NCBI GenBank assembly: GCA_017410325.1
Contig: JAFQRA010000032.1
Span: 1 to 39,781, forward strand
Direction: 5' to 3'
Source of the DNA: Clostridia bacterium
GTDB lineage: Bacteria; Bacillota; Clostridia; Oscillospirales; Acutalibacteraceae
Length of the DNA stretch: 39,781 nt
The notes under the pieces are model-generated. The model ran no database searches, was not told where the DNA came from, and saw nothing but the letters and a program-made list of their open reading frames with translations. The translations under genes and the position numbers were made by a program. Below, one piece after another: positions 1 through 39,781 of the stretch. Every line of letters starts with the position of its first letter. Position 1 is the first letter of the stretch.

Positions 1-80
1 AACTTTTCCTTATGCATTGTTTCTACAACTTTTTGCTTGAATTCTCCTGTATATCTTTTGTTCGGTATTCCTTTGGGCAT
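1..80 (-). CDS. IS3-family transposase OrfA, N-terminal fragment cut by the window edge
   Basis: Only the first 26 codons are in the window, reading MPKGIPNKRYTGEF and then KQKVVETMHKEK. This is the typical opening of the IS3-family helix-turn-helix OrfA protein, which binds the element's ends and is completed by a frameshifted OrfB DDE integrase. The ATG at 80 follows a strong AGGAGG at 92-97 with 11 bases between. The rest of the element lies to the left of the window. The family call rests on the N-terminal motif and the adjacent IS3-like terminal sequence; the exact IS name cannot be given. Confidence 0.8.
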   Translation of the reverse strand, partial: MPKGIPNKRYTGEFKQKVVETMHKEK

Positions 81-141
81 AAAAAATCACCCCTCCTGTT
101 AAACATTATACCACAATGTCTAACATTTGGGGTGCATTTCA
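1..141 (-). mobile_element. Partial IS3-family (IS150-like) insertion sequence, OrfA-proximal end
   Basis: Read on the minus strand, the element appears to begin at 141 with TGAAATGCACCCC followed by AAATGTTAGACA (117-141). This resembles the terminal inverted repeats of IS150-group IS3 elements. A TATAAT-like box at 105-110 and the OrfA RBS follow. The opposite end is outside the window, so length and target duplication cannot be checked. It has inserted about 30 bp past the stop of the hydrolase gene at 172 and interrupts no visible gene. Confidence 0.7.
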
Positions 142-171
142 CCGCGGGATACAGGTCATAAATTTTTTTAT

Positions 172-1104
172 TTACTTTTCTATGAACGTTAAAATCTGCT
201 CGCTGATTTCGGTTGCACGGTTTTCGTTGCACATATGTCCGCCGCCCTCAACAACGTAATTTGTTGCATCGGGGAGAGCATCGGCAATCTGCTGCTTCAT
301 AGTGGAGTTGAGAATTAAATCCTTGTCTGCCTGCGCTACGAATACGGGCATTTCAAGCTTTGAAATCTTTTCAAAATCGTTGGGCATTGCTCGTACTGAA
401 GTAATCATATTGCTGTAGCCGGTATTATGTATCTGCAAGGGCTTGGAAAGGGGAGTCAGGTCGTAGTTCATTGTGAAATCCCAATCCATAAACGCAAAGT
501 ACGCAACAAGTCTGAGCAGGGGAGTGATTTTCGTCAGCTTTTCAAAAATGAAGTTTGCCATCATACCCATAGGCTTTGAAGCCATCATATCTGCCGCAAA
601 GCCCGTAACCTCCGTAATAGGGCAGGGACAAACGAGAACAAGCGACTTGATTGTCGGCTCAAGGCAGGCAATGTTCATTGCAACGCCGCCGCCCATTGAG
701 TGGCCTGCAACGTGCCATTCGTTTATCGGTGCTATTGTTTTCATAATGTTGATTACAAGGCTTTCTCTTGCAATAACGTCCTCGTCGGCAACCTCAGTTT
801 CTCTTGTGCTGTAGCCGAAGCCCGGCAGGTCAACAAGCACGCAGGTGTAGCCGTTTTCAACCATTTCGTCGGCAATCGGCTCCCAGGTGGAGGTGGAGCA
901 GGCAAAGCCGTGAAGCATCAGCATTTTGCCCTTTTCGTTTTCCGCTTCAAAAACGCGGTAGTGAAGGGTGTACTTGCCTTCGGTGTAGAACTCACTGTTG
1001 TCAAACGGCTTTTCCTCAGCCGCAAAGGCGGAAAAAGCAAATGCAGGAACGATAAAAAGAAATGCGCAGATAAGGGAGATTATACGTGTAGCTGTTCTGT
1101 TCAT
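172..1104 (-). CDS. Exported alpha/beta-hydrolase fold protein
   Basis: The 310-residue protein starts with a signal peptide: basic MNRTATR, a hydrophobic stretch to about residue 25, then AFAAEE. The mature part is an alpha/beta hydrolase with an oxyanion-side LMLHGF near 63, the nucleophile elbow GHSMGG (Ser136), an acidic site in AQADKD and a C-terminal GGGHM histidine. It probably hydrolyses an ester, lactone or amide outside the membrane; the substrate cannot be inferred. The start is supported by GTGAGG seven bases upstream. It is the last gene of the minus-strand run from DUF1015 and lies 9 bp after yitT. An IS element sits just beyond its 3' end. Confidence 0.85.
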   Translation of the reverse strand: MNRTATRIISLICAFLFIVPAFAFSAFAAEEKPFDNSEFYTEGKYTLHYRVFEAENEKGKMLMLHGFACSTSTWEPIADEMVENGYTCVLVDLPGFGYSTRETEVADEDVIARESLVINIMKTIAPINEWHVAGHSMGGGVAMNIACLEPTIKSLVLVCPCPITEVTGFAADMMASKPMGMMANFIFEKLTKITPLLRLVAYFAFMDWDFTMNYDLTPLSKPLQIHNTGYSNMITSVRAMPNDFEKISKLEMPVFVAQADKDLILNSTMKQQIADALPDATNYVVEGGGHMCNENRATEISEQILTFIEK

Positions 1105-1113
1105 AATTTTACC

Positions 1114-2013
1114 TCACTCGTTTATTGTGGGCTTGAAGCCCTTGCCTATAATTTCATTTGCTTCTGTAATGATTGTAAAGGTGTTGGGGTCAATGGACTT
1201 TATCAGTTTTATAACCGATGAAACCTCATTGTTCCGCAACACGCATACGAGCATATTTTTATCCTTGCCCGTGTAGGCGCCCGTTGCAGGTATTATGCTG
1301 ACACCTCTAGGGGTCTTGCTGACAAGCAGTTTTGAAATTTCCTCCGCGTGGTCGGTAATAACCATAAGCATCTTGCTTTTGCCCATACCGTACAGAATGT
1401 AGTCAATAACCTTTGAGCTTACAAAAATAACGATTGCGGCGTAAAGCGCGCTTTCAATACTGCGGAAAACCACAGCCGAAATTGCAATTACAACCATATC
1501 GCTGAACATTACAAGCTTGCCGTAGGAAAGGTGTGGGAAGGGCAGCCTTAAAAGCTTGCTCAGTACGTCCGTGCCGCCCGTTGTTGAACCGCGTGAAGCA
1601 ACAATCGCAACGCCGGCGCCCAGAAGTGCACCGCTGAAAATTGCCGCCAGCAGCTTGTCGCCCGTGTAACGGTAGGGGATATAAGCGGCAACAAGGTCAA
1701 TAAGTGCTGACAGCATAGCCGTGACCCAGAGGGTTTTTACAACAAACTTTTTGCCTATGAATATCCAGGCTAAAATCAGTACGGGTATGTTAAGCGCAAA
1801 ATTCACCGCACCGACGGGCAGGTCGGTCAGATAATTTATAACGATTGCCAGACCCGAAAAGCCGCCTTGAGCAATGTTGTTGGGTACGTTGAAAAAGTTG
1901 ACTGCGCAGGCATACAACGCACAGCCGACAAACCAGAAAATGTTGTCGGTGAGAAGAGCTGTTGCCTTACTTATTTTTTCGTTTTTCAAAAAAGAGGGTT
2001 TATTGATTTTCAA
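1114..2013 (-). CDS. YitT family membrane protein (YitT_membrane plus DUF2179)
   Basis: This 299-residue protein has about five to six hydrophobic segments, including the family pattern around NFFNVPNNIAQGGFSGLA and the glycine-rich ASRGSTTGGTDVLSK loop. A soluble C-terminal DUF2179-type domain (about 220-299) includes RGVSIIPATGAYTGKDK. Its role is unknown; it is probably an integral membrane protein. I place the start at TTG 2013, one base after the mrnC stop, because AGGAAA lies six bases upstream. The longer frame from TTG 2040 would overlap mrnC and lacks a well-placed RBS. It is translationally coupled to mrnC and followed closely by the hydrolase gene. Confidence 0.88.
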   Translation of the reverse strand: MKINKPSFLKNEKISKATALLTDNIFWFVGCALYACAVNFFNVPNNIAQGGFSGLAIVINYLTDLPVGAVNFALNIPVLILAWIFIGKKFVVKTLWVTAMLSALIDLVAAYIPYRYTGDKLLAAIFSGALLGAGVAIVASRGSTTGGTDVLSKLLRLPFPHLSYGKLVMFSDMVVIAISAVVFRSIESALYAAIVIFVSSKVIDYILYGMGKSKMLMVITDHAEEISKLLVSKTPRGVSIIPATGAYTGKDKNMLVCVLRNNEVSSVIKLIKSIDPNTFTIITEANEIIGKGFKPTINE

Positions 2014-2014
2014 T

Positions 2015-2413
2015 TTACTTTTCCTCACTGATAAGTTCAAAAAGCTCCCTCATACGCTCAGCTTCACCTTTGAGGTACAGATATCCGAACAGTGCCTCAA
2101 AGCCCGTAGCAGCGTGGTATTTCGCCGGGGATGCACCCTTCGGGATATGTGAAACCTTGGCGTTTCTGCCGCGTTTGAAGGCGGTTACTTCGTCTTCTGT
2201 AAGTAACGGCATCAGCTTTTCAATTGCCTGTGCCTGTGCGGTTGCGCTTACAAAGCCGACAGCCAGCCTGTGAAGCTCTTCGGGCGGTCTGTCGCCTTTA
2301 AGTGCAAGGTGCCTTCTTACAAGCACCTCGTAAACGGCATCGCCGAGAAAGGCGAGGGATATGGGGTTTAGTGAATTGGGAGAAATATCGGTATTTCTGA
2401 TAAGTGTTTCCAA
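2015..2413 (-). CDS. mrnC: Mini-ribonuclease III (23S rRNA maturation)
   Basis: The product is about 132 residues with a lone RNase III catalytic fold and no dsRNA-binding domain. The LAFLGDAVYEVLVRRHL stretch carries the signature aspartate, followed by KVSHIPKGASPAKYHAA and a C-terminal FEALFGYLYL segment with the second acidic metal ligand. In Firmicutes this enzyme trims 23S rRNA precursor ends. The start is set at TTG 2413 because AAGGAG sits six bases upstream; the open frame extends to TTG 2455, but that would overlap obg without an RBS. It lies 19 bp downstream of obg. In Bacillus it neighbours cysS instead, so the obg context differs. Confidence 0.9.
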   Translation of the reverse strand: METLIRNTDISPNSLNPISLAFLGDAVYEVLVRRHLALKGDRPPEELHRLAVGFVSATAQAQAIEKLMPLLTEDEVTAFKRGRNAKVSHIPKGASPAKYHAATGFEALFGYLYLKGEAERMRELFELISEEK

Positions 2414-2432
2414 GGCTTTCTCCTTATGGTAC

Positions 2433-3704
2433 TTATGGTACGTAATCAAATTCAAAGTCGTAAATAACTACGCTGTCGCCTTCATTAATGCCCATTTCAA
2501 CAAGGCGGTCGAGTATACCGCTTGTTTCAAGCACTCTCTGGAAATACTGGAGGGATTCGTAGTCGTCAAGGTCGGTTCTCTGCAGTATGCGAAGCAGCCA
2601 TTCGCCCTCAACGAAGTAAACGTCGTCCTCGCATCTGACGGTGAAGTTTTCGCCCGCTTCGGGTAAGAGGTCGGTTGTCTTGATTTCTTCGCTCTCAAAG
2701 CGTACAACGGGCGGAAGAGTGGCAAGCTTTGCGGCAACTGCGTTTATAACCTCCTGCGTGCCCTCAACAATGGGTGCACACATTCTGTAAAGCTTGTAGC
2801 CGTGCTCTGCCATATACTTTTCAAGTCTGTCTAGCTGTTCGTCCGTTGCAAGGTCAATTTTATTGGCAACTACTATCTGCTCTCTTGTGGCAAGCTCTTC
2901 GTTGAAGCGTGCAAGCTCAAGATTAATCTTTTCAAAGTCCTCAATCGGGTCTCTGCCCTCACTGCCTGCCGCATCAAGAATGTGTACGAGCATACGGCAG
3001 CGCTCAACGTGACGAAGGAATTCGTGGCCGAGGCCTATGCCTTCGCTTGCACCCTCAATAAGTCCGGGAATATCGGCAATGACGAATGAATTGCCTTCGC
3101 CCATTCTTACAACACCCAGAACGGGCGTGATTGTGGTGAAGTGGTAGTCGGCAACTATGGGCTTTGCTTCGCTTACAACCGAAATGAAGCTGGATTTGCC
3201 AACGTTCGGGAAGCCTAAAAGACCTACATCCGCAACCAGCTTGAGCTCAAGAGAAACCTCCCATTCTTCGCCGGGCGTGCCGCTTTTGGCAAAACGGGGT
3301 GCCTGCCTTGTCGCGGTTGCAAAGTGGGGGTTGCCCCAGCCGCCTCTGCCGCCCTTTGCGGCAATAAACGGCTTGTCGTCACTCAGGTCAGCCATAATTT
3401 TACCCGTGCTGACCTCTCTTATTATCGTGCCGAGCGGTACCTTGATAATAAGGTCTTCACCTTTTTTACCGTTTTTTCTGCCGCTTTGTCCGTTGCCGCC
3501 GCTCTGAGCGGTGTATTTTCTTTTGTATCGGAAATCGGCAAGGGTTGAAAGGTTGGTATCAACCTGAAAAACTATATCGCCGCCCTTGCCGCCGTCGCCG
3601 CCGTCGGGGCCGCCCGAGGCAACGAATTTTTCACGGTGGAAGGCAACGCAGCCATCGCCGCCCTTACCGGCTTTTATTTTAATTTTTGCAATATCTACAA
3701 ACAT
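2433..3704 (-). CDS. obg: GTPase Obg/CgtA, ribosome assembly and stress GTPase
   Basis: The 423-residue protein shows all three Obg domains. First is a glycine-rich N-terminal Obg fold (about 1-158, with GGDGCVAFHREKF and GGDGGKGGD). Next is the G domain with P-loop GFPNVGKSS near 165, the DIPGLIEGA switch II and NKID. Last is a C-terminal OCT domain (about 340-423). It binds the 50S subunit and couples GTP levels to ribosome biogenesis and, in Bacillus, to sporulation onset. It lies 23 bp after the DUF1015 gene and 19 bp before mrnC, giving an operon centred on ribosome maturation. Length and motifs are complete. Confidence 0.97.
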   Translation of the reverse strand: MFVDIAKIKIKAGKGGDGCVAFHREKFVASGGPDGGDGGKGGDIVFQVDTNLSTLADFRYKRKYTAQSGGNGQSGRKNGKKGEDLIIKVPLGTIIREVSTGKIMADLSDDKPFIAAKGGRGGWGNPHFATATRQAPRFAKSGTPGEEWEVSLELKLVADVGLLGFPNVGKSSFISVVSEAKPIVADYHFTTITPVLGVVRMGEGNSFVIADIPGLIEGASEGIGLGHEFLRHVERCRMLVHILDAAGSEGRDPIEDFEKINLELARFNEELATREQIVVANKIDLATDEQLDRLEKYMAEHGYKLYRMCAPIVEGTQEVINAVAAKLATLPPVVRFESEEIKTTDLLPEAGENFTVRCEDDVYFVEGEWLLRILQRTDLDDYESLQYFQRVLETSGILDRLVEMGINEGDSVVIYDFEFDYVP

Positions 3705-3727
3705 TTTAATTTACCTTTTTCAAAAAT

Positions 3728-4969
3728 TTATGAAAGCTCGTGGATGAATAAGCCGCTCAGAAGCTTGGGCTCAAACCAGGTCGATTTCGGGGGCATAATA
3801 AGACCGTTGTCGGCAATTTCCATAAGGTCTTCAAGTGTGGTCGGGTACATTGAAACAGCCAGCTTCATATCGCTGTTTGCCCGTCTTTCAAGCTCTTTGA
3901 GACCTCTGATGCCGCCTACAAAATCAATCCTCTCGTCTGTCCTCGGGTCTTCAATGCCGAGTACGGGAGCAATAAAGTTGTTCTGCAGAATTGAAACGTC
4001 AAGCTGTGCTATCGGATCGTTGGGGTCAAAGGTGCCTTCCTTTGCGGTGAGCTTATACCATCTGCCATCGATATACAGACCGAAGGTGTGCTTTTCTTCC
4101 GGCTTGTACGGCGAAACCTTGGCGGGCTCAAAGCTGAAATACGTGCTGATTGCGGTGAGCAGCTGGTCTCGGCTCATACCCTTGGTGTCACGCATTACAC
4201 GGTTATAGTCCATAATTTCAAGCTCGTCTGCGGGGAAACAAACGGCAAGGAAGCAGTTGAATTCCTCTTCGCCCGTGTAACCGGGATTGGCCTCTCTTCT
4301 CATAAGACCTACTCTTACAGCGGAGGCACAGCGGTGGTGGCCGTCTGCAATATAAAGGCTGTCAATTCCTGCAAAGCCCTCGGCAATAACGGCGTTTACT
4401 TTTTCATCGTCAATTGCCCATACGGTCTGTCTGACACCGTCTGAAACGAAGTCATATTCGGGCTCGTGATTCTTCTGCCAGTCTTCAACGGCGGCCTTTA
4501 TTGTATCACTGCTTTTGTAGGTGAGGAAAATCGGGCCGGTGTTGGCGTTGCAGGTGTTAACGTGGTTTATTCTGTCCTGCTCCTTGTCGGCTCTCGTGTG
4601 CTCGTGCTTTTTGATGGTGTTGTCAATATAATCGTCAATTGAAGCACAGCCGACCAAGCCGGTCTGGCTTCTGCCGTTCATTATCTGTCTGTAAATGAAA
4701 AAGCAGGGTACATCGTCTTTTTGGCATATACCGTCGGAAACAAGTCTGTCAAGGTTTTCCTTTGCTTTTGCGTAAACCGCCTTGTCGTAAAGGTCTGTTC
4801 CTTCGGGCAAATCTATTTCCGCCTTGTCAACGTGAAGGAAGGAATAAGGATTGCCTTCAACCATTTGCTTTGCTTCTTCGCTGTTCATAACGTCGTAAGG
4901 CAAAGCGGCAACCTTTTCTGCATATTCTTTTGTCGGGCGAACCGCGTTGAACGGTCTGAAATAAGCCAT
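3728..4969 (-). CDS. DUF1015 family protein
   Basis: A 413-residue protein matching the DUF1015 (HTH-containing, SerK-like) family. It opens with FRPFNAVRP and VAALPYDVMNSEEA, has NPYSFLHVDKAEIDLP, and the conserved IADGHHRCASA block near residue 207. Some members, such as archaeal SerK, are ADP- or ATP-dependent free-serine kinases, so a small-molecule kinase role is possible but unproven here. No signal peptide or TM segment is seen. It is the first gene of the minus-strand operon leading into obg. The RBS AAGGAG is about 11 bases upstream, and a candidate promoter lies at 5006-5034. Confidence 0.88.
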   Translation of the reverse strand: MAYFRPFNAVRPTKEYAEKVAALPYDVMNSEEAKQMVEGNPYSFLHVDKAEIDLPEGTDLYDKAVYAKAKENLDRLVSDGICQKDDVPCFFIYRQIMNGRSQTGLVGCASIDDYIDNTIKKHEHTRADKEQDRINHVNTCNANTGPIFLTYKSSDTIKAAVEDWQKNHEPEYDFVSDGVRQTVWAIDDEKVNAVIAEGFAGIDSLYIADGHHRCASAVRVGLMRREANPGYTGEEEFNCFLAVCFPADELEIMDYNRVMRDTKGMSRDQLLTAISTYFSFEPAKVSPYKPEEKHTFGLYIDGRWYKLTAKEGTFDPNDPIAQLDVSILQNNFIAPVLGIEDPRTDERIDFVGGIRGLKELERRANSDMKLAVSMYPTTLEDLMEIADNGLIMPPKSTWFEPKLLSGLFIHELS

Positions 4970-5005
4970 GGATATATTACTCCTTATAGAAAAACTGCAT
5001 ATATA

Positions 5006-5034
5006 AATTTACAACTTTTATATATGTAAGTCAA
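5006..5034 (-). promoter_or_regulatory. Candidate vegetative promoter for the DUF1015-obg operon
   Basis: On the minus strand TTGACT (5029-5034) is separated by 17 bp from TAAATT (5006-5011). The -35 is good and the -10 is a weak 4/6 match. It lies 37-65 bp upstream of the first gene of the operon. Confidence 0.4.
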
Positions 5035-5080
5035 TAGGGTATAGTAATTGTAAAAATCTTATTTTTCTTTCAAAAAAGTA

Positions 5081-5108
5081 GTGACATTTCACAAAAATAT
5101 GTTATAAT
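5081..5108 (+). promoter_or_regulatory. Promoter of the phoH-ybeY-dgkA-era-recO operon
   Basis: GTGACA (5081-5086) is followed after 16 bp by a perfect TATAAT (5103-5108). The predicted transcript start near 5115 leaves a leader of about 48 nt before phoH. No other promoter-like pair is seen before recO. Confidence 0.65.
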
Positions 5109-5162
5109 TATGTGACAATGCACTAAAATAATTACTCATAGAAATTAAAGGGGCATAACAAT

Positions 5163-6125
5163 TTGTTTGAACAGATAATTAATATCGACAGAATGGAGCA
5201 CGCCGTAAGCCTTTTCGGCAGCTTTGATGAAAATATCCGCAATATCGAAAAGGAATATTCGGTTGCCGTTGTTTCAAGAGGCTCCGACCTTAAGGTAACG
5301 GGCGAGGCAGAGGGCGTTGCAAAAGCCGTGCGAGCCATTAACGGCCTGCTTTCACTTATCAACAAGGGCGAAGCGCTTACCGAGCAGAACGTGCGCTATG
5401 TTATGACGCTTGTGGGCGAGGGCAACGAGGGGCAGATTGCCGCTATGGGCAACGACTGTGTCTGCATCACTTCAAGAGGAAAGCCCGTAAAGCCCAAAAC
5501 GCTCGGTCAGAAAAAGTATATAGAAGCCATTAGGGACAATACCATTGTATTCGGCATAGGCCCTGCCGGTACGGGTAAAACCTACCTTGCCGTTGCAATG
5601 GCGGTAAACGCCTTCCGCGCAAAGGAAGTCAACCGTATAATTCTGACAAGACCTGCAGTTGAAGCGGGTGAAAAGCTCGGCTTCCTTCCCGGTGACTTAC
5701 AGCAGAAGGTTGACCCTTATTTGCGCCCGCTTTACGACGCGCTTTTCGATATGCTCGGTGCGGAAAATTTCCAGAAATATCAGGAACGCGGCAGTATTGA
5801 GGTTGCGCCTCTTGCGTATATGCGAGGCAGAACGCTTGATGACAGCTTCGTAATTCTTGATGAGGCGCAGAACACCACACCCGAGCAGATGAAAATGTTT
5901 CTTACCCGTCTGGGCTTCAATTCAAAAATGGTCATCACGGGTGACGTTACGCAGATAGATTTGCCGGACGGCAAGCGTTCGGGTCTGGTAGAAGTAATAA
6001 AAATACTCAAAAATGTTGAGGATATCGAGAGCATAACCTTCAACGACAAGGATGTTGTGCGCCACAGGCTTGTTCAGGATATCGTCAAGGCTTACGCAAA
6101 ATACGAGGAAAGAAAGAAGAACTGA
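5163..6125 (+). CDS. phoH: PhoH-family P-loop ATPase/RNA-binding protein
   Basis: 320 residues with the PhoH architecture. A short N-terminal KH-like region (about 1-75) contains MEHAVSLFGSFDENI. The ATPase domain has Walker A GIGPAGTGKT at 131-140, Walker B FVILDEAQN near 230, and an SGLVEV/HRLVQDIV C-terminal part. PhoH proteins are thought to act in RNA metabolism with YbeY, whose gene follows 15 bp later. The start is TTG 5163 with AAAGGGG nine bases upstream. The N-terminus matches the family at this start. It heads a classic Firmicutes operon ending in recO. Confidence 0.93.
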   Translation: MFEQIINIDRMEHAVSLFGSFDENIRNIEKEYSVAVVSRGSDLKVTGEAEGVAKAVRAINGLLSLINKGEALTEQNVRYVMTLVGEGNEGQIAAMGNDCVCITSRGKPVKPKTLGQKKYIEAIRDNTIVFGIGPAGTGKTYLAVAMAVNAFRAKEVNRIILTRPAVEAGEKLGFLPGDLQQKVDPYLRPLYDALFDMLGAENFQKYQERGSIEVAPLAYMRGRTLDDSFVILDEAQNTTPEQMKMFLTRLGFNSKMVITGDVTQIDLPDGKRSGLVEVIKILKNVEDIESITFNDKDVVRHRLVQDIVKAYAKYEERKKN

Positions 6126-6140
6126 AAGGGGTTGCTTTAA

Positions 6141-6653
6141 ATGAAAGATAAGATTAAGGTCATCATTACCGATGAGCAGGCGAAGGTCAAGGTTCCTACC
6201 GGCTTAAGGCTTCTTATCAGAAGAAGCTGTACTGCAGTGCTTGTCAGCGAAAACTTTGAGGGCTCAGCCGAAATCAGCGTAACTTTTGTTGATGACGAGC
6301 GTATTCACGAGCTTAACAAGCAGTTCAGAAACGTTGATTCTTCAACGGACGTGCTTTCCTTCCCCTTGGGTGAGGACGGTGTTTACGATATTAACCCCGA
6401 AACGGGTGCAAAGCTGCTCGGCGATATCGTAATCTCCCTTGAACATGCCGTTGCACAGGCTCACGCTTACGAACACAGCTTGCAGCGTGAGGTAGCCTTC
6501 CTCACTGTCCACTCAATGCTTCACCTTCTCGGCTACGACCACGTGAACGGCGGTCTTGAGCGTGTAAGGATGCGTGAAAAGGAGGAAGAAGTCCTCACAA
6601 AACTCGGCTTACATAGAACAAGCAGCTACTATCTCGGCGATGATGAGGAATAA
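6141..6653 (+). CDS. ybeY: Endoribonuclease YbeY (rRNA maturation and ribosome quality control)
   Basis: 170 residues, the usual length. The zinc-binding signature HSMLHLLGYDH gives ligands His124, His128 and His134. The conserved LNKQFRNVDSSTDVLSFP block and GDIVIS are also present. YbeY is a metal-dependent single-strand RNase involved in 16S rRNA 3'-end maturation. The ATG at 6141 has AAAGGGG about ten bases upstream. It lies between phoH and dgkA, as in most Firmicutes. The 3' end is six bases from the dgkA start, so coupling is likely. Confidence 0.96.
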   Translation: MKDKIKVIITDEQAKVKVPTGLRLLIRRSCTAVLVSENFEGSAEISVTFVDDERIHELNKQFRNVDSSTDVLSFPLGEDGVYDINPETGAKLLGDIVISLEHAVAQAHAYEHSLQREVAFLTVHSMLHLLGYDHVNGGLERVRMREKEEEVLTKLGLHRTSSYYLGDDEE

Positions 6654-6659
6654 TCTGTT

Positions 6660-7148
6660 ATGTCATCTTTTCTTAAAAGCTTTGTTTACGCCTTTCGCGG
6701 ACTCGGCTTCTGCCTTGTCAACGAGCGGAATATGCGGGTGCACTTCTGCTGCCTTGCCTATATGATGTTTTTTCTGCTCAGGTATGATTTTTTTACCGTA
6801 ACCCGTACTCAGGCGGCAATTCTTGCCGTTGCGGCGGCTCTGGTAATCGTTGCGGAATACATTAACACGGCTGTTGAAAGAGCGGTTGATACCGCTTCCA
6901 AGGGCGAAAAAAGCGAAACTGCGCGCATTGCCAAGGATACTGCGGCGGGTGCGGTACTTGCGGCGGCAATTTTCGCCGTTGCAGTGGGAATAATAATACT
7001 GTATCAGCCCGAGGCATTTAAAGCTCTTTTTGCTTATTATACCGCAAATCCGCTGAGCTTTGTTTTGTTTGCGGTCAGCTTTATTATTGCAATCTGCTTT
7101 ATGTTTATTGACCCCAAAAGATATTTGAAAATTTTCAGGAGAAAATGA
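6660..7148 (+). CDS. dgkA: Diacylglycerol kinase / undecaprenol kinase family membrane protein
   Basis: 162 residues with about four to five TM segments. The catalytic family motif EYINTAVERAVD sits near 89-100, and an N-terminal SFVYAFRGL helix leads to the NxRxH segment NMRVHF. The family phosphorylates undecaprenol or diacylglycerol at the inner face of the membrane, recycling lipid carriers. In Gram-positives undecaprenol is the usual substrate. It is longer than the common 120-130 residue form: an extra C-terminal hydrophobic hairpin (about 115-155) precedes a basic tail. It sits seven bases after ybeY and four bases before era, the standard order. Confidence 0.9.
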   Translation: MSSFLKSFVYAFRGLGFCLVNERNMRVHFCCLAYMMFFLLRYDFFTVTRTQAAILAVAAALVIVAEYINTAVERAVDTASKGEKSETARIAKDTAAGAVLAAAIFAVAVGIIILYQPEAFKALFAYYTANPLSFVLFAVSFIIAICFMFIDPKRYLKIFRRK

Positions 7149-7152
7149 ATTT

Positions 7153-8046
7153 ATGAACAACGAAAAAACCGCGTTTATTGCGATTGTCGGCTGTCCCAAT
7201 GTCGGAAAGTCTTCAATTCTCAACCGCCTTTTAGGCGAGAAAATCGCAATAGTTTCCGATAAACCTCAAACTACCCGCACCCGTATTATGGGTGTTCTTA
7301 CCGAGGATGAAACCCAGCTTGTATTTACCGATACACCGGGCTTCCACCGCCCCAAAACCAAGCTGGGCGAAAAAATGATTAAGGCTGTTGACGAGAGCAT
7401 TTCCGGTGTTGATGCCTGCCTTTTCGTTGTTGAGCCAGAGGGCGATTTACGCTCAACCGAAGAAGAGCTTATCAAAAAGTTTTCACAGCTTAAGGCAAGG
7501 GTAATTCTTGCCATCAACAAGGTTGATACCGTGCCCGAAAAAGAACAGCTTATGCAGCGCATTCTTATGTTTTCAAGGCTCTATGATTTCGAGGCGGTTG
7601 TTCCCGTTTCCGCAGTCAAGGGCGACAATATGAAGGAGCTGCTTGACGAGCTCAAAAAGCTTGCCGAGCCGGGTTACCATTTCTTCCCTGAGGATACGCT
7701 GACCGACCAGCCCGAAAGAGTGCTCGCCGCAGAAATGATAAGAGAAAAGCTGCTTCGCAATCTCGACAAGGAAATTCCGCACGGCACAGCAGTCAGCATC
7801 GAAAAAATGCGTGAGCGTGACGATGCCGAAATTATTGATATTGATGCAATTATCTACTGTGAAAAAGAAAGCCACAAGGGCATTATCATTGGTAAGGGCG
7901 GAGCAATGCTCAAGCGTGTTTCCACCCGTGCACGTGAGGATATGGAACGCTTTTTTGACTGTAAGGTAAACCTCAAATGCTGGGTCAAGGTAAAAGAGGA
8001 CTGGCGCAACAGAGAAGGTCTTATCCATAACTTCGGACTTGATTAA
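7153..8046 (+). CDS. era: GTPase Era, 16S rRNA/30S assembly factor
   Basis: 297 residues with an N-terminal G domain: P-loop GCPNVGKSSILN near 12, the TTRTRIMG switch I, DTPGFHRPK switch II and NKVD. A C-terminal KH domain carries GIIIGKGGAMLKRV. Era binds the 3' end of 16S rRNA and helps 30S maturation, so it works alongside YbeY from the same operon. The start ATG has AGGAG upstream, overlapping the end of dgkA. Length and motifs are complete. Confidence 0.97.
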   Translation: MNNEKTAFIAIVGCPNVGKSSILNRLLGEKIAIVSDKPQTTRTRIMGVLTEDETQLVFTDTPGFHRPKTKLGEKMIKAVDESISGVDACLFVVEPEGDLRSTEEELIKKFSQLKARVILAINKVDTVPEKEQLMQRILMFSRLYDFEAVVPVSAVKGDNMKELLDELKKLAEPGYHFFPEDTLTDQPERVLAAEMIREKLLRNLDKEIPHGTAVSIEKMRERDDAEIIDIDAIIYCEKESHKGIIIGKGGAMLKRVSTRAREDMERFFDCKVNLKCWVKVKEDWRNREGLIHNFGLD

Positions 8047-8067
8047 TTTTCCACAAATAATGTGAAA

Positions 8068-8098
8068 AGCTCCCCGCAAAATAAAAAAGAAGGGAGCT
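8068..8098 (+). other. Inverted repeat overlapping the yqzL ribosome binding site
   Basis: AGCTCCC (8068-8074) pairs perfectly with GGGAGCT (8092-8098) across a 17-nt A-rich loop. The right arm contains the AGGGAG ribosome binding site of the following small gene. There is no T-run, so it is not a normal terminator. It could lower translation of yqzL and recO, but that is inference. Confidence 0.4.
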
Positions 8099-8105
8099 GT
8101 TACAG

Positions 8106-8234
8106 GTGGATATTATTGATGCGTGGAAGGCTTTTGCCCGAAGCGGTAAAATTAACGATTATCTGAAATACAAGGAGATAGCCAATGAGGCTGAATACGG
8201 ACGGTTTGATAATAAGGGAAGTACAGACGGGTGA
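8106..8234 (+). CDS. yqzL: YqzL-like small protein
   Basis: A 42-codon gene starts at GTG 8106, nine bases after AGGGAG. The product begins with VDIIDAWKAFARSGKIND followed by YLKYKEIANE. The W-x-x-F-x-x-(S/T)-G-x-I-x-x-YL-x-YKE pattern is that of the YqzL family, found between era and recO in Bacillus and relatives. Function is unknown. It lies between era and recO and overlaps the first 50 bp of recO in another frame, so its translation probably feeds recO. The C-terminal third is encoded within recO and may be poorly constrained. The call rests on motif plus exact synteny. Confidence 0.75.
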   Translation: MDIIDAWKAFARSGKINDYLKYKEIANEAEYGRFDNKGSTDG

Positions 8235-8922
8235 GGCAGACCGTCTCGTCACCGTGCTGACCCGTGATATGGGTGTTATCAAGGCGTTTGTAAGGGGAGC
8301 GAGAAGCATTAAAAGCCGTTCGCTCTCCGCAACACAGCTTCTGGGCTACTCCCGTTTTTCAATTTATATGAGCAGAGATACATATACAATCGATGAGGCT
8401 GAACCGATTGAGGTGTTTTTCGGCATCAGGAGCGATTTTGCCCGTACCTCGCTTGCGATGTATTTCTGTGAGCTTATCTGCGAGCTTGCGCCTGAGGGTG
8501 CGGACTGCGCCGAAATACTTTCCCTGGCGCTCAATACGCTGTATTTGCTTGCAAATAACCGTTTGCCCGTTCATCAGCTCAAGGCTGTTTTTGAAATGCG
8601 TCTGCTCAGCCTTACGGGCTATATGCCTGCCCTTGTCGGTTGCGAGGTCTGCGGAAAATATGCGGATGAAACAATGTTTTTCGATACGGAAAGCGCACAG
8701 CTTTTCTGCTCCGAATGTAAACATCCCGTGCACGCAATTGAGCTTACCGTCGGTGTCGTTACGGCCTTGAGGCATATCTGCCTTGCCGACCCGCAGAAGA
8801 TTTTTTCGTTCACCCTTTCGAATTCGGGCCTGAAAGCCCTTGCGGATATTTCAGAGCGGTATCTGCTTGCAACGACACAGCGAAGGTACAAATCACTCGA
8901 ACTATATAAATCATTTACATAA
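8185..8922 (+). CDS. recO: DNA repair protein RecO
   Basis: 245 residues. The N-terminal OB fold (about 1-80, DGLIIREVQTGEADRLVTVLT) binds ssDNA. The helical C-terminal domain includes a four-cysteine zinc site, C153-x2-C156 and C175-x2-C178. RecO works with RecR to load RecA onto SSB-coated gaps. The ATG at 8185 lies inside the yqzL frame with AAGGAG eight bases upstream. It follows era-yqzL as in other Firmicutes, and a cysteine-containing unknown gene follows 14 bp later. Confidence 0.95.
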   Translation: MRLNTDGLIIREVQTGEADRLVTVLTRDMGVIKAFVRGARSIKSRSLSATQLLGYSRFSIYMSRDTYTIDEAEPIEVFFGIRSDFARTSLAMYFCELICELAPEGADCAEILSLALNTLYLLANNRLPVHQLKAVFEMRLLSLTGYMPALVGCEVCGKYADETMFFDTESAQLFCSECKHPVHAIELTVGVVTALRHICLADPQKIFSFTLSNSGLKALADISERYLLATTQRRYKSLELYKSFT

Positions 8923-8936
8923 AGGAATATTAAGCT

Positions 8937-9692
8937 ATGACGAGTAAGGAAAGAAAAAAGTATATAATCAACCGCTGCTATTCCGCGCAGTATGCAAAGC
9001 TGCCCGAAGCGTTTAAGCAGATTAATATTCTGCGCTATCCGGGCCTTTGGATAAGCATACTTGCAAACAGCGAGCTTTATAATATTCAGAATCTCACCCC
9101 CGAATGTACCGACGTGCTTCTCAACACAAAGGGCGGTTATAACGCCAATTACGAAAACCTTGAATATACGCTTCAGGTTTTCTATGAGCTCAACTACTAT
9201 ATGGAAAAGCTCCGTTTTATCGGCGATGATGTTTTTGCTTATCCCGATTTTATAAAGGCTGTAAAGTTAATGCTCCGTCTGCCCAAAATCAAGCGGATTG
9301 ACATTGTCTGCTCGGGTGCAACAATTCCCGAGGATGAGCAGATTGACGTGCTTCGCAACCCCGGTATGACCGCTGTTATCGACTCGAAAAGCCCCGTTGC
9401 GGCAGAGCTTGAGCAGCTTTTCACCGAGCGCGAGGTCAATTTTGAGATGCGTGAAATCGGTGAGGAATGTACCTACTGCAAAAATACCCACACTGTTTTT
9501 GTCGAGGGTAAAATTTTCCGTTGTCCGCTTTCAGCTAAGGCTTATGCAGACGGCACCGAAGTGCCCGAAAATACTTACGTTGATATCGTAGCACGCAAGC
9601 TTGAAATCCGTGACCTGCGCCTTGCAATTTTCGATATAACCAACGACCCGCCTCCCGAAAATTGCGAAGAATGTAAATTGAAGTCCGTTTAA
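8937..9692 (+). CDS. Conserved-looking protein of unknown function with CxxC...C...CxxC
   Basis: I do not recognise this 251-residue protein. The N-terminal half is soluble, with aromatic and Asn-rich stretches (ILRYPGLWISILANSELYN, then YEYxLQVFYELNYYMEKL-like helices). The C-terminal half has five cysteines in an ordered array: C178-x2-C181, C196 in GKIFRCPLS, and C243-x2-C246 near the end. This resembles the auxiliary Fe-S (SPASM/twitch) region of radical SAM proteins, but no CxxxCxxC radical SAM motif is present. A zinc or Fe-S site is likely. It is co-directional with recO (14 bp gap) and probably the last gene of the phoH-recO operon. Confidence 0.75.
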   Translation: MTSKERKKYIINRCYSAQYAKLPEAFKQINILRYPGLWISILANSELYNIQNLTPECTDVLLNTKGGYNANYENLEYTLQVFYELNYYMEKLRFIGDDVFAYPDFIKAVKLMLRLPKIKRIDIVCSGATIPEDEQIDVLRNPGMTAVIDSKSPVAAELEQLFTEREVNFEMREIGEECTYCKNTHTVFVEGKIFRCPLSAKAYADGTEVPENTYVDIVARKLEIRDLRLAIFDITNDPPPENCEECKLKSV

Positions 9693-9842
9693 AGATTATG
9701 TAAAGAAGGTAAAAGTAAAGTTAAATTTCCAAATCAGAACATAAAATCTATATCTGTTATGGTAATATAGTAACCAATGCCTCGCATTACGACAATTATG
9801 CCGATAATACGGGGCTGTTTTTTTGATTAAAGGAGTATGAAA

Positions 9843-10418
9843 ATGAGTAATTCAAACGAAAAGAAAACAATTAAGCTGTTTCACAAACCGCCCAAAGGCA
9901 AGCTTAAGGCACTTATGCTGGTGTTTATGTGGGTAGCTTTATGGAACATTATTTACCAGGTGCTTCACGGCGTTATGCCTCACGAGGGACTCCGTGTAAT
10001 AAACTGGCCGTTCTTTATCAGTGTGGCTGTTTTCTTCCTGCAGGAGGAGCTTTCTTATAAAGAACGTTTTTGGTACACACTTTGCGGCGGCGGTGTAGGC
10101 CTTATTTTTGCTGCCGCGGTCAGCCTGAGCGCAAAGGCTCTTATGGGATTAGGCCACAGCCATCTTGCAGCGGTATGTCTGCCTCTTGTAATTATTATAG
10201 GTGTCCTGATTCTTACAAGACCTTATATTCCTATGTTCTTTAACGATGTTGGCTTTGTTTATCTTATTTGTTCGTTTATCCAAAGCGACAGAATAATTAC
10301 GGATTTTCCCAGCCACATGCTTTCACTTGTGCTCGGCTCAATTATTCTCAACCTTGGCGCAAGCGGAATTATTTTGCTCTATCGCAAATCAGCAATGAAA
10401 AAGAATAAGGAATCATAA
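9843..10418 (+). CDS. Unrecognised six-TM membrane protein
   Basis: 191 residues with a basic cytoplasmic N-terminus (SNEKKTIKLFHKPPKGKLK) and about six hydrophobic segments near 23-43, 53-69, 80-104, 110-128, 132-150 and 157-180. The tail YRKSAMKKNKES is basic. No family motif is recognised. The ATG at 9843 is preferred over the in-frame ATG at 9837 because AAGGAG at 9830-9835 is then seven bases upstream. It stands alone between the recO operon and a bidirectional terminator at 10428-10459. The 150-bp upstream gap has no confident promoter. Confidence 0.7.
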   Translation: MSNSNEKKTIKLFHKPPKGKLKALMLVFMWVALWNIIYQVLHGVMPHEGLRVINWPFFISVAVFFLQEELSYKERFWYTLCGGGVGLIFAAAVSLSAKALMGLGHSHLAAVCLPLVIIIGVLILTRPYIPMFFNDVGFVYLICSFIQSDRIITDFPSHMLSLVLGSIILNLGASGIILLYRKSAMKKNKES

Positions 10419-10427
10419 TAAAAATTT

Positions 10428-10459
10428 AAAAGCTTCCCGAGCAGGGAAGCTTTTCTTTT
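10428..10459. terminator. Bidirectional intrinsic terminator
   Basis: AAAAGCTTCCC (10428-10438) and GGGAAGCTTTT (10444-10454) form a perfect 11-bp stem with loop GAGCA, followed by CTTTT. The A-rich 5' side gives a T-run on the other strand, so it can serve both the membrane protein gene and the convergent dehydrogenase. Confidence 0.85.
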
Positions 10460-11417
10460 ATAAATTAACCGTGTTTATCGGCTTGCCGTCAAGGAAAGCA
10501 AAGATGTTTTCTTTGAGCACGCCGAGCAGTCTTTCTCTCGTTTCAAAGCCTGCCCAGGCTATGTGCGGTGTAATAATACAGTTTTCACAGCCGAGCAGGG
10601 GATTGTCCGCCTTGGGCGGCTCGGTTGAAAGCACGTCAACACCCGCTCCAGCGATAACGCCGTTTTTAAGTGCTTCGGCAACGGCTTTTTCGTCAAGCAC
10701 GGGACCTCTTGAAGTGTTGATAAGATACGCTGTTTTCTTCATTTTGCCAAGGAAATCAGAGCTTACCATACCGGTTGTTTTATCCGTCAGTGGGCAGTGC
10801 AGGCTTACAACGTCGGCTTTTTCGAGAAGTTCATCAAGTGAAGTGAAAACAACGTTTTCGGCGTCTTTATACTTGTCGGGGTTTGCCGTGTGAGCAATTA
10901 CCTTCATACCGAAGGCGTGTGCAATGCTTGCAACCGCCTGGCCGATTTTGCCAAATCCGATTATGCCCATCGTTTTGCCGAAAAGCTCCTGCAGGGGTGC
11001 TTTCCAGAAGCAGAAATCCGCGCAGTCGGTCCATTCGCCGTTTTTGACTGCGGCGTTGTGAAGCGCAACCTTGTTTGTCAATTCCAGAAGAACGGCAAAG
11101 GTGAGCTGTGCAACTGCGGCGGTGCTGTAGGTGGGAATATTTGAAACGGGAATCCCGCGTGCTGCCGCATACTTGCAGTCAACAACGTTGTAGCCGGTGC
11201 TTAAAAGTGCAATAAATTTGCAATCGGGAAGCTGAGAAAGGGTTTCTTCAGTCAGCGGTGTTTTGTTTGTGATTATAATGTCGTAACCCATGCAGCGCTC
11301 GGCGATTTTTTCTGCGGGAGTCCTGTCGTAAACCGTCAGCTCGCATTTTTCTTCGAGCCAATTCCAGCTCAAATCACCGGGGTTGGTTGTAAATCCGTCT
11401 AAAATTACAGCTTTCAT
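10458..11417 (-). CDS. D-2-hydroxyacid dehydrogenase (glycerate/hydroxypyruvate reductase-like)
   Basis: 319 residues of the NAD-dependent D-2-hydroxyacid dehydrogenase family. The Rossmann loop is GIIGFGKIGQAVA. Catalytic residues appear as the arginine in INTSRGPVLDE, the glutamate in LSTEPP and the histidine in TPHIAWAG. The N-terminal MKAVILDGFTTNPGDLSW and the spacing resemble glycerate dehydrogenases (HprA-like), but D-lactate or phosphoglycerate substrates cannot be excluded. The start at ATG 11417 has GGAGGA upstream, and the promoter at 11456-11484 rules out the longer frame from 11450. Its promoter is interlocked with that of the divergent VTT gene. Confidence 0.9.
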   Translation of the reverse strand: MKAVILDGFTTNPGDLSWNWLEEKCELTVYDRTPAEKIAERCMGYDIIITNKTPLTEETLSQLPDCKFIALLSTGYNVVDCKYAAARGIPVSNIPTYSTAAVAQLTFAVLLELTNKVALHNAAVKNGEWTDCADFCFWKAPLQELFGKTMGIIGFGKIGQAVASIAHAFGMKVIAHTANPDKYKDAENVVFTSLDELLEKADVVSLHCPLTDKTTGMVSSDFLGKMKKTAYLINTSRGPVLDEKAVAEALKNGVIAGAGVDVLSTEPPKADNPLLGCENCIITPHIAWAGFETRERLLGVLKENIFAFLDGKPINTVNL

Positions 11418-11438
11418 ATAAAAAATCCTCCGTATCGG

Positions 11439-11467
11439 TTGACCTGTCAATAAAAATTATATATAAT
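11439..11467 (+). promoter_or_regulatory. Plus-strand promoter of the VTT membrane protein gene
   Basis: TTGACC (11439-11444) and TATAAT (11462-11467) are spaced by 17 bp. The predicted start near 11474 lies after the first in-frame ATG at 11471, which argues for a downstream start codon. Confidence 0.7.
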
Positions 11468-11484
11468 TATATGGAATATGTCAA
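11456..11484 (-). promoter_or_regulatory. Minus-strand promoter of the D-2-hydroxyacid dehydrogenase gene
   Basis: On the minus strand a perfect TTGACA (11479-11484) is followed after 17 bp by TATAAT (11456-11461). The -10 boxes of this and the plus-strand promoter are directly adjacent, so both cannot hold RNA polymerase at once. Confidence 0.75.
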
Positions 11485-11512
11485 CATTTTTGAAAGGGCG
11501 GTGAGGCTCTGC

Positions 11513-12226
11513 TTGGAAAAGGTGTCTAAGCGCAATTCTTATATGAATTTTGCAGGCTTCGGCTTGCTCGTTCTGGCGGCGGCATTCATTGCTCTTTGCG
11601 TTATTTCCACAAGCGAGGAAATTCAGCGCTGGTACGCCGGGTACGAGGAAATGCTTTATAAGCTCGATATGGCAATTCTCTCAATCGGTACGGAAAGCTA
11701 CATAATCTTTATCATTATTGCTCTTTATGCAATAAAGTGCTTTGTGCCCGTTGTTTCCGTGTCGGCAATCTGTGTGCTTACGGGTATGGTTTTTCCAACC
11801 GTTCCCGCTCTTATCGTAAATGCCGTCGGCGTATTTTTTATGATGACGGTAAAATACAAAATCGGCCGCAACTATACGGGGGGCAGAGCTATGGGCATAC
11901 TCGCAAAAAACGAGGTTTTCCGAAAGCTGTTCCGTTATCGCGGCAAGGGTAAGGCGTGGCTTCTGTTCGTTTTCCGCCTGATACCTACCTTCCCCATAAA
12001 TACTATCAGCCAGATTTACGGCTCGATGAAGTTTGATTATAAGAAATTTGCAATTATTTCAATGCTTGGATACGCGCCGAAGCTCTTGTCTTACACCTTT
12101 ATCGGTGTCTATGCTTTTGACCCGTTGTCGGTAAAGTTCTTTATACCCATAATCGTTCTGCTCGTTATTTCGGGTGTAACGGTTCTCGGCGTAAACAAGC
12201 TTATAAATTATCTTGAGAAAAACTGA
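11513..12226 (+). CDS. TVP38/TMEM64 family (VTT domain) membrane protein
   Basis: A 237-residue membrane protein with a VTT/SNARE-associated domain. A re-entrant segment VLTGMVFPTVPALIVNAVG is followed by a helix and the conserved FRLIPTFPINTISQIYGSM block, where the F-R-(L/F)-x-P pattern is the family hallmark. DedA/TVP38 proteins are implicated in lipid-carrier or lipid transport across the membrane; the specific role here is unknown. The start is placed at TTG 11513, six bases after GGTGAGG, because the promoter predicts transcription from about 11474. ATG 11471 would give 251 residues. It is followed 14 bp later by the galactokinase-like gene. Confidence 0.82.
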   Translation: MEKVSKRNSYMNFAGFGLLVLAAAFIALCVISTSEEIQRWYAGYEEMLYKLDMAILSIGTESYIIFIIIALYAIKCFVPVVSVSAICVLTGMVFPTVPALIVNAVGVFFMMTVKYKIGRNYTGGRAMGILAKNEVFRKLFRYRGKGKAWLLFVFRLIPTFPINTISQIYGSMKFDYKKFAIISMLGYAPKLLSYTFIGVYAFDPLSVKFFIPIIVLLVISGVTVLGVNKLINYLEKN

Positions 12227-12240
12227 AAGGATGATATATT

Positions 12241-13518
12241 ATGTTCAGCTTTGATACAGTAAAAAAAGGTCTTACGGGTGTTGAGTTCGATTCAGCCCTT
12301 ACCAATCTTTACGGTGCCGCCGCAGCTGCTCAGAAGGAGCGTTATCTGCGCGTGCTCAACGCTTACGGCGAGCTTTACGGCACGGCAGGCGAGGTAGGCA
12401 TTTTCTCCGCACCCGGCAGAAGCGAGGTCTGCGGCAACCATACCGACCACAACCACGGCAAGGTACTCGCCGCTGCAATAAACCTCGATGCAATTGCAGT
12501 TGCTGCAAAGAATAATAAGGACGTTATCCGCCTCAAGTCCGAGGGCTACGATATGGATATGGTTGATATTACCGACCTCAACCCCAACAAGGCGGAGTAT
12601 TCAAAGTCCAAGGCACTTATCCGCGGTGTGTGTGCAGGCTTTGTACAGCGCGGCTACGAAATCGGCGGCTTCGATGCCGCAACGGCAAACGACGTTCTTT
12701 CAGGCTCGGGCCTTTCCTCCTCAGCCGCTTTTGAGGTGCTTGTCGGTACCATACTCAACCACCTTTATAACGACGGCAAGGTAACTCCCGTTGAAATCGC
12801 ACAGATTGCTCAGTACGCCGAAAACGAATTCTTCGGCAAGCCCTGCGGTCTGCTTGACCAGATGACCTGTTCTGTCGGCGGCTTCGTGTTTATGGATTTC
12901 AGAGACCCTGCTAAGCCCTATATCAAGCCCGTCAAGTTTGATTTTGAATCCTGCGCCCACGCTCTGTGCATAGTTAACACGGGCGGAAGCCATTCTAATC
13001 TTACCGATGAATATGCGGCGGTAAAAAATGAAATGATAAGTGTGGCACAACGTCTGGGTCACGATGTTCTGCGTGAGGTTGACGAGGCTCAGTTCTATAA
13101 TTCAATTGACCTTGTAAGAGACGTTGTGGGCGACAGAGCAATTCTTCGCGCAAAGCACTTCTTCAGCGAGAACAGACGTGTTGACGAGCAGGTTAAGGCT
13201 CTTGAAGCAAAGCAGTTCGGCGAGTTCAAGAAGCTCGTTGTCAAGAGCGGTCAGTCATCATATATGTACAACCAGAACGTCTATTCCGTAAAGAATCCCG
13301 TTTCACAGCCCGTCTCCCTCGGCCTGTGCCTTTGTGAGGAGCTGCTTGACGGTAAGGGCGCATGGCGTGTTCACGGCGGCGGCTTTGCGGGTACGATTCA
13401 GGCATTCGTTCCGGTCGATATGCTCGCAGAGTTCAAGCGCAGAATGGAGCTTGTCTTCGGTGAAAAGAGCTGCTACGTTCTTTCAATCAGACCGGTCGGC
13501 GGCGTAAACGTTATTTAA
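12241..13518 (+). CDS. Galactokinase-family GHMP kinase
   Basis: 425 residues. The galactokinase signature appears as APGRSEVCGNHTDHNHGKVL near 57-76, in place of the usual GRVNLIGEHTDYNGG. The GHMP ATP loop is SGSGLSSSAAFEVL, and the C-terminal motif is VHGGGFAGTIQAF. The family transfers phosphate from ATP to galactose C1 (Leloir pathway). The altered signature (Glu-Val-Cys-Gly-Asn-His) and the absence of galT or galE nearby make the exact sugar uncertain. The catalytic Asp in NDVLSGSG/GKPCGLLDQM is retained. It ends in a strong terminator at 13533. Confidence 0.82.
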   Translation: MFSFDTVKKGLTGVEFDSALTNLYGAAAAAQKERYLRVLNAYGELYGTAGEVGIFSAPGRSEVCGNHTDHNHGKVLAAAINLDAIAVAAKNNKDVIRLKSEGYDMDMVDITDLNPNKAEYSKSKALIRGVCAGFVQRGYEIGGFDAATANDVLSGSGLSSSAAFEVLVGTILNHLYNDGKVTPVEIAQIAQYAENEFFGKPCGLLDQMTCSVGGFVFMDFRDPAKPYIKPVKFDFESCAHALCIVNTGGSHSNLTDEYAAVKNEMISVAQRLGHDVLREVDEAQFYNSIDLVRDVVGDRAILRAKHFFSENRRVDEQVKALEAKQFGEFKKLVVKSGQSSYMYNQNVYSVKNPVSQPVSLGLCLCEELLDGKGAWRVHGGGFAGTIQAFVPVDMLAEFKRRMELVFGEKSCYVLSIRPVGGVNVI

Positions 13519-13532
13519 AATCTCATAATTCA

Positions 13533-13555
13533 GGGCGGTGCTTTCCGCCCTTTTT
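13533..13555 (+). terminator. Intrinsic terminator after the galactokinase-like gene
   Basis: GGGCGG (13533-13538), loop TGCTTT, CCGCCC (13545-13550), then TTTTT. It is 15 bp past the stop codon. Confidence 0.9.
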
Positions 13556-13579
13556 ATCGTTTTTATCAGGAGAAAAACT

Positions 13580-14593
13580 ATGGAACTTTTTGATATGCTT
13601 AAAGCTTTGTGCGAGGCAAACGGTACCTCGGGCGATGAAACGGCGGCCGCAAAGGTTGCCGCAGAGTACCTGGGCAGATTTATGCCGGTGAGTGTTGATG
13701 CACTTGGAAACGTAACGGGCGACACGGGGGGTTGCGGCAGTAAAATTCTGCTCGATGCACACCTTGACCGTATCGGCTTTGCCGTTACCGCCATTGATGA
13801 AAAAGGCTTTCTCAAGCTTGCAAGGGTGGGCGGTATCGACCCTATTGTCCTTGCGGCGGCAGAGGTTACGGTTCACGGTAAGCAGGATGTTTACGGCGTT
13901 ATTACCTCAACACCTCCTCATCTTTCAAAGGGGTCAGACGGTAAAGCCCCCGAAATTGCCGATATTGCGGTTGATATCGGTATGAGTAAGGATGAAGCGG
14001 AAAAAATAATCAGCATCGGCGACAGAATAACAATGAACGGCGATATTGAAAAAATGCTCGGTGAGCGTGTCTGCGGTGCCGCACTTGACGACAGAAGCGG
14101 TGTTGCCGCAATTCTGCGCTGCCTTGAAATTTTAGGCGAAAAGGTCAATTCTCTGCCGATAGCCGTAATGTTTTCCTCCTGCGAGGAAACGGGAAGTGCG
14201 GCGGCAAAATCGGGCAGCTTCAACGCCTGCCCCGATGAAGCTATAGCAGTTGATGTCAGCTTTGCAAAAGCACCGGGTATAAAGGACACAGTGCGTGCCG
14301 AGCTTGGCAAGGGCACAATGATTGGCTATGCACCTTCGCTGAATTTCGAGCTTTCACGCAAGCTTGAAGCTCTTGCAAAGGAAAAGGGCATTGCTTACCA
14401 GGTTGAGGTTATGGGCTCCTCCACGGGTACAAATGCTGACGATATGGTAACCGCAGGCAAGGGTACAAAAATGGCTCTGCTTTCAATTCCTCAGCGCAAT
14501 ATGCACACCCAGGCAGAGGTTGTTGACCTGAGGGATATCGAGGCAACGGCTCAGCTTATGGCGGCTTATATTCTTGAAAGGGAGGGCAGATAA
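13580..14593 (+). CDS. M42 family metallopeptidase (glutamyl aminopeptidase/endoglucanase-like), copy 1
   Basis: 337 residues of the M42 di-zinc aminopeptidase family. Metal and catalytic sites are seen in DAHLDRIG (His), GAALDDRSG (bridging Asp), SSCEETGSA (catalytic and metal Glu), AVDVS (Asp) and NMHTQAE (His). The family forms dodecameric cytoplasmic TET particles that trim peptides from the N-terminus. The ATG at 13580 has CAGGAG nine bases upstream; the longer frame would begin inside the terminator. A second, diverged M42 gene begins directly after its stop, so the pair probably forms one transcription unit. Confidence 0.92.
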   Translation: MELFDMLKALCEANGTSGDETAAAKVAAEYLGRFMPVSVDALGNVTGDTGGCGSKILLDAHLDRIGFAVTAIDEKGFLKLARVGGIDPIVLAAAEVTVHGKQDVYGVITSTPPHLSKGSDGKAPEIADIAVDIGMSKDEAEKIISIGDRITMNGDIEKMLGERVCGAALDDRSGVAAILRCLEILGEKVNSLPIAVMFSSCEETGSAAAKSGSFNACPDEAIAVDVSFAKAPGIKDTVRAELGKGTMIGYAPSLNFELSRKLEALAKEKGIAYQVEVMGSSTGTNADDMVTAGKGTKMALLSIPQRNMHTQAEVVDLRDIEATAQLMAAYILEREGR

Positions 14594-14594
14594 A

Positions 14595-15614
14595 ATGCTT
14601 GAAACGATTAAAAAGCTTTCCTCTCTCAGCGGTATATCGGGCAGAGAGGATAAGGTGCGTGAATATATCATCTCCCGTCTTCCCGAAACGGCTGAATACT
14701 CGGTTGACAATATGGGAAACCTCATTGTTTTTGTCAAGGGTAAAAACAAAGCAAAAAACAAGGTTATGCTTGCCGCACATATGGATGAAGTAGGTATGAT
14801 AGTAACCTACATCAATTCCGACGGATTTATAAAGTTTGCCAACGTCGGCGGTATTGAAACCGCAGTACAGCTCGGCAGAAAAGTAAAGGTCGGCGAAAAA
14901 GAGCTTACGGGTGTTATCGGTGTAACACCGATTCATCTTCGCAGGGGAGACGATGAGCAGAAGTACCCCAAGAAGGCGGACGAGCTGTATATTGATGTCG
15001 GCGCAGAAAGTGACAAGGAGCTGGAAGGCCTTGTTTCTCCCGGCGATAAAATATTTTTTGACAGCCAAACGGTTGAATTCGGCTCAATGTTCAAGGGCAA
15101 GGCTCTTGACGACAGGGCAGGCTGTGCCGTTTTGCTCGATATGATAATCAACGGCGTTGAATACGACACTTACTTTGCTTTTACCGTGCAGGAGGAGGTC
15201 GGCTGCAGAGGTGCAGGCTGTGCCGCTTTTGCGGTTGAGCCCGACTATGCCGTGGTTGTTGAAACCACAACAGCCGCAGATATTTCCGGTGTCAGCGGTG
15301 AAAAGCAGGTCTGTAAGCTCGGCTCGGGTGCGGTTGTCCCCTTTATGGATGCAGGTACGGTCTATTCGCCCGAGCTCTATAAAAAAGCCAACGGGCTTGC
15401 AGAAGAAAAAGGCTTTAAAATTCAGACAAAAACCGTTGTGGCAGGCGGTAACGATGCAAGAAGCATAAAGACAAACCGCGGCGGCGTAAAAACGCTTACG
15501 GTGTCCTTTGCAACACGCTATCTCCACTCGCCCTCGTGTGTTATCCATAAGGACGACATAGCTGAAATGAAAAAGGCCGTAACAGCAATTGCGGAGGAAT
15601 TTGCCAATGCTTAA
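14595..15614 (+). CDS. M42 family metallopeptidase, copy 2
   Basis: 339 residues, a diverged paralogue of the preceding gene. Sites include AAHMDEVGMI, ALDDRAG, VQEEVGCRG and RYLHSPSCV. The acidic position that is Asp in copy 1 (AVDVS) appears here as Glu in VVVETTTAADISG, a variant I recall in one M42 subgroup. It probably has different residue preference from copy 1; mixed TET complexes are possible. The ATG at 14595 is one base after the preceding stop and has GGAGGG nine bases upstream. The 3' end overlaps the GNAT gene by 8 bp. Confidence 0.92.
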   Translation: MLETIKKLSSLSGISGREDKVREYIISRLPETAEYSVDNMGNLIVFVKGKNKAKNKVMLAAHMDEVGMIVTYINSDGFIKFANVGGIETAVQLGRKVKVGEKELTGVIGVTPIHLRRGDDEQKYPKKADELYIDVGAESDKELEGLVSPGDKIFFDSQTVEFGSMFKGKALDDRAGCAVLLDMIINGVEYDTYFAFTVQEEVGCRGAGCAAFAVEPDYAVVVETTTAADISGVSGEKQVCKLGSGAVVPFMDAGTVYSPELYKKANGLAEEKGFKIQTKTVVAGGNDARSIKTNRGGVKTLTVSFATRYLHSPSCVIHKDDIAEMKKAVTAIAEEFANA

Positions 15615-16329
15615 AATGATAGAAAATGCCGAGGAGGCCGAGCTTCTTAAGGAGTTTTCAACGGACAGCTTCGGATTGACTGTTGCCTCTCTTCTTACGG
15701 CGTATCCGACAGAGCTTGATATATGCCGAAGCTGGATGCAGATTGTCGGCGATGAAATGACGGCAGGTATTTGCTCTCACGGCGGCGAAATCGTCCTCTG
15801 GTCAACTCTTCGTGCAGACTATGAGGAGCTTGCCGAATTTATTAAAGCAATAGGCTATACCACCATTCTCTGCCGTGCACGAGATGTTGTAAGCCTTGAG
15901 CTTTTTGCCTGTGCCTGCGGTCAGGTATGGCGCAGAGAGCCGGTTGAAGCAAACGGATGCGGGTATGAAAGGCCCGAAAAGCTTGCGGATTACAAAGAGC
16001 TTTTTGAACTGCTGGAAATCAAGGGCGGCTTTGACGTGTGGTTTGCCGATATCAGCCACAGAATAAATAAGGGCACTGCCGATATGCGCTTTATAAGAAA
16101 AGACGGTAAAATTATTTCCACTGCTTCTCTCCTTCATATCGACGGTGACAGAGCTCTGCTCGGTGCGGTTGCAACCCATAAAGACTACAGAAAACAGGGT
16201 CTTGCAAAAAGCCTTATAAATTCATTCGGCGAAAAAACAGTGTATCTTCGCTGCCTGCCTTACCTCAACGGTTTTTATCAAAACTTGGGCTTTAAGAGCG
16301 TTGACGTCTGGGCAGAAGTAAAAAATTAA
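15607..16329 (+). CDS. GNAT-family N-acetyltransferase
   Basis: 240 residues. The C-terminal 100 residues form a GNAT domain, with GAVATHKDYRKQGLAKSLI as the acetyl-CoA pyrophosphate loop (R/Q-x-x-G-x-(A/G) type) and YLNGFYQNLGF as the terminal strand-helix. The N-terminal 130 residues are less conserved and may form a second, degenerate GNAT lobe. The substrate is unknown. The ATG at 15607 overlaps the end of the second M42 gene, with GGAGGAA six bases upstream, so translation is coupled. A link to peptide catabolism is suggested only by the neighbours. Confidence 0.83.
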   Translation: MLKMIENAEEAELLKEFSTDSFGLTVASLLTAYPTELDICRSWMQIVGDEMTAGICSHGGEIVLWSTLRADYEELAEFIKAIGYTTILCRARDVVSLELFACACGQVWRREPVEANGCGYERPEKLADYKELFELLEIKGGFDVWFADISHRINKGTADMRFIRKDGKIISTASLLHIDGDRALLGAVATHKDYRKQGLAKSLINSFGEKTVYLRCLPYLNGFYQNLGFKSVDVWAEVKN

Positions 16330-16341
16330 GCAGGTATATAA

Positions 16342-17604
16342 ATGAACAGTTTTTTTAAAGTTGATGAAACAATAGCCCGTGCATCGCAAAAGGCAATGGA
16401 GGCAGCTTCGGCTTCCTTTGCCCAAATTGATGCGGTAAGGGCATATAACCAGGAAAAGGTGCTTGCCGCCTTTGTAAAGAACAGCGTAAATGAAAGCCAT
16501 TTCACCGAATCGACGGGTTACGGCTACGGTGACAGGGGCAGGGACGTGCTTGATCAGGTGCTTTCCGACAGCCTCGGCGCCGAGGATTCTCTTATCCGCC
16601 ACAGTATGACCTGCGGCACGCATACCCTCGGTATAGCGCTTTTCGGTATGCTTCGTCCGGGCGACACAATGCTCTGCGTTACGGGCACACCCTACGATAC
16701 GATTCATTCCGTAATCGGTCTTACAGGTAGCGGAATGGGTTCGCTCAAGGATTTCGGCGTTACATACAAGCAGGTTGATTTGCTGCTCGACGGTAAGGTT
16801 GACTATGAGGGCATAGAAAAAGCCCTTGAAGAAAAAATTGCAATGGTCTATATCCAGCGTTCAAGAGGCTATTCGTTAAGGCCGAGCCTCGGTGTTGACG
16901 ATATTGAAAAAATAGCTCAAGTCGTTAAAAACAAGAGCGATGCGGTTATTATGGTGGATAACTGCTACGGTGAGTTTGTTGAGCGCACGGAGCCGGTTTC
17001 TCACGGTGCGGATATCATTGCAGGCTCGCTTATCAAAAATCCCGGCGGCGGTATTGCAAAATGCGGCGGTTACATTTCGGGCAGGGCAGACCTTGTCGAA
17101 AAATGTGCCTACCGTATGACAGTGCCCGGACTCGGCAGGGAGGTAGGTCCTTCACTCGGCCAGATAAGAAGTATGTTTATGGGCCTTTTCAATGCGCCTC
17201 ATATTGTCGGTGAAGCCCTCAAAACCGCTGTGTTTGCCGCAAGCCTGTTTGAACAGCTCGGCTATGATACCACACCTAAATCAAACGAAAAGCGTGCCGA
17301 TATAATTCAGGCGCTTAAGCTCCGCAACCCCGAAACGCTTATTGCCTTTTGTCAGGGTATGCAGAAGGGTGCACCGATTGATTCCAACGTCAGCCCCGAA
17401 CCGTGGGATATGCCGGGCTACGACAGTCAGGTTATTATGTCCGCCGGTGCGTTTACGGGCGGCTCGTCAATTGAACTTTCGTCGGATGCTCCGCTTCGCG
17501 AGCCGTTTGCCGTGTGGATGCAGGGCTCGCTCAATTTCGACAGCGGCAAAATCGGCGTAATGCTTGCCGCACAGGAAATTTACAGGAGAGGATTACTCGG
17601 ATGA
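16342..17604 (+). CDS. YnbB/aluminium-resistance family PLP enzyme (methionine gamma-lyase-like)
   Basis: 420 residues. The fold-type I PLP family is recognised from ESTGYGYGDRGRD, TCGTHTLGIALFGMLRPGD, VMVDNCYGEFVE (PLP-binding Asp) and AGSLIKNPGGGIAKCGGYISG, where the lysine in SLIKN should carry PLP. These proteins are usually annotated as aluminium-resistance or cystathionine beta-lyase-like; real substrates are uncertain. Length is typical. It follows the GNAT gene by 12 bp and overlaps the next gene by 4 bp (ATGA). Confidence 0.9.
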   Translation: MNSFFKVDETIARASQKAMEAASASFAQIDAVRAYNQEKVLAAFVKNSVNESHFTESTGYGYGDRGRDVLDQVLSDSLGAEDSLIRHSMTCGTHTLGIALFGMLRPGDTMLCVTGTPYDTIHSVIGLTGSGMGSLKDFGVTYKQVDLLLDGKVDYEGIEKALEEKIAMVYIQRSRGYSLRPSLGVDDIEKIAQVVKNKSDAVIMVDNCYGEFVERTEPVSHGADIIAGSLIKNPGGGIAKCGGYISGRADLVEKCAYRMTVPGLGREVGPSLGQIRSMFMGLFNAPHIVGEALKTAVFAASLFEQLGYDTTPKSNEKRADIIQALKLRNPETLIAFCQGMQKGAPIDSNVSPEPWDMPGYDSQVIMSAGAFTGGSSIELSSDAPLREPFAVWMQGSLNFDSGKIGVMLAAQEIYRRGLLG

Positions 17605-18299
17605 GTGAATACAAATACAACGGTATAACACCCGAAACGCTTATGCTTCTCAGCGAAAACCGTTTCCGCAACAGCAGGGAGTTTTACGAGGAGCACAAAA
17701 AGCAAATTAAAGAGGGTATCACAATCCCGATGCAGCAGGTTATCTGCGCACTTGCCGACACGATAGGGGAGATTGACGGCGAAATTCCGATTGTGCCGAC
17801 CAAAATGGTGTCCCGTGTAAGGCGTGATACACGCTTTACCAAGGATAAGAGACTTTACAGGGAAAACCTTTGGGCTATGTTTATGCGTGATAAGCGGGCA
17901 TTGCCGTATTTCCCCTGTATGTGGTTTGAGGTGGCACAGAACGGCTATTCCGGCGGGGTAGGTACTTATGACGCACCGCCGAGGTTTATGGAGCTTTACC
18001 GCGAGGAAATAGTTTCAAGACCCGACGATTTTTATGATGCGGTAATACTTGCCGAAAGGGCAGGTGCGGTATTCAGCGGCGATTTTTACAAGAAGTCAAA
18101 AACAGGCTGTCCTATGGCCGTGCTTGAGCCGTATTATAACGTCAAGAGTCTTTATTTTTCATTTTATTTTCCGAACCTCAATGAACTCGGCGACAGCGCA
18201 TTTATTGAAAAAATCCGTCCGATTTACGCTTCTTTCGGGCCGTTATATTCGTTTTTGCTCGATGTTGCAATGAAATATTCGGCTGAACAAGTAAAATAA
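17601..18299 (+). CDS. DUF2461 family protein
   Basis: 232 residues of the DUF2461 (TIGR02453-type) family. FRNSREFYEEHKKQIK, then SRVRRDTRFTKDKRLYR and GGVGTYDAP match its conserved blocks. The biochemical role is unknown. The start ATG at 17601 overlaps the stop of the upstream PLP gene (ATGA), and GGAG lies upstream at 17584, so coupled translation is expected. The frame open from 17514 is discarded because it would run through the 3' end of the PLP enzyme. It ends the 13580-18299 run; a new promoter follows at 18304. Confidence 0.88.
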   Translation: MSEYKYNGITPETLMLLSENRFRNSREFYEEHKKQIKEGITIPMQQVICALADTIGEIDGEIPIVPTKMVSRVRRDTRFTKDKRLYRENLWAMFMRDKRALPYFPCMWFEVAQNGYSGGVGTYDAPPRFMELYREEIVSRPDDFYDAVILAERAGAVFSGDFYKKSKTGCPMAVLEPYYNVKSLYFSFYFPNLNELGDSAFIEKIRPIYASFGPLYSFLLDVAMKYSAEQVK

Positions 18300-18303
18300 A
18301 AAG

Positions 18304-18331
18304 TTGACAAATATTTCAAAAATGGTAAAAT
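18304..18331 (+). promoter_or_regulatory. Promoter of the exported PHP protein gene
   Basis: TTGACA (18304-18309), 16 bp, TAAAAT (18326-18331), with a leader of about 30 nt to the ATG at 18369. Confidence 0.7.
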
Positions 18332-18368
18332 AATTATTAAAATTTAACAAATTTTTGGAGGCGATCCG

Positions 18369-19901
18369 ATGAAAATTAAAAACTTCGGCAAAAAAGCTCT
18401 CTGTGCGGGTATCAGCGCGGCAATGCTTGCCGCTATGGCTCCGCTGTCATTTGCTTCTGGCGATGTTGACTACACGATAACCAACCCCTACGCAGGTGTC
18501 GATTTTGCAACCTACAGCCCCTACAAGGCAGACCTTCACAGCCACACCGTTTTCAGCGATGGCGGTAACACTTTGCCCGAAATGGTTGAAAGGCACTACG
18601 AGCTTGGCTTTGACATTCTTGCAATCACTGACCACGGTACGGACTTTTACGGCTACACGGTGCAGAATCAGCACCACGTTCCCGCAATGAAAATCCTCGG
18701 CCTTATCGATAACGGCGCAGTTATTGACGACGTTCTTTCCGAAAGCGGTACAGCCGCCAACGGTAATTCCTATCTCGTTTTCAAGGGTGAGTCGGGCGAT
18801 GAGTATTATGTTCAGACTCTTGCAGACGGTGCCAAGGGTCAGGATATGATGAGCGTGCCCTACGGCATTGAAAACAACCCCACATCCTTCAATAATGCTC
18901 ACGTCAACTCCTGGTTCGTTGAATACGGTCACGGCAGAGTAGGCGGTACGAGCGATTACGCAACGCCCATCAAGTCTGTTCAGGAGCTTGGCGGTCTTTC
19001 CGTTATCAACCACCCCGGCGAGTACACAAATGCTCGTGACGAAATCTACACCGCAGATGCTTATAATAAGGAAAATTCAAGCTACCGCTACAAGATTAAT
19101 AAGTACGAAACTCTCCTTCTTGAAAACGATACATGTATCGGTATCGATATAAACAGCAAGGGCGACGGCAGAACACGCTTTGACAGAAAGCTGTGGGATA
19201 TTATGCTCGGCGACCTTATTCCCCAGGGCAGAAGCGTTTTTGCAATTGCCACAACGGACGCCCACAACCTCGGCATTGTTGATTCGGGCTATACAATCCA
19301 CTATATGCCCTCTGTCACATCCGCAAACCTTCAGAAGAATATGGCTGCAGGTGAGTTCTTTGCTGCAAGCAAATACGTCGGTAACTACGATGAACAGGTA
19401 ACTCTGCGCGATGAGCTTAAGGCTATCAATGCTCCCGAAGCACAGGATATGATTGCTCAGCTTGATCAGATTATCGCTCAGAGCGATATCGACCACGCAA
19501 ACGGCGATGACGGCCAAAAGTACGAGGCTCCCGCAGATGCCGCTTCTCCGCTTTTCACAAACGTTGCCGTTGACGATGCTGAGGATACAATTTCCCTTAC
19601 GGCAGAAAACGCACTCGTAGTTCATTGGATTGCAGACGGCAAGGTTATCCACGTCGGCAGCACAATTGACCTTGACGATTATTCGGATGAAATCGGCAGC
19701 TACGTCAGAGCAGAGGCCTATGGCTACGGCGGTGTTTTGTACACCCAGGCTTTCGTTCTCGATTATGACGGTGCACCCGAAGCTGACCCCATCGGCACAT
19801 TCTTCGATTGGGGTAATATCGCAACGATTATCTGCGATGTTCCCGTACGATTCCTCCTCGGTATTCTTCCGCTTAACCTTATTGCAGAAATCTTCGGTTA
19901 A
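18369..19901 (+). CDS. Exported PHP-domain phosphoesterase
   Basis: 510 residues. A signal peptide covers about 1-30 (KNFGKKALCAGISAAMLAAM, then PLSFASGD). The PHP domain begins with DLHSHTVFSDGGNTLPEMV and continues with DILAITDHGTD and VINHPGEY, giving the multi-His/Asp metal site; TTDAHNLG supplies a late metal pair. The C-terminal about 100 residues form a beta-rich module ending in a hydrophobic segment (WGNIATIICDVPVRFLLGIL), which may anchor it to the membrane. It probably cleaves a phosphoester outside the cell; the substrate is unknown. It has its own promoter and terminator. Confidence 0.88.
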   Translation: MKIKNFGKKALCAGISAAMLAAMAPLSFASGDVDYTITNPYAGVDFATYSPYKADLHSHTVFSDGGNTLPEMVERHYELGFDILAITDHGTDFYGYTVQNQHHVPAMKILGLIDNGAVIDDVLSESGTAANGNSYLVFKGESGDEYYVQTLADGAKGQDMMSVPYGIENNPTSFNNAHVNSWFVEYGHGRVGGTSDYATPIKSVQELGGLSVINHPGEYTNARDEIYTADAYNKENSSYRYKINKYETLLLENDTCIGIDINSKGDGRTRFDRKLWDIMLGDLIPQGRSVFAIATTDAHNLGIVDSGYTIHYMPSVTSANLQKNMAAGEFFAASKYVGNYDEQVTLRDELKAINAPEAQDMIAQLDQIIAQSDIDHANGDDGQKYEAPADAASPLFTNVAVDDAEDTISLTAENALVVHWIADGKVIHVGSTIDLDDYSDEIGSYVRAEAYGYGGVLYTQAFVLDYDGAPEADPIGTFFDWGNIATIICDVPVRFLLGILPLNLIAEIFG

Positions 19902-19920
19902 TTAAATAACCTGACATTAA

Positions 19921-19957
19921 ACAAGGCTTACGGTGCTTTCCGTAAGCCTTGTGCTTT
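19921..19957. terminator. Bidirectional intrinsic terminator
   Basis: ACAAGGCTTACGG (19921-19933) and CCGTAAGCCTTGT (19940-19952) form a perfect 13-bp stem with loop TGCTTT, followed by GCTTTT. It lies between the PHP gene and the convergent HAD gene. Confidence 0.85.
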
Positions 19958-19971
19958 TGTGATAAACGTTC

Positions 19972-20571
19972 TTAATAATCTATATTGAGTATTCTTCCGA
20001 TTTCATCATAATTATTTCTGAACAAAAATCCCTTTATTCCTATGCTTTCCGCACCCTTAACATTATCTTCTCTGTCATCTATGAACAGACATTCTTCTGC
20101 TTTCAAATTATATTTTCCGAGCAGATAACGGTAAATTCTTTCATCCGGCTTGATGATGTGTATATCTGCCGAAACTACGCAGCCGTCAAAAAAATCAAGG
20201 TCGAAGTGTTTGGTGAAGTAGGTGTAAAAATCTTCGCTTGCGTTTGAAAGAATAAACACCTTGTATCCGCTGTTTTTAACTTTCTGCAAAAATTCCTTTG
20301 CACCTTCAAGGGGTATCATAAAGCTGTGCCAGATTTCAATGCACTTTTTCAGGTCCGCGTGATATTCCTGCGGTATTCTTGCCGCAACACCGTTGTAAAG
20401 CCCGTCAACCGAAATATTTCCCAGGTCGCGCTGTATCCATTCTTCGCCGCCGTAAAGCTCTTTGATTAGTATTTCCTTTGCTTTTTCGCTTTGGCAGGCG
20501 GCATCCAGCTGAGTGCACGGGTCAAAATCAAGCAGTACATTGCCCATATCAAAAATTACGTTTTTAATCAT
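19972..20571 (-). CDS. HAD-superfamily hydrolase (haloacid dehalogenase / YihX-like)
   Basis: 199 residues. HAD motif I is VIFDMGNVLLDFDP, motif II is FILSNASEDFY, the motif III lysine is in IIKPDERIYRYLL and motif IV is CLFIDDREDNVKGA. The cap is small and helical (subclass C1). These enzymes dephosphorylate small phosphosugars or nucleotides; YihX-type alpha-glucose-1-phosphatases share the DMGNVLL motif. It is a single gene facing a terminator shared with the PHP gene. The 172-bp gap to the transporter holds a TATAAT at 20689 but no convincing -35. Confidence 0.88.
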   Translation of the reverse strand: MIKNVIFDMGNVLLDFDPCTQLDAACQSEKAKEILIKELYGGEEWIQRDLGNISVDGLYNGVAARIPQEYHADLKKCIEIWHSFMIPLEGAKEFLQKVKNSGYKVFILSNASEDFYTYFTKHFDLDFFDGCVVSADIHIIKPDERIYRYLLGKYNLKAEECLFIDDREDNVKGAESIGIKGFLFRNNYDEIGRILNIDY

Positions 20572-20743
20572 AAATTATCACCGCAGATAATGATAAACTA
20601 TTTTATGTTGAAAATAAAGTAAAATATTATTAATTTATGAATTTTTGCTATATTTCCAAATTAGAAAATAAATAGCTTTCTTGTCGGTTATAATGCAGTC
20701 GAAATCCAAAATGCGACAATTTTTTAAAAGCGAGGATTTTTTT

Positions 20744-22489
20744 ATGACGTTTATGAATGTGTTTACTTTGTTCGGCGGTCTTGCGTTCTTCCTTTACGGA
20801 ATGAATGCAATGGGTGATGCGCTTGAAAAGAGTGCGGGCAACCAGCTCAAATCAATTCTCGGCAAGCTCACCTCAAACAAGTTCAAGGGCTTTTTGCTCG
20901 GACTTGCCGTAACGGCGGTTATTCAGTCCTCATCGGCAACAACGGTTATGGTTGTCGGCTTTGTAAACTCGGGTATTATGCAGCTGACTCAGGCTGTCGG
21001 CGTTATTATGGGTGCCAACCTCGGCACCTCCGTCACATCCTGGATTCTCAGCCTTACGGGTATTGAAAGCGACAATTTCTGGGTTTCGCTTTTTAAGCCG
21101 GCTACCTTTACGCCCGTGCTTGCCTTTATCGGCATTATACTTTATATGTTCACAAAAAGGGCGAAGAACAAGGATATAGGCCAGATTTTTCTCGGCTTTG
21201 CAATCCTTATGTTCGGTATGGAGGTTATGTCCGATGCCGTTAAGCCTCTCACCGAGCTTGAAGGCTTCAAAAACGCTTTGCTTCTTTTTTCCAATCCCGT
21301 TCTCGGTATGCTTATGGGTACGGTGGTAACGGCGGTTATCCAGTCGTCCTCCGCTTCCGTCGGTATTTTGCAGGCTCTTACCCTTACGGGCAGTATCAGC
21401 TATATGACCTCAATTCCGATTATTATGGGCCAGAATATCGGTACCTGTGTCAGCGCAATTATCTCCTGCGCAGGTGCTAACAAAAACGCAAAGCGTGCGG
21501 CATTTATTCACCTTTATTTCAACGTAATAGCAACCGCAATTCTGCTTGTTGGATTTTACGCCGTTACCTCGTTTGTCGATATTCCTATTCTTAACGAGGC
21601 GGCAAATCCGTTCGGCATAGCCGTAGCTCATACGGGCTTTAAAATCGTTGCGTTGCTAATTCTTTTCCCGGCATCCAATCTTCTCGTCAAGCTTGCAAAT
21701 CTTACCGTTAAGGATAAGGGTGACGAAGAAAAGACAAATCTTCTTGACGAGCGTCTTTTCAGCACTCCTGCCGTTGCCATTGCACAGAGCCGTAACGTTA
21801 CAGCCGCAATGGCGCAAATCAGCCGTTCAGCTGTTGACGATGCGGTAAAGGCTCTTAGCTCCTACGATGAAAAGCTTTCCGAAAGAGTACGCAAGTCCGA
21901 AAAGAAGGTTGATAAATACGAGGATACGCTCGGCGAATATCTCGTAAAGCTCAGCACGCATAGCCTTACCGATACAGACAGCCGTGAGCTGTCAATGCAG
22001 CTTCATCTGATCGGTGATTTTGAACGCATCAGCGACCACGCGCTTAATATTATCGAATCCGCAGAGGAGCTTAAGGACAAAAAAATGTCCTTCTCCGGCC
22101 CTGCGAAGAAGGAGCTTGACAATATCGTAAAGGCAACGAGCGAAATCGTAATGCTTGCAACCTCAGCCTTTGTCGAAAACAATCTTGAAAAGGCAGCTCT
22201 TGTTGAGCCTCTTGAGCAGGTTATAGACGAGCTCAAGAAAAAAATGAAAAACGGCCATATCGAGCGCCTTCGCCGCAACGAGTGCACGATTGAGCAGGGC
22301 TTTGTTTTCAATGACCTTGTTACCAACCTTGAACGCGTTTCGGACCATTGTTCAAATATAGCCGGTTGTGTCATCGAAACTGCAAACGACCGCTTCGATA
22401 TGCATAAATACCTTCGTAACGTCAAGAAGGACAACGAGGAATTCAATCGGAATTATGCAATGTTTGCACAGAAATATTCAGTCGGTTAA
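20744..22489 (+). CDS. Na/Pi-cotransporter family protein with PhoU-like C-terminal domain
   Basis: 581 residues. Two inverted NaPi-II repeats carry the substrate motifs QSSSATTVMVVGF and QSSSASVGILQAL, with GANLGTSVTS and GQNIGTCVSA in the matching second halves. About eight or more TM segments span 5-320. The C-terminal soluble part (about 360-560) is helical and PhoU-like, with two copies of an ERxSDHxxNI pattern. It probably imports phosphate with sodium, with the PhoU part regulating flux. The ATG at 20744 is chosen because GCGAGGA lies just upstream and TATAAT at 20689-20694 falls inside the longer frame. Its stop overlaps that of convergent mtaB. Confidence 0.92.
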   Translation: MTFMNVFTLFGGLAFFLYGMNAMGDALEKSAGNQLKSILGKLTSNKFKGFLLGLAVTAVIQSSSATTVMVVGFVNSGIMQLTQAVGVIMGANLGTSVTSWILSLTGIESDNFWVSLFKPATFTPVLAFIGIILYMFTKRAKNKDIGQIFLGFAILMFGMEVMSDAVKPLTELEGFKNALLLFSNPVLGMLMGTVVTAVIQSSSASVGILQALTLTGSISYMTSIPIIMGQNIGTCVSAIISCAGANKNAKRAAFIHLYFNVIATAILLVGFYAVTSFVDIPILNEAANPFGIAVAHTGFKIVALLILFPASNLLVKLANLTVKDKGDEEKTNLLDERLFSTPAVAIAQSRNVTAAMAQISRSAVDDAVKALSSYDEKLSERVRKSEKKVDKYEDTLGEYLVKLSTHSLTDTDSRELSMQLHLIGDFERISDHALNIIESAEELKDKKMSFSGPAKKELDNIVKATSEIVMLATSAFVENNLEKAALVEPLEQVIDELKKKMKNGHIERLRRNECTIEQGFVFNDLVTNLERVSDHCSNIAGCVIETANDRFDMHKYLRNVKKDNEEFNRNYAMFAQKYSVG

Positions 22490-23772
22490 ATAATCTCACC
22501 GTAACAGCTGTCGTTGTCGGCAGCTGTTATTTTTACTGTGTAAAACCTTGAACATTCGGCACCGCTCTTTATTACTACGGGCGTGTAGTTTGCCGTGTAG
22601 CCCGTGCAGCTGCCGTTGTCTGCCTTTGTTTCTGCAAGCACCTCAACGGTTTTGCCGATTTGTGATTTGAGGTAGATTTTGCGGATTTCGTTTGCCGTGT
22701 CGGCCATTTTCTTTGCTCTTTCCTGCTTTGTCCTGCGGTCAAGCTGGCCGGGAAATTTTGCGGCCCTCGTACCCTCACGCTGTGAGTAGGGGAATACGTG
22801 TACCTTTTCAAAGCCGATAGTCTTTACAAATTCAAGCGACTGAGCAAATTCCTCGTCTGTTTCTCCTGCAAAGCCCACCATAACGTCTGTTGTGATTGTG
22901 CAATCCTCAAAACCGCTTCTCAATGCCTTGCATATTTGCTCGTATTCGGGTGCATCGTAGTGTCTGTTCATTCTTTCAAGTGTTGCCGAACAGCCGCTCT
23001 GTAGGGAAATATGAAACTGCGGACAGAGTTTTTTCTGTGCCCTGAGTCCCGCAATCATTTCTTCCGTCATATGGTCGGGCTCAAGTGAGCCGAGGCGTAC
23101 TCTTTTAACTTTATCAACCTCACAAACCGCTTTAACGGCGTCGCACAGCGTAAGCTCACAGTCCGTGCCGTAGGAGGAAAGGTTGATGCCTACAAGAACT
23201 ATTTCTTCGAAGCCGTTTTCCGCAAGAGCCTGCGCTTCTTTTTTTATCTCGTCAAGCGGCTTTGAACGCACTCTGCCCCGTGCGTAGGGGATAATGCAGT
23301 AGGAGCAGAAGCGGTTGCAGCCGTCCTCAATCTTGATTGCCGCCCTTGTTCTTTCGTCAAACGAGCTGATTGAGCAGACGGTGAAGCTTTCGTCTTTTTC
23401 GTGCTCTTCAACGTTAACCGTTCTGTTTCTGCTTTCAAGGTATGATATAATCATTTCGGGCAGCTTATGGTTGTTGCGGTTGCCGGCAACAATATCTGCC
23501 TGAATAAGCTCTGCGGCTGCCGCAGGATAAGCCTGGGGCATACAGCCTGTAAGCACTACAACGCTTGTCGGGTGCTCACGCTTGAATCGGCGTACGGCCT
23601 GCCTTGTCTTTTTGTCACTTTCTGCCGTAACCGTGCAGGAATTTATAATATATACATCGGCTTCTTGCGTTTCGGGCACAATTAAAAAGCCCGCCTTTGC
23701 GAGTGCTTCGCCGAGTGCCTGGGTTTCGTATTGATTAACCTTACAGCCGAGTGTGTAAAAAGCAGCCTTCAT
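22486..23772 (-). CDS. mtaB: tRNA t6A37 methylthiotransferase MtaB
   Basis: 428 residues with the methylthiotransferase layout. UPF0004 cysteines are Cys10 (LGCKVNQYETQ), Cys46 (NSCTVT) and Cys77 (TGCMPQ). The radical SAM motif is C152-x3-C156-x2-C159. The C-terminal 70 residues form a TRAM-like domain. The LGCKVNQYETQ opening is typical of MtaB, which converts t6A37 to ms2t6A37 in tRNA-Lys. The ATG at 23772 has AAAGGAG upstream. The stop codons of mtaB and the transporter share the TTAA at 22486-22489. A promoter is seen at 23803-23831. Confidence 0.93.
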   Translation of the reverse strand: MKAAFYTLGCKVNQYETQALGEALAKAGFLIVPETQEADVYIINSCTVTAESDKKTRQAVRRFKREHPTSVVVLTGCMPQAYPAAAAELIQADIVAGNRNNHKLPEMIISYLESRNRTVNVEEHEKDESFTVCSISSFDERTRAAIKIEDGCNRFCSYCIIPYARGRVRSKPLDEIKKEAQALAENGFEEIVLVGINLSSYGTDCELTLCDAVKAVCEVDKVKRVRLGSLEPDHMTEEMIAGLRAQKKLCPQFHISLQSGCSATLERMNRHYDAPEYEQICKALRSGFEDCTITTDVMVGFAGETDEEFAQSLEFVKTIGFEKVHVFPYSQREGTRAAKFPGQLDRRTKQERAKKMADTANEIRKIYLKSQIGKTVEVLAETKADNGSCTGYTANYTPVVIKSGAECSRFYTVKITAADNDSCYGEII

Positions 23773-23802
23773 TTTTTTCTCCTTTGCATTCACTGACATA
23801 AT

Positions 23803-23831
23803 ATTATACTTCAAATATTGTGTTAAGGCAA
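23803..23831 (-). promoter_or_regulatory. Promoter of mtaB
   Basis: On the minus strand TTGCCT (23826-23831) is followed after 17 bp by TATAAT (23803-23808), about 30 bp before the mtaB start. Confidence 0.65.
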
Positions 23832-23891
23832 GAGTTAAGGTAATTAATAAAAGGTGTTTTTCATATCAATCTATAAAAGAGGAGTGATTGT

Positions 23892-25061
23892 ATGAAAAAT
23901 ATACTTTTAAAAAGTCTGGCTTTATCGCTGTGCCTGCTCTTTGCATTTCCGCTTTACGCAAATGCCCAGGGCGAATACGAAATGCCCGTTACCGTAAACG
24001 CAAAAGCGGCGATTCTCGTTGATGCATCAACGGGTCAGGTGCTTGCCGCAATGAATGAGCACGACCGGCTTTATCCGGCCTCTGTCACCAAAATAATGAC
24101 ACTTCTGTTGGTTATGGAAGCAATAGATTCGGGCAGGCTGAATTTAACCGATGAGGTTGTCACAAGCGCAACTGCGGCGGCTAAAGGCGGCTCACAGATT
24201 TGGCTTAAAGAGGGCGAAACAATGACCGTTGACGAGCTTTTGCGTGCGGCGGCAATTTACAGCGCAAACGATGCCTGTGAAGCACTCGGCGAGCATATTG
24301 CGGGCAGTGAAGAGGCACTCGTTCAGATGCTCAACGACAGGGCAAAAGAATTGGGTATGAACGACACACATTTCGACAACTGCACGGGTCTTGACGATAC
24401 CACCGATACCCACCTGACAAGTGCGTTTGATGTTGCGCTGATGTCTGTTGAACTGCTCAAACACGAGTTGATACAGAAATATTCCACCGTGTGGATGGAT
24501 TCTCTGCGTAACGGTGCAACAGAGCTTGTAAATACAAACAAGCTTATTCGCTTTTATGACGGTGCAACGGGCCTTAAAACGGGTACAACCGCAAAGGCAG
24601 GCTGCTGTGTTTCCGCTTCCGCAATGAGGGAGGGGACACACCTAGTAGCCGTAATTATGGGCAGCCCCACGAGTGACGACCGCTTCGGCGGCGCTAAGGC
24701 TCTGCTCAACTGGGGCTTTGCAAATTACGAAACGGTAACACCCGCCGTGGATTTATCAATGATAACCCGCGTGAACGTTATCGGCGGCGTAAAGGAAAGC
24801 TTTATGCCCGTTATTTCCGAGCTTTCACCCGTTCTTGTCAAAAAGGGTGAGGGTGAAAAAATCGAGCAGTCCGTAGAGCTGGCTACGGATGTTCAGGCAC
24901 CCGTCGAAGCGGGGCAGAAGGTGGGCTGTGTTAGGTTTACTCTTAACGGCGAAACCTTGGGAGAGTATCCGCTGACGAGCGAAAACAGAATAGAAAAGCT
25001 GACCTTTGCCGAAATTCTGCGCCGTTTTCTTTCTTCTTTCGACAGTCTGATGAAGAAATGA
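23892..25061 (+). CDS. D-alanyl-D-alanine carboxypeptidase (DacF/PBP5 type, peptidase S11)
   Basis: 389 residues. A signal peptide spans about 1-26 (LALSLCLLFAFPLYANAQ). The penicillin-binding active site is complete: S64-x-x-K67 in ASVTK, S124-A-N126 and K229-T-G231. After the catalytic domain (to about 275) a beta-rich PBP5-C-like domain and a basic C-terminus (FLSSFDSLMKK) suggest membrane association. It removes the terminal D-Ala from muropeptides. In spore formers the DacF group acts in the forespore, but the sequence alone does not separate DacF from DacA. GAGGAG lies upstream of the ATG. It is not in a visible operon. Confidence 0.92.
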   Translation: MKNILLKSLALSLCLLFAFPLYANAQGEYEMPVTVNAKAAILVDASTGQVLAAMNEHDRLYPASVTKIMTLLLVMEAIDSGRLNLTDEVVTSATAAAKGGSQIWLKEGETMTVDELLRAAAIYSANDACEALGEHIAGSEEALVQMLNDRAKELGMNDTHFDNCTGLDDTTDTHLTSAFDVALMSVELLKHELIQKYSTVWMDSLRNGATELVNTNKLIRFYDGATGLKTGTTAKAGCCVSASAMREGTHLVAVIMGSPTSDDRFGGAKALLNWGFANYETVTPAVDLSMITRVNVIGGVKESFMPVISELSPVLVKKGEGEKIEQSVELATDVQAPVEAGQKVGCVRFTLNGETLGEYPLTSENRIEKLTFAEILRRFLSSFDSLMKK

Positions 25062-25103
25062 AGAAAAAATATATAATTTGTGAAAAAAATTAAGAAAAGC
25101 ATC

Positions 25104-25132
25104 TTGCATTAATGTGAAATATCGGTTAAAAT
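25104..25132 (+). promoter_or_regulatory. Promoter of glucose-6-phosphate isomerase
   Basis: TTGCAT (25104-25109), 17 bp, TAAAAT (25127-25132). The predicted leader of about 80 nt carries the structured region listed next. Confidence 0.6.
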
Positions 25133-25167
25133 ATACAAAAATATATATTTATTTAGTTAAGGAGTAT

Positions 25168-25213
25168 TTGCGGCACACGGTTTCTAATCCCCAACCCCGT
25201 GTCACAAGGTGAC
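25168..25213 (+). promoter_or_regulatory. Structured pgi leader with overlapping hairpins
   Basis: ACACGG (25175-25180) can pair with CCGTGT (25197-25202), while GTCAC (25201-25205) can pair with GTGAC (25209-25213). The two stems share bases 201-202 and so are mutually exclusive; the second covers part of the AAGGTGA ribosome binding site. A 14-codon frame from TTG 25168 runs through this region to TGA 25212, but its AAGGAG is only three bases away, so it may be chance. Confidence 0.3.
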
Positions 25214-25220
25214 CAAATCT

Positions 25221-26558
25221 ATGTCAATCAAGCTCAATGTTTCTTACGCAGGTGCTGCTGCTGCCCAAAGCGCACTCAACTCAATCGAAAAAGATATTCT
25301 TTCAGCACACGAAGCTCTGCACAACGGTACGGGTGCAGGCTCCGATTTCCTCGGCTGGCTCGACCTGCCCGTCAATTACGACAAGGCAGAGTTTGAGGCC
25401 ATCAAGGCTGCGGCTGAAAAAATCAAGGCAGATTCAAAGGCTCTCGTCGTTATCGGCATCGGCGGCTCATACCTCGGTGCAAGAGCGGCTATCGAATTCT
25501 GCAAGGGCAATAACTACAATCTTCTGGCAAAGGACACACCGCAGATTTTCTTTACCGGCAACACAATCAGCGCTGACTCCGTTTCCGAGGTTATGCAGCT
25601 TATCGACGGTAAGGATTTCTCAATAAATGTCATCTCCAAGAGCGGTACTACAACCGAGCCCGCAGTTGCTTTCCGCGTTTTCAAGGAAATTCTTGAAGCA
25701 AAGTACGGCAGGGAAGAGGCTGCGAAGCGAATCTACGTCACAACCGATAAGGCAAGGGGTACGCTCAAGTCCCTTGCAGACAAAGAGGGCTATCAGACCT
25801 TTGTTGTCCCCGACGACGTAGGCGGCAGGTATTCCGTTCTTACCGCTGTCGGTCTTCTCCCGATTGCTGCGGCAGGTATCGATATCGATTCCCTTATGAA
25901 GGGTGCACAGGACGCACGCGAAAAGTATTCCGTTGCTTCCCTCGATAACGATTGCTATAAGTACGCCGCCGTACGCAACCTGCTTTACCGCTCGGGTAAA
26001 AGCATAGAAATGTACGTCAGCTACGAGCCGGCTTTCACTCTTATGAACGAGTGGCTCAAGCAGCTTTACGGCGAAAGCGAAGGCAAGCAGCTCAAGGGCA
26101 TTTATCCTTCCTCAGCGATTTATTCTACCGACCTTCACTCACTCGGCCAGTACGTCCAGCAGGGCGAAAGGCTGATGTTTGAAACGGTGGTATATGTCGA
26201 TAAATCCAAGGCAGATGTCAATATAAAGGAAGACCCCGAAAATGTTGACGGCCTTAACTTCCTCGCAGGCAAGACGGTTTCCTTCGTAAACCGCAAGGCA
26301 TTCGAGGGCACGCTTTTGGCACACACGGACGGCGATGTTCCCAACATCGTGCTTGAAATTCCCGAAATGAACGAGTATGTTCTGGGCGAGCTTATCTTCT
26401 TCTTTGAAAAGGCTTGTGCAATTTCAGGTTATGTTCTGGGAGTAAACCCGTTTGACCAGCCCGGTGTCGAAAGCTATAAGAAAAATATGTTTGCGTTGCT
26501 CGGTAAACCCGGCTACGAGGACATGAAGGCTGAGCTGGAAGCAAAACTTAACAGATAA
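25221..26558 (+). CDS. pgi: Glucose-6-phosphate isomerase
   Basis: 445 residues, the length of the Bacillus/Clostridia PGI. Two SIS domains are present, with [15 protein letters not shown] near 78, the signature [18 protein letters not shown] and [15 protein letters not shown] at the C-terminus. It interconverts glucose-6-phosphate and fructose-6-phosphate in glycolysis. ATG 25221 is used because AAGGTGA lies eight bases upstream; an in-frame GTG at 25209 is the alternative. It has its own promoter and a structured leader. A small P-loop gene follows 19 bp downstream and is probably co-transcribed. Confidence 0.96.
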
Positions 26559-26577
26559 AATAAAGGAGCGAATTACT

Positions 26578-26994
26578 ATGGTAAAACTTATTCTCGGTCA
26601 CAAGGGTGCAGGTAAAACAAAGAAGCTCATCGAGCTTGTCAACGCCGCTGTTGATGCATCAAACGGCAACGTTGTCTGTGTTGAAAAGCAGCCTCTGCTT
26701 ACTCTCAACATCACACACCGTGCAAGACTTACAGCGACCGACGACTATAAAGTAAGCGGTTACGATGCATTCTACGGCTTCCTCGCAGGTATCTGCGCAA
26801 GAGACCACGATATCACCGATATTTTTGTTGATGCAACACTCCGTATCGGCGGCAGAGATTACGAAGAGCTTGCTGCCTTCCTTGCAAAGGTAAACGAGCT
26901 TTCCAAGCTTACGGAGCACGATATCACGTTCACTGTTTCCGCTGATAAGGAAGAAATTCCCGCAAGCGTATTTGATTTCGCCGAAGTTCTGTAA
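26578..26994 (+). CDS. Small P-loop protein of unknown function
   Basis: 138 residues. It begins MVKLILGHKGAGKTKKLIEL, a clear Walker A motif (residues 7-14). A candidate Walker B is DIFVDATLRI near 81, where a Glu is lacking. The protein is short for an ATPase and ends after one alpha/beta core. I do not recognise a named family. Possible roles include nucleotide binding or regulation; no function can be assigned. The RBS AAGGAG is seven to eight bases upstream, and the gene lies 19 bp after pgi. Confidence 0.7.
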   Translation: MVKLILGHKGAGKTKKLIELVNAAVDASNGNVVCVEKQPLLTLNITHRARLTATDDYKVSGYDAFYGFLAGICARDHDITDIFVDATLRIGGRDYEELAAFLAKVNELSKLTEHDITFTVSADKEEIPASVFDFAEVL

Positions 26995-27009
26995 AATATA
27001 AAATTTTTC

Positions 27010-27038
27010 TTGACAAAGCGCAATTAAAACAGTATAAT
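27010..27038 (+). promoter_or_regulatory. Consensus promoter of yceD-rpmF
   Basis: TTGACA (27010-27015), exactly 17 bp, TATAAT (27033-27038): both boxes match the vegetative consensus fully, as expected for a ribosomal protein operon. Confidence 0.9.
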
Positions 27039-27073
27039 GTTCTCTGCGTGTTATCCTAACGGAGGTTTAAAAG

Positions 27074-27577
27074 GTGTTTTTAGAGCTTGAACCGATTTTT
27101 AATAACATAGGCGAAAAGCTTGAGTTCGATTACGAGCTTGATTTATCGGGTATCGATATCGCAACCTACTATCCCCTTCCCACTCCCGTCAGGGTTAAGG
27201 GCGGCGTGTTCAACAGGGCAGGCGTTGTAACCCTGCTTGCCGACACAAGCTTTACTTATTCCGCCCCGTGCGATTTATGCGCACAGCACACAGAAAAAAA
27301 TCTTTCTATCCCCGTGGACCACGTTCTGGTCACCTCGCTCAATAACGAAGATAACGACGAGCTCATTCTTGTCGATTCGCTTCGCTTCAACCTTGATGAG
27401 CTGGTGACGGAGGATATTTTGCTCGGCTTGCCGACAAGGCATCTGTGCAAGGAAGATTGCAAGGGTGTTTGTCAGTATTGCGGCAAAAACCTTAATCACG
27501 ACTCATGCAGCTGTTCCGCCCCGCTTGACCCGCGTCTTGCGGTTTTAAGGCAGCTGTTGGATAATAACGATGAGTAG
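27074..27577 (+). CDS. yceD: YceD/DUF177 family protein
   Basis: 167 residues. The DUF177 fold carries paired cysteines at SAPCDLCAQ and a C-terminal cluster CKEDCKGVCQYCGKN followed by CSC, which suggests zinc binding. In bacteria yceD precedes rpmF, and the protein is linked to 23S rRNA accumulation. The GTG start at 27074 has GGAGG eight bases upstream. It is co-transcribed with rpmF from a consensus promoter; rpmF starts 30 bp after its stop. Confidence 0.93.
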   Translation: MFLELEPIFNNIGEKLEFDYELDLSGIDIATYYPLPTPVRVKGGVFNRAGVVTLLADTSFTYSAPCDLCAQHTEKNLSIPVDHVLVTSLNNEDNDELILVDSLRFNLDELVTEDILLGLPTRHLCKEDCKGVCQYCGKNLNHDSCSCSAPLDPRLAVLRQLLDNNDE

Positions 27578-27607
27578 AAGTTACACAGCAACAAGGAGGT
27601 TGGCGAA

Positions 27608-27790
27608 ATGGCAGTTCCGAAGAGAAGAGTCTCAAAGGCAAGAAGAGACAAGAGACGCAGCAGCGTATGGAAGCTTAATGCACCTGAGCTGGTCAAGTGC
27701 CCCAAGTGCGGCGAATACAAGAGACCGCACAGACTGTGTGCTAATTGTGGTTACTACAATGGCAGACAGGTAGTTGAAACAGAGGCATAA
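27608..27790 (+). CDS. rpmF: 50S ribosomal protein L32
   Basis: 60 residues beginning [17 protein letters not shown]. The zinc-ribbon cysteines are intact (CPKCGEY ... CANCGYYNG), so this is the zinc-binding C+ form. AAGGAGG lies ten bases upstream. It follows yceD and ends in a hairpin terminator at 27803. Confidence 0.97.
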
Positions 27791-27802
27791 GCTTTAGGCT
27801 TT

Positions 27803-27839
27803 AAGGCAGAGAGGTGATTTTGTATCCTCCCTGCCTTTT
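27803..27839 (+). terminator. Intrinsic terminator of yceD-rpmF
   Basis: AAGGCAG (27803-27809) pairs with CTGCCTT (27831-27837), with one mismatch then GAGG/CCTC; the loop is 11 nt. TT follows and a further T-run occurs downstream at 27854. Confidence 0.7.
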
Positions 27840-27854
27840 GCTTTTGCGGGCTCT

Positions 27855-27946
27855 TTTTGCGTGTTTCTGCGTTGCTTCAGGCTCGAAATACCTTTGTATT
27901 CCTTCGCCTTTGTGTCTTGAAACACACAAAAATAACCACGCAAAAG
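27855..27946. repeat. 92-bp nested imperfect palindrome
   Basis: The outer arms TTTTGCGTG (27855-27863) and CACGCAAAA (27937-27945) pair perfectly. Inside them GTGTTTC (27861-27867) can pair with GAAACAC (27919-27925), and CGAA-ATAC (27884-27891), loop CTTT, GTAT (27896-27899) pairs with TTCG (27903-27906) past a 3-nt bulge. It is non-coding, lies between the rpmF terminator and the accessory island, and could be a folded RNA, a mobile palindromic element or a cruciform. Confidence 0.55.
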
Positions 27947-27964
27947 ACCTGTATCAGTCTTAAG

Positions 27965-27989
27965 GAAATTAACGGCTTTGACCGTCCCG
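27965..27989 (+). repeat. Degenerate REP copy
   Basis: Aligned without gaps to the 25-bp REP of 29296-29320, this segment keeps 18 of 25 bases, including AACGG, TTGACCGT and the final CCCG. It lies 25 bp upstream of the first island gene. The GTAG head is lost (GAAA), so it is probably an eroded copy. Confidence 0.5.
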
Positions 27990-28014
27990 AATACTAAATC
28001 TTGAGGTGTATTGA

Positions 28015-28692
28015 ATGAGCGTTTTCTGTTGGGATTTTGACGGTACTTTGGCTTATTCCGACCATCTCTGGAGTAACAGCGTTTTCAGAGCACTCAACGA
28101 AACCGTAGAAAACCACACGGTTACATTTCAGGATATACGCCGCTGTAATCAAACGGGCTACACCTGGCACACACCCGAAAGGGATTTTACCGCCTTTGTC
28201 GGTGAGAAATGGTGGGAGCTTATGAATGCCCACTTTTATAACAGCTTTATTTCCTTGGGTATTCCCGAAAAACAGGCGAAAGTCGCAAGCGAAAAGGTGA
28301 GAGGATTTATAATGCTGCCCGAAAACTACACCTTGTTTGCCGATGCGGTAGCCGTTTTGAAGGCAGCAAAGGAAAAGGGACACACAAATATAATTCTTTC
28401 CAATAACTATCCCGAGCTTGAAGTGATAACCGATGCCCTCGGAATTACAAAATACTTCGACAGGCTCGTTGTTTCGGGTATAGTCGGCTATGATAAGCCG
28501 AGAAAAGAAATATTCAATATCGCAAAATCCTTTTATCCCGATGAGAAATTTGTTATGATAGGCGATAACCCGACAGCCGATATCCTCGGCGGCAAAGCTG
28601 CCGGAATGACAACCGTTTTAGTCCATAAAGGCTTCGACCCCAATGCGGATTATTGCTTTGATAATTTAAACGATATAATTTCAATTATGTGA
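28015..28692 (+). CDS. HAD-superfamily hydrolase
   Basis: 225 residues. Motif I DFDGTLAYSD (Asp7, Asp9) is close to the N-terminus, motif II is IILSNNYPE, the motif III lysine is in GYDKPRKEIF and motif IV is FVMIGDNPTADILGG. A helical cap (about 15-95) is tryptophan-rich (YTWHTPERDF, KWWELM). It is likely a phosphatase of unknown substrate. It is the first gene of the accessory island between rpmF and the DUF512 gene, preceded by a degenerate REP. GAGGTG lies six bases upstream. The nucleotidyltransferase gene begins 15 bp later. Confidence 0.86.
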   Translation: MSVFCWDFDGTLAYSDHLWSNSVFRALNETVENHTVTFQDIRRCNQTGYTWHTPERDFTAFVGEKWWELMNAHFYNSFISLGIPEKQAKVASEKVRGFIMLPENYTLFADAVAVLKAAKEKGHTNIILSNNYPELEVITDALGITKYFDRLVVSGIVGYDKPRKEIFNIAKSFYPDEKFVMIGDNPTADILGGKAAGMTTVLVHKGFDPNADYCFDNLNDIISIM

Positions 28693-28707
28693 TTGTGGGG
28701 TGTAACA

Positions 28708-29283
28708 ATGATTAAATCATTTGCAAATGAAGTTTGCGACTTTTTGCGCAGCTTGCCCGAAGTGAAATCGTGCGGCTTGTACGGCAGCGTAAGCGACGAT
28801 ACATACGACGAATATTCCGATATAGATATAGAAATAGATGTATCGGGTGTCGATAACGGTTTGTTCGCAACCCATATCCCCGATATATTATCGAAAGAAT
28901 TTGATGTGATTTTTTACGATTTTGCACCCAGTCTTGCACCGGACAAGTATGTTGTGTCTTTGGCTTTGAATACAGACAACCCGTTTATGATGGTTGATGT
29001 GGCTTGTACCGCAAATCCGCATTGTGATACGGTATCAAAGCAACAGCTTTCAGCTCTCAATAATCTTTGCGACCATACCTTGAAGGTGTTTGTCGCCAAC
29101 TTAAAGCATTTTTTGCGTGGTGTCGATTGTTACGATGATATTAGCAGAATGTATGGCAGGATATTTCGTGACAGAGATGTTTACGATGAAGAACAGATGC
29201 TCAATGCTGTTTACGAATGGCTGCATGAAAACGCAGAACCAAGACACGAGGAGTATATAGCCCGGTTTGAAGATTATATGTAA
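28708..29283 (+). CDS. Nucleotidyltransferase-fold protein
   Basis: 191 residues. The NTase core motif GLYGSVSDDTYDEYSDIDIEI places Gly-Ser at 26-27 and the metal aspartates at 38 and 40. A later VIFYDF may supply the third acid. The C-terminal half is helical, as in aminoglycoside nucleotidyltransferases and AadK-like proteins, but the substrate is unknown. The ATG at 28708 follows GTGGGGTG by six bases. It probably shares a transcript with the HAD gene. A pair of facing REPs lies 13 bp after its stop. Codon use is more AT-rich than in flanking core genes. Confidence 0.8.
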   Translation: MIKSFANEVCDFLRSLPEVKSCGLYGSVSDDTYDEYSDIDIEIDVSGVDNGLFATHIPDILSKEFDVIFYDFAPSLAPDKYVVSLALNTDNPFMMVDVACTANPHCDTVSKQQLSALNNLCDHTLKVFVANLKHFLRGVDCYDDISRMYGRIFRDRDVYDEEQMLNAVYEWLHENAEPRHEEYIARFEDYM

Positions 29284-29295
29284 TTTATTGATAAC

Positions 29296-29320
29296 GTAGG
29301 GAACGGTCTTGACCGTTCCG
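29296..29320 (+). repeat. REP copy 1 (intact, plus orientation)
   Basis: GTAG (29296-29299) heads the palindrome GGAACGGTC - TT - GACCGTTCC, then G. The flank GATAAC precedes it, as at REP copy 3. The head-plus-hairpin form matches bacterial REP sequences mobilised by RAYT transposases. Confidence 0.85.
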
Positions 29321-29346
29321 CCGTAAAAACGATATGATGGTAAAAA

Positions 29347-29371
29347 CGGAACGGTCAAGACCGTTCCCTAC
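29347..29371 (-). repeat. REP copy 2 (intact, minus orientation)
   Basis: The reverse complement is identical over 25 bp to copy 1. Copies 1 and 2 face each other across 26 bp, forming a 76-bp inverted pair like an enterobacterial BIME. Confidence 0.85.
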
Positions 29372-29395
29372 ATTTGTATTTTTGGATGTGATATT

Positions 29396-29815
29396 TTGAT
29401 AATACGTAATATGTTACCGTCCGATTATGACGATATGATGAAAATGTGGACAAGCTCTCCCGATATCGGGGTTAATCCCGACGATTCGAGAGAGTATATT
29501 GAAAAATTTCTTGTTCGTAATCCGAACACAAACTTTGTTGCTGTTGAAAACGGTAAAATTATCGGAACGGTAATGGCTGGACACGACGGTTACAGAGGTT
29601 ATATACATCACACCTGTGTAGTTGAGGAATTCCGTGGAAACGGTATTGGTGCTTCTTTGGTTAAGCAAGCAGTAGAAGCCGTAAAAGCGGAAGGCATAAA
29701 CAAGGTGTTCTTGGTTGTTTTCAAAACCAATGAAAAAGGCAATGCTTTTTGGGAAAAGCAGGGCTTTAAAATCCGTGAGGATTTATACTATCGTGATCTG
29801 AGAATAAATAATTAA
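29396..29815 (+). CDS. GNAT-family N-acetyltransferase
   Basis: 139 residues, a single GNAT domain. It starts IIRNMLPSDYDDMMKMW, has HTCVVEEFRGNGIGASLVKQAV as the acetyl-CoA loop (R-x-x-G-x-G), and ends with FWEKQGFKIREDLYYRDL. The organisation resembles small RimI-like or antibiotic/polyamine acetyltransferases; the substrate is unknown. The start is TTG 29396, supported by GGATGTG upstream and because the first beta strand (IIRNM) needs it. It lies between the REP pair and REP copy 3, inside the accessory island. Confidence 0.86.
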   Translation: MIIRNMLPSDYDDMMKMWTSSPDIGVNPDDSREYIEKFLVRNPNTNFVAVENGKIIGTVMAGHDGYRGYIHHTCVVEEFRGNGIGASLVKQAVEAVKAEGINKVFLVVFKTNEKGNAFWEKQGFKIREDLYYRDLRINN

Positions 29816-29872
29816 TAAACCTAACATAAAATATATAGCTTTTTATGAAATATATTTAACCTTAATGATAAC

Positions 29873-29897
29873 GTAGGGAACGGTCTTGACTGTTCCG
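29873..29897 (+). repeat. REP copy 3 (one substitution, plus orientation)
   Basis: GTAG (29873-29876) then GGAACGGTC - TT - GACTGTTCC and G; one C-to-T change keeps a G-U pair in RNA. It lies 13 bp upstream of the RAYT start codon, next to its ribosome binding site. Confidence 0.8.
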
Positions 29898-29910
29898 AAA
29901 AGGTGAAAAT

Positions 29911-30384
29911 ATGGAGCTGCCTAAAAGAAAACTGCCGAGACTTTCGGGTTACGATTATTCGAGCGAAAACTATTATTCTGTGACTATATGCACACACAAT
30001 AAAAAATGTATTTTCGGTATGCCTGATAATCCTACGGTTTGCGGAAAAATAGCAGAAGAACATCTGTTGAACATAGAAAAACATTATGAGGGGATACAAA
30101 TAGACAGATATGTCGTAATGCCCAATCACATTCACGCTATCGTTGTAATTGGCTGCGACCCCGAGGCGGAACGGTCAAGACCGTTCCCTACACTGGATAC
30201 TGTACTTGGGCTGTATAAATCAGGTGTTTCTCGTGAAATTCACAAAATATTTCCCGAAATAAAAGTGTGGCAAAAATCATATTTTGATGAAATAATCAGA
30301 AATAAGGAAGCTTATAAAGAAATTTGCCGGTATATAGACGAAAATCCTTTGAAATGGGAAATATCAAAAGGTAATGACCATTAA
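29911..30384 (+). CDS. REP-associated tyrosine transposase (RAYT, Y1/IS200-like)
   Basis: 157 residues of the Y1_Tnp superfamily. It opens with RLSGYDYSSENYYSVTICTHN. The HUH motif lies in VMPNHIHAIVVI (His73, His75). A nucleophile candidate is Tyr102 in LGLYKSGVSREI, and the C-terminal signature is WQKSYFDEIIRNKEAY then YIDENPLKW. Such proteins nick and join ssDNA at GTAG-headed REP hairpins. REP copies 3 and 5 flank the gene, and an intact REP (copy 4) lies inside it, encoding residues 86-94 in frame. Whether this copy is active cannot be judged from sequence, but no stop or frameshift is seen. AGGTG precedes the ATG. Confidence 0.9.
   Translation: MELPKRKLPRLSGYDYSSENYYSVTICTHNKKCIFGMPDNPTVCGKIAEEHLLNIEKHYEGIQIDRYVVMPNHIHAIVVIGCDPEAERSRPFPTLDTVLGLYKSGVSREIHKIFPEIKVWQKSYFDEIIRNKEAYKEICRYIDENPLKWEISKGNDH
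30167..30191 (-). repeat. REP copy 4 inside the RAYT coding sequence
   Basis: The reverse complement is identical over 25 bp to copies 1 and 2. It falls on codons 86-94 of the transposase, read as A-E-R-S-R-P-F-P-T, in the variable loop between the HUH motif and the YKS helix. Confidence 0.85.
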
Positions 30385-30409
30385 AATGTAATCAATGTAA
30401 TTTTATAAC

Positions 30410-30432
30410 GTAGGAACGATCTTGACTGTTCC
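30410..30432 (+). repeat. REP copy 5 (degenerate, plus orientation)
   Basis: GTAG (30410-30413) then GAACGATC - TT - GACTGTTCC: one base is deleted and two are substituted relative to copy 1. The ATAAC flank is retained. It lies 26 bp after the RAYT stop and 38 bp before the DinB gene. Confidence 0.7.
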
Positions 30433-30469
30433 AAAAAGATTGAGCAGGCTTTATTAAAGAGGTGTAACT

Positions 30470-30973
30470 ATGGCTGACGAGTTGGTAAATGCTATAAAGC
30501 AGAATGTCAATGCGTTGTTTACCAATGCCGACATAATGCTTCAAACCTGTGATATGGACTATATACTTTGTGATTTGCCCGTTTGGAAGCACGTTTATCA
30601 TACGTTTCACTCGCTTGACCAATGGTTTATAAATCCCAAAAAGTATAGTGAGCCTGACTTTCATATCGAGGGTTTAAATTCGCTTAATGAGTTCAGCGAA
30701 ATATCTCTTTCAAGAGAACAGCTTTCAGATTATCTTGAAAGCATAAAGACAAAAATTAATGCATATCTTGAAACGCTTAATGACGATATGCTTTCCGAAA
30801 TACCAACGGGATGTAAAACCAACCGTTTGGGTTTGATATTATCTCAATTAAGACATTTTTATGCACATTTGGGTAATATCAATGCAACAACAATAATTGA
30901 AACAAATAAATGGCCTCGTGTGGTTGGTATTACAGGTAAGAGCGGTAAATCAACATCAGGGCTGTTTGAATAA
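30470..30973 (+). CDS. DinB-like four-helix protein
   Basis: 167 residues, predicted all-helical. WKHVYHTFHSLDQWF near 44-58 and LSQLRHFYAHLGNI near 128-141 carry the histidines expected of the DinB/YfiT metal site. The family includes metal-dependent thiol S-transferases and damage-induced proteins; the substrate is unknown. The C-terminus ends in a short Gly/Ser/Lys tail. GAGGTG lies seven bases upstream of the ATG. It is the last gene of the accessory island, visibly AT-richer than the DUF512 gene that follows. Confidence 0.75.
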   Translation: MADELVNAIKQNVNALFTNADIMLQTCDMDYILCDLPVWKHVYHTFHSLDQWFINPKKYSEPDFHIEGLNSLNEFSEISLSREQLSDYLESIKTKINAYLETLNDDMLSEIPTGCKTNRLGLILSQLRHFYAHLGNINATTIIETNKWPRVVGITGKSGKSTSGLFE

Positions 30974-31008
30974 CGCAGTATTAATGCATATAAAGGCAGG
31001 TGACGTGT

Positions 31009-32316
31009 ATGTCGGTTAAAATTTCAGGCGTGGAACACGATTCAATTCTCAATAAAAAAATATCCGCAGGGGACACGCTTGTTGCCGTAAATTCCCACGA
31101 AATCAACGATGTGCTTGATTACCGTTTTTACACGAGCGCCTGCAAATTAAAGCTCGAAATCGAAACAGAAAAGGGTAAACGCCGCACCGTTAAGGTCAAA
31201 AAAGGCGAGTATGACGATTTGGGGCTGTGCTTTGAAACCTACCTTATGGACAAGCACCACTCCTGCAAAAACAAGTGCATTTTTTGCTTTATCGACCAGA
31301 TGCCCAAAGGAATGCGTGAAAGCCTCTATTTTAAGGATGACGATTCCCGTCTTTCCTTCCTTTTCGGCAATTACATAACCCTTACAAACCTCACGGACAA
31401 GGACATTGACCGCATTATTGAAATGCACATAAGCCCCGTCAACGTTTCCGTGCACACGATGAATCCTGCGCTTCGTGTTGAAATGATGAAAAACCCGAAT
31501 TCGGGCACATCACTTCGCTATCTTAACCGATTAGCCGGGGCGGGAATAAAGCTCAACACACAGCTTGTTTTGTGCCCCGGTATTAATGACGGCAAGGAGC
31601 TTGAATTTTCGCTTTCGGAGCTTGGCAAGCTCTATCCCGCAGTGCAGAGTATAGCCTGCGTGCCCGTGGGGCTTACAAAGCACCGTGAGGGTCTGCCTCA
31701 CCTTGATGCTTATAACAAAGAAACCGCATCAAGCGTGATTGATACGGTGGACGATTTCAATATTCATTTCAAATATTACAATAACGAAACCATAGCCTAT
31801 GCGGCGGATGAGTTTTATCTTGCCGCCCAAAGGGAAATACCCTCAGCCGATTATTACGGCGACTATCCTCAGCTTGAAAACGGCGTTGGTATGTGGCGCT
31901 TGCTCAAGGAAGAATTCACTTCTGCCCTTGAAGCAAACGACTTTACGCCCGAAAAGGGCAGGAAGATTTCCGCCGTTACGGGTACAGCCGCATATCCTTT
32001 GATAAAAGAGCTGGCAAATTCCCTTGAAATAAGGTATAATATAAAAATAAACGTATATGAAGTGAAAAATGCTTTCTTCGGCGAAAGCGTTACCGTTGCA
32101 GGTCTTCTGACCGGTCAGGATATTCTGGCGCAGCTTAAGGACAGGGATTTGGGAACGGAGCTTATAATTCCCGACACTGCCCTGCGTGACGGTGAAGAGG
32201 TTTTTCTGGACGATATGACCGTGGCTCAGCTGAGCGCCGCTCTGGGAGTGCCCGTTATCTCCTGCAAGGCGGACGGATATGAGCTGCTTGACAAATTTTT
32301 GGGAAGGTGTGATTGA
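31009..32316 (+). CDS. DUF512 radical SAM protein with N-terminal PDZ-like domain
   Basis: 435 residues. An N-terminal PDZ-like segment (about 1-75) precedes the radical SAM motif C86-x3-C90-x2-C93 within CKNKCIFCFIDQMPKGMR. The DDSRLSFLFGNYITLTNL block is highly typical of the DUF512 Fe-S oxidoreductases. The C-terminal part (about 300-435) contains VTGTAAYPLI and VPVISCKADGYELLD. The function is unknown; the gene is usually beside der in Clostridia, as here (1 bp gap). The ATG at 31009 has AGGTG seven bases upstream. Confidence 0.9.
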   Translation: MSVKISGVEHDSILNKKISAGDTLVAVNSHEINDVLDYRFYTSACKLKLEIETEKGKRRTVKVKKGEYDDLGLCFETYLMDKHHSCKNKCIFCFIDQMPKGMRESLYFKDDDSRLSFLFGNYITLTNLTDKDIDRIIEMHISPVNVSVHTMNPALRVEMMKNPNSGTSLRYLNRLAGAGIKLNTQLVLCPGINDGKELEFSLSELGKLYPAVQSIACVPVGLTKHREGLPHLDAYNKETASSVIDTVDDFNIHFKYYNNETIAYAADEFYLAAQREIPSADYYGDYPQLENGVGMWRLLKEEFTSALEANDFTPEKGRKISAVTGTAAYPLIKELANSLEIRYNIKINVYEVKNAFFGESVTVAGLLTGQDILAQLKDRDLGTELIIPDTALRDGEEVFLDDMTVAQLSAALGVPVISCKADGYELLDKFLGRCD

Positions 32317-32317
32317 T

Positions 32318-33646
32318 ATGGCAAAACCGATAGTTGCCGTTGTCGGCAGACCCAACGTCGGCAAATCAACGCTGTTCAACAAGCTCTGCGGTAAAAGGCT
32401 GTCAATTGTGGACGATACCCCCGGTGTTACCCGTGACAGAATTTACGGCGAGTGCGAATGGCTCAACAGAAATATGATTCTTGTCGATACGGGCGGTATA
32501 GAGCCGTATTCGGACGATATAATTCTCTCGCAGATGCGCCGTCAGGCTCAGCTTGCCATTGACAGCGCAGATGTTATCGTGCTTGTTTGCGATGTGCGTA
32601 CCGGTGTTGTTGCCGCCGACCAGGAGGTTGCCGCAATGCTTCAGAAAAGCGGCAAGCCAATTATTCTCGTTGTCAACAAGTGCGACTCAATAGGTGAGCC
32701 TCCGCTCGAATTCTACGAGTTCTATAATCTCGGTCTTGGTGACCCGATTGCCGTTTCTTCCGTTCACGGCCACGGCACGGGCGATTTGCTCGATGAAATC
32801 CTTTCCTACTGCCCCGAAGAGCCGGAAGAGGAAGAGGAAGACGACACAATCAAGGTTGCAATTATCGGCAAGCCCAATGTCGGCAAATCCTCGCTTGTCA
32901 ACAGCGTTTCGGGTGAGGAAAGAGCAATTGTTTCCGATATTGCAGGCACAACCCGTGATGCAACGGACACCGTAATCGAAAACGAGCACGGCAAGTATGT
33001 GCTTATTGATACGGCAGGTCTTCGCCGCAAGAGCAAGGTTGACGATGCTATTGAAAAATATTCCGTAATCCGTGCAAGAATGGCTGTTGAAAGAGCAACC
33101 GTCTGCGTTATTATGATTGATGCCAAGGAAGGCTTTACCGAGCAGGATTCCAAGGTTGCGGGCATAGCCCACGAAATGGGTAAGGCCTGTATTATTGCGG
33201 TCAATAAGTGGGATATAGTCGAAAAAGACGGCAAGACGATGGATGCCTACCGCAAAAAGCTTATGAACGATTTTTCGTTTATGTCTTACGCTCCGATTAT
33301 ATTTATTTCCGCCAAAACCGGTCAGCGTATCGACAGGCTTTTTGAGCTTATCAATTTCGTTGATGCACAGAACGCTATGCGAATTTCAACGGGCAAGCTC
33401 AACGCAGTCCTTGCAGATGCTACCGCAAGGGTACAGCCGCCGACCGATAAGGGCAGAAGACTCAAGATTTACTATATGACCCAGGCTTCAACCCGTCCGC
33501 CGACGTTTGTCTGCTTTGTAAACCGTAAGGATTTGTTCCATTACAGCTATCAGAGATATCTCGATAACCAGATTCGTGAGGTTTTCGGCCTTGAGGGCAC
33601 GCCCACAAAGTTTGTTATTCACGAAAGGGAAGAAAAGAAGAAATAA
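32318..33646 (+). CDS. der: Ribosome biogenesis GTPase Der (EngA)
   Basis: 442 residues with two tandem G domains. The first has GRPNVGKSTLFNK and DTGGI; the second has GKPNVGKSSLVN, DTAGLRRK and NKWD. A C-terminal KH-like domain ends TPTKFVIHEREEKKK. Der acts in 50S subunit assembly. The ATG at 32318 has GGGAAGG upstream; the longer frame would overlap the DUF512 gene. The last 32 bp overlap the 3' end of a convergent small gene. Confidence 0.96.
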   Translation: MAKPIVAVVGRPNVGKSTLFNKLCGKRLSIVDDTPGVTRDRIYGECEWLNRNMILVDTGGIEPYSDDIILSQMRRQAQLAIDSADVIVLVCDVRTGVVAADQEVAAMLQKSGKPIILVVNKCDSIGEPPLEFYEFYNLGLGDPIAVSSVHGHGTGDLLDEILSYCPEEPEEEEEDDTIKVAIIGKPNVGKSSLVNSVSGEERAIVSDIAGTTRDATDTVIENEHGKYVLIDTAGLRRKSKVDDAIEKYSVIRARMAVERATVCVIMIDAKEGFTEQDSKVAGIAHEMGKACIIAVNKWDIVEKDGKTMDAYRKKLMNDFSFMSYAPIIFISAKTGQRIDRLFELINFVDAQNAMRISTGKLNAVLADATARVQPPTDKGRRLKIYYMTQASTRPPTFVCFVNRKDLFHYSYQRYLDNQIREVFGLEGTPTKFVIHEREEKKK

Positions 33647-33827
33647 TATCCTCGGCTTTTTCAAGCTCATCGCCTATTTTTTCAGCGGTGAGCTTGTGCT
33701 TTTTTATTTGAATGCCCTTTGTCATTGCCGCGCTTTCTTCGCCTGCGGTAATAAAGGCGGCCGTGCCTGCCGTTAAAAGTATCAGTAGTGCGGATATAAT
33801 TGAATAGTATTTAATCAGTCTTTTCAT
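33615..33827 (-). CDS. Small single-TM protein downstream of spoIIP
   Basis: A 70-residue protein with a basic start KRLIKYYS, a TM or signal-anchor segment (about 8-30, IISALLILLTAGTAAFITAG) and a charged tail (KIGDELEKAEDIISSFLPF). It is not a family I recognise. GAAGGAAAC lies five to six bases before ATG 33827. The gene overlaps the 3' end of spoIIP by 17 bp on the same strand and the 3' end of der by 32 bp on the other strand. Coupling to spoIIP suggests a sporulation-time role, which is inference. Confidence 0.6.
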   Translation of the reverse strand: MKRLIKYYSIISALLILLTAGTAAFITAGEESAAMTKGIQIKKHKLTAEKIGDELEKAEDIISSFLPFRE

Positions 33828-34947
33828 TTTTGTTTCCTTCAATACTTCTGTCTAAAAGCGTTGCAAGCGAGTTTCCGAGCAATCTTCCTGCGTAGGCTGC
33901 TTCTTCAAGTGTGTTTGCGCAGCTGCCAACCTCTACAAGCAGGTTGTTGTGGGATAAATCCATATTGTATTTGCGCTGGCAGAAATATACGGGCCGCATA
34001 AGCCCGGGGAACTTTTCTTCGCAAATGCTCTGCAAGCGCAAGGCAAAGGTCAGGTTTTGCTCCCAATCGGGAAAATCCGTAACCTTTCCTTCCTCACAGC
34101 CCGTTATAATCATAAGCTGTGCCGCCTTTTTGCCCAGAATTTCTGCCGTGGGCTTTATCCTCACACCGCCGCTTTGCTCAATTGCGTCACGGTGTATATC
34201 GAGCACAACCTGAATGCTCGGGTACTCATCAAGGTACTTTTCAACGCTTTTTCGTGAGTGTGCGTAAGCACCTGTGTATTTCGTGTCGTGTATCTCGGTG
34301 TCGTGTATTACGCAGTAGCCTGCCTTTTCAAGCTGTTCTTTGATTTCCATTCCGACCCTTATCATGTTTCTGTCGGAGGAATTACTGCGCGTGATATAGT
34401 CCTGCGCGTACCAGCTTCTGTCCAGAATTTCATAACATTCCGTTGTGTGCGTGTGGAAAATAAGCACGCTCGGCTGCGCCTTGTCTGTTATTTTAATATC
34501 GGGGTCGGTTTCGTAGTATTTAAGCAGGTTAATGTTTTGCTGTGTGTCCGTGTTGTTGCGCACGGCAATGTTGCCGATAAGCGTGCTTGTGTTTATTGCA
34601 GTGTATTTTCTCTCTTCAATTTTGCCGTCCTCAATGTCGTTCTTTGCGTTAGCTTCTGCCGCTTTTATAAGCTGTAAAATATCCTCGGGCGTTTTAGTGA
34701 GAGAGCTCAACGGATTGTCCGTAAAAACCGTTCTTTCTGCCTCGATTGTATCCGTGCCTGAAATATCATCGAGTATTGCCGAAAACGGCGTGGCGGACAC
34801 TTTTTCGGCGCTTTTTACCGCCTTTTCGGCAAAACCGAACGCAGCTTGTGCCGCTGACGGTGTGGACATACCAACCATACCTGCAATAATTGCAACAGCC
34901 GTAACAACTGCAGCGGCATCGTAAGAAAAACTGAATATCTTCTTCAC
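33811..34947 (-). CDS. spoIIP: Stage II sporulation protein P
   Basis: 378 residues. An N-terminal TM segment (about 10-35) anchors a secreted amidase/endopeptidase domain with the SpoIIP zinc motif VLIFHTHTTECY and a later VVLDIHRDAI. The closing NLLVEVGSCANTLEEA is also conserved. SpoIIP degrades septal peptidoglycan with SpoIID and SpoIIM during engulfment, normally made in the mother cell. The start is GTG 34947 with GGAGGA eight bases upstream. It follows gpr by 62 bp, the same order as in Bacillus. Confidence 0.94.
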   Translation of the reverse strand: MKKIFSFSYDAAAVVTAVAIIAGMVGMSTPSAAQAAFGFAEKAVKSAEKVSATPFSAILDDISGTDTIEAERTVFTDNPLSSLTKTPEDILQLIKAAEANAKNDIEDGKIEERKYTAINTSTLIGNIAVRNNTDTQQNINLLKYYETDPDIKITDKAQPSVLIFHTHTTECYEILDRSWYAQDYITRSNSSDRNMIRVGMEIKEQLEKAGYCVIHDTEIHDTKYTGAYAHSRKSVEKYLDEYPSIQVVLDIHRDAIEQSGGVRIKPTAEILGKKAAQLMIITGCEEGKVTDFPDWEQNLTFALRLQSICEEKFPGLMRPVYFCQRKYNMDLSHNNLLVEVGSCANTLEEAAYAGRLLGNSLATLLDRSIEGNKNEKTD

Positions 34948-35009
34948 GGTTTGTCCTCCGTTATACTTTTAAATATTTGGTAAAGTATATGCGGAAGGTG
35001 ATAAAATAA

Positions 35010-35876
35010 TTACGATACAAGAGCCATAAGCTCGTCAACATCCATATCGGGCTGAAGTGCCTTGTTGATTGCGGCGGCAACCAGCTTTGAGGCGTGCTCG
35101 ATAAGCAGGTCGATTTCCCGTGGGGTAACCATCATTTTTTCGCCGTTCTTTTCTATTTTCCGTGTTGCATCATCTCCGATAAGGTCGCAGGCGAGTGTAA
35201 ACGCATCAACAACCGTCGGCACACCGATTGATATTACGGGTATTCCCACAGTTTCCGCGCTGATTTCAGCTCTTGCGTTGCCTACACCGGAGCCGGGAGA
35301 GATGCCGGTGTTGCAGATTTGTACCGTACGTCCCAAGCGGGAAAGCCTTCGTGAAGCAAGCGCATCAACGGTAATAAGCGCGGCAGGGGAGACACTGCGG
35401 ACTATTCCCTCCAATATCTCAACCGTTTCAATTCCGTTTTGTCCAAGTACACCCGGTATAACCCTTGCAACGGGTCGCAGGTGCTCGAAGCCTATGCTTT
35501 TTTGCAATTCCTTACCGATGTGGCGTGTTGAAAAGATTTGCTCTGCACAGCCCGGACCCAGTGCATCGGGTGTGATTCGGTCGTTGCCGAGACCCGCAAC
35601 GAGTATTAGCCCGTCTTCAGGCAACAGCTCAATAAGCTCATCAGCTATCGTTTCGGCGCTTTGAGTAAAATCTGCAAAGCGGCTTAAATCCGGCAGCTCA
35701 ACCGTTATATACGTGCCTTTTTTTCTGTTCAGTTTCTTTTCGCCGTTTTCGTTTGTGATTTCGATTCTCGTGATTTTTGCATCACCCTTTTTTACCTCTT
35801 CGCACTCAATTCCGTCAGTCTCTTCGGGGGATGAAATTTCCCTTTGTTCAAGCGCAAGGTCGGTTCTTAAATTCAT
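35010..35876 (-). CDS. gpr: GPR germination protease
   Basis: 288 residues of peptidase family A25. The RTDLALEQRE N-terminus is the conserved start of mature GPR. Further blocks are GLGNDRITPDALGP, RVIPGVLGQNGIETVE, ITVDALASRRLSRLGRTVQICNTG (split by conserved Asp/Arg) and SIGVPTVVDAFTL. It degrades small acid-soluble spore proteins at germination. Only four residues precede TDLALE, so the propeptide is much shorter than in Bacillus. GAAAGGAAAG lies upstream of the ATG. A possible forespore-type promoter (TGTAAA at 35942-35947, 15 bp, CAATACTTA at 35918-35926) is weak. Confidence 0.94.
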   Translation of the reverse strand: MNLRTDLALEQREISSPEETDGIECEEVKKGDAKITRIEITNENGEKKLNRKKGTYITVELPDLSRFADFTQSAETIADELIELLPEDGLILVAGLGNDRITPDALGPGCAEQIFSTRHIGKELQKSIGFEHLRPVARVIPGVLGQNGIETVEILEGIVRSVSPAALITVDALASRRLSRLGRTVQICNTGISPGSGVGNARAEISAETVGIPVISIGVPTVVDAFTLACDLIGDDATRKIEKNGEKMMVTPREIDLLIEHASKLVAAAINKALQPDMDVDELMALVS

Positions 35877-35966
35877 AACTTGACTTTCCTTTCATCTTAT
35901 TGTATAAATTACTATATTAAGTATTGGAAAATAACGAAAATTTTACACTTAAATTTAAAAAATTGC

Positions 35967-35995
35967 TTGCATTTTCCTTGAAAAAATGATAATAT
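35967..35995 (+). promoter_or_regulatory. Promoter of rpsT
   Basis: TTGCAT (35967-35972), 17 bp, TAATAT (35990-35995), about 35 bp before the rpsT start. It diverges from gpr. Confidence 0.6.
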
Positions 35996-36030
35996 ACATA
36001 TCTGTGTGATAGTAAAAGGAGGTGTATTCC

Positions 36031-36288
36031 GTGCCGAACATTAAATCTGCAAAGAAGAGAGTTCTTGTCAACAAGACAAAGGCAGCTCGCAACAAGTCTG
36101 CTAACTCTGCTCTCAAGACAGCTATCAAGAAGGCTAACGCCGCAATCGAGGCTAATTCCGCAGACAAGGATGCTCTTGTAACAGCAGCAGTCAAGAAGAT
36201 CGATCAGGCTGCAGCAAAGGGTATTATCCACAAGAACAACGCTGCGAGAAAGAAGTCCGCTCTTGTACTCAAGGCAAACAAGGCTTAA
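36031..36288 (+). CDS. rpsT: 30S ribosomal protein S20
   Basis: 85 residues, the S20 length. It begins PNIKSAKKRVLVNKTKAARN and ends HKNNAARKKSALVLKA, the family's 16S rRNA-binding helices. The start is GTG 36031, six bases after AAAGGAGGTG; the in-frame GTG at 36022 is part of the RBS. A rare start codon is common for rpsT and fits autoregulated translation. It is divergent from gpr-spoIIP, a synteny also seen in Bacillus. Confidence 0.97.
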   Translation: MPNIKSAKKRVLVNKTKAARNKSANSALKTAIKKANAAIEANSADKDALVTAAVKKIDQAAAKGIIHKNNAARKKSALVLKANKA

Positions 36289-36299
36289 GGCGTTTTAAT

Positions 36300-36330
36300 T
36301 GAGGTCGGGCAAGTTTTTGCTCCGACCTCA
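36300..36330 (+). other. Hairpin after rpsT without a T-run
   Basis: TGAGGTCGG (36300-36308) and CCGACCTCA (36322-36330) pair perfectly, with a GCAA/TTGC inner stem. No U-tract follows. It may protect the rpsT mRNA 3' end ahead of the true terminator. Confidence 0.5.
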
Positions 36331-36339
36331 CGCAAAGCC

Positions 36340-36395
36340 TGCGGTCTACCTGTGTTTCCGAAATCAGTCGGAAGCAGAGGTAGACCGCAATTTTT
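36340..36395 (+). terminator. Intrinsic terminator of rpsT
   Basis: TGCGGTCTACCT (36340-36351) pairs with AGGTAGACCGCA (36378-36389), with an inner TTCCGA/TCGGAA stem, then ATTTTTATTTTG. Confidence 0.88.
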
Positions 36396-36425
36396 ATTTT
36401 GTTTTAATATATTTTATTATTTTGC

Positions 36426-36454
36426 TTGACTTTGCTTTATACAAAGGTTATACT
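36426..36454 (+). promoter_or_regulatory. Promoter of the 55-aa cysteine-tail protein gene
   Basis: TTGACT (36426-36431), 17 bp, TATACT (36449-36454), about 44 bp before the ATG. Confidence 0.7.
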
Positions 36455-36497
36455 TTTATTGGTATTAATTATCACATATTAAGGAGGATTATACAAA

Positions 36498-36665
36498 ATG
36501 AAGTGTTTCAAGAAGGTTCTTAAGGTTATCGGCATCATCGCCGCTATCGCTGCTGTTGTTGCAGGCGTTTACTTTGCAATCAAAAAGTTCCAGGAAAAGA
36601 AGGCTGCCAAGGCTAACGACGAAGAGTGCTACGTTTCCTGCTCCTGCTGCGAGGCCGAAGCATAA
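36498..36665 (+). CDS. 55-aa membrane protein with a cysteine-rich tail
   Basis: The gene has its own promoter, an AAGGAGG ten bases before ATG 36498, and a terminator at 36686. The product begins KCFKKVLKV, has one hydrophobic helix (about 9-27, rich in Ile, Ala and Val), then a Lys/Ala-rich linker and the acidic, cysteine-rich end DEECYVSCSCCEAEA, with Cys at 44, 48, 50 and 51. A fifth Cys is residue 3. It may bind metal or be modified at the membrane surface. No family is recognised. The complete set of signals makes it a real gene despite its size. Confidence 0.8.
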   Translation: MKCFKKVLKVIGIIAAIAAVVAGVYFAIKKFQEKKAAKANDEECYVSCSCCEAEA

Positions 36666-36685
36666 TTAACCGCATAAATATCAAG

Positions 36686-36715
36686 GGTGCAATTCAGCCG
36701 AATTGCACCTTTTTT
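36686..36715 (+). terminator. Intrinsic terminator of the cysteine-tail gene
   Basis: GGTGCAATTC (36686-36695), loop AGCC, GAATTGCACC (36700-36709), then TTTTTT. Confidence 0.92.
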
Positions 36716-36729
36716 CTTTTGCCTTTTCC

Positions 36730-36758
36730 TTGACAACCGATACTATTTTATTTAATAT
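36730..36758 (+). promoter_or_regulatory. Promoter of the propeller/barrel protein gene
   Basis: TTGACA (36730-36735), 17 bp, TAATAT (36753-36758), about 35 bp before ATG 36794. Confidence 0.75.
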
Positions 36759-36793
36759 ATGAATTAACAATTATTACTTACGGAGGAAATTTT

Positions 36794-38881
36794 ATGCGTA
36801 AAGGTTTCTATAAATCCAACAGCTTCCCGCAGCGTATGTGCGAATTTTTTACTGCAGACAACGGTCTGCTTTCTTCAAAGGCACTTTGCCTTGGTGCGGG
36901 TACGGACGGCACCGTTTACATCGGTACGGAGTCGGGTCTTAACTACACGAAGGCAGACGGCTCTCTGGGCAGCTTTAACTGCGGCAAGGTGAACGCAATT
37001 TTCAGCTTTGACGGCGTTACATATATTGCCTGCGGTAACGAGCTGTATTCTGCAAAAAACGACGAAATCGGCCTTTTTCAGAGCTTTGAGGACGAGATTA
37101 TCACTATGAGCGGAACTGATACGCTTTACCTCATTACCGTGGGATATCTTTACAAATTTGAGGACTGCAAGTTCAACAGATTTTTCCACACCGAGTTTAT
37201 TCCGACTGACCTTGCAATCCGCGGTGAGAAAATTACAGCCGCAAGCGGCAGCGAATTCAGCGTTGTCAACGGCAAGAGAAAGCACTGGATGACCATTTTC
37301 CACGAGCATTCCACAATGCCCGAGTATAACATCAACTGTATCGCTTTTGACAGTGTCGGCTTTGTGTGGCTCGGTACTGATAAGGGCGCATATATTTACG
37401 ATATGAAAAACGGCTGGTACGGTCACAATGAGCTTGACTGCCTGCCCGAAGAGGAAATATATAAAATCCGCTTTACCGAGGACGGCAGAGTTATCCTTTC
37501 CTCGGCCGCAGGTCTGATTATTATTAACAACGGCTCACGCAAGTACCTGCCTGCAACCCGTTGGTCCACCGAGCCCAAGCTCAACGATGCAATTGCAGTA
37601 GGCGACACGGTCTGGACGGCCACCGATTCGGGTGTTACGAAAATCAGCGAAAAGATGATGACCCTTGAGGAAAAGGCAGATTATTTCTTCAAGCTGGCAG
37701 AGGATAAGTATATAAGAAGAGGCTACACAACGGGTCTTCACAAGATTGTAAACGGTGATATAAACACGGGTGAGGTTCATATTTCCGATAACGACGGACT
37801 CTGGACTCAGACCTATATCGGCGCACTTTGCTACTGCTATGCCGTGACAAAGGACGAAAAGGTGCTTGAAGCTGCAAGACGTTCAATGAAGGCTATGGGC
37901 TATCTTGCAAAAATCTCCGGTGTAAAGGGCTTTACCGCAAGGGCGGTACGCTTTGAGGACGATGAGGGCTACGGCACGATAGTCAAGCGTGACGGCGCAG
38001 AGTGGCACCCCGCTCCCAACGGCGAGTGTGAGTGGCTAGGTGAAACCTCAAGCGATGAAATGACAGGCCATTTCTTCGGCTTCTCGCTTTATTACGAGCT
38101 GTGTGCAAACGATGAAGAAAAGGAATATATAAAGGAAATCGTCTGCGATATCGTTGACCATATCCTTGAAAACAACTACAGACTTTGCGATGTTGACGGC
38201 CTGCCCACAACCTGGGCTATCTGGGACCCCGAGCAGCTCAACCGCAACAGTATGTGGCAGTGGGAAAAGTGCATCAACTCACTTGAGCTTCTTACCTTCG
38301 TGAGCGTAGCTTATCAGGTATCGGGCGACGAAAAGTACAGGAACGAATTTATGCGTCTTGCCGTTGATGAGCATTATCTTATAAACGCCGCACAACACAA
38401 GAAGCCTGACGGTCACACCTGCCACATAGACGATAACCTCGGCTTCCTTTGCACAACAACAATTATGCGCCTTGAAAAAGACCCTGCAATCAGAAAGTAT
38501 CTGATGATGGGTATGAAGCACCATTGGGAATATGAGCGTCCCGAGCACAGTATGCTGTTCAACGTAATTTACGGCGCATATACCGATGAGGTGTGCGACC
38601 TTGAGGTTACGGTAAAGGCAATGCGTGAATATCCGATTGACCTTGTGCGCAGACCCGTTATAAATTCCCTGCGCAAGGGCCTTGTTTACGATACCGAGCA
38701 GGAGCGCTGGGGCGGCGAAAAGCAGCTTAAGGAAGCTCTTGATATGGATGCAAGAATTGCACATAATTATGACAGCAATCCATTCAGAGCCGATGAAGGT
38801 AACGCAACGGTCGCTTCAAATCCGAGCTCATATCTTCTGCCTTATTGGTTTGCAAGATATAACGGACTTCTTGAAGAATAA
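36794..38881 (+). CDS. Cytoplasmic beta-propeller plus alpha/alpha-barrel protein
   Basis: 695 residues, no signal peptide. Residues about 15-290 contain propeller-like repeats with GTDGTVYIGTESGL, FDSVGFVWLGTDKGAYIYD and AVGDTVWTATDSGVTKI, the pattern of two-component-regulator propellers. Residues about 295-690 look like a six-hairpin (alpha/alpha) barrel with NDGLWTQTYIGALCYCYAVT, LGETSSDEMTGHFFGFSLYYEL, TWAIWDPEQLN and HIDDNLGFL, motifs seen in glycoside-hydrolase or epimerase-like barrels. The combination of sensor propeller and enzyme-like barrel in one cytoplasmic chain is unusual; the substrate is unknown. It is monocistronic, with a good promoter and terminator. Confidence 0.75.
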   Translation: MRKGFYKSNSFPQRMCEFFTADNGLLSSKALCLGAGTDGTVYIGTESGLNYTKADGSLGSFNCGKVNAIFSFDGVTYIACGNELYSAKNDEIGLFQSFEDEIITMSGTDTLYLITVGYLYKFEDCKFNRFFHTEFIPTDLAIRGEKITAASGSEFSVVNGKRKHWMTIFHEHSTMPEYNINCIAFDSVGFVWLGTDKGAYIYDMKNGWYGHNELDCLPEEEIYKIRFTEDGRVILSSAAGLIIINNGSRKYLPATRWSTEPKLNDAIAVGDTVWTATDSGVTKISEKMMTLEEKADYFFKLAEDKYIRRGYTTGLHKIVNGDINTGEVHISDNDGLWTQTYIGALCYCYAVTKDEKVLEAARRSMKAMGYLAKISGVKGFTARAVRFEDDEGYGTIVKRDGAEWHPAPNGECEWLGETSSDEMTGHFFGFSLYYELCANDEEKEYIKEIVCDIVDHILENNYRLCDVDGLPTTWAIWDPEQLNRNSMWQWEKCINSLELLTFVSVAYQVSGDEKYRNEFMRLAVDEHYLINAAQHKKPDGHTCHIDDNLGFLCTTTIMRLEKDPAIRKYLMMGMKHHWEYERPEHSMLFNVIYGAYTDEVCDLEVTVKAMREYPIDLVRRPVINSLRKGLVYDTEQERWGGEKQLKEALDMDARIAHNYDSNPFRADEGNATVASNPSSYLLPYWFARYNGLLEE

Positions 38882-38894
38882 GAATATGAATTAT

Positions 38895-38929
38895 AAAAAC
38901 CAAGGTGAAATCACTCACCTTGGTTTTTT
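38895..38929. terminator. Bidirectional intrinsic terminator
   Basis: AAAAACCAAGGTGA (38895-38908) and TCACCTTGGTTTTT (38915-38928) pair over 14 bp with loop AATCAC, then T. The A-rich left arm serves the convergent gene at 38946 as well. Confidence 0.9.
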
Positions 38930-38945
38930 GTGTGTATGTTTAGTG

Positions 38946-39563
38946 TTATTTTAAAAATTCACCTGCGTTGTTCTTTATATAATTTCCTGCCGGAGTGAAT
39001 AAATCAACGTCTTTTGTAAGGGCTTTAAATTCATCGTTGAGTCTGTTTACCGTTTCGGGAATAACCGATGCGTTTTCGTTTTCTTCGTCATAGCACGCAA
39101 ACATTTCATTAATAATCAGAAAAATACCGTTGCTCAGAAACTCCTTTGCGGCTGCAACGGCATCGCTTGTGAGCGGCCTTGCACTCTCTTTGAAAAAAGC
39201 CGAAAGGCTGATTTCCTTGGCTTCGCTTGCAAGATAATAGAAAGCGTAAACCTTTTTCTGCCCGTCGGAAAGCGAAGCGTAAAAGCCGTTTGTATCCTCG
39301 GCTTTCTGACAGGCGGCTTCCATATTCAGCGCAACACCCTCAAAAAGCGCGGCAGAGGGTGCGTTGGATATTACTTCGACAGTCAGCTCCTTGTAGGCAT
39401 CTCTTAATTCCTTGTTGCGCTTTGCCTTTTCAATAAGAGCGTTAACTTCCTTGCTGTGCCTGCTTGCCGCACCGAAAGCCTTTATGCAAACAAAAATTGT
39501 GATTATTATAAATATAAAAAGTAAAATGTAAAGATACCAGAAATCCTTTATATTTTCAAGCAT
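38946..39563 (-). CDS. Membrane-anchored protein of unknown function
   Basis: 205 residues. One N-terminal TM helix (about 9-30, YLYILLFIFIIITIFVCI) is followed by a long, mostly helical soluble domain with a heptad-like start (HSKEVNALIEKAKRNKELRDAYKEL). It has no recognised motif. AAAGGAG lies seven bases before the ATG. It converges on a bidirectional terminator, and upstream is the REP-rich end of the window. Confidence 0.7.
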   Translation of the reverse strand: MLENIKDFWYLYILLFIFIIITIFVCIKAFGAASRHSKEVNALIEKAKRNKELRDAYKELTVEVISNAPSAALFEGVALNMEAACQKAEDTNGFYASLSDGQKKVYAFYYLASEAKEISLSAFFKESARPLTSDAVAAAKEFLSNGIFLIINEMFACYDEENENASVIPETVNRLNDEFKALTKDVDLFTPAGNYIKNNAGEFLK

Positions 39564-39641
39564 GATGTTACTCCTTTAGTATGTTTTTTACAAATTATGG
39601 TTTGTAGGGGTGTCGTAAGCGTTAAATTGTATATCAAAAAT

Positions 39642-39668
39642 GTAGGGGACGGCGTCCTCGACGTCCCG
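39642..39668 (+). repeat. GTAG-headed hairpin, second REP family, copy a
   Basis: GTAG then GGGACGGC, loop GTCCTC, GACGTCCC, G. One stem position mismatches. Same 4+8+6+8+1 layout as copies b and c. Confidence 0.7.
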
Positions 39669-39704
39669 AAAGGTTTGCGGAAATATCAATGTAAAAATGA
39701 TATT

Positions 39705-39731
39705 GTAGGGGAGGGCTTCCACGCCCTCCCG
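39705..39731 (+). repeat. GTAG-headed hairpin, second REP family, copy b
   Basis: GTAG then GGGAGGGC, loop TTCCAC, GCCCTCCC, G. The 8-bp stem is perfect. Confidence 0.8.
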
Positions 39732-39754
39732 ACATTGATATATCGGTCGCGTAA

Positions 39755-39781
39755 CGGGAGGGGACAGAGCCCCTCCCCTAC
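39755..39781 (-). repeat. GTAG-headed hairpin, second REP family, copy c
   Basis: On the minus strand GTAG then GGGAGGGG, loop CTCTGT, CCCCTCCC, G. The 8-bp stem is perfect. It faces copy b across 23 bp and ends exactly at the window edge. Confidence 0.8.

Follow-up and report, generated by a model that had tools for sequence, protein, structure and literature searches.

The DNA analysed here, a contig of 39,781 nucleotides from a Clostridia bacterium (the window), carries at 29911-30384 on the forward strand an open reading frame of 157 amino acids that is a RAYT (TnpA-REP) gene by its family, its residues and its modelled fold. The protein matches the NCBIfam model REP_Tyr_transpos significantly (1.5e-16) while missing, with 60.6 bits, the curated cut-off of 80, and its predicted fold is that of a Y1 HUH enzyme like structure 4er8, identified in the literature as E. 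coli TnpA-REP, at 20% identity, a likeness taken from the VIA-align list. A sequence search of solved structures with the protein, and a search of a defence-gene library, returned no match. H73 and H75 of the HUH motif (30127-30135, forward strand), the catalytic tyrosine Y141 within YIDENP (30331-30333, forward strand) and N145 are invariant across 54 aligned relatives; Y102 varies among them. The original prediction of HUH residues and a YKS tyrosine therefore stands for the histidines and fails for the tyrosine, since Y102 is the one in YKS and Y141 is the conserved one. This domesticated transposase gene is single-copy: the other RAYT loci of the genome show 35-46% identity to it, and one short piece shows 50%. 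An IS200/IS605 element was ruled out on the basis of the single copy and of Y---N in place of Y---Q.

The gene is surrounded by GTAG-headed palindromes (REPs), for which we searched the window by pattern match with up to three mismatches, using as a control 100 dinucleotide shuffles, which gave no match. Two exact matches form an inverted pair (29296-29319, forward strand, and 29348-29371, reverse strand). A further copy with one mismatch (29873-29896, forward strand) lies in sense orientation directly 5' of the ribosome-binding site and ATG of the RAYT gene, and an exact match on the reverse strand (30168-30191) lies inside the gene and inverted with respect to it. The fifth row returned by the search is the 29348 copy read on the opposite strand and not an extra copy. 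The fifth palindrome, 3' of the gene (30410-30432, forward strand), is absent from the rows with up to three mismatches and was recognized by sequence and fold; it has 23 bases, one short, and a weak stem, folding as a single strand at -2.9 kcal/mol as against -8.3 for the in-gene copy, and its counterpart at the equivalent relative position in a congener (G004) is a perfect REP. The five palindromes are thus where they were predicted to be, four strong and one real but degenerate; on reading the sequence, three are identical over 25 bp as claimed, and the inverted copy within the gene is likewise borne out. The pair at 29296 and 29348, with starts 52 bp apart, has a spacer of 28 bp that differs from that of the dispersed pairs compared with it below, although as single-stranded DNA the pair is predicted to fold into one long hairpin (z -10). 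In the structure model the in-gene copy encodes residues 86-94 (AERSRPFPT), a loop between the strand at 73-80 and the helix at 95-113.

The genome-wide search that had been proposed, allowing three mismatches, found the palindrome elsewhere, with 28 rows in the 2.67 Mb genome and none for the reversed pattern; a looser pattern gave 32 rows and one for its control. The claim of a RAYT amid GTAG-headed REPs is accordingly upheld, with about 30 copies in the genome. Nine of the 28 rows, three of them inside the window, are identical over 24 bases. Eighteen rows are arranged as nine inverted pairs, heads outward, whose two starts are separated by 45-46 bp, and the looser pattern adds one pair with starts 47 bp apart; these pairs are built like REPINs, in which a short spacer separates two REPs of opposite orientation, and are dispersed over the genome. 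Among the copies in the genus the stem covaries: 13 cells changed on both sides as against 2.7 in shuffled data, and a covariation score of 0.182 as against 0.082, neither value being reached in 500 shuffles, although two of the five measures were unremarkable (pair number, 133/500; further pair types, 46/500).

Many of the dispersed pairs share longer flanks and adjoin other REP families. One other family, that of the REP carried by the RAYT at contig C11, accounts for 17 rows in this genome, including two inside that gene. We also noted a mixed pair (L026, on G000:C34) whose arms are of the GGCAGGGGGCTTGCTCCTGCC family on one side and of the GGAACGCTC type on the other, which would fit a single enzyme handling both REP types. 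Many copies have a TATATCAAT-like motif ∼20-25 bp beyond the GTAG, on its outer side (flanks of L007, L009, L025, L030 and others), suggesting a larger mobile unit. At one site (G000:C5) we did not find an empty site precise to the REPIN: the gap was 206 bp, as against 25 bp in congener G005, and was about equally wide against G002 (33 bp there). Since the repeats that hold these pairs are longer and common to other REP families, and since this empty site is 206 bp wide, the RAYT need not have moved the dispersed pairs.

Among 22 rows classed as single, nine stand just ahead of a ribosome-binding site and start codon read in the same direction (L004, L010, L013, L042, L043, L046, L069, L070 and the window copy at 29873-29896); some of the 22 are single only through a degenerate partner, and the nine amount to ∼6 sites when orthologs are counted once. 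This placement is what would be expected if the REPs were mainly RNA elements, dispersed hairpins that control translation or transcription. We consider that explanation improbable, since a TnpA-REP substrate is marked by just such GTAG heads, by inverted pairing and by an HUH enzyme nearby, and since the explanation leaves the in-gene pair described below unaccounted for.

We examined the relation between copy number and RAYT presence in 11 genomes of the genus (G000, the window's genome, to G010), of which eight were matched by the RAYT query. Counting both strands, REP rows numbered 28 in G000, 20 in G001, 3 in G002, 8 in G004, 5 in G005, 18 in G006 and 3 in G007, and none were found in G003, G008, G009 or G010. 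G000, G005 (protein 100% identical) and G004 (79%) each hold the window RAYT or a close relative of it, and G001 has only a remnant. In G006, an assembly that is 86% complete, the nearest RAYT is 53% identical and carries a different REP. All five rows of G005 lie within 3 kb of its RAYT gene, and three of the eight in G004 lie at its RAYT locus. The prediction had tied the palindrome's abundance to the presence of this RAYT, and this is partly contradicted by G001 and G006, which hold 20 and 18 rows without an intact close RAYT; its statement that this enzyme mobilised these copies is not supported as worded, as the counts do not track the RAYT across the 11 congeners. For the same reason we rejected copy number as proof of RAYT activity. 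That the window RAYT dispersed the REP copies now in the genome is a reading in whose favour stand the nine rows identical over 24 bases and the observation that REPs inside RAYT genes are generally of the same family as those near the gene. We nevertheless regard it as somewhat doubtful, because the counts do not follow the gene, because the dispersed pairs differ in spacer from the window pair and sit in longer repeats, and because the copies in G005, where the protein is identical, are all local.

The last of these points is tempered by the alignment of G000 with G005 (contig C23), in which a block from 28.7 to 31.04 kb has ∼10 mismatches in 2.34 kb, while the 100-bp bins flanking it reach 12-20 mismatches, some having only 0-5. 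The pattern fits a recent exchange of 28700-31040 between the two species, and given the near-identical block within diverged flanks G005 may have held it too briefly for the REPs to spread. The counts as a whole fit a history in which REP copies outlived a lost RAYT, combined with a recent arrival of the block in G000 or G005. The outliving of a lost RAYT by its REPs is expected from work on pseudomonads (PMC3686654).

The window RAYT lies in an accessory segment (29296-30989) that comprises the REP pair, a GNAT acetyltransferase gene (29396-29815, forward strand, start codon uncertain; Acetyltransf_1, 8.1e-21), the REP-RAYT-REP unit and one further gene, and that is absent from the orthologous locus of G006, which is contiguous and without a RAYT gene. 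The GNAT gene is possibly cargo of this REP-edged segment. The G006 alignment stops one base before the first REP (29296), its last dozen bases aligning loosely, and on the right the gap ends (30989) away from any REP. An exact REP-bounded transfer of the segment was considered and lowered in standing, since the block shared with G005 (∼28.7 to 31.04 kb) overruns the REPs, since no REP marks 30989 and since the alignment is loose at the left edge. The REP-RAYT-REP unit (29867-30438, forward strand) is the one long part of the locus that shows homology (76%) to the place where G004 has its RAYT, a different site in the genome. There, REP-RAYT-REP is followed by a GNAT gene; at the corresponding place G000 and G006 have a solo REP followed by the counterpart GNAT gene, whose identity was confirmed by Pfam in G000 and G004. 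In G001, G005, G007 and G010 only 3 to ∼115 bp separate the flanks of this locus, and REP and RAYT are both absent. Four genomes were left unscored, G002 having the flanks on separate contigs and G003, G008 and G009 showing the left flank only. The intergenic DNA beside the solo REP aligns poorly, so that either gain or loss would fit. In G001 and G007 an inverted pair 5' of the GNAT gene (L264 1385-1460 and L256 2107-2182) has a spacer identical at 21 of 28 positions to that of the window pair (29296-29371), with both arms belonging to another REP family. From the alignment we take this to be an in-place switch of REP family outside genes.

Inspection by eye of the window's genome showed an in-gene GTAG hairpin at each of its five RAYT loci and two at four of them, one of these four having a broken frame. 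At one locus (L036/L038, G000:C32:66839-67323) the RAYT reading frame changes near the first in-gene REP. For a wider comparison we took the best 80 of 491 confirmed contig matches, from a scan that favours close kin, together with genus and family genomes; the resulting 168 matches reduced to 147 distinct sequences, 114 of them full-length (spanning the model). In-gene GTAG hairpins are present in 100 of the 114, with 178 such hairpins in total as against 3 to 17 for each of the other permuted heads; the head TAGG was excluded from this control since it reads the same repeats as GTAG. Exactly one forward hairpin before the HUH motif and one reverse hairpin after it were found in 68 genes (70 when extra hairpins are allowed), a hairpin only after HUH in 16, only before it in eight, none in 14, and other layouts in eight, one of which is the reverse layout. 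The exact pair occurs in 64 of 92 genes that we placed in Bacillota by their record titles or by kinship to the window and in four of the remaining 22, three of these four lacking a phylum assignment. By alignment, site 1 lies between the first strand and the first helix (the beta1-alphaA loop) and site 2, inverted with respect to it, in the beta3-alphaC loop; the window gene keeps only site 2. Many of the relatives' REPs have a GGG stem foot, whereas that of the window REP is GGA.

In the 70 genes with a bracketing pair, the two arms are identical at 18.4 of 20 bases within a gene as against 9.6 between genes (0 of 2000 permutations). The own arm is the best or tied match in 51 of the 70; for the other 19 a better match to site 1 is found in site 2 of a different gene, because REP families are common to several genes. 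Both arms fall in one cluster in 67 genes where 8.8 are expected, the families having been drawn by average linkage at a threshold of our choosing, as single linkage collapsed them. The partial correlation of site 1 and site 2 similarities, allowing for core identity, is 0.91 (2415 non-independent pairs). On a quick tree of the 70 genes, site 1 changes family 23 times, site 2 21 times and the joint label 24 times, from which we derive about 20 shared family switches. Closer RAYT cores share REPs, so that REP family follows RAYT relatedness. In flanks of up to 8 kb, REPs cognate to the gene have 0.98 further copies per locus as against 0.0375 for REPs of other genes, and 41 of 100 loci have any further copy. 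For 69 of 100 genes the adjoining 400 bp are free of a matching REP, some flanks being cut by contig ends, and the in-gene copies are thus often the only REPs at hand. Judged on these sequence comparisons, the in-gene REP copy is no accident.

A very improbable explanation is that the in-gene hairpins are features of the protein, the loop residues being needed and the palindrome a by-product. The frame is conserved, with GTA GGG in 75 of 78 genes at site 1 and 71 as against 19 at site 2, and the window copy encodes what is modelled as a loop. However, one of the three frames at site 1 would contain a stop codon, so that the bias is partly forced; at site 1 the 78 nine-residue peptides include 58 distinct ones, and at site 2 the 90 include 74; and random synonymous recoding restores a hairpin in 50 of 3360 cases as against 168 of 168 natural ones, which had been chosen for the hairpin.

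Fourteen RAYT loci, chosen for fragmented matches, were examined for loss of the HUH-coding segment. Eight of them join the N-terminal part straight to the C-terminal part, with the HUH segment gone: four have a single GTAG...CTAC palindrome at the junction (L266, L269, L272, L273), one has a longer imperfect palindrome (L268), and three have an open frame without a REP at the junction (L265, L267, L270). These last three HUH-less genes might be kept for some use. The cleanest relic is L272/L280 of G001, the ortholog of the intact L049 of G004, in which 165 bp are gone exactly between the in-gene REPs and 1.6 kb of upstream sequence is 89.9% identical. When 397 family genomes were queried with HUH-less proteins, the four query genes were the sole end-to-end HUH-less ones among the matches listed. 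Sixteen further RAYT loci picked from that search gave no gene passing the test for HUH loss, although at two of them (L310 and L311) part of the stretch before HUH is gone. In the decayed window RAYT of G001 (L264 ∼1925-1945, on G001:C8) the upstream REP is present by its start alone, joined directly to sequence just past the place of the in-gene REP, so that the 5' part of that gene is gone between two REPs. An in-frame self-disarming switch was considered and lowered in standing: just 11 of the 70 genes would keep their reading frame after the predicted HUH deletion, which speaks against a switch by design. To account for the loss and its scar, slippage between the repeated arms of the hairpins is enough; enzyme action is possible.

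That the deletions take the form predicted by slippage also bears on a broader alternative, in which host recombination (gene conversion, or template switching between hairpins) homogenises any two copies with the RAYT uninvolved. Short palindromes are hot spots of deletion and template switching, which favours it; on the other hand, tracts of 24 bp are short for RecA conversion, and REP family goes with RAYT relatedness, as recognition would predict. On balance we find this alternative rather unlikely.

Our preferred reading, which we think probable, is that the window locus is a REPtron, a single-copy RAYT with cognate GTAG hairpins, belonging to a lineage with a REP inside the transposase gene. 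The typical gene of its Clostridia relatives has a REP in each of two loops, beta1-alphaA and, in inverted orientation, beta3-alphaC, which places the HUH-coding segment between hairpins like the middle of a large REPIN. Binding, cutting and joining of the GTAG hairpin are established for E. coli and other TnpA-REP, and by analogy we infer that the window RAYT would bind GTAG and its hairpin as single-stranded DNA, cut beside the hairpin and join the strand elsewhere. REPs would spread mostly as inverted pairs and persist after RAYT loss, a course with which the counts agree. The comparison shows that a change of REP type takes in both REPs of the gene, probably since the enzyme or host recombination overwrites existing REPs. 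Two side effects of this layout also emerge from the comparison: the HUH segment is lost between the in-gene REPs, and REP-RAYT-REP alternates with a solo REP. The agent may be the RAYT, replication slippage or recombination.

A bolder and, in our estimation, unlikely form of this interpretation is that these are inside-out REPtrons, with the recognition element within the enzyme gene, switches that overwrite both REPs, an excisable HUH segment, and REP-edged units that are gained and lost. If it were true, substrate and enzyme would be inseparable, since the recognition element would be part of the gene; HUH excision would leave a disarmed gene with a fused REP; and units of REP, ribosome-binding site and gene would come and go at REPs like folded-DNA gene cassettes. 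The locus bears on how a REP and its RAYT remain a fitting pair as the two evolve, and on whether RAYT genes ever move. REP and RAYT are here fused in one gene, with ∼20 switches in a sample of 70, and the allelic states (empty, solo REP, REP-RAYT-REP and HUH-less) are amenable to experiment.

Among known systems, the inverted pairs resemble REPINs, which reportedly go back to Bertels and Rainey in 2011. We know of no in-gene REPs in E. coli TnpA-REP. As in the REPIN definition given in PMC8049555, the REPs are paired in inverted orientation with GTAG heads outward; the dispersed pairs here differ in sharing longer flanks and sitting in composite repeats, and there are ∼30 rows where that source gives 69-235 REPINs for E. 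coli. REPs inside other genes have been published (PMC3733652), and mobility of tnpA-REP is described as lacking evidence (Corneloup 2021, PMC8266576). The window gene is most like TnpA-REP subclass 2.4 as described by Quentin et al. (2018, PMC6006769), which has the motifs NHIH, WQ and Y---NP, a variable beta3-alphaC insertion, REPs in frame within tnpA between HuH and Y, and GTAG and double-foot REPs in several phyla. NHIH, which fits the table's NH[IFV]H, and WQ are present in the window RAYT, YIDENP carries E where the consensus YIxNNP has N, and the in-gene REP at 30168-30191 (residues 86-94) has the described position. The beta3-alphaC insertion was judged by these authors to lie away from the DNA. 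Their subclass table gives no beta1-alphaA insertion, whereas 70 of our 114 genes have a second, inverted REP before HUH, and the stem foot given for one of the two REP types of the subclass has three consecutive G-C pairs, whereas the window REP has two; because of this mismatch we place the gene close to subclass 2.4 and do not file it as a member. In-gene REPs in tnpA (PMC6006769) and REP switching beside orthologous RAYTs (PMC3686654) are thus already known. In the literature passages searched, we came across no mention of another REP site within the gene, of in-gene REPs that switch in concert, or of a loss of the HUH segment between them. The closest parallel to the switching is the REP orthoswitch of pseudomonads and stenotrophomonads (Nunvar et al. 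2013, PMC3686654), in which orthologous RAYTs likewise have different REP classes. As described there, the switched REPs flank the gene; here they lie inside it, so that a switch rewrites two loops of the enzyme.
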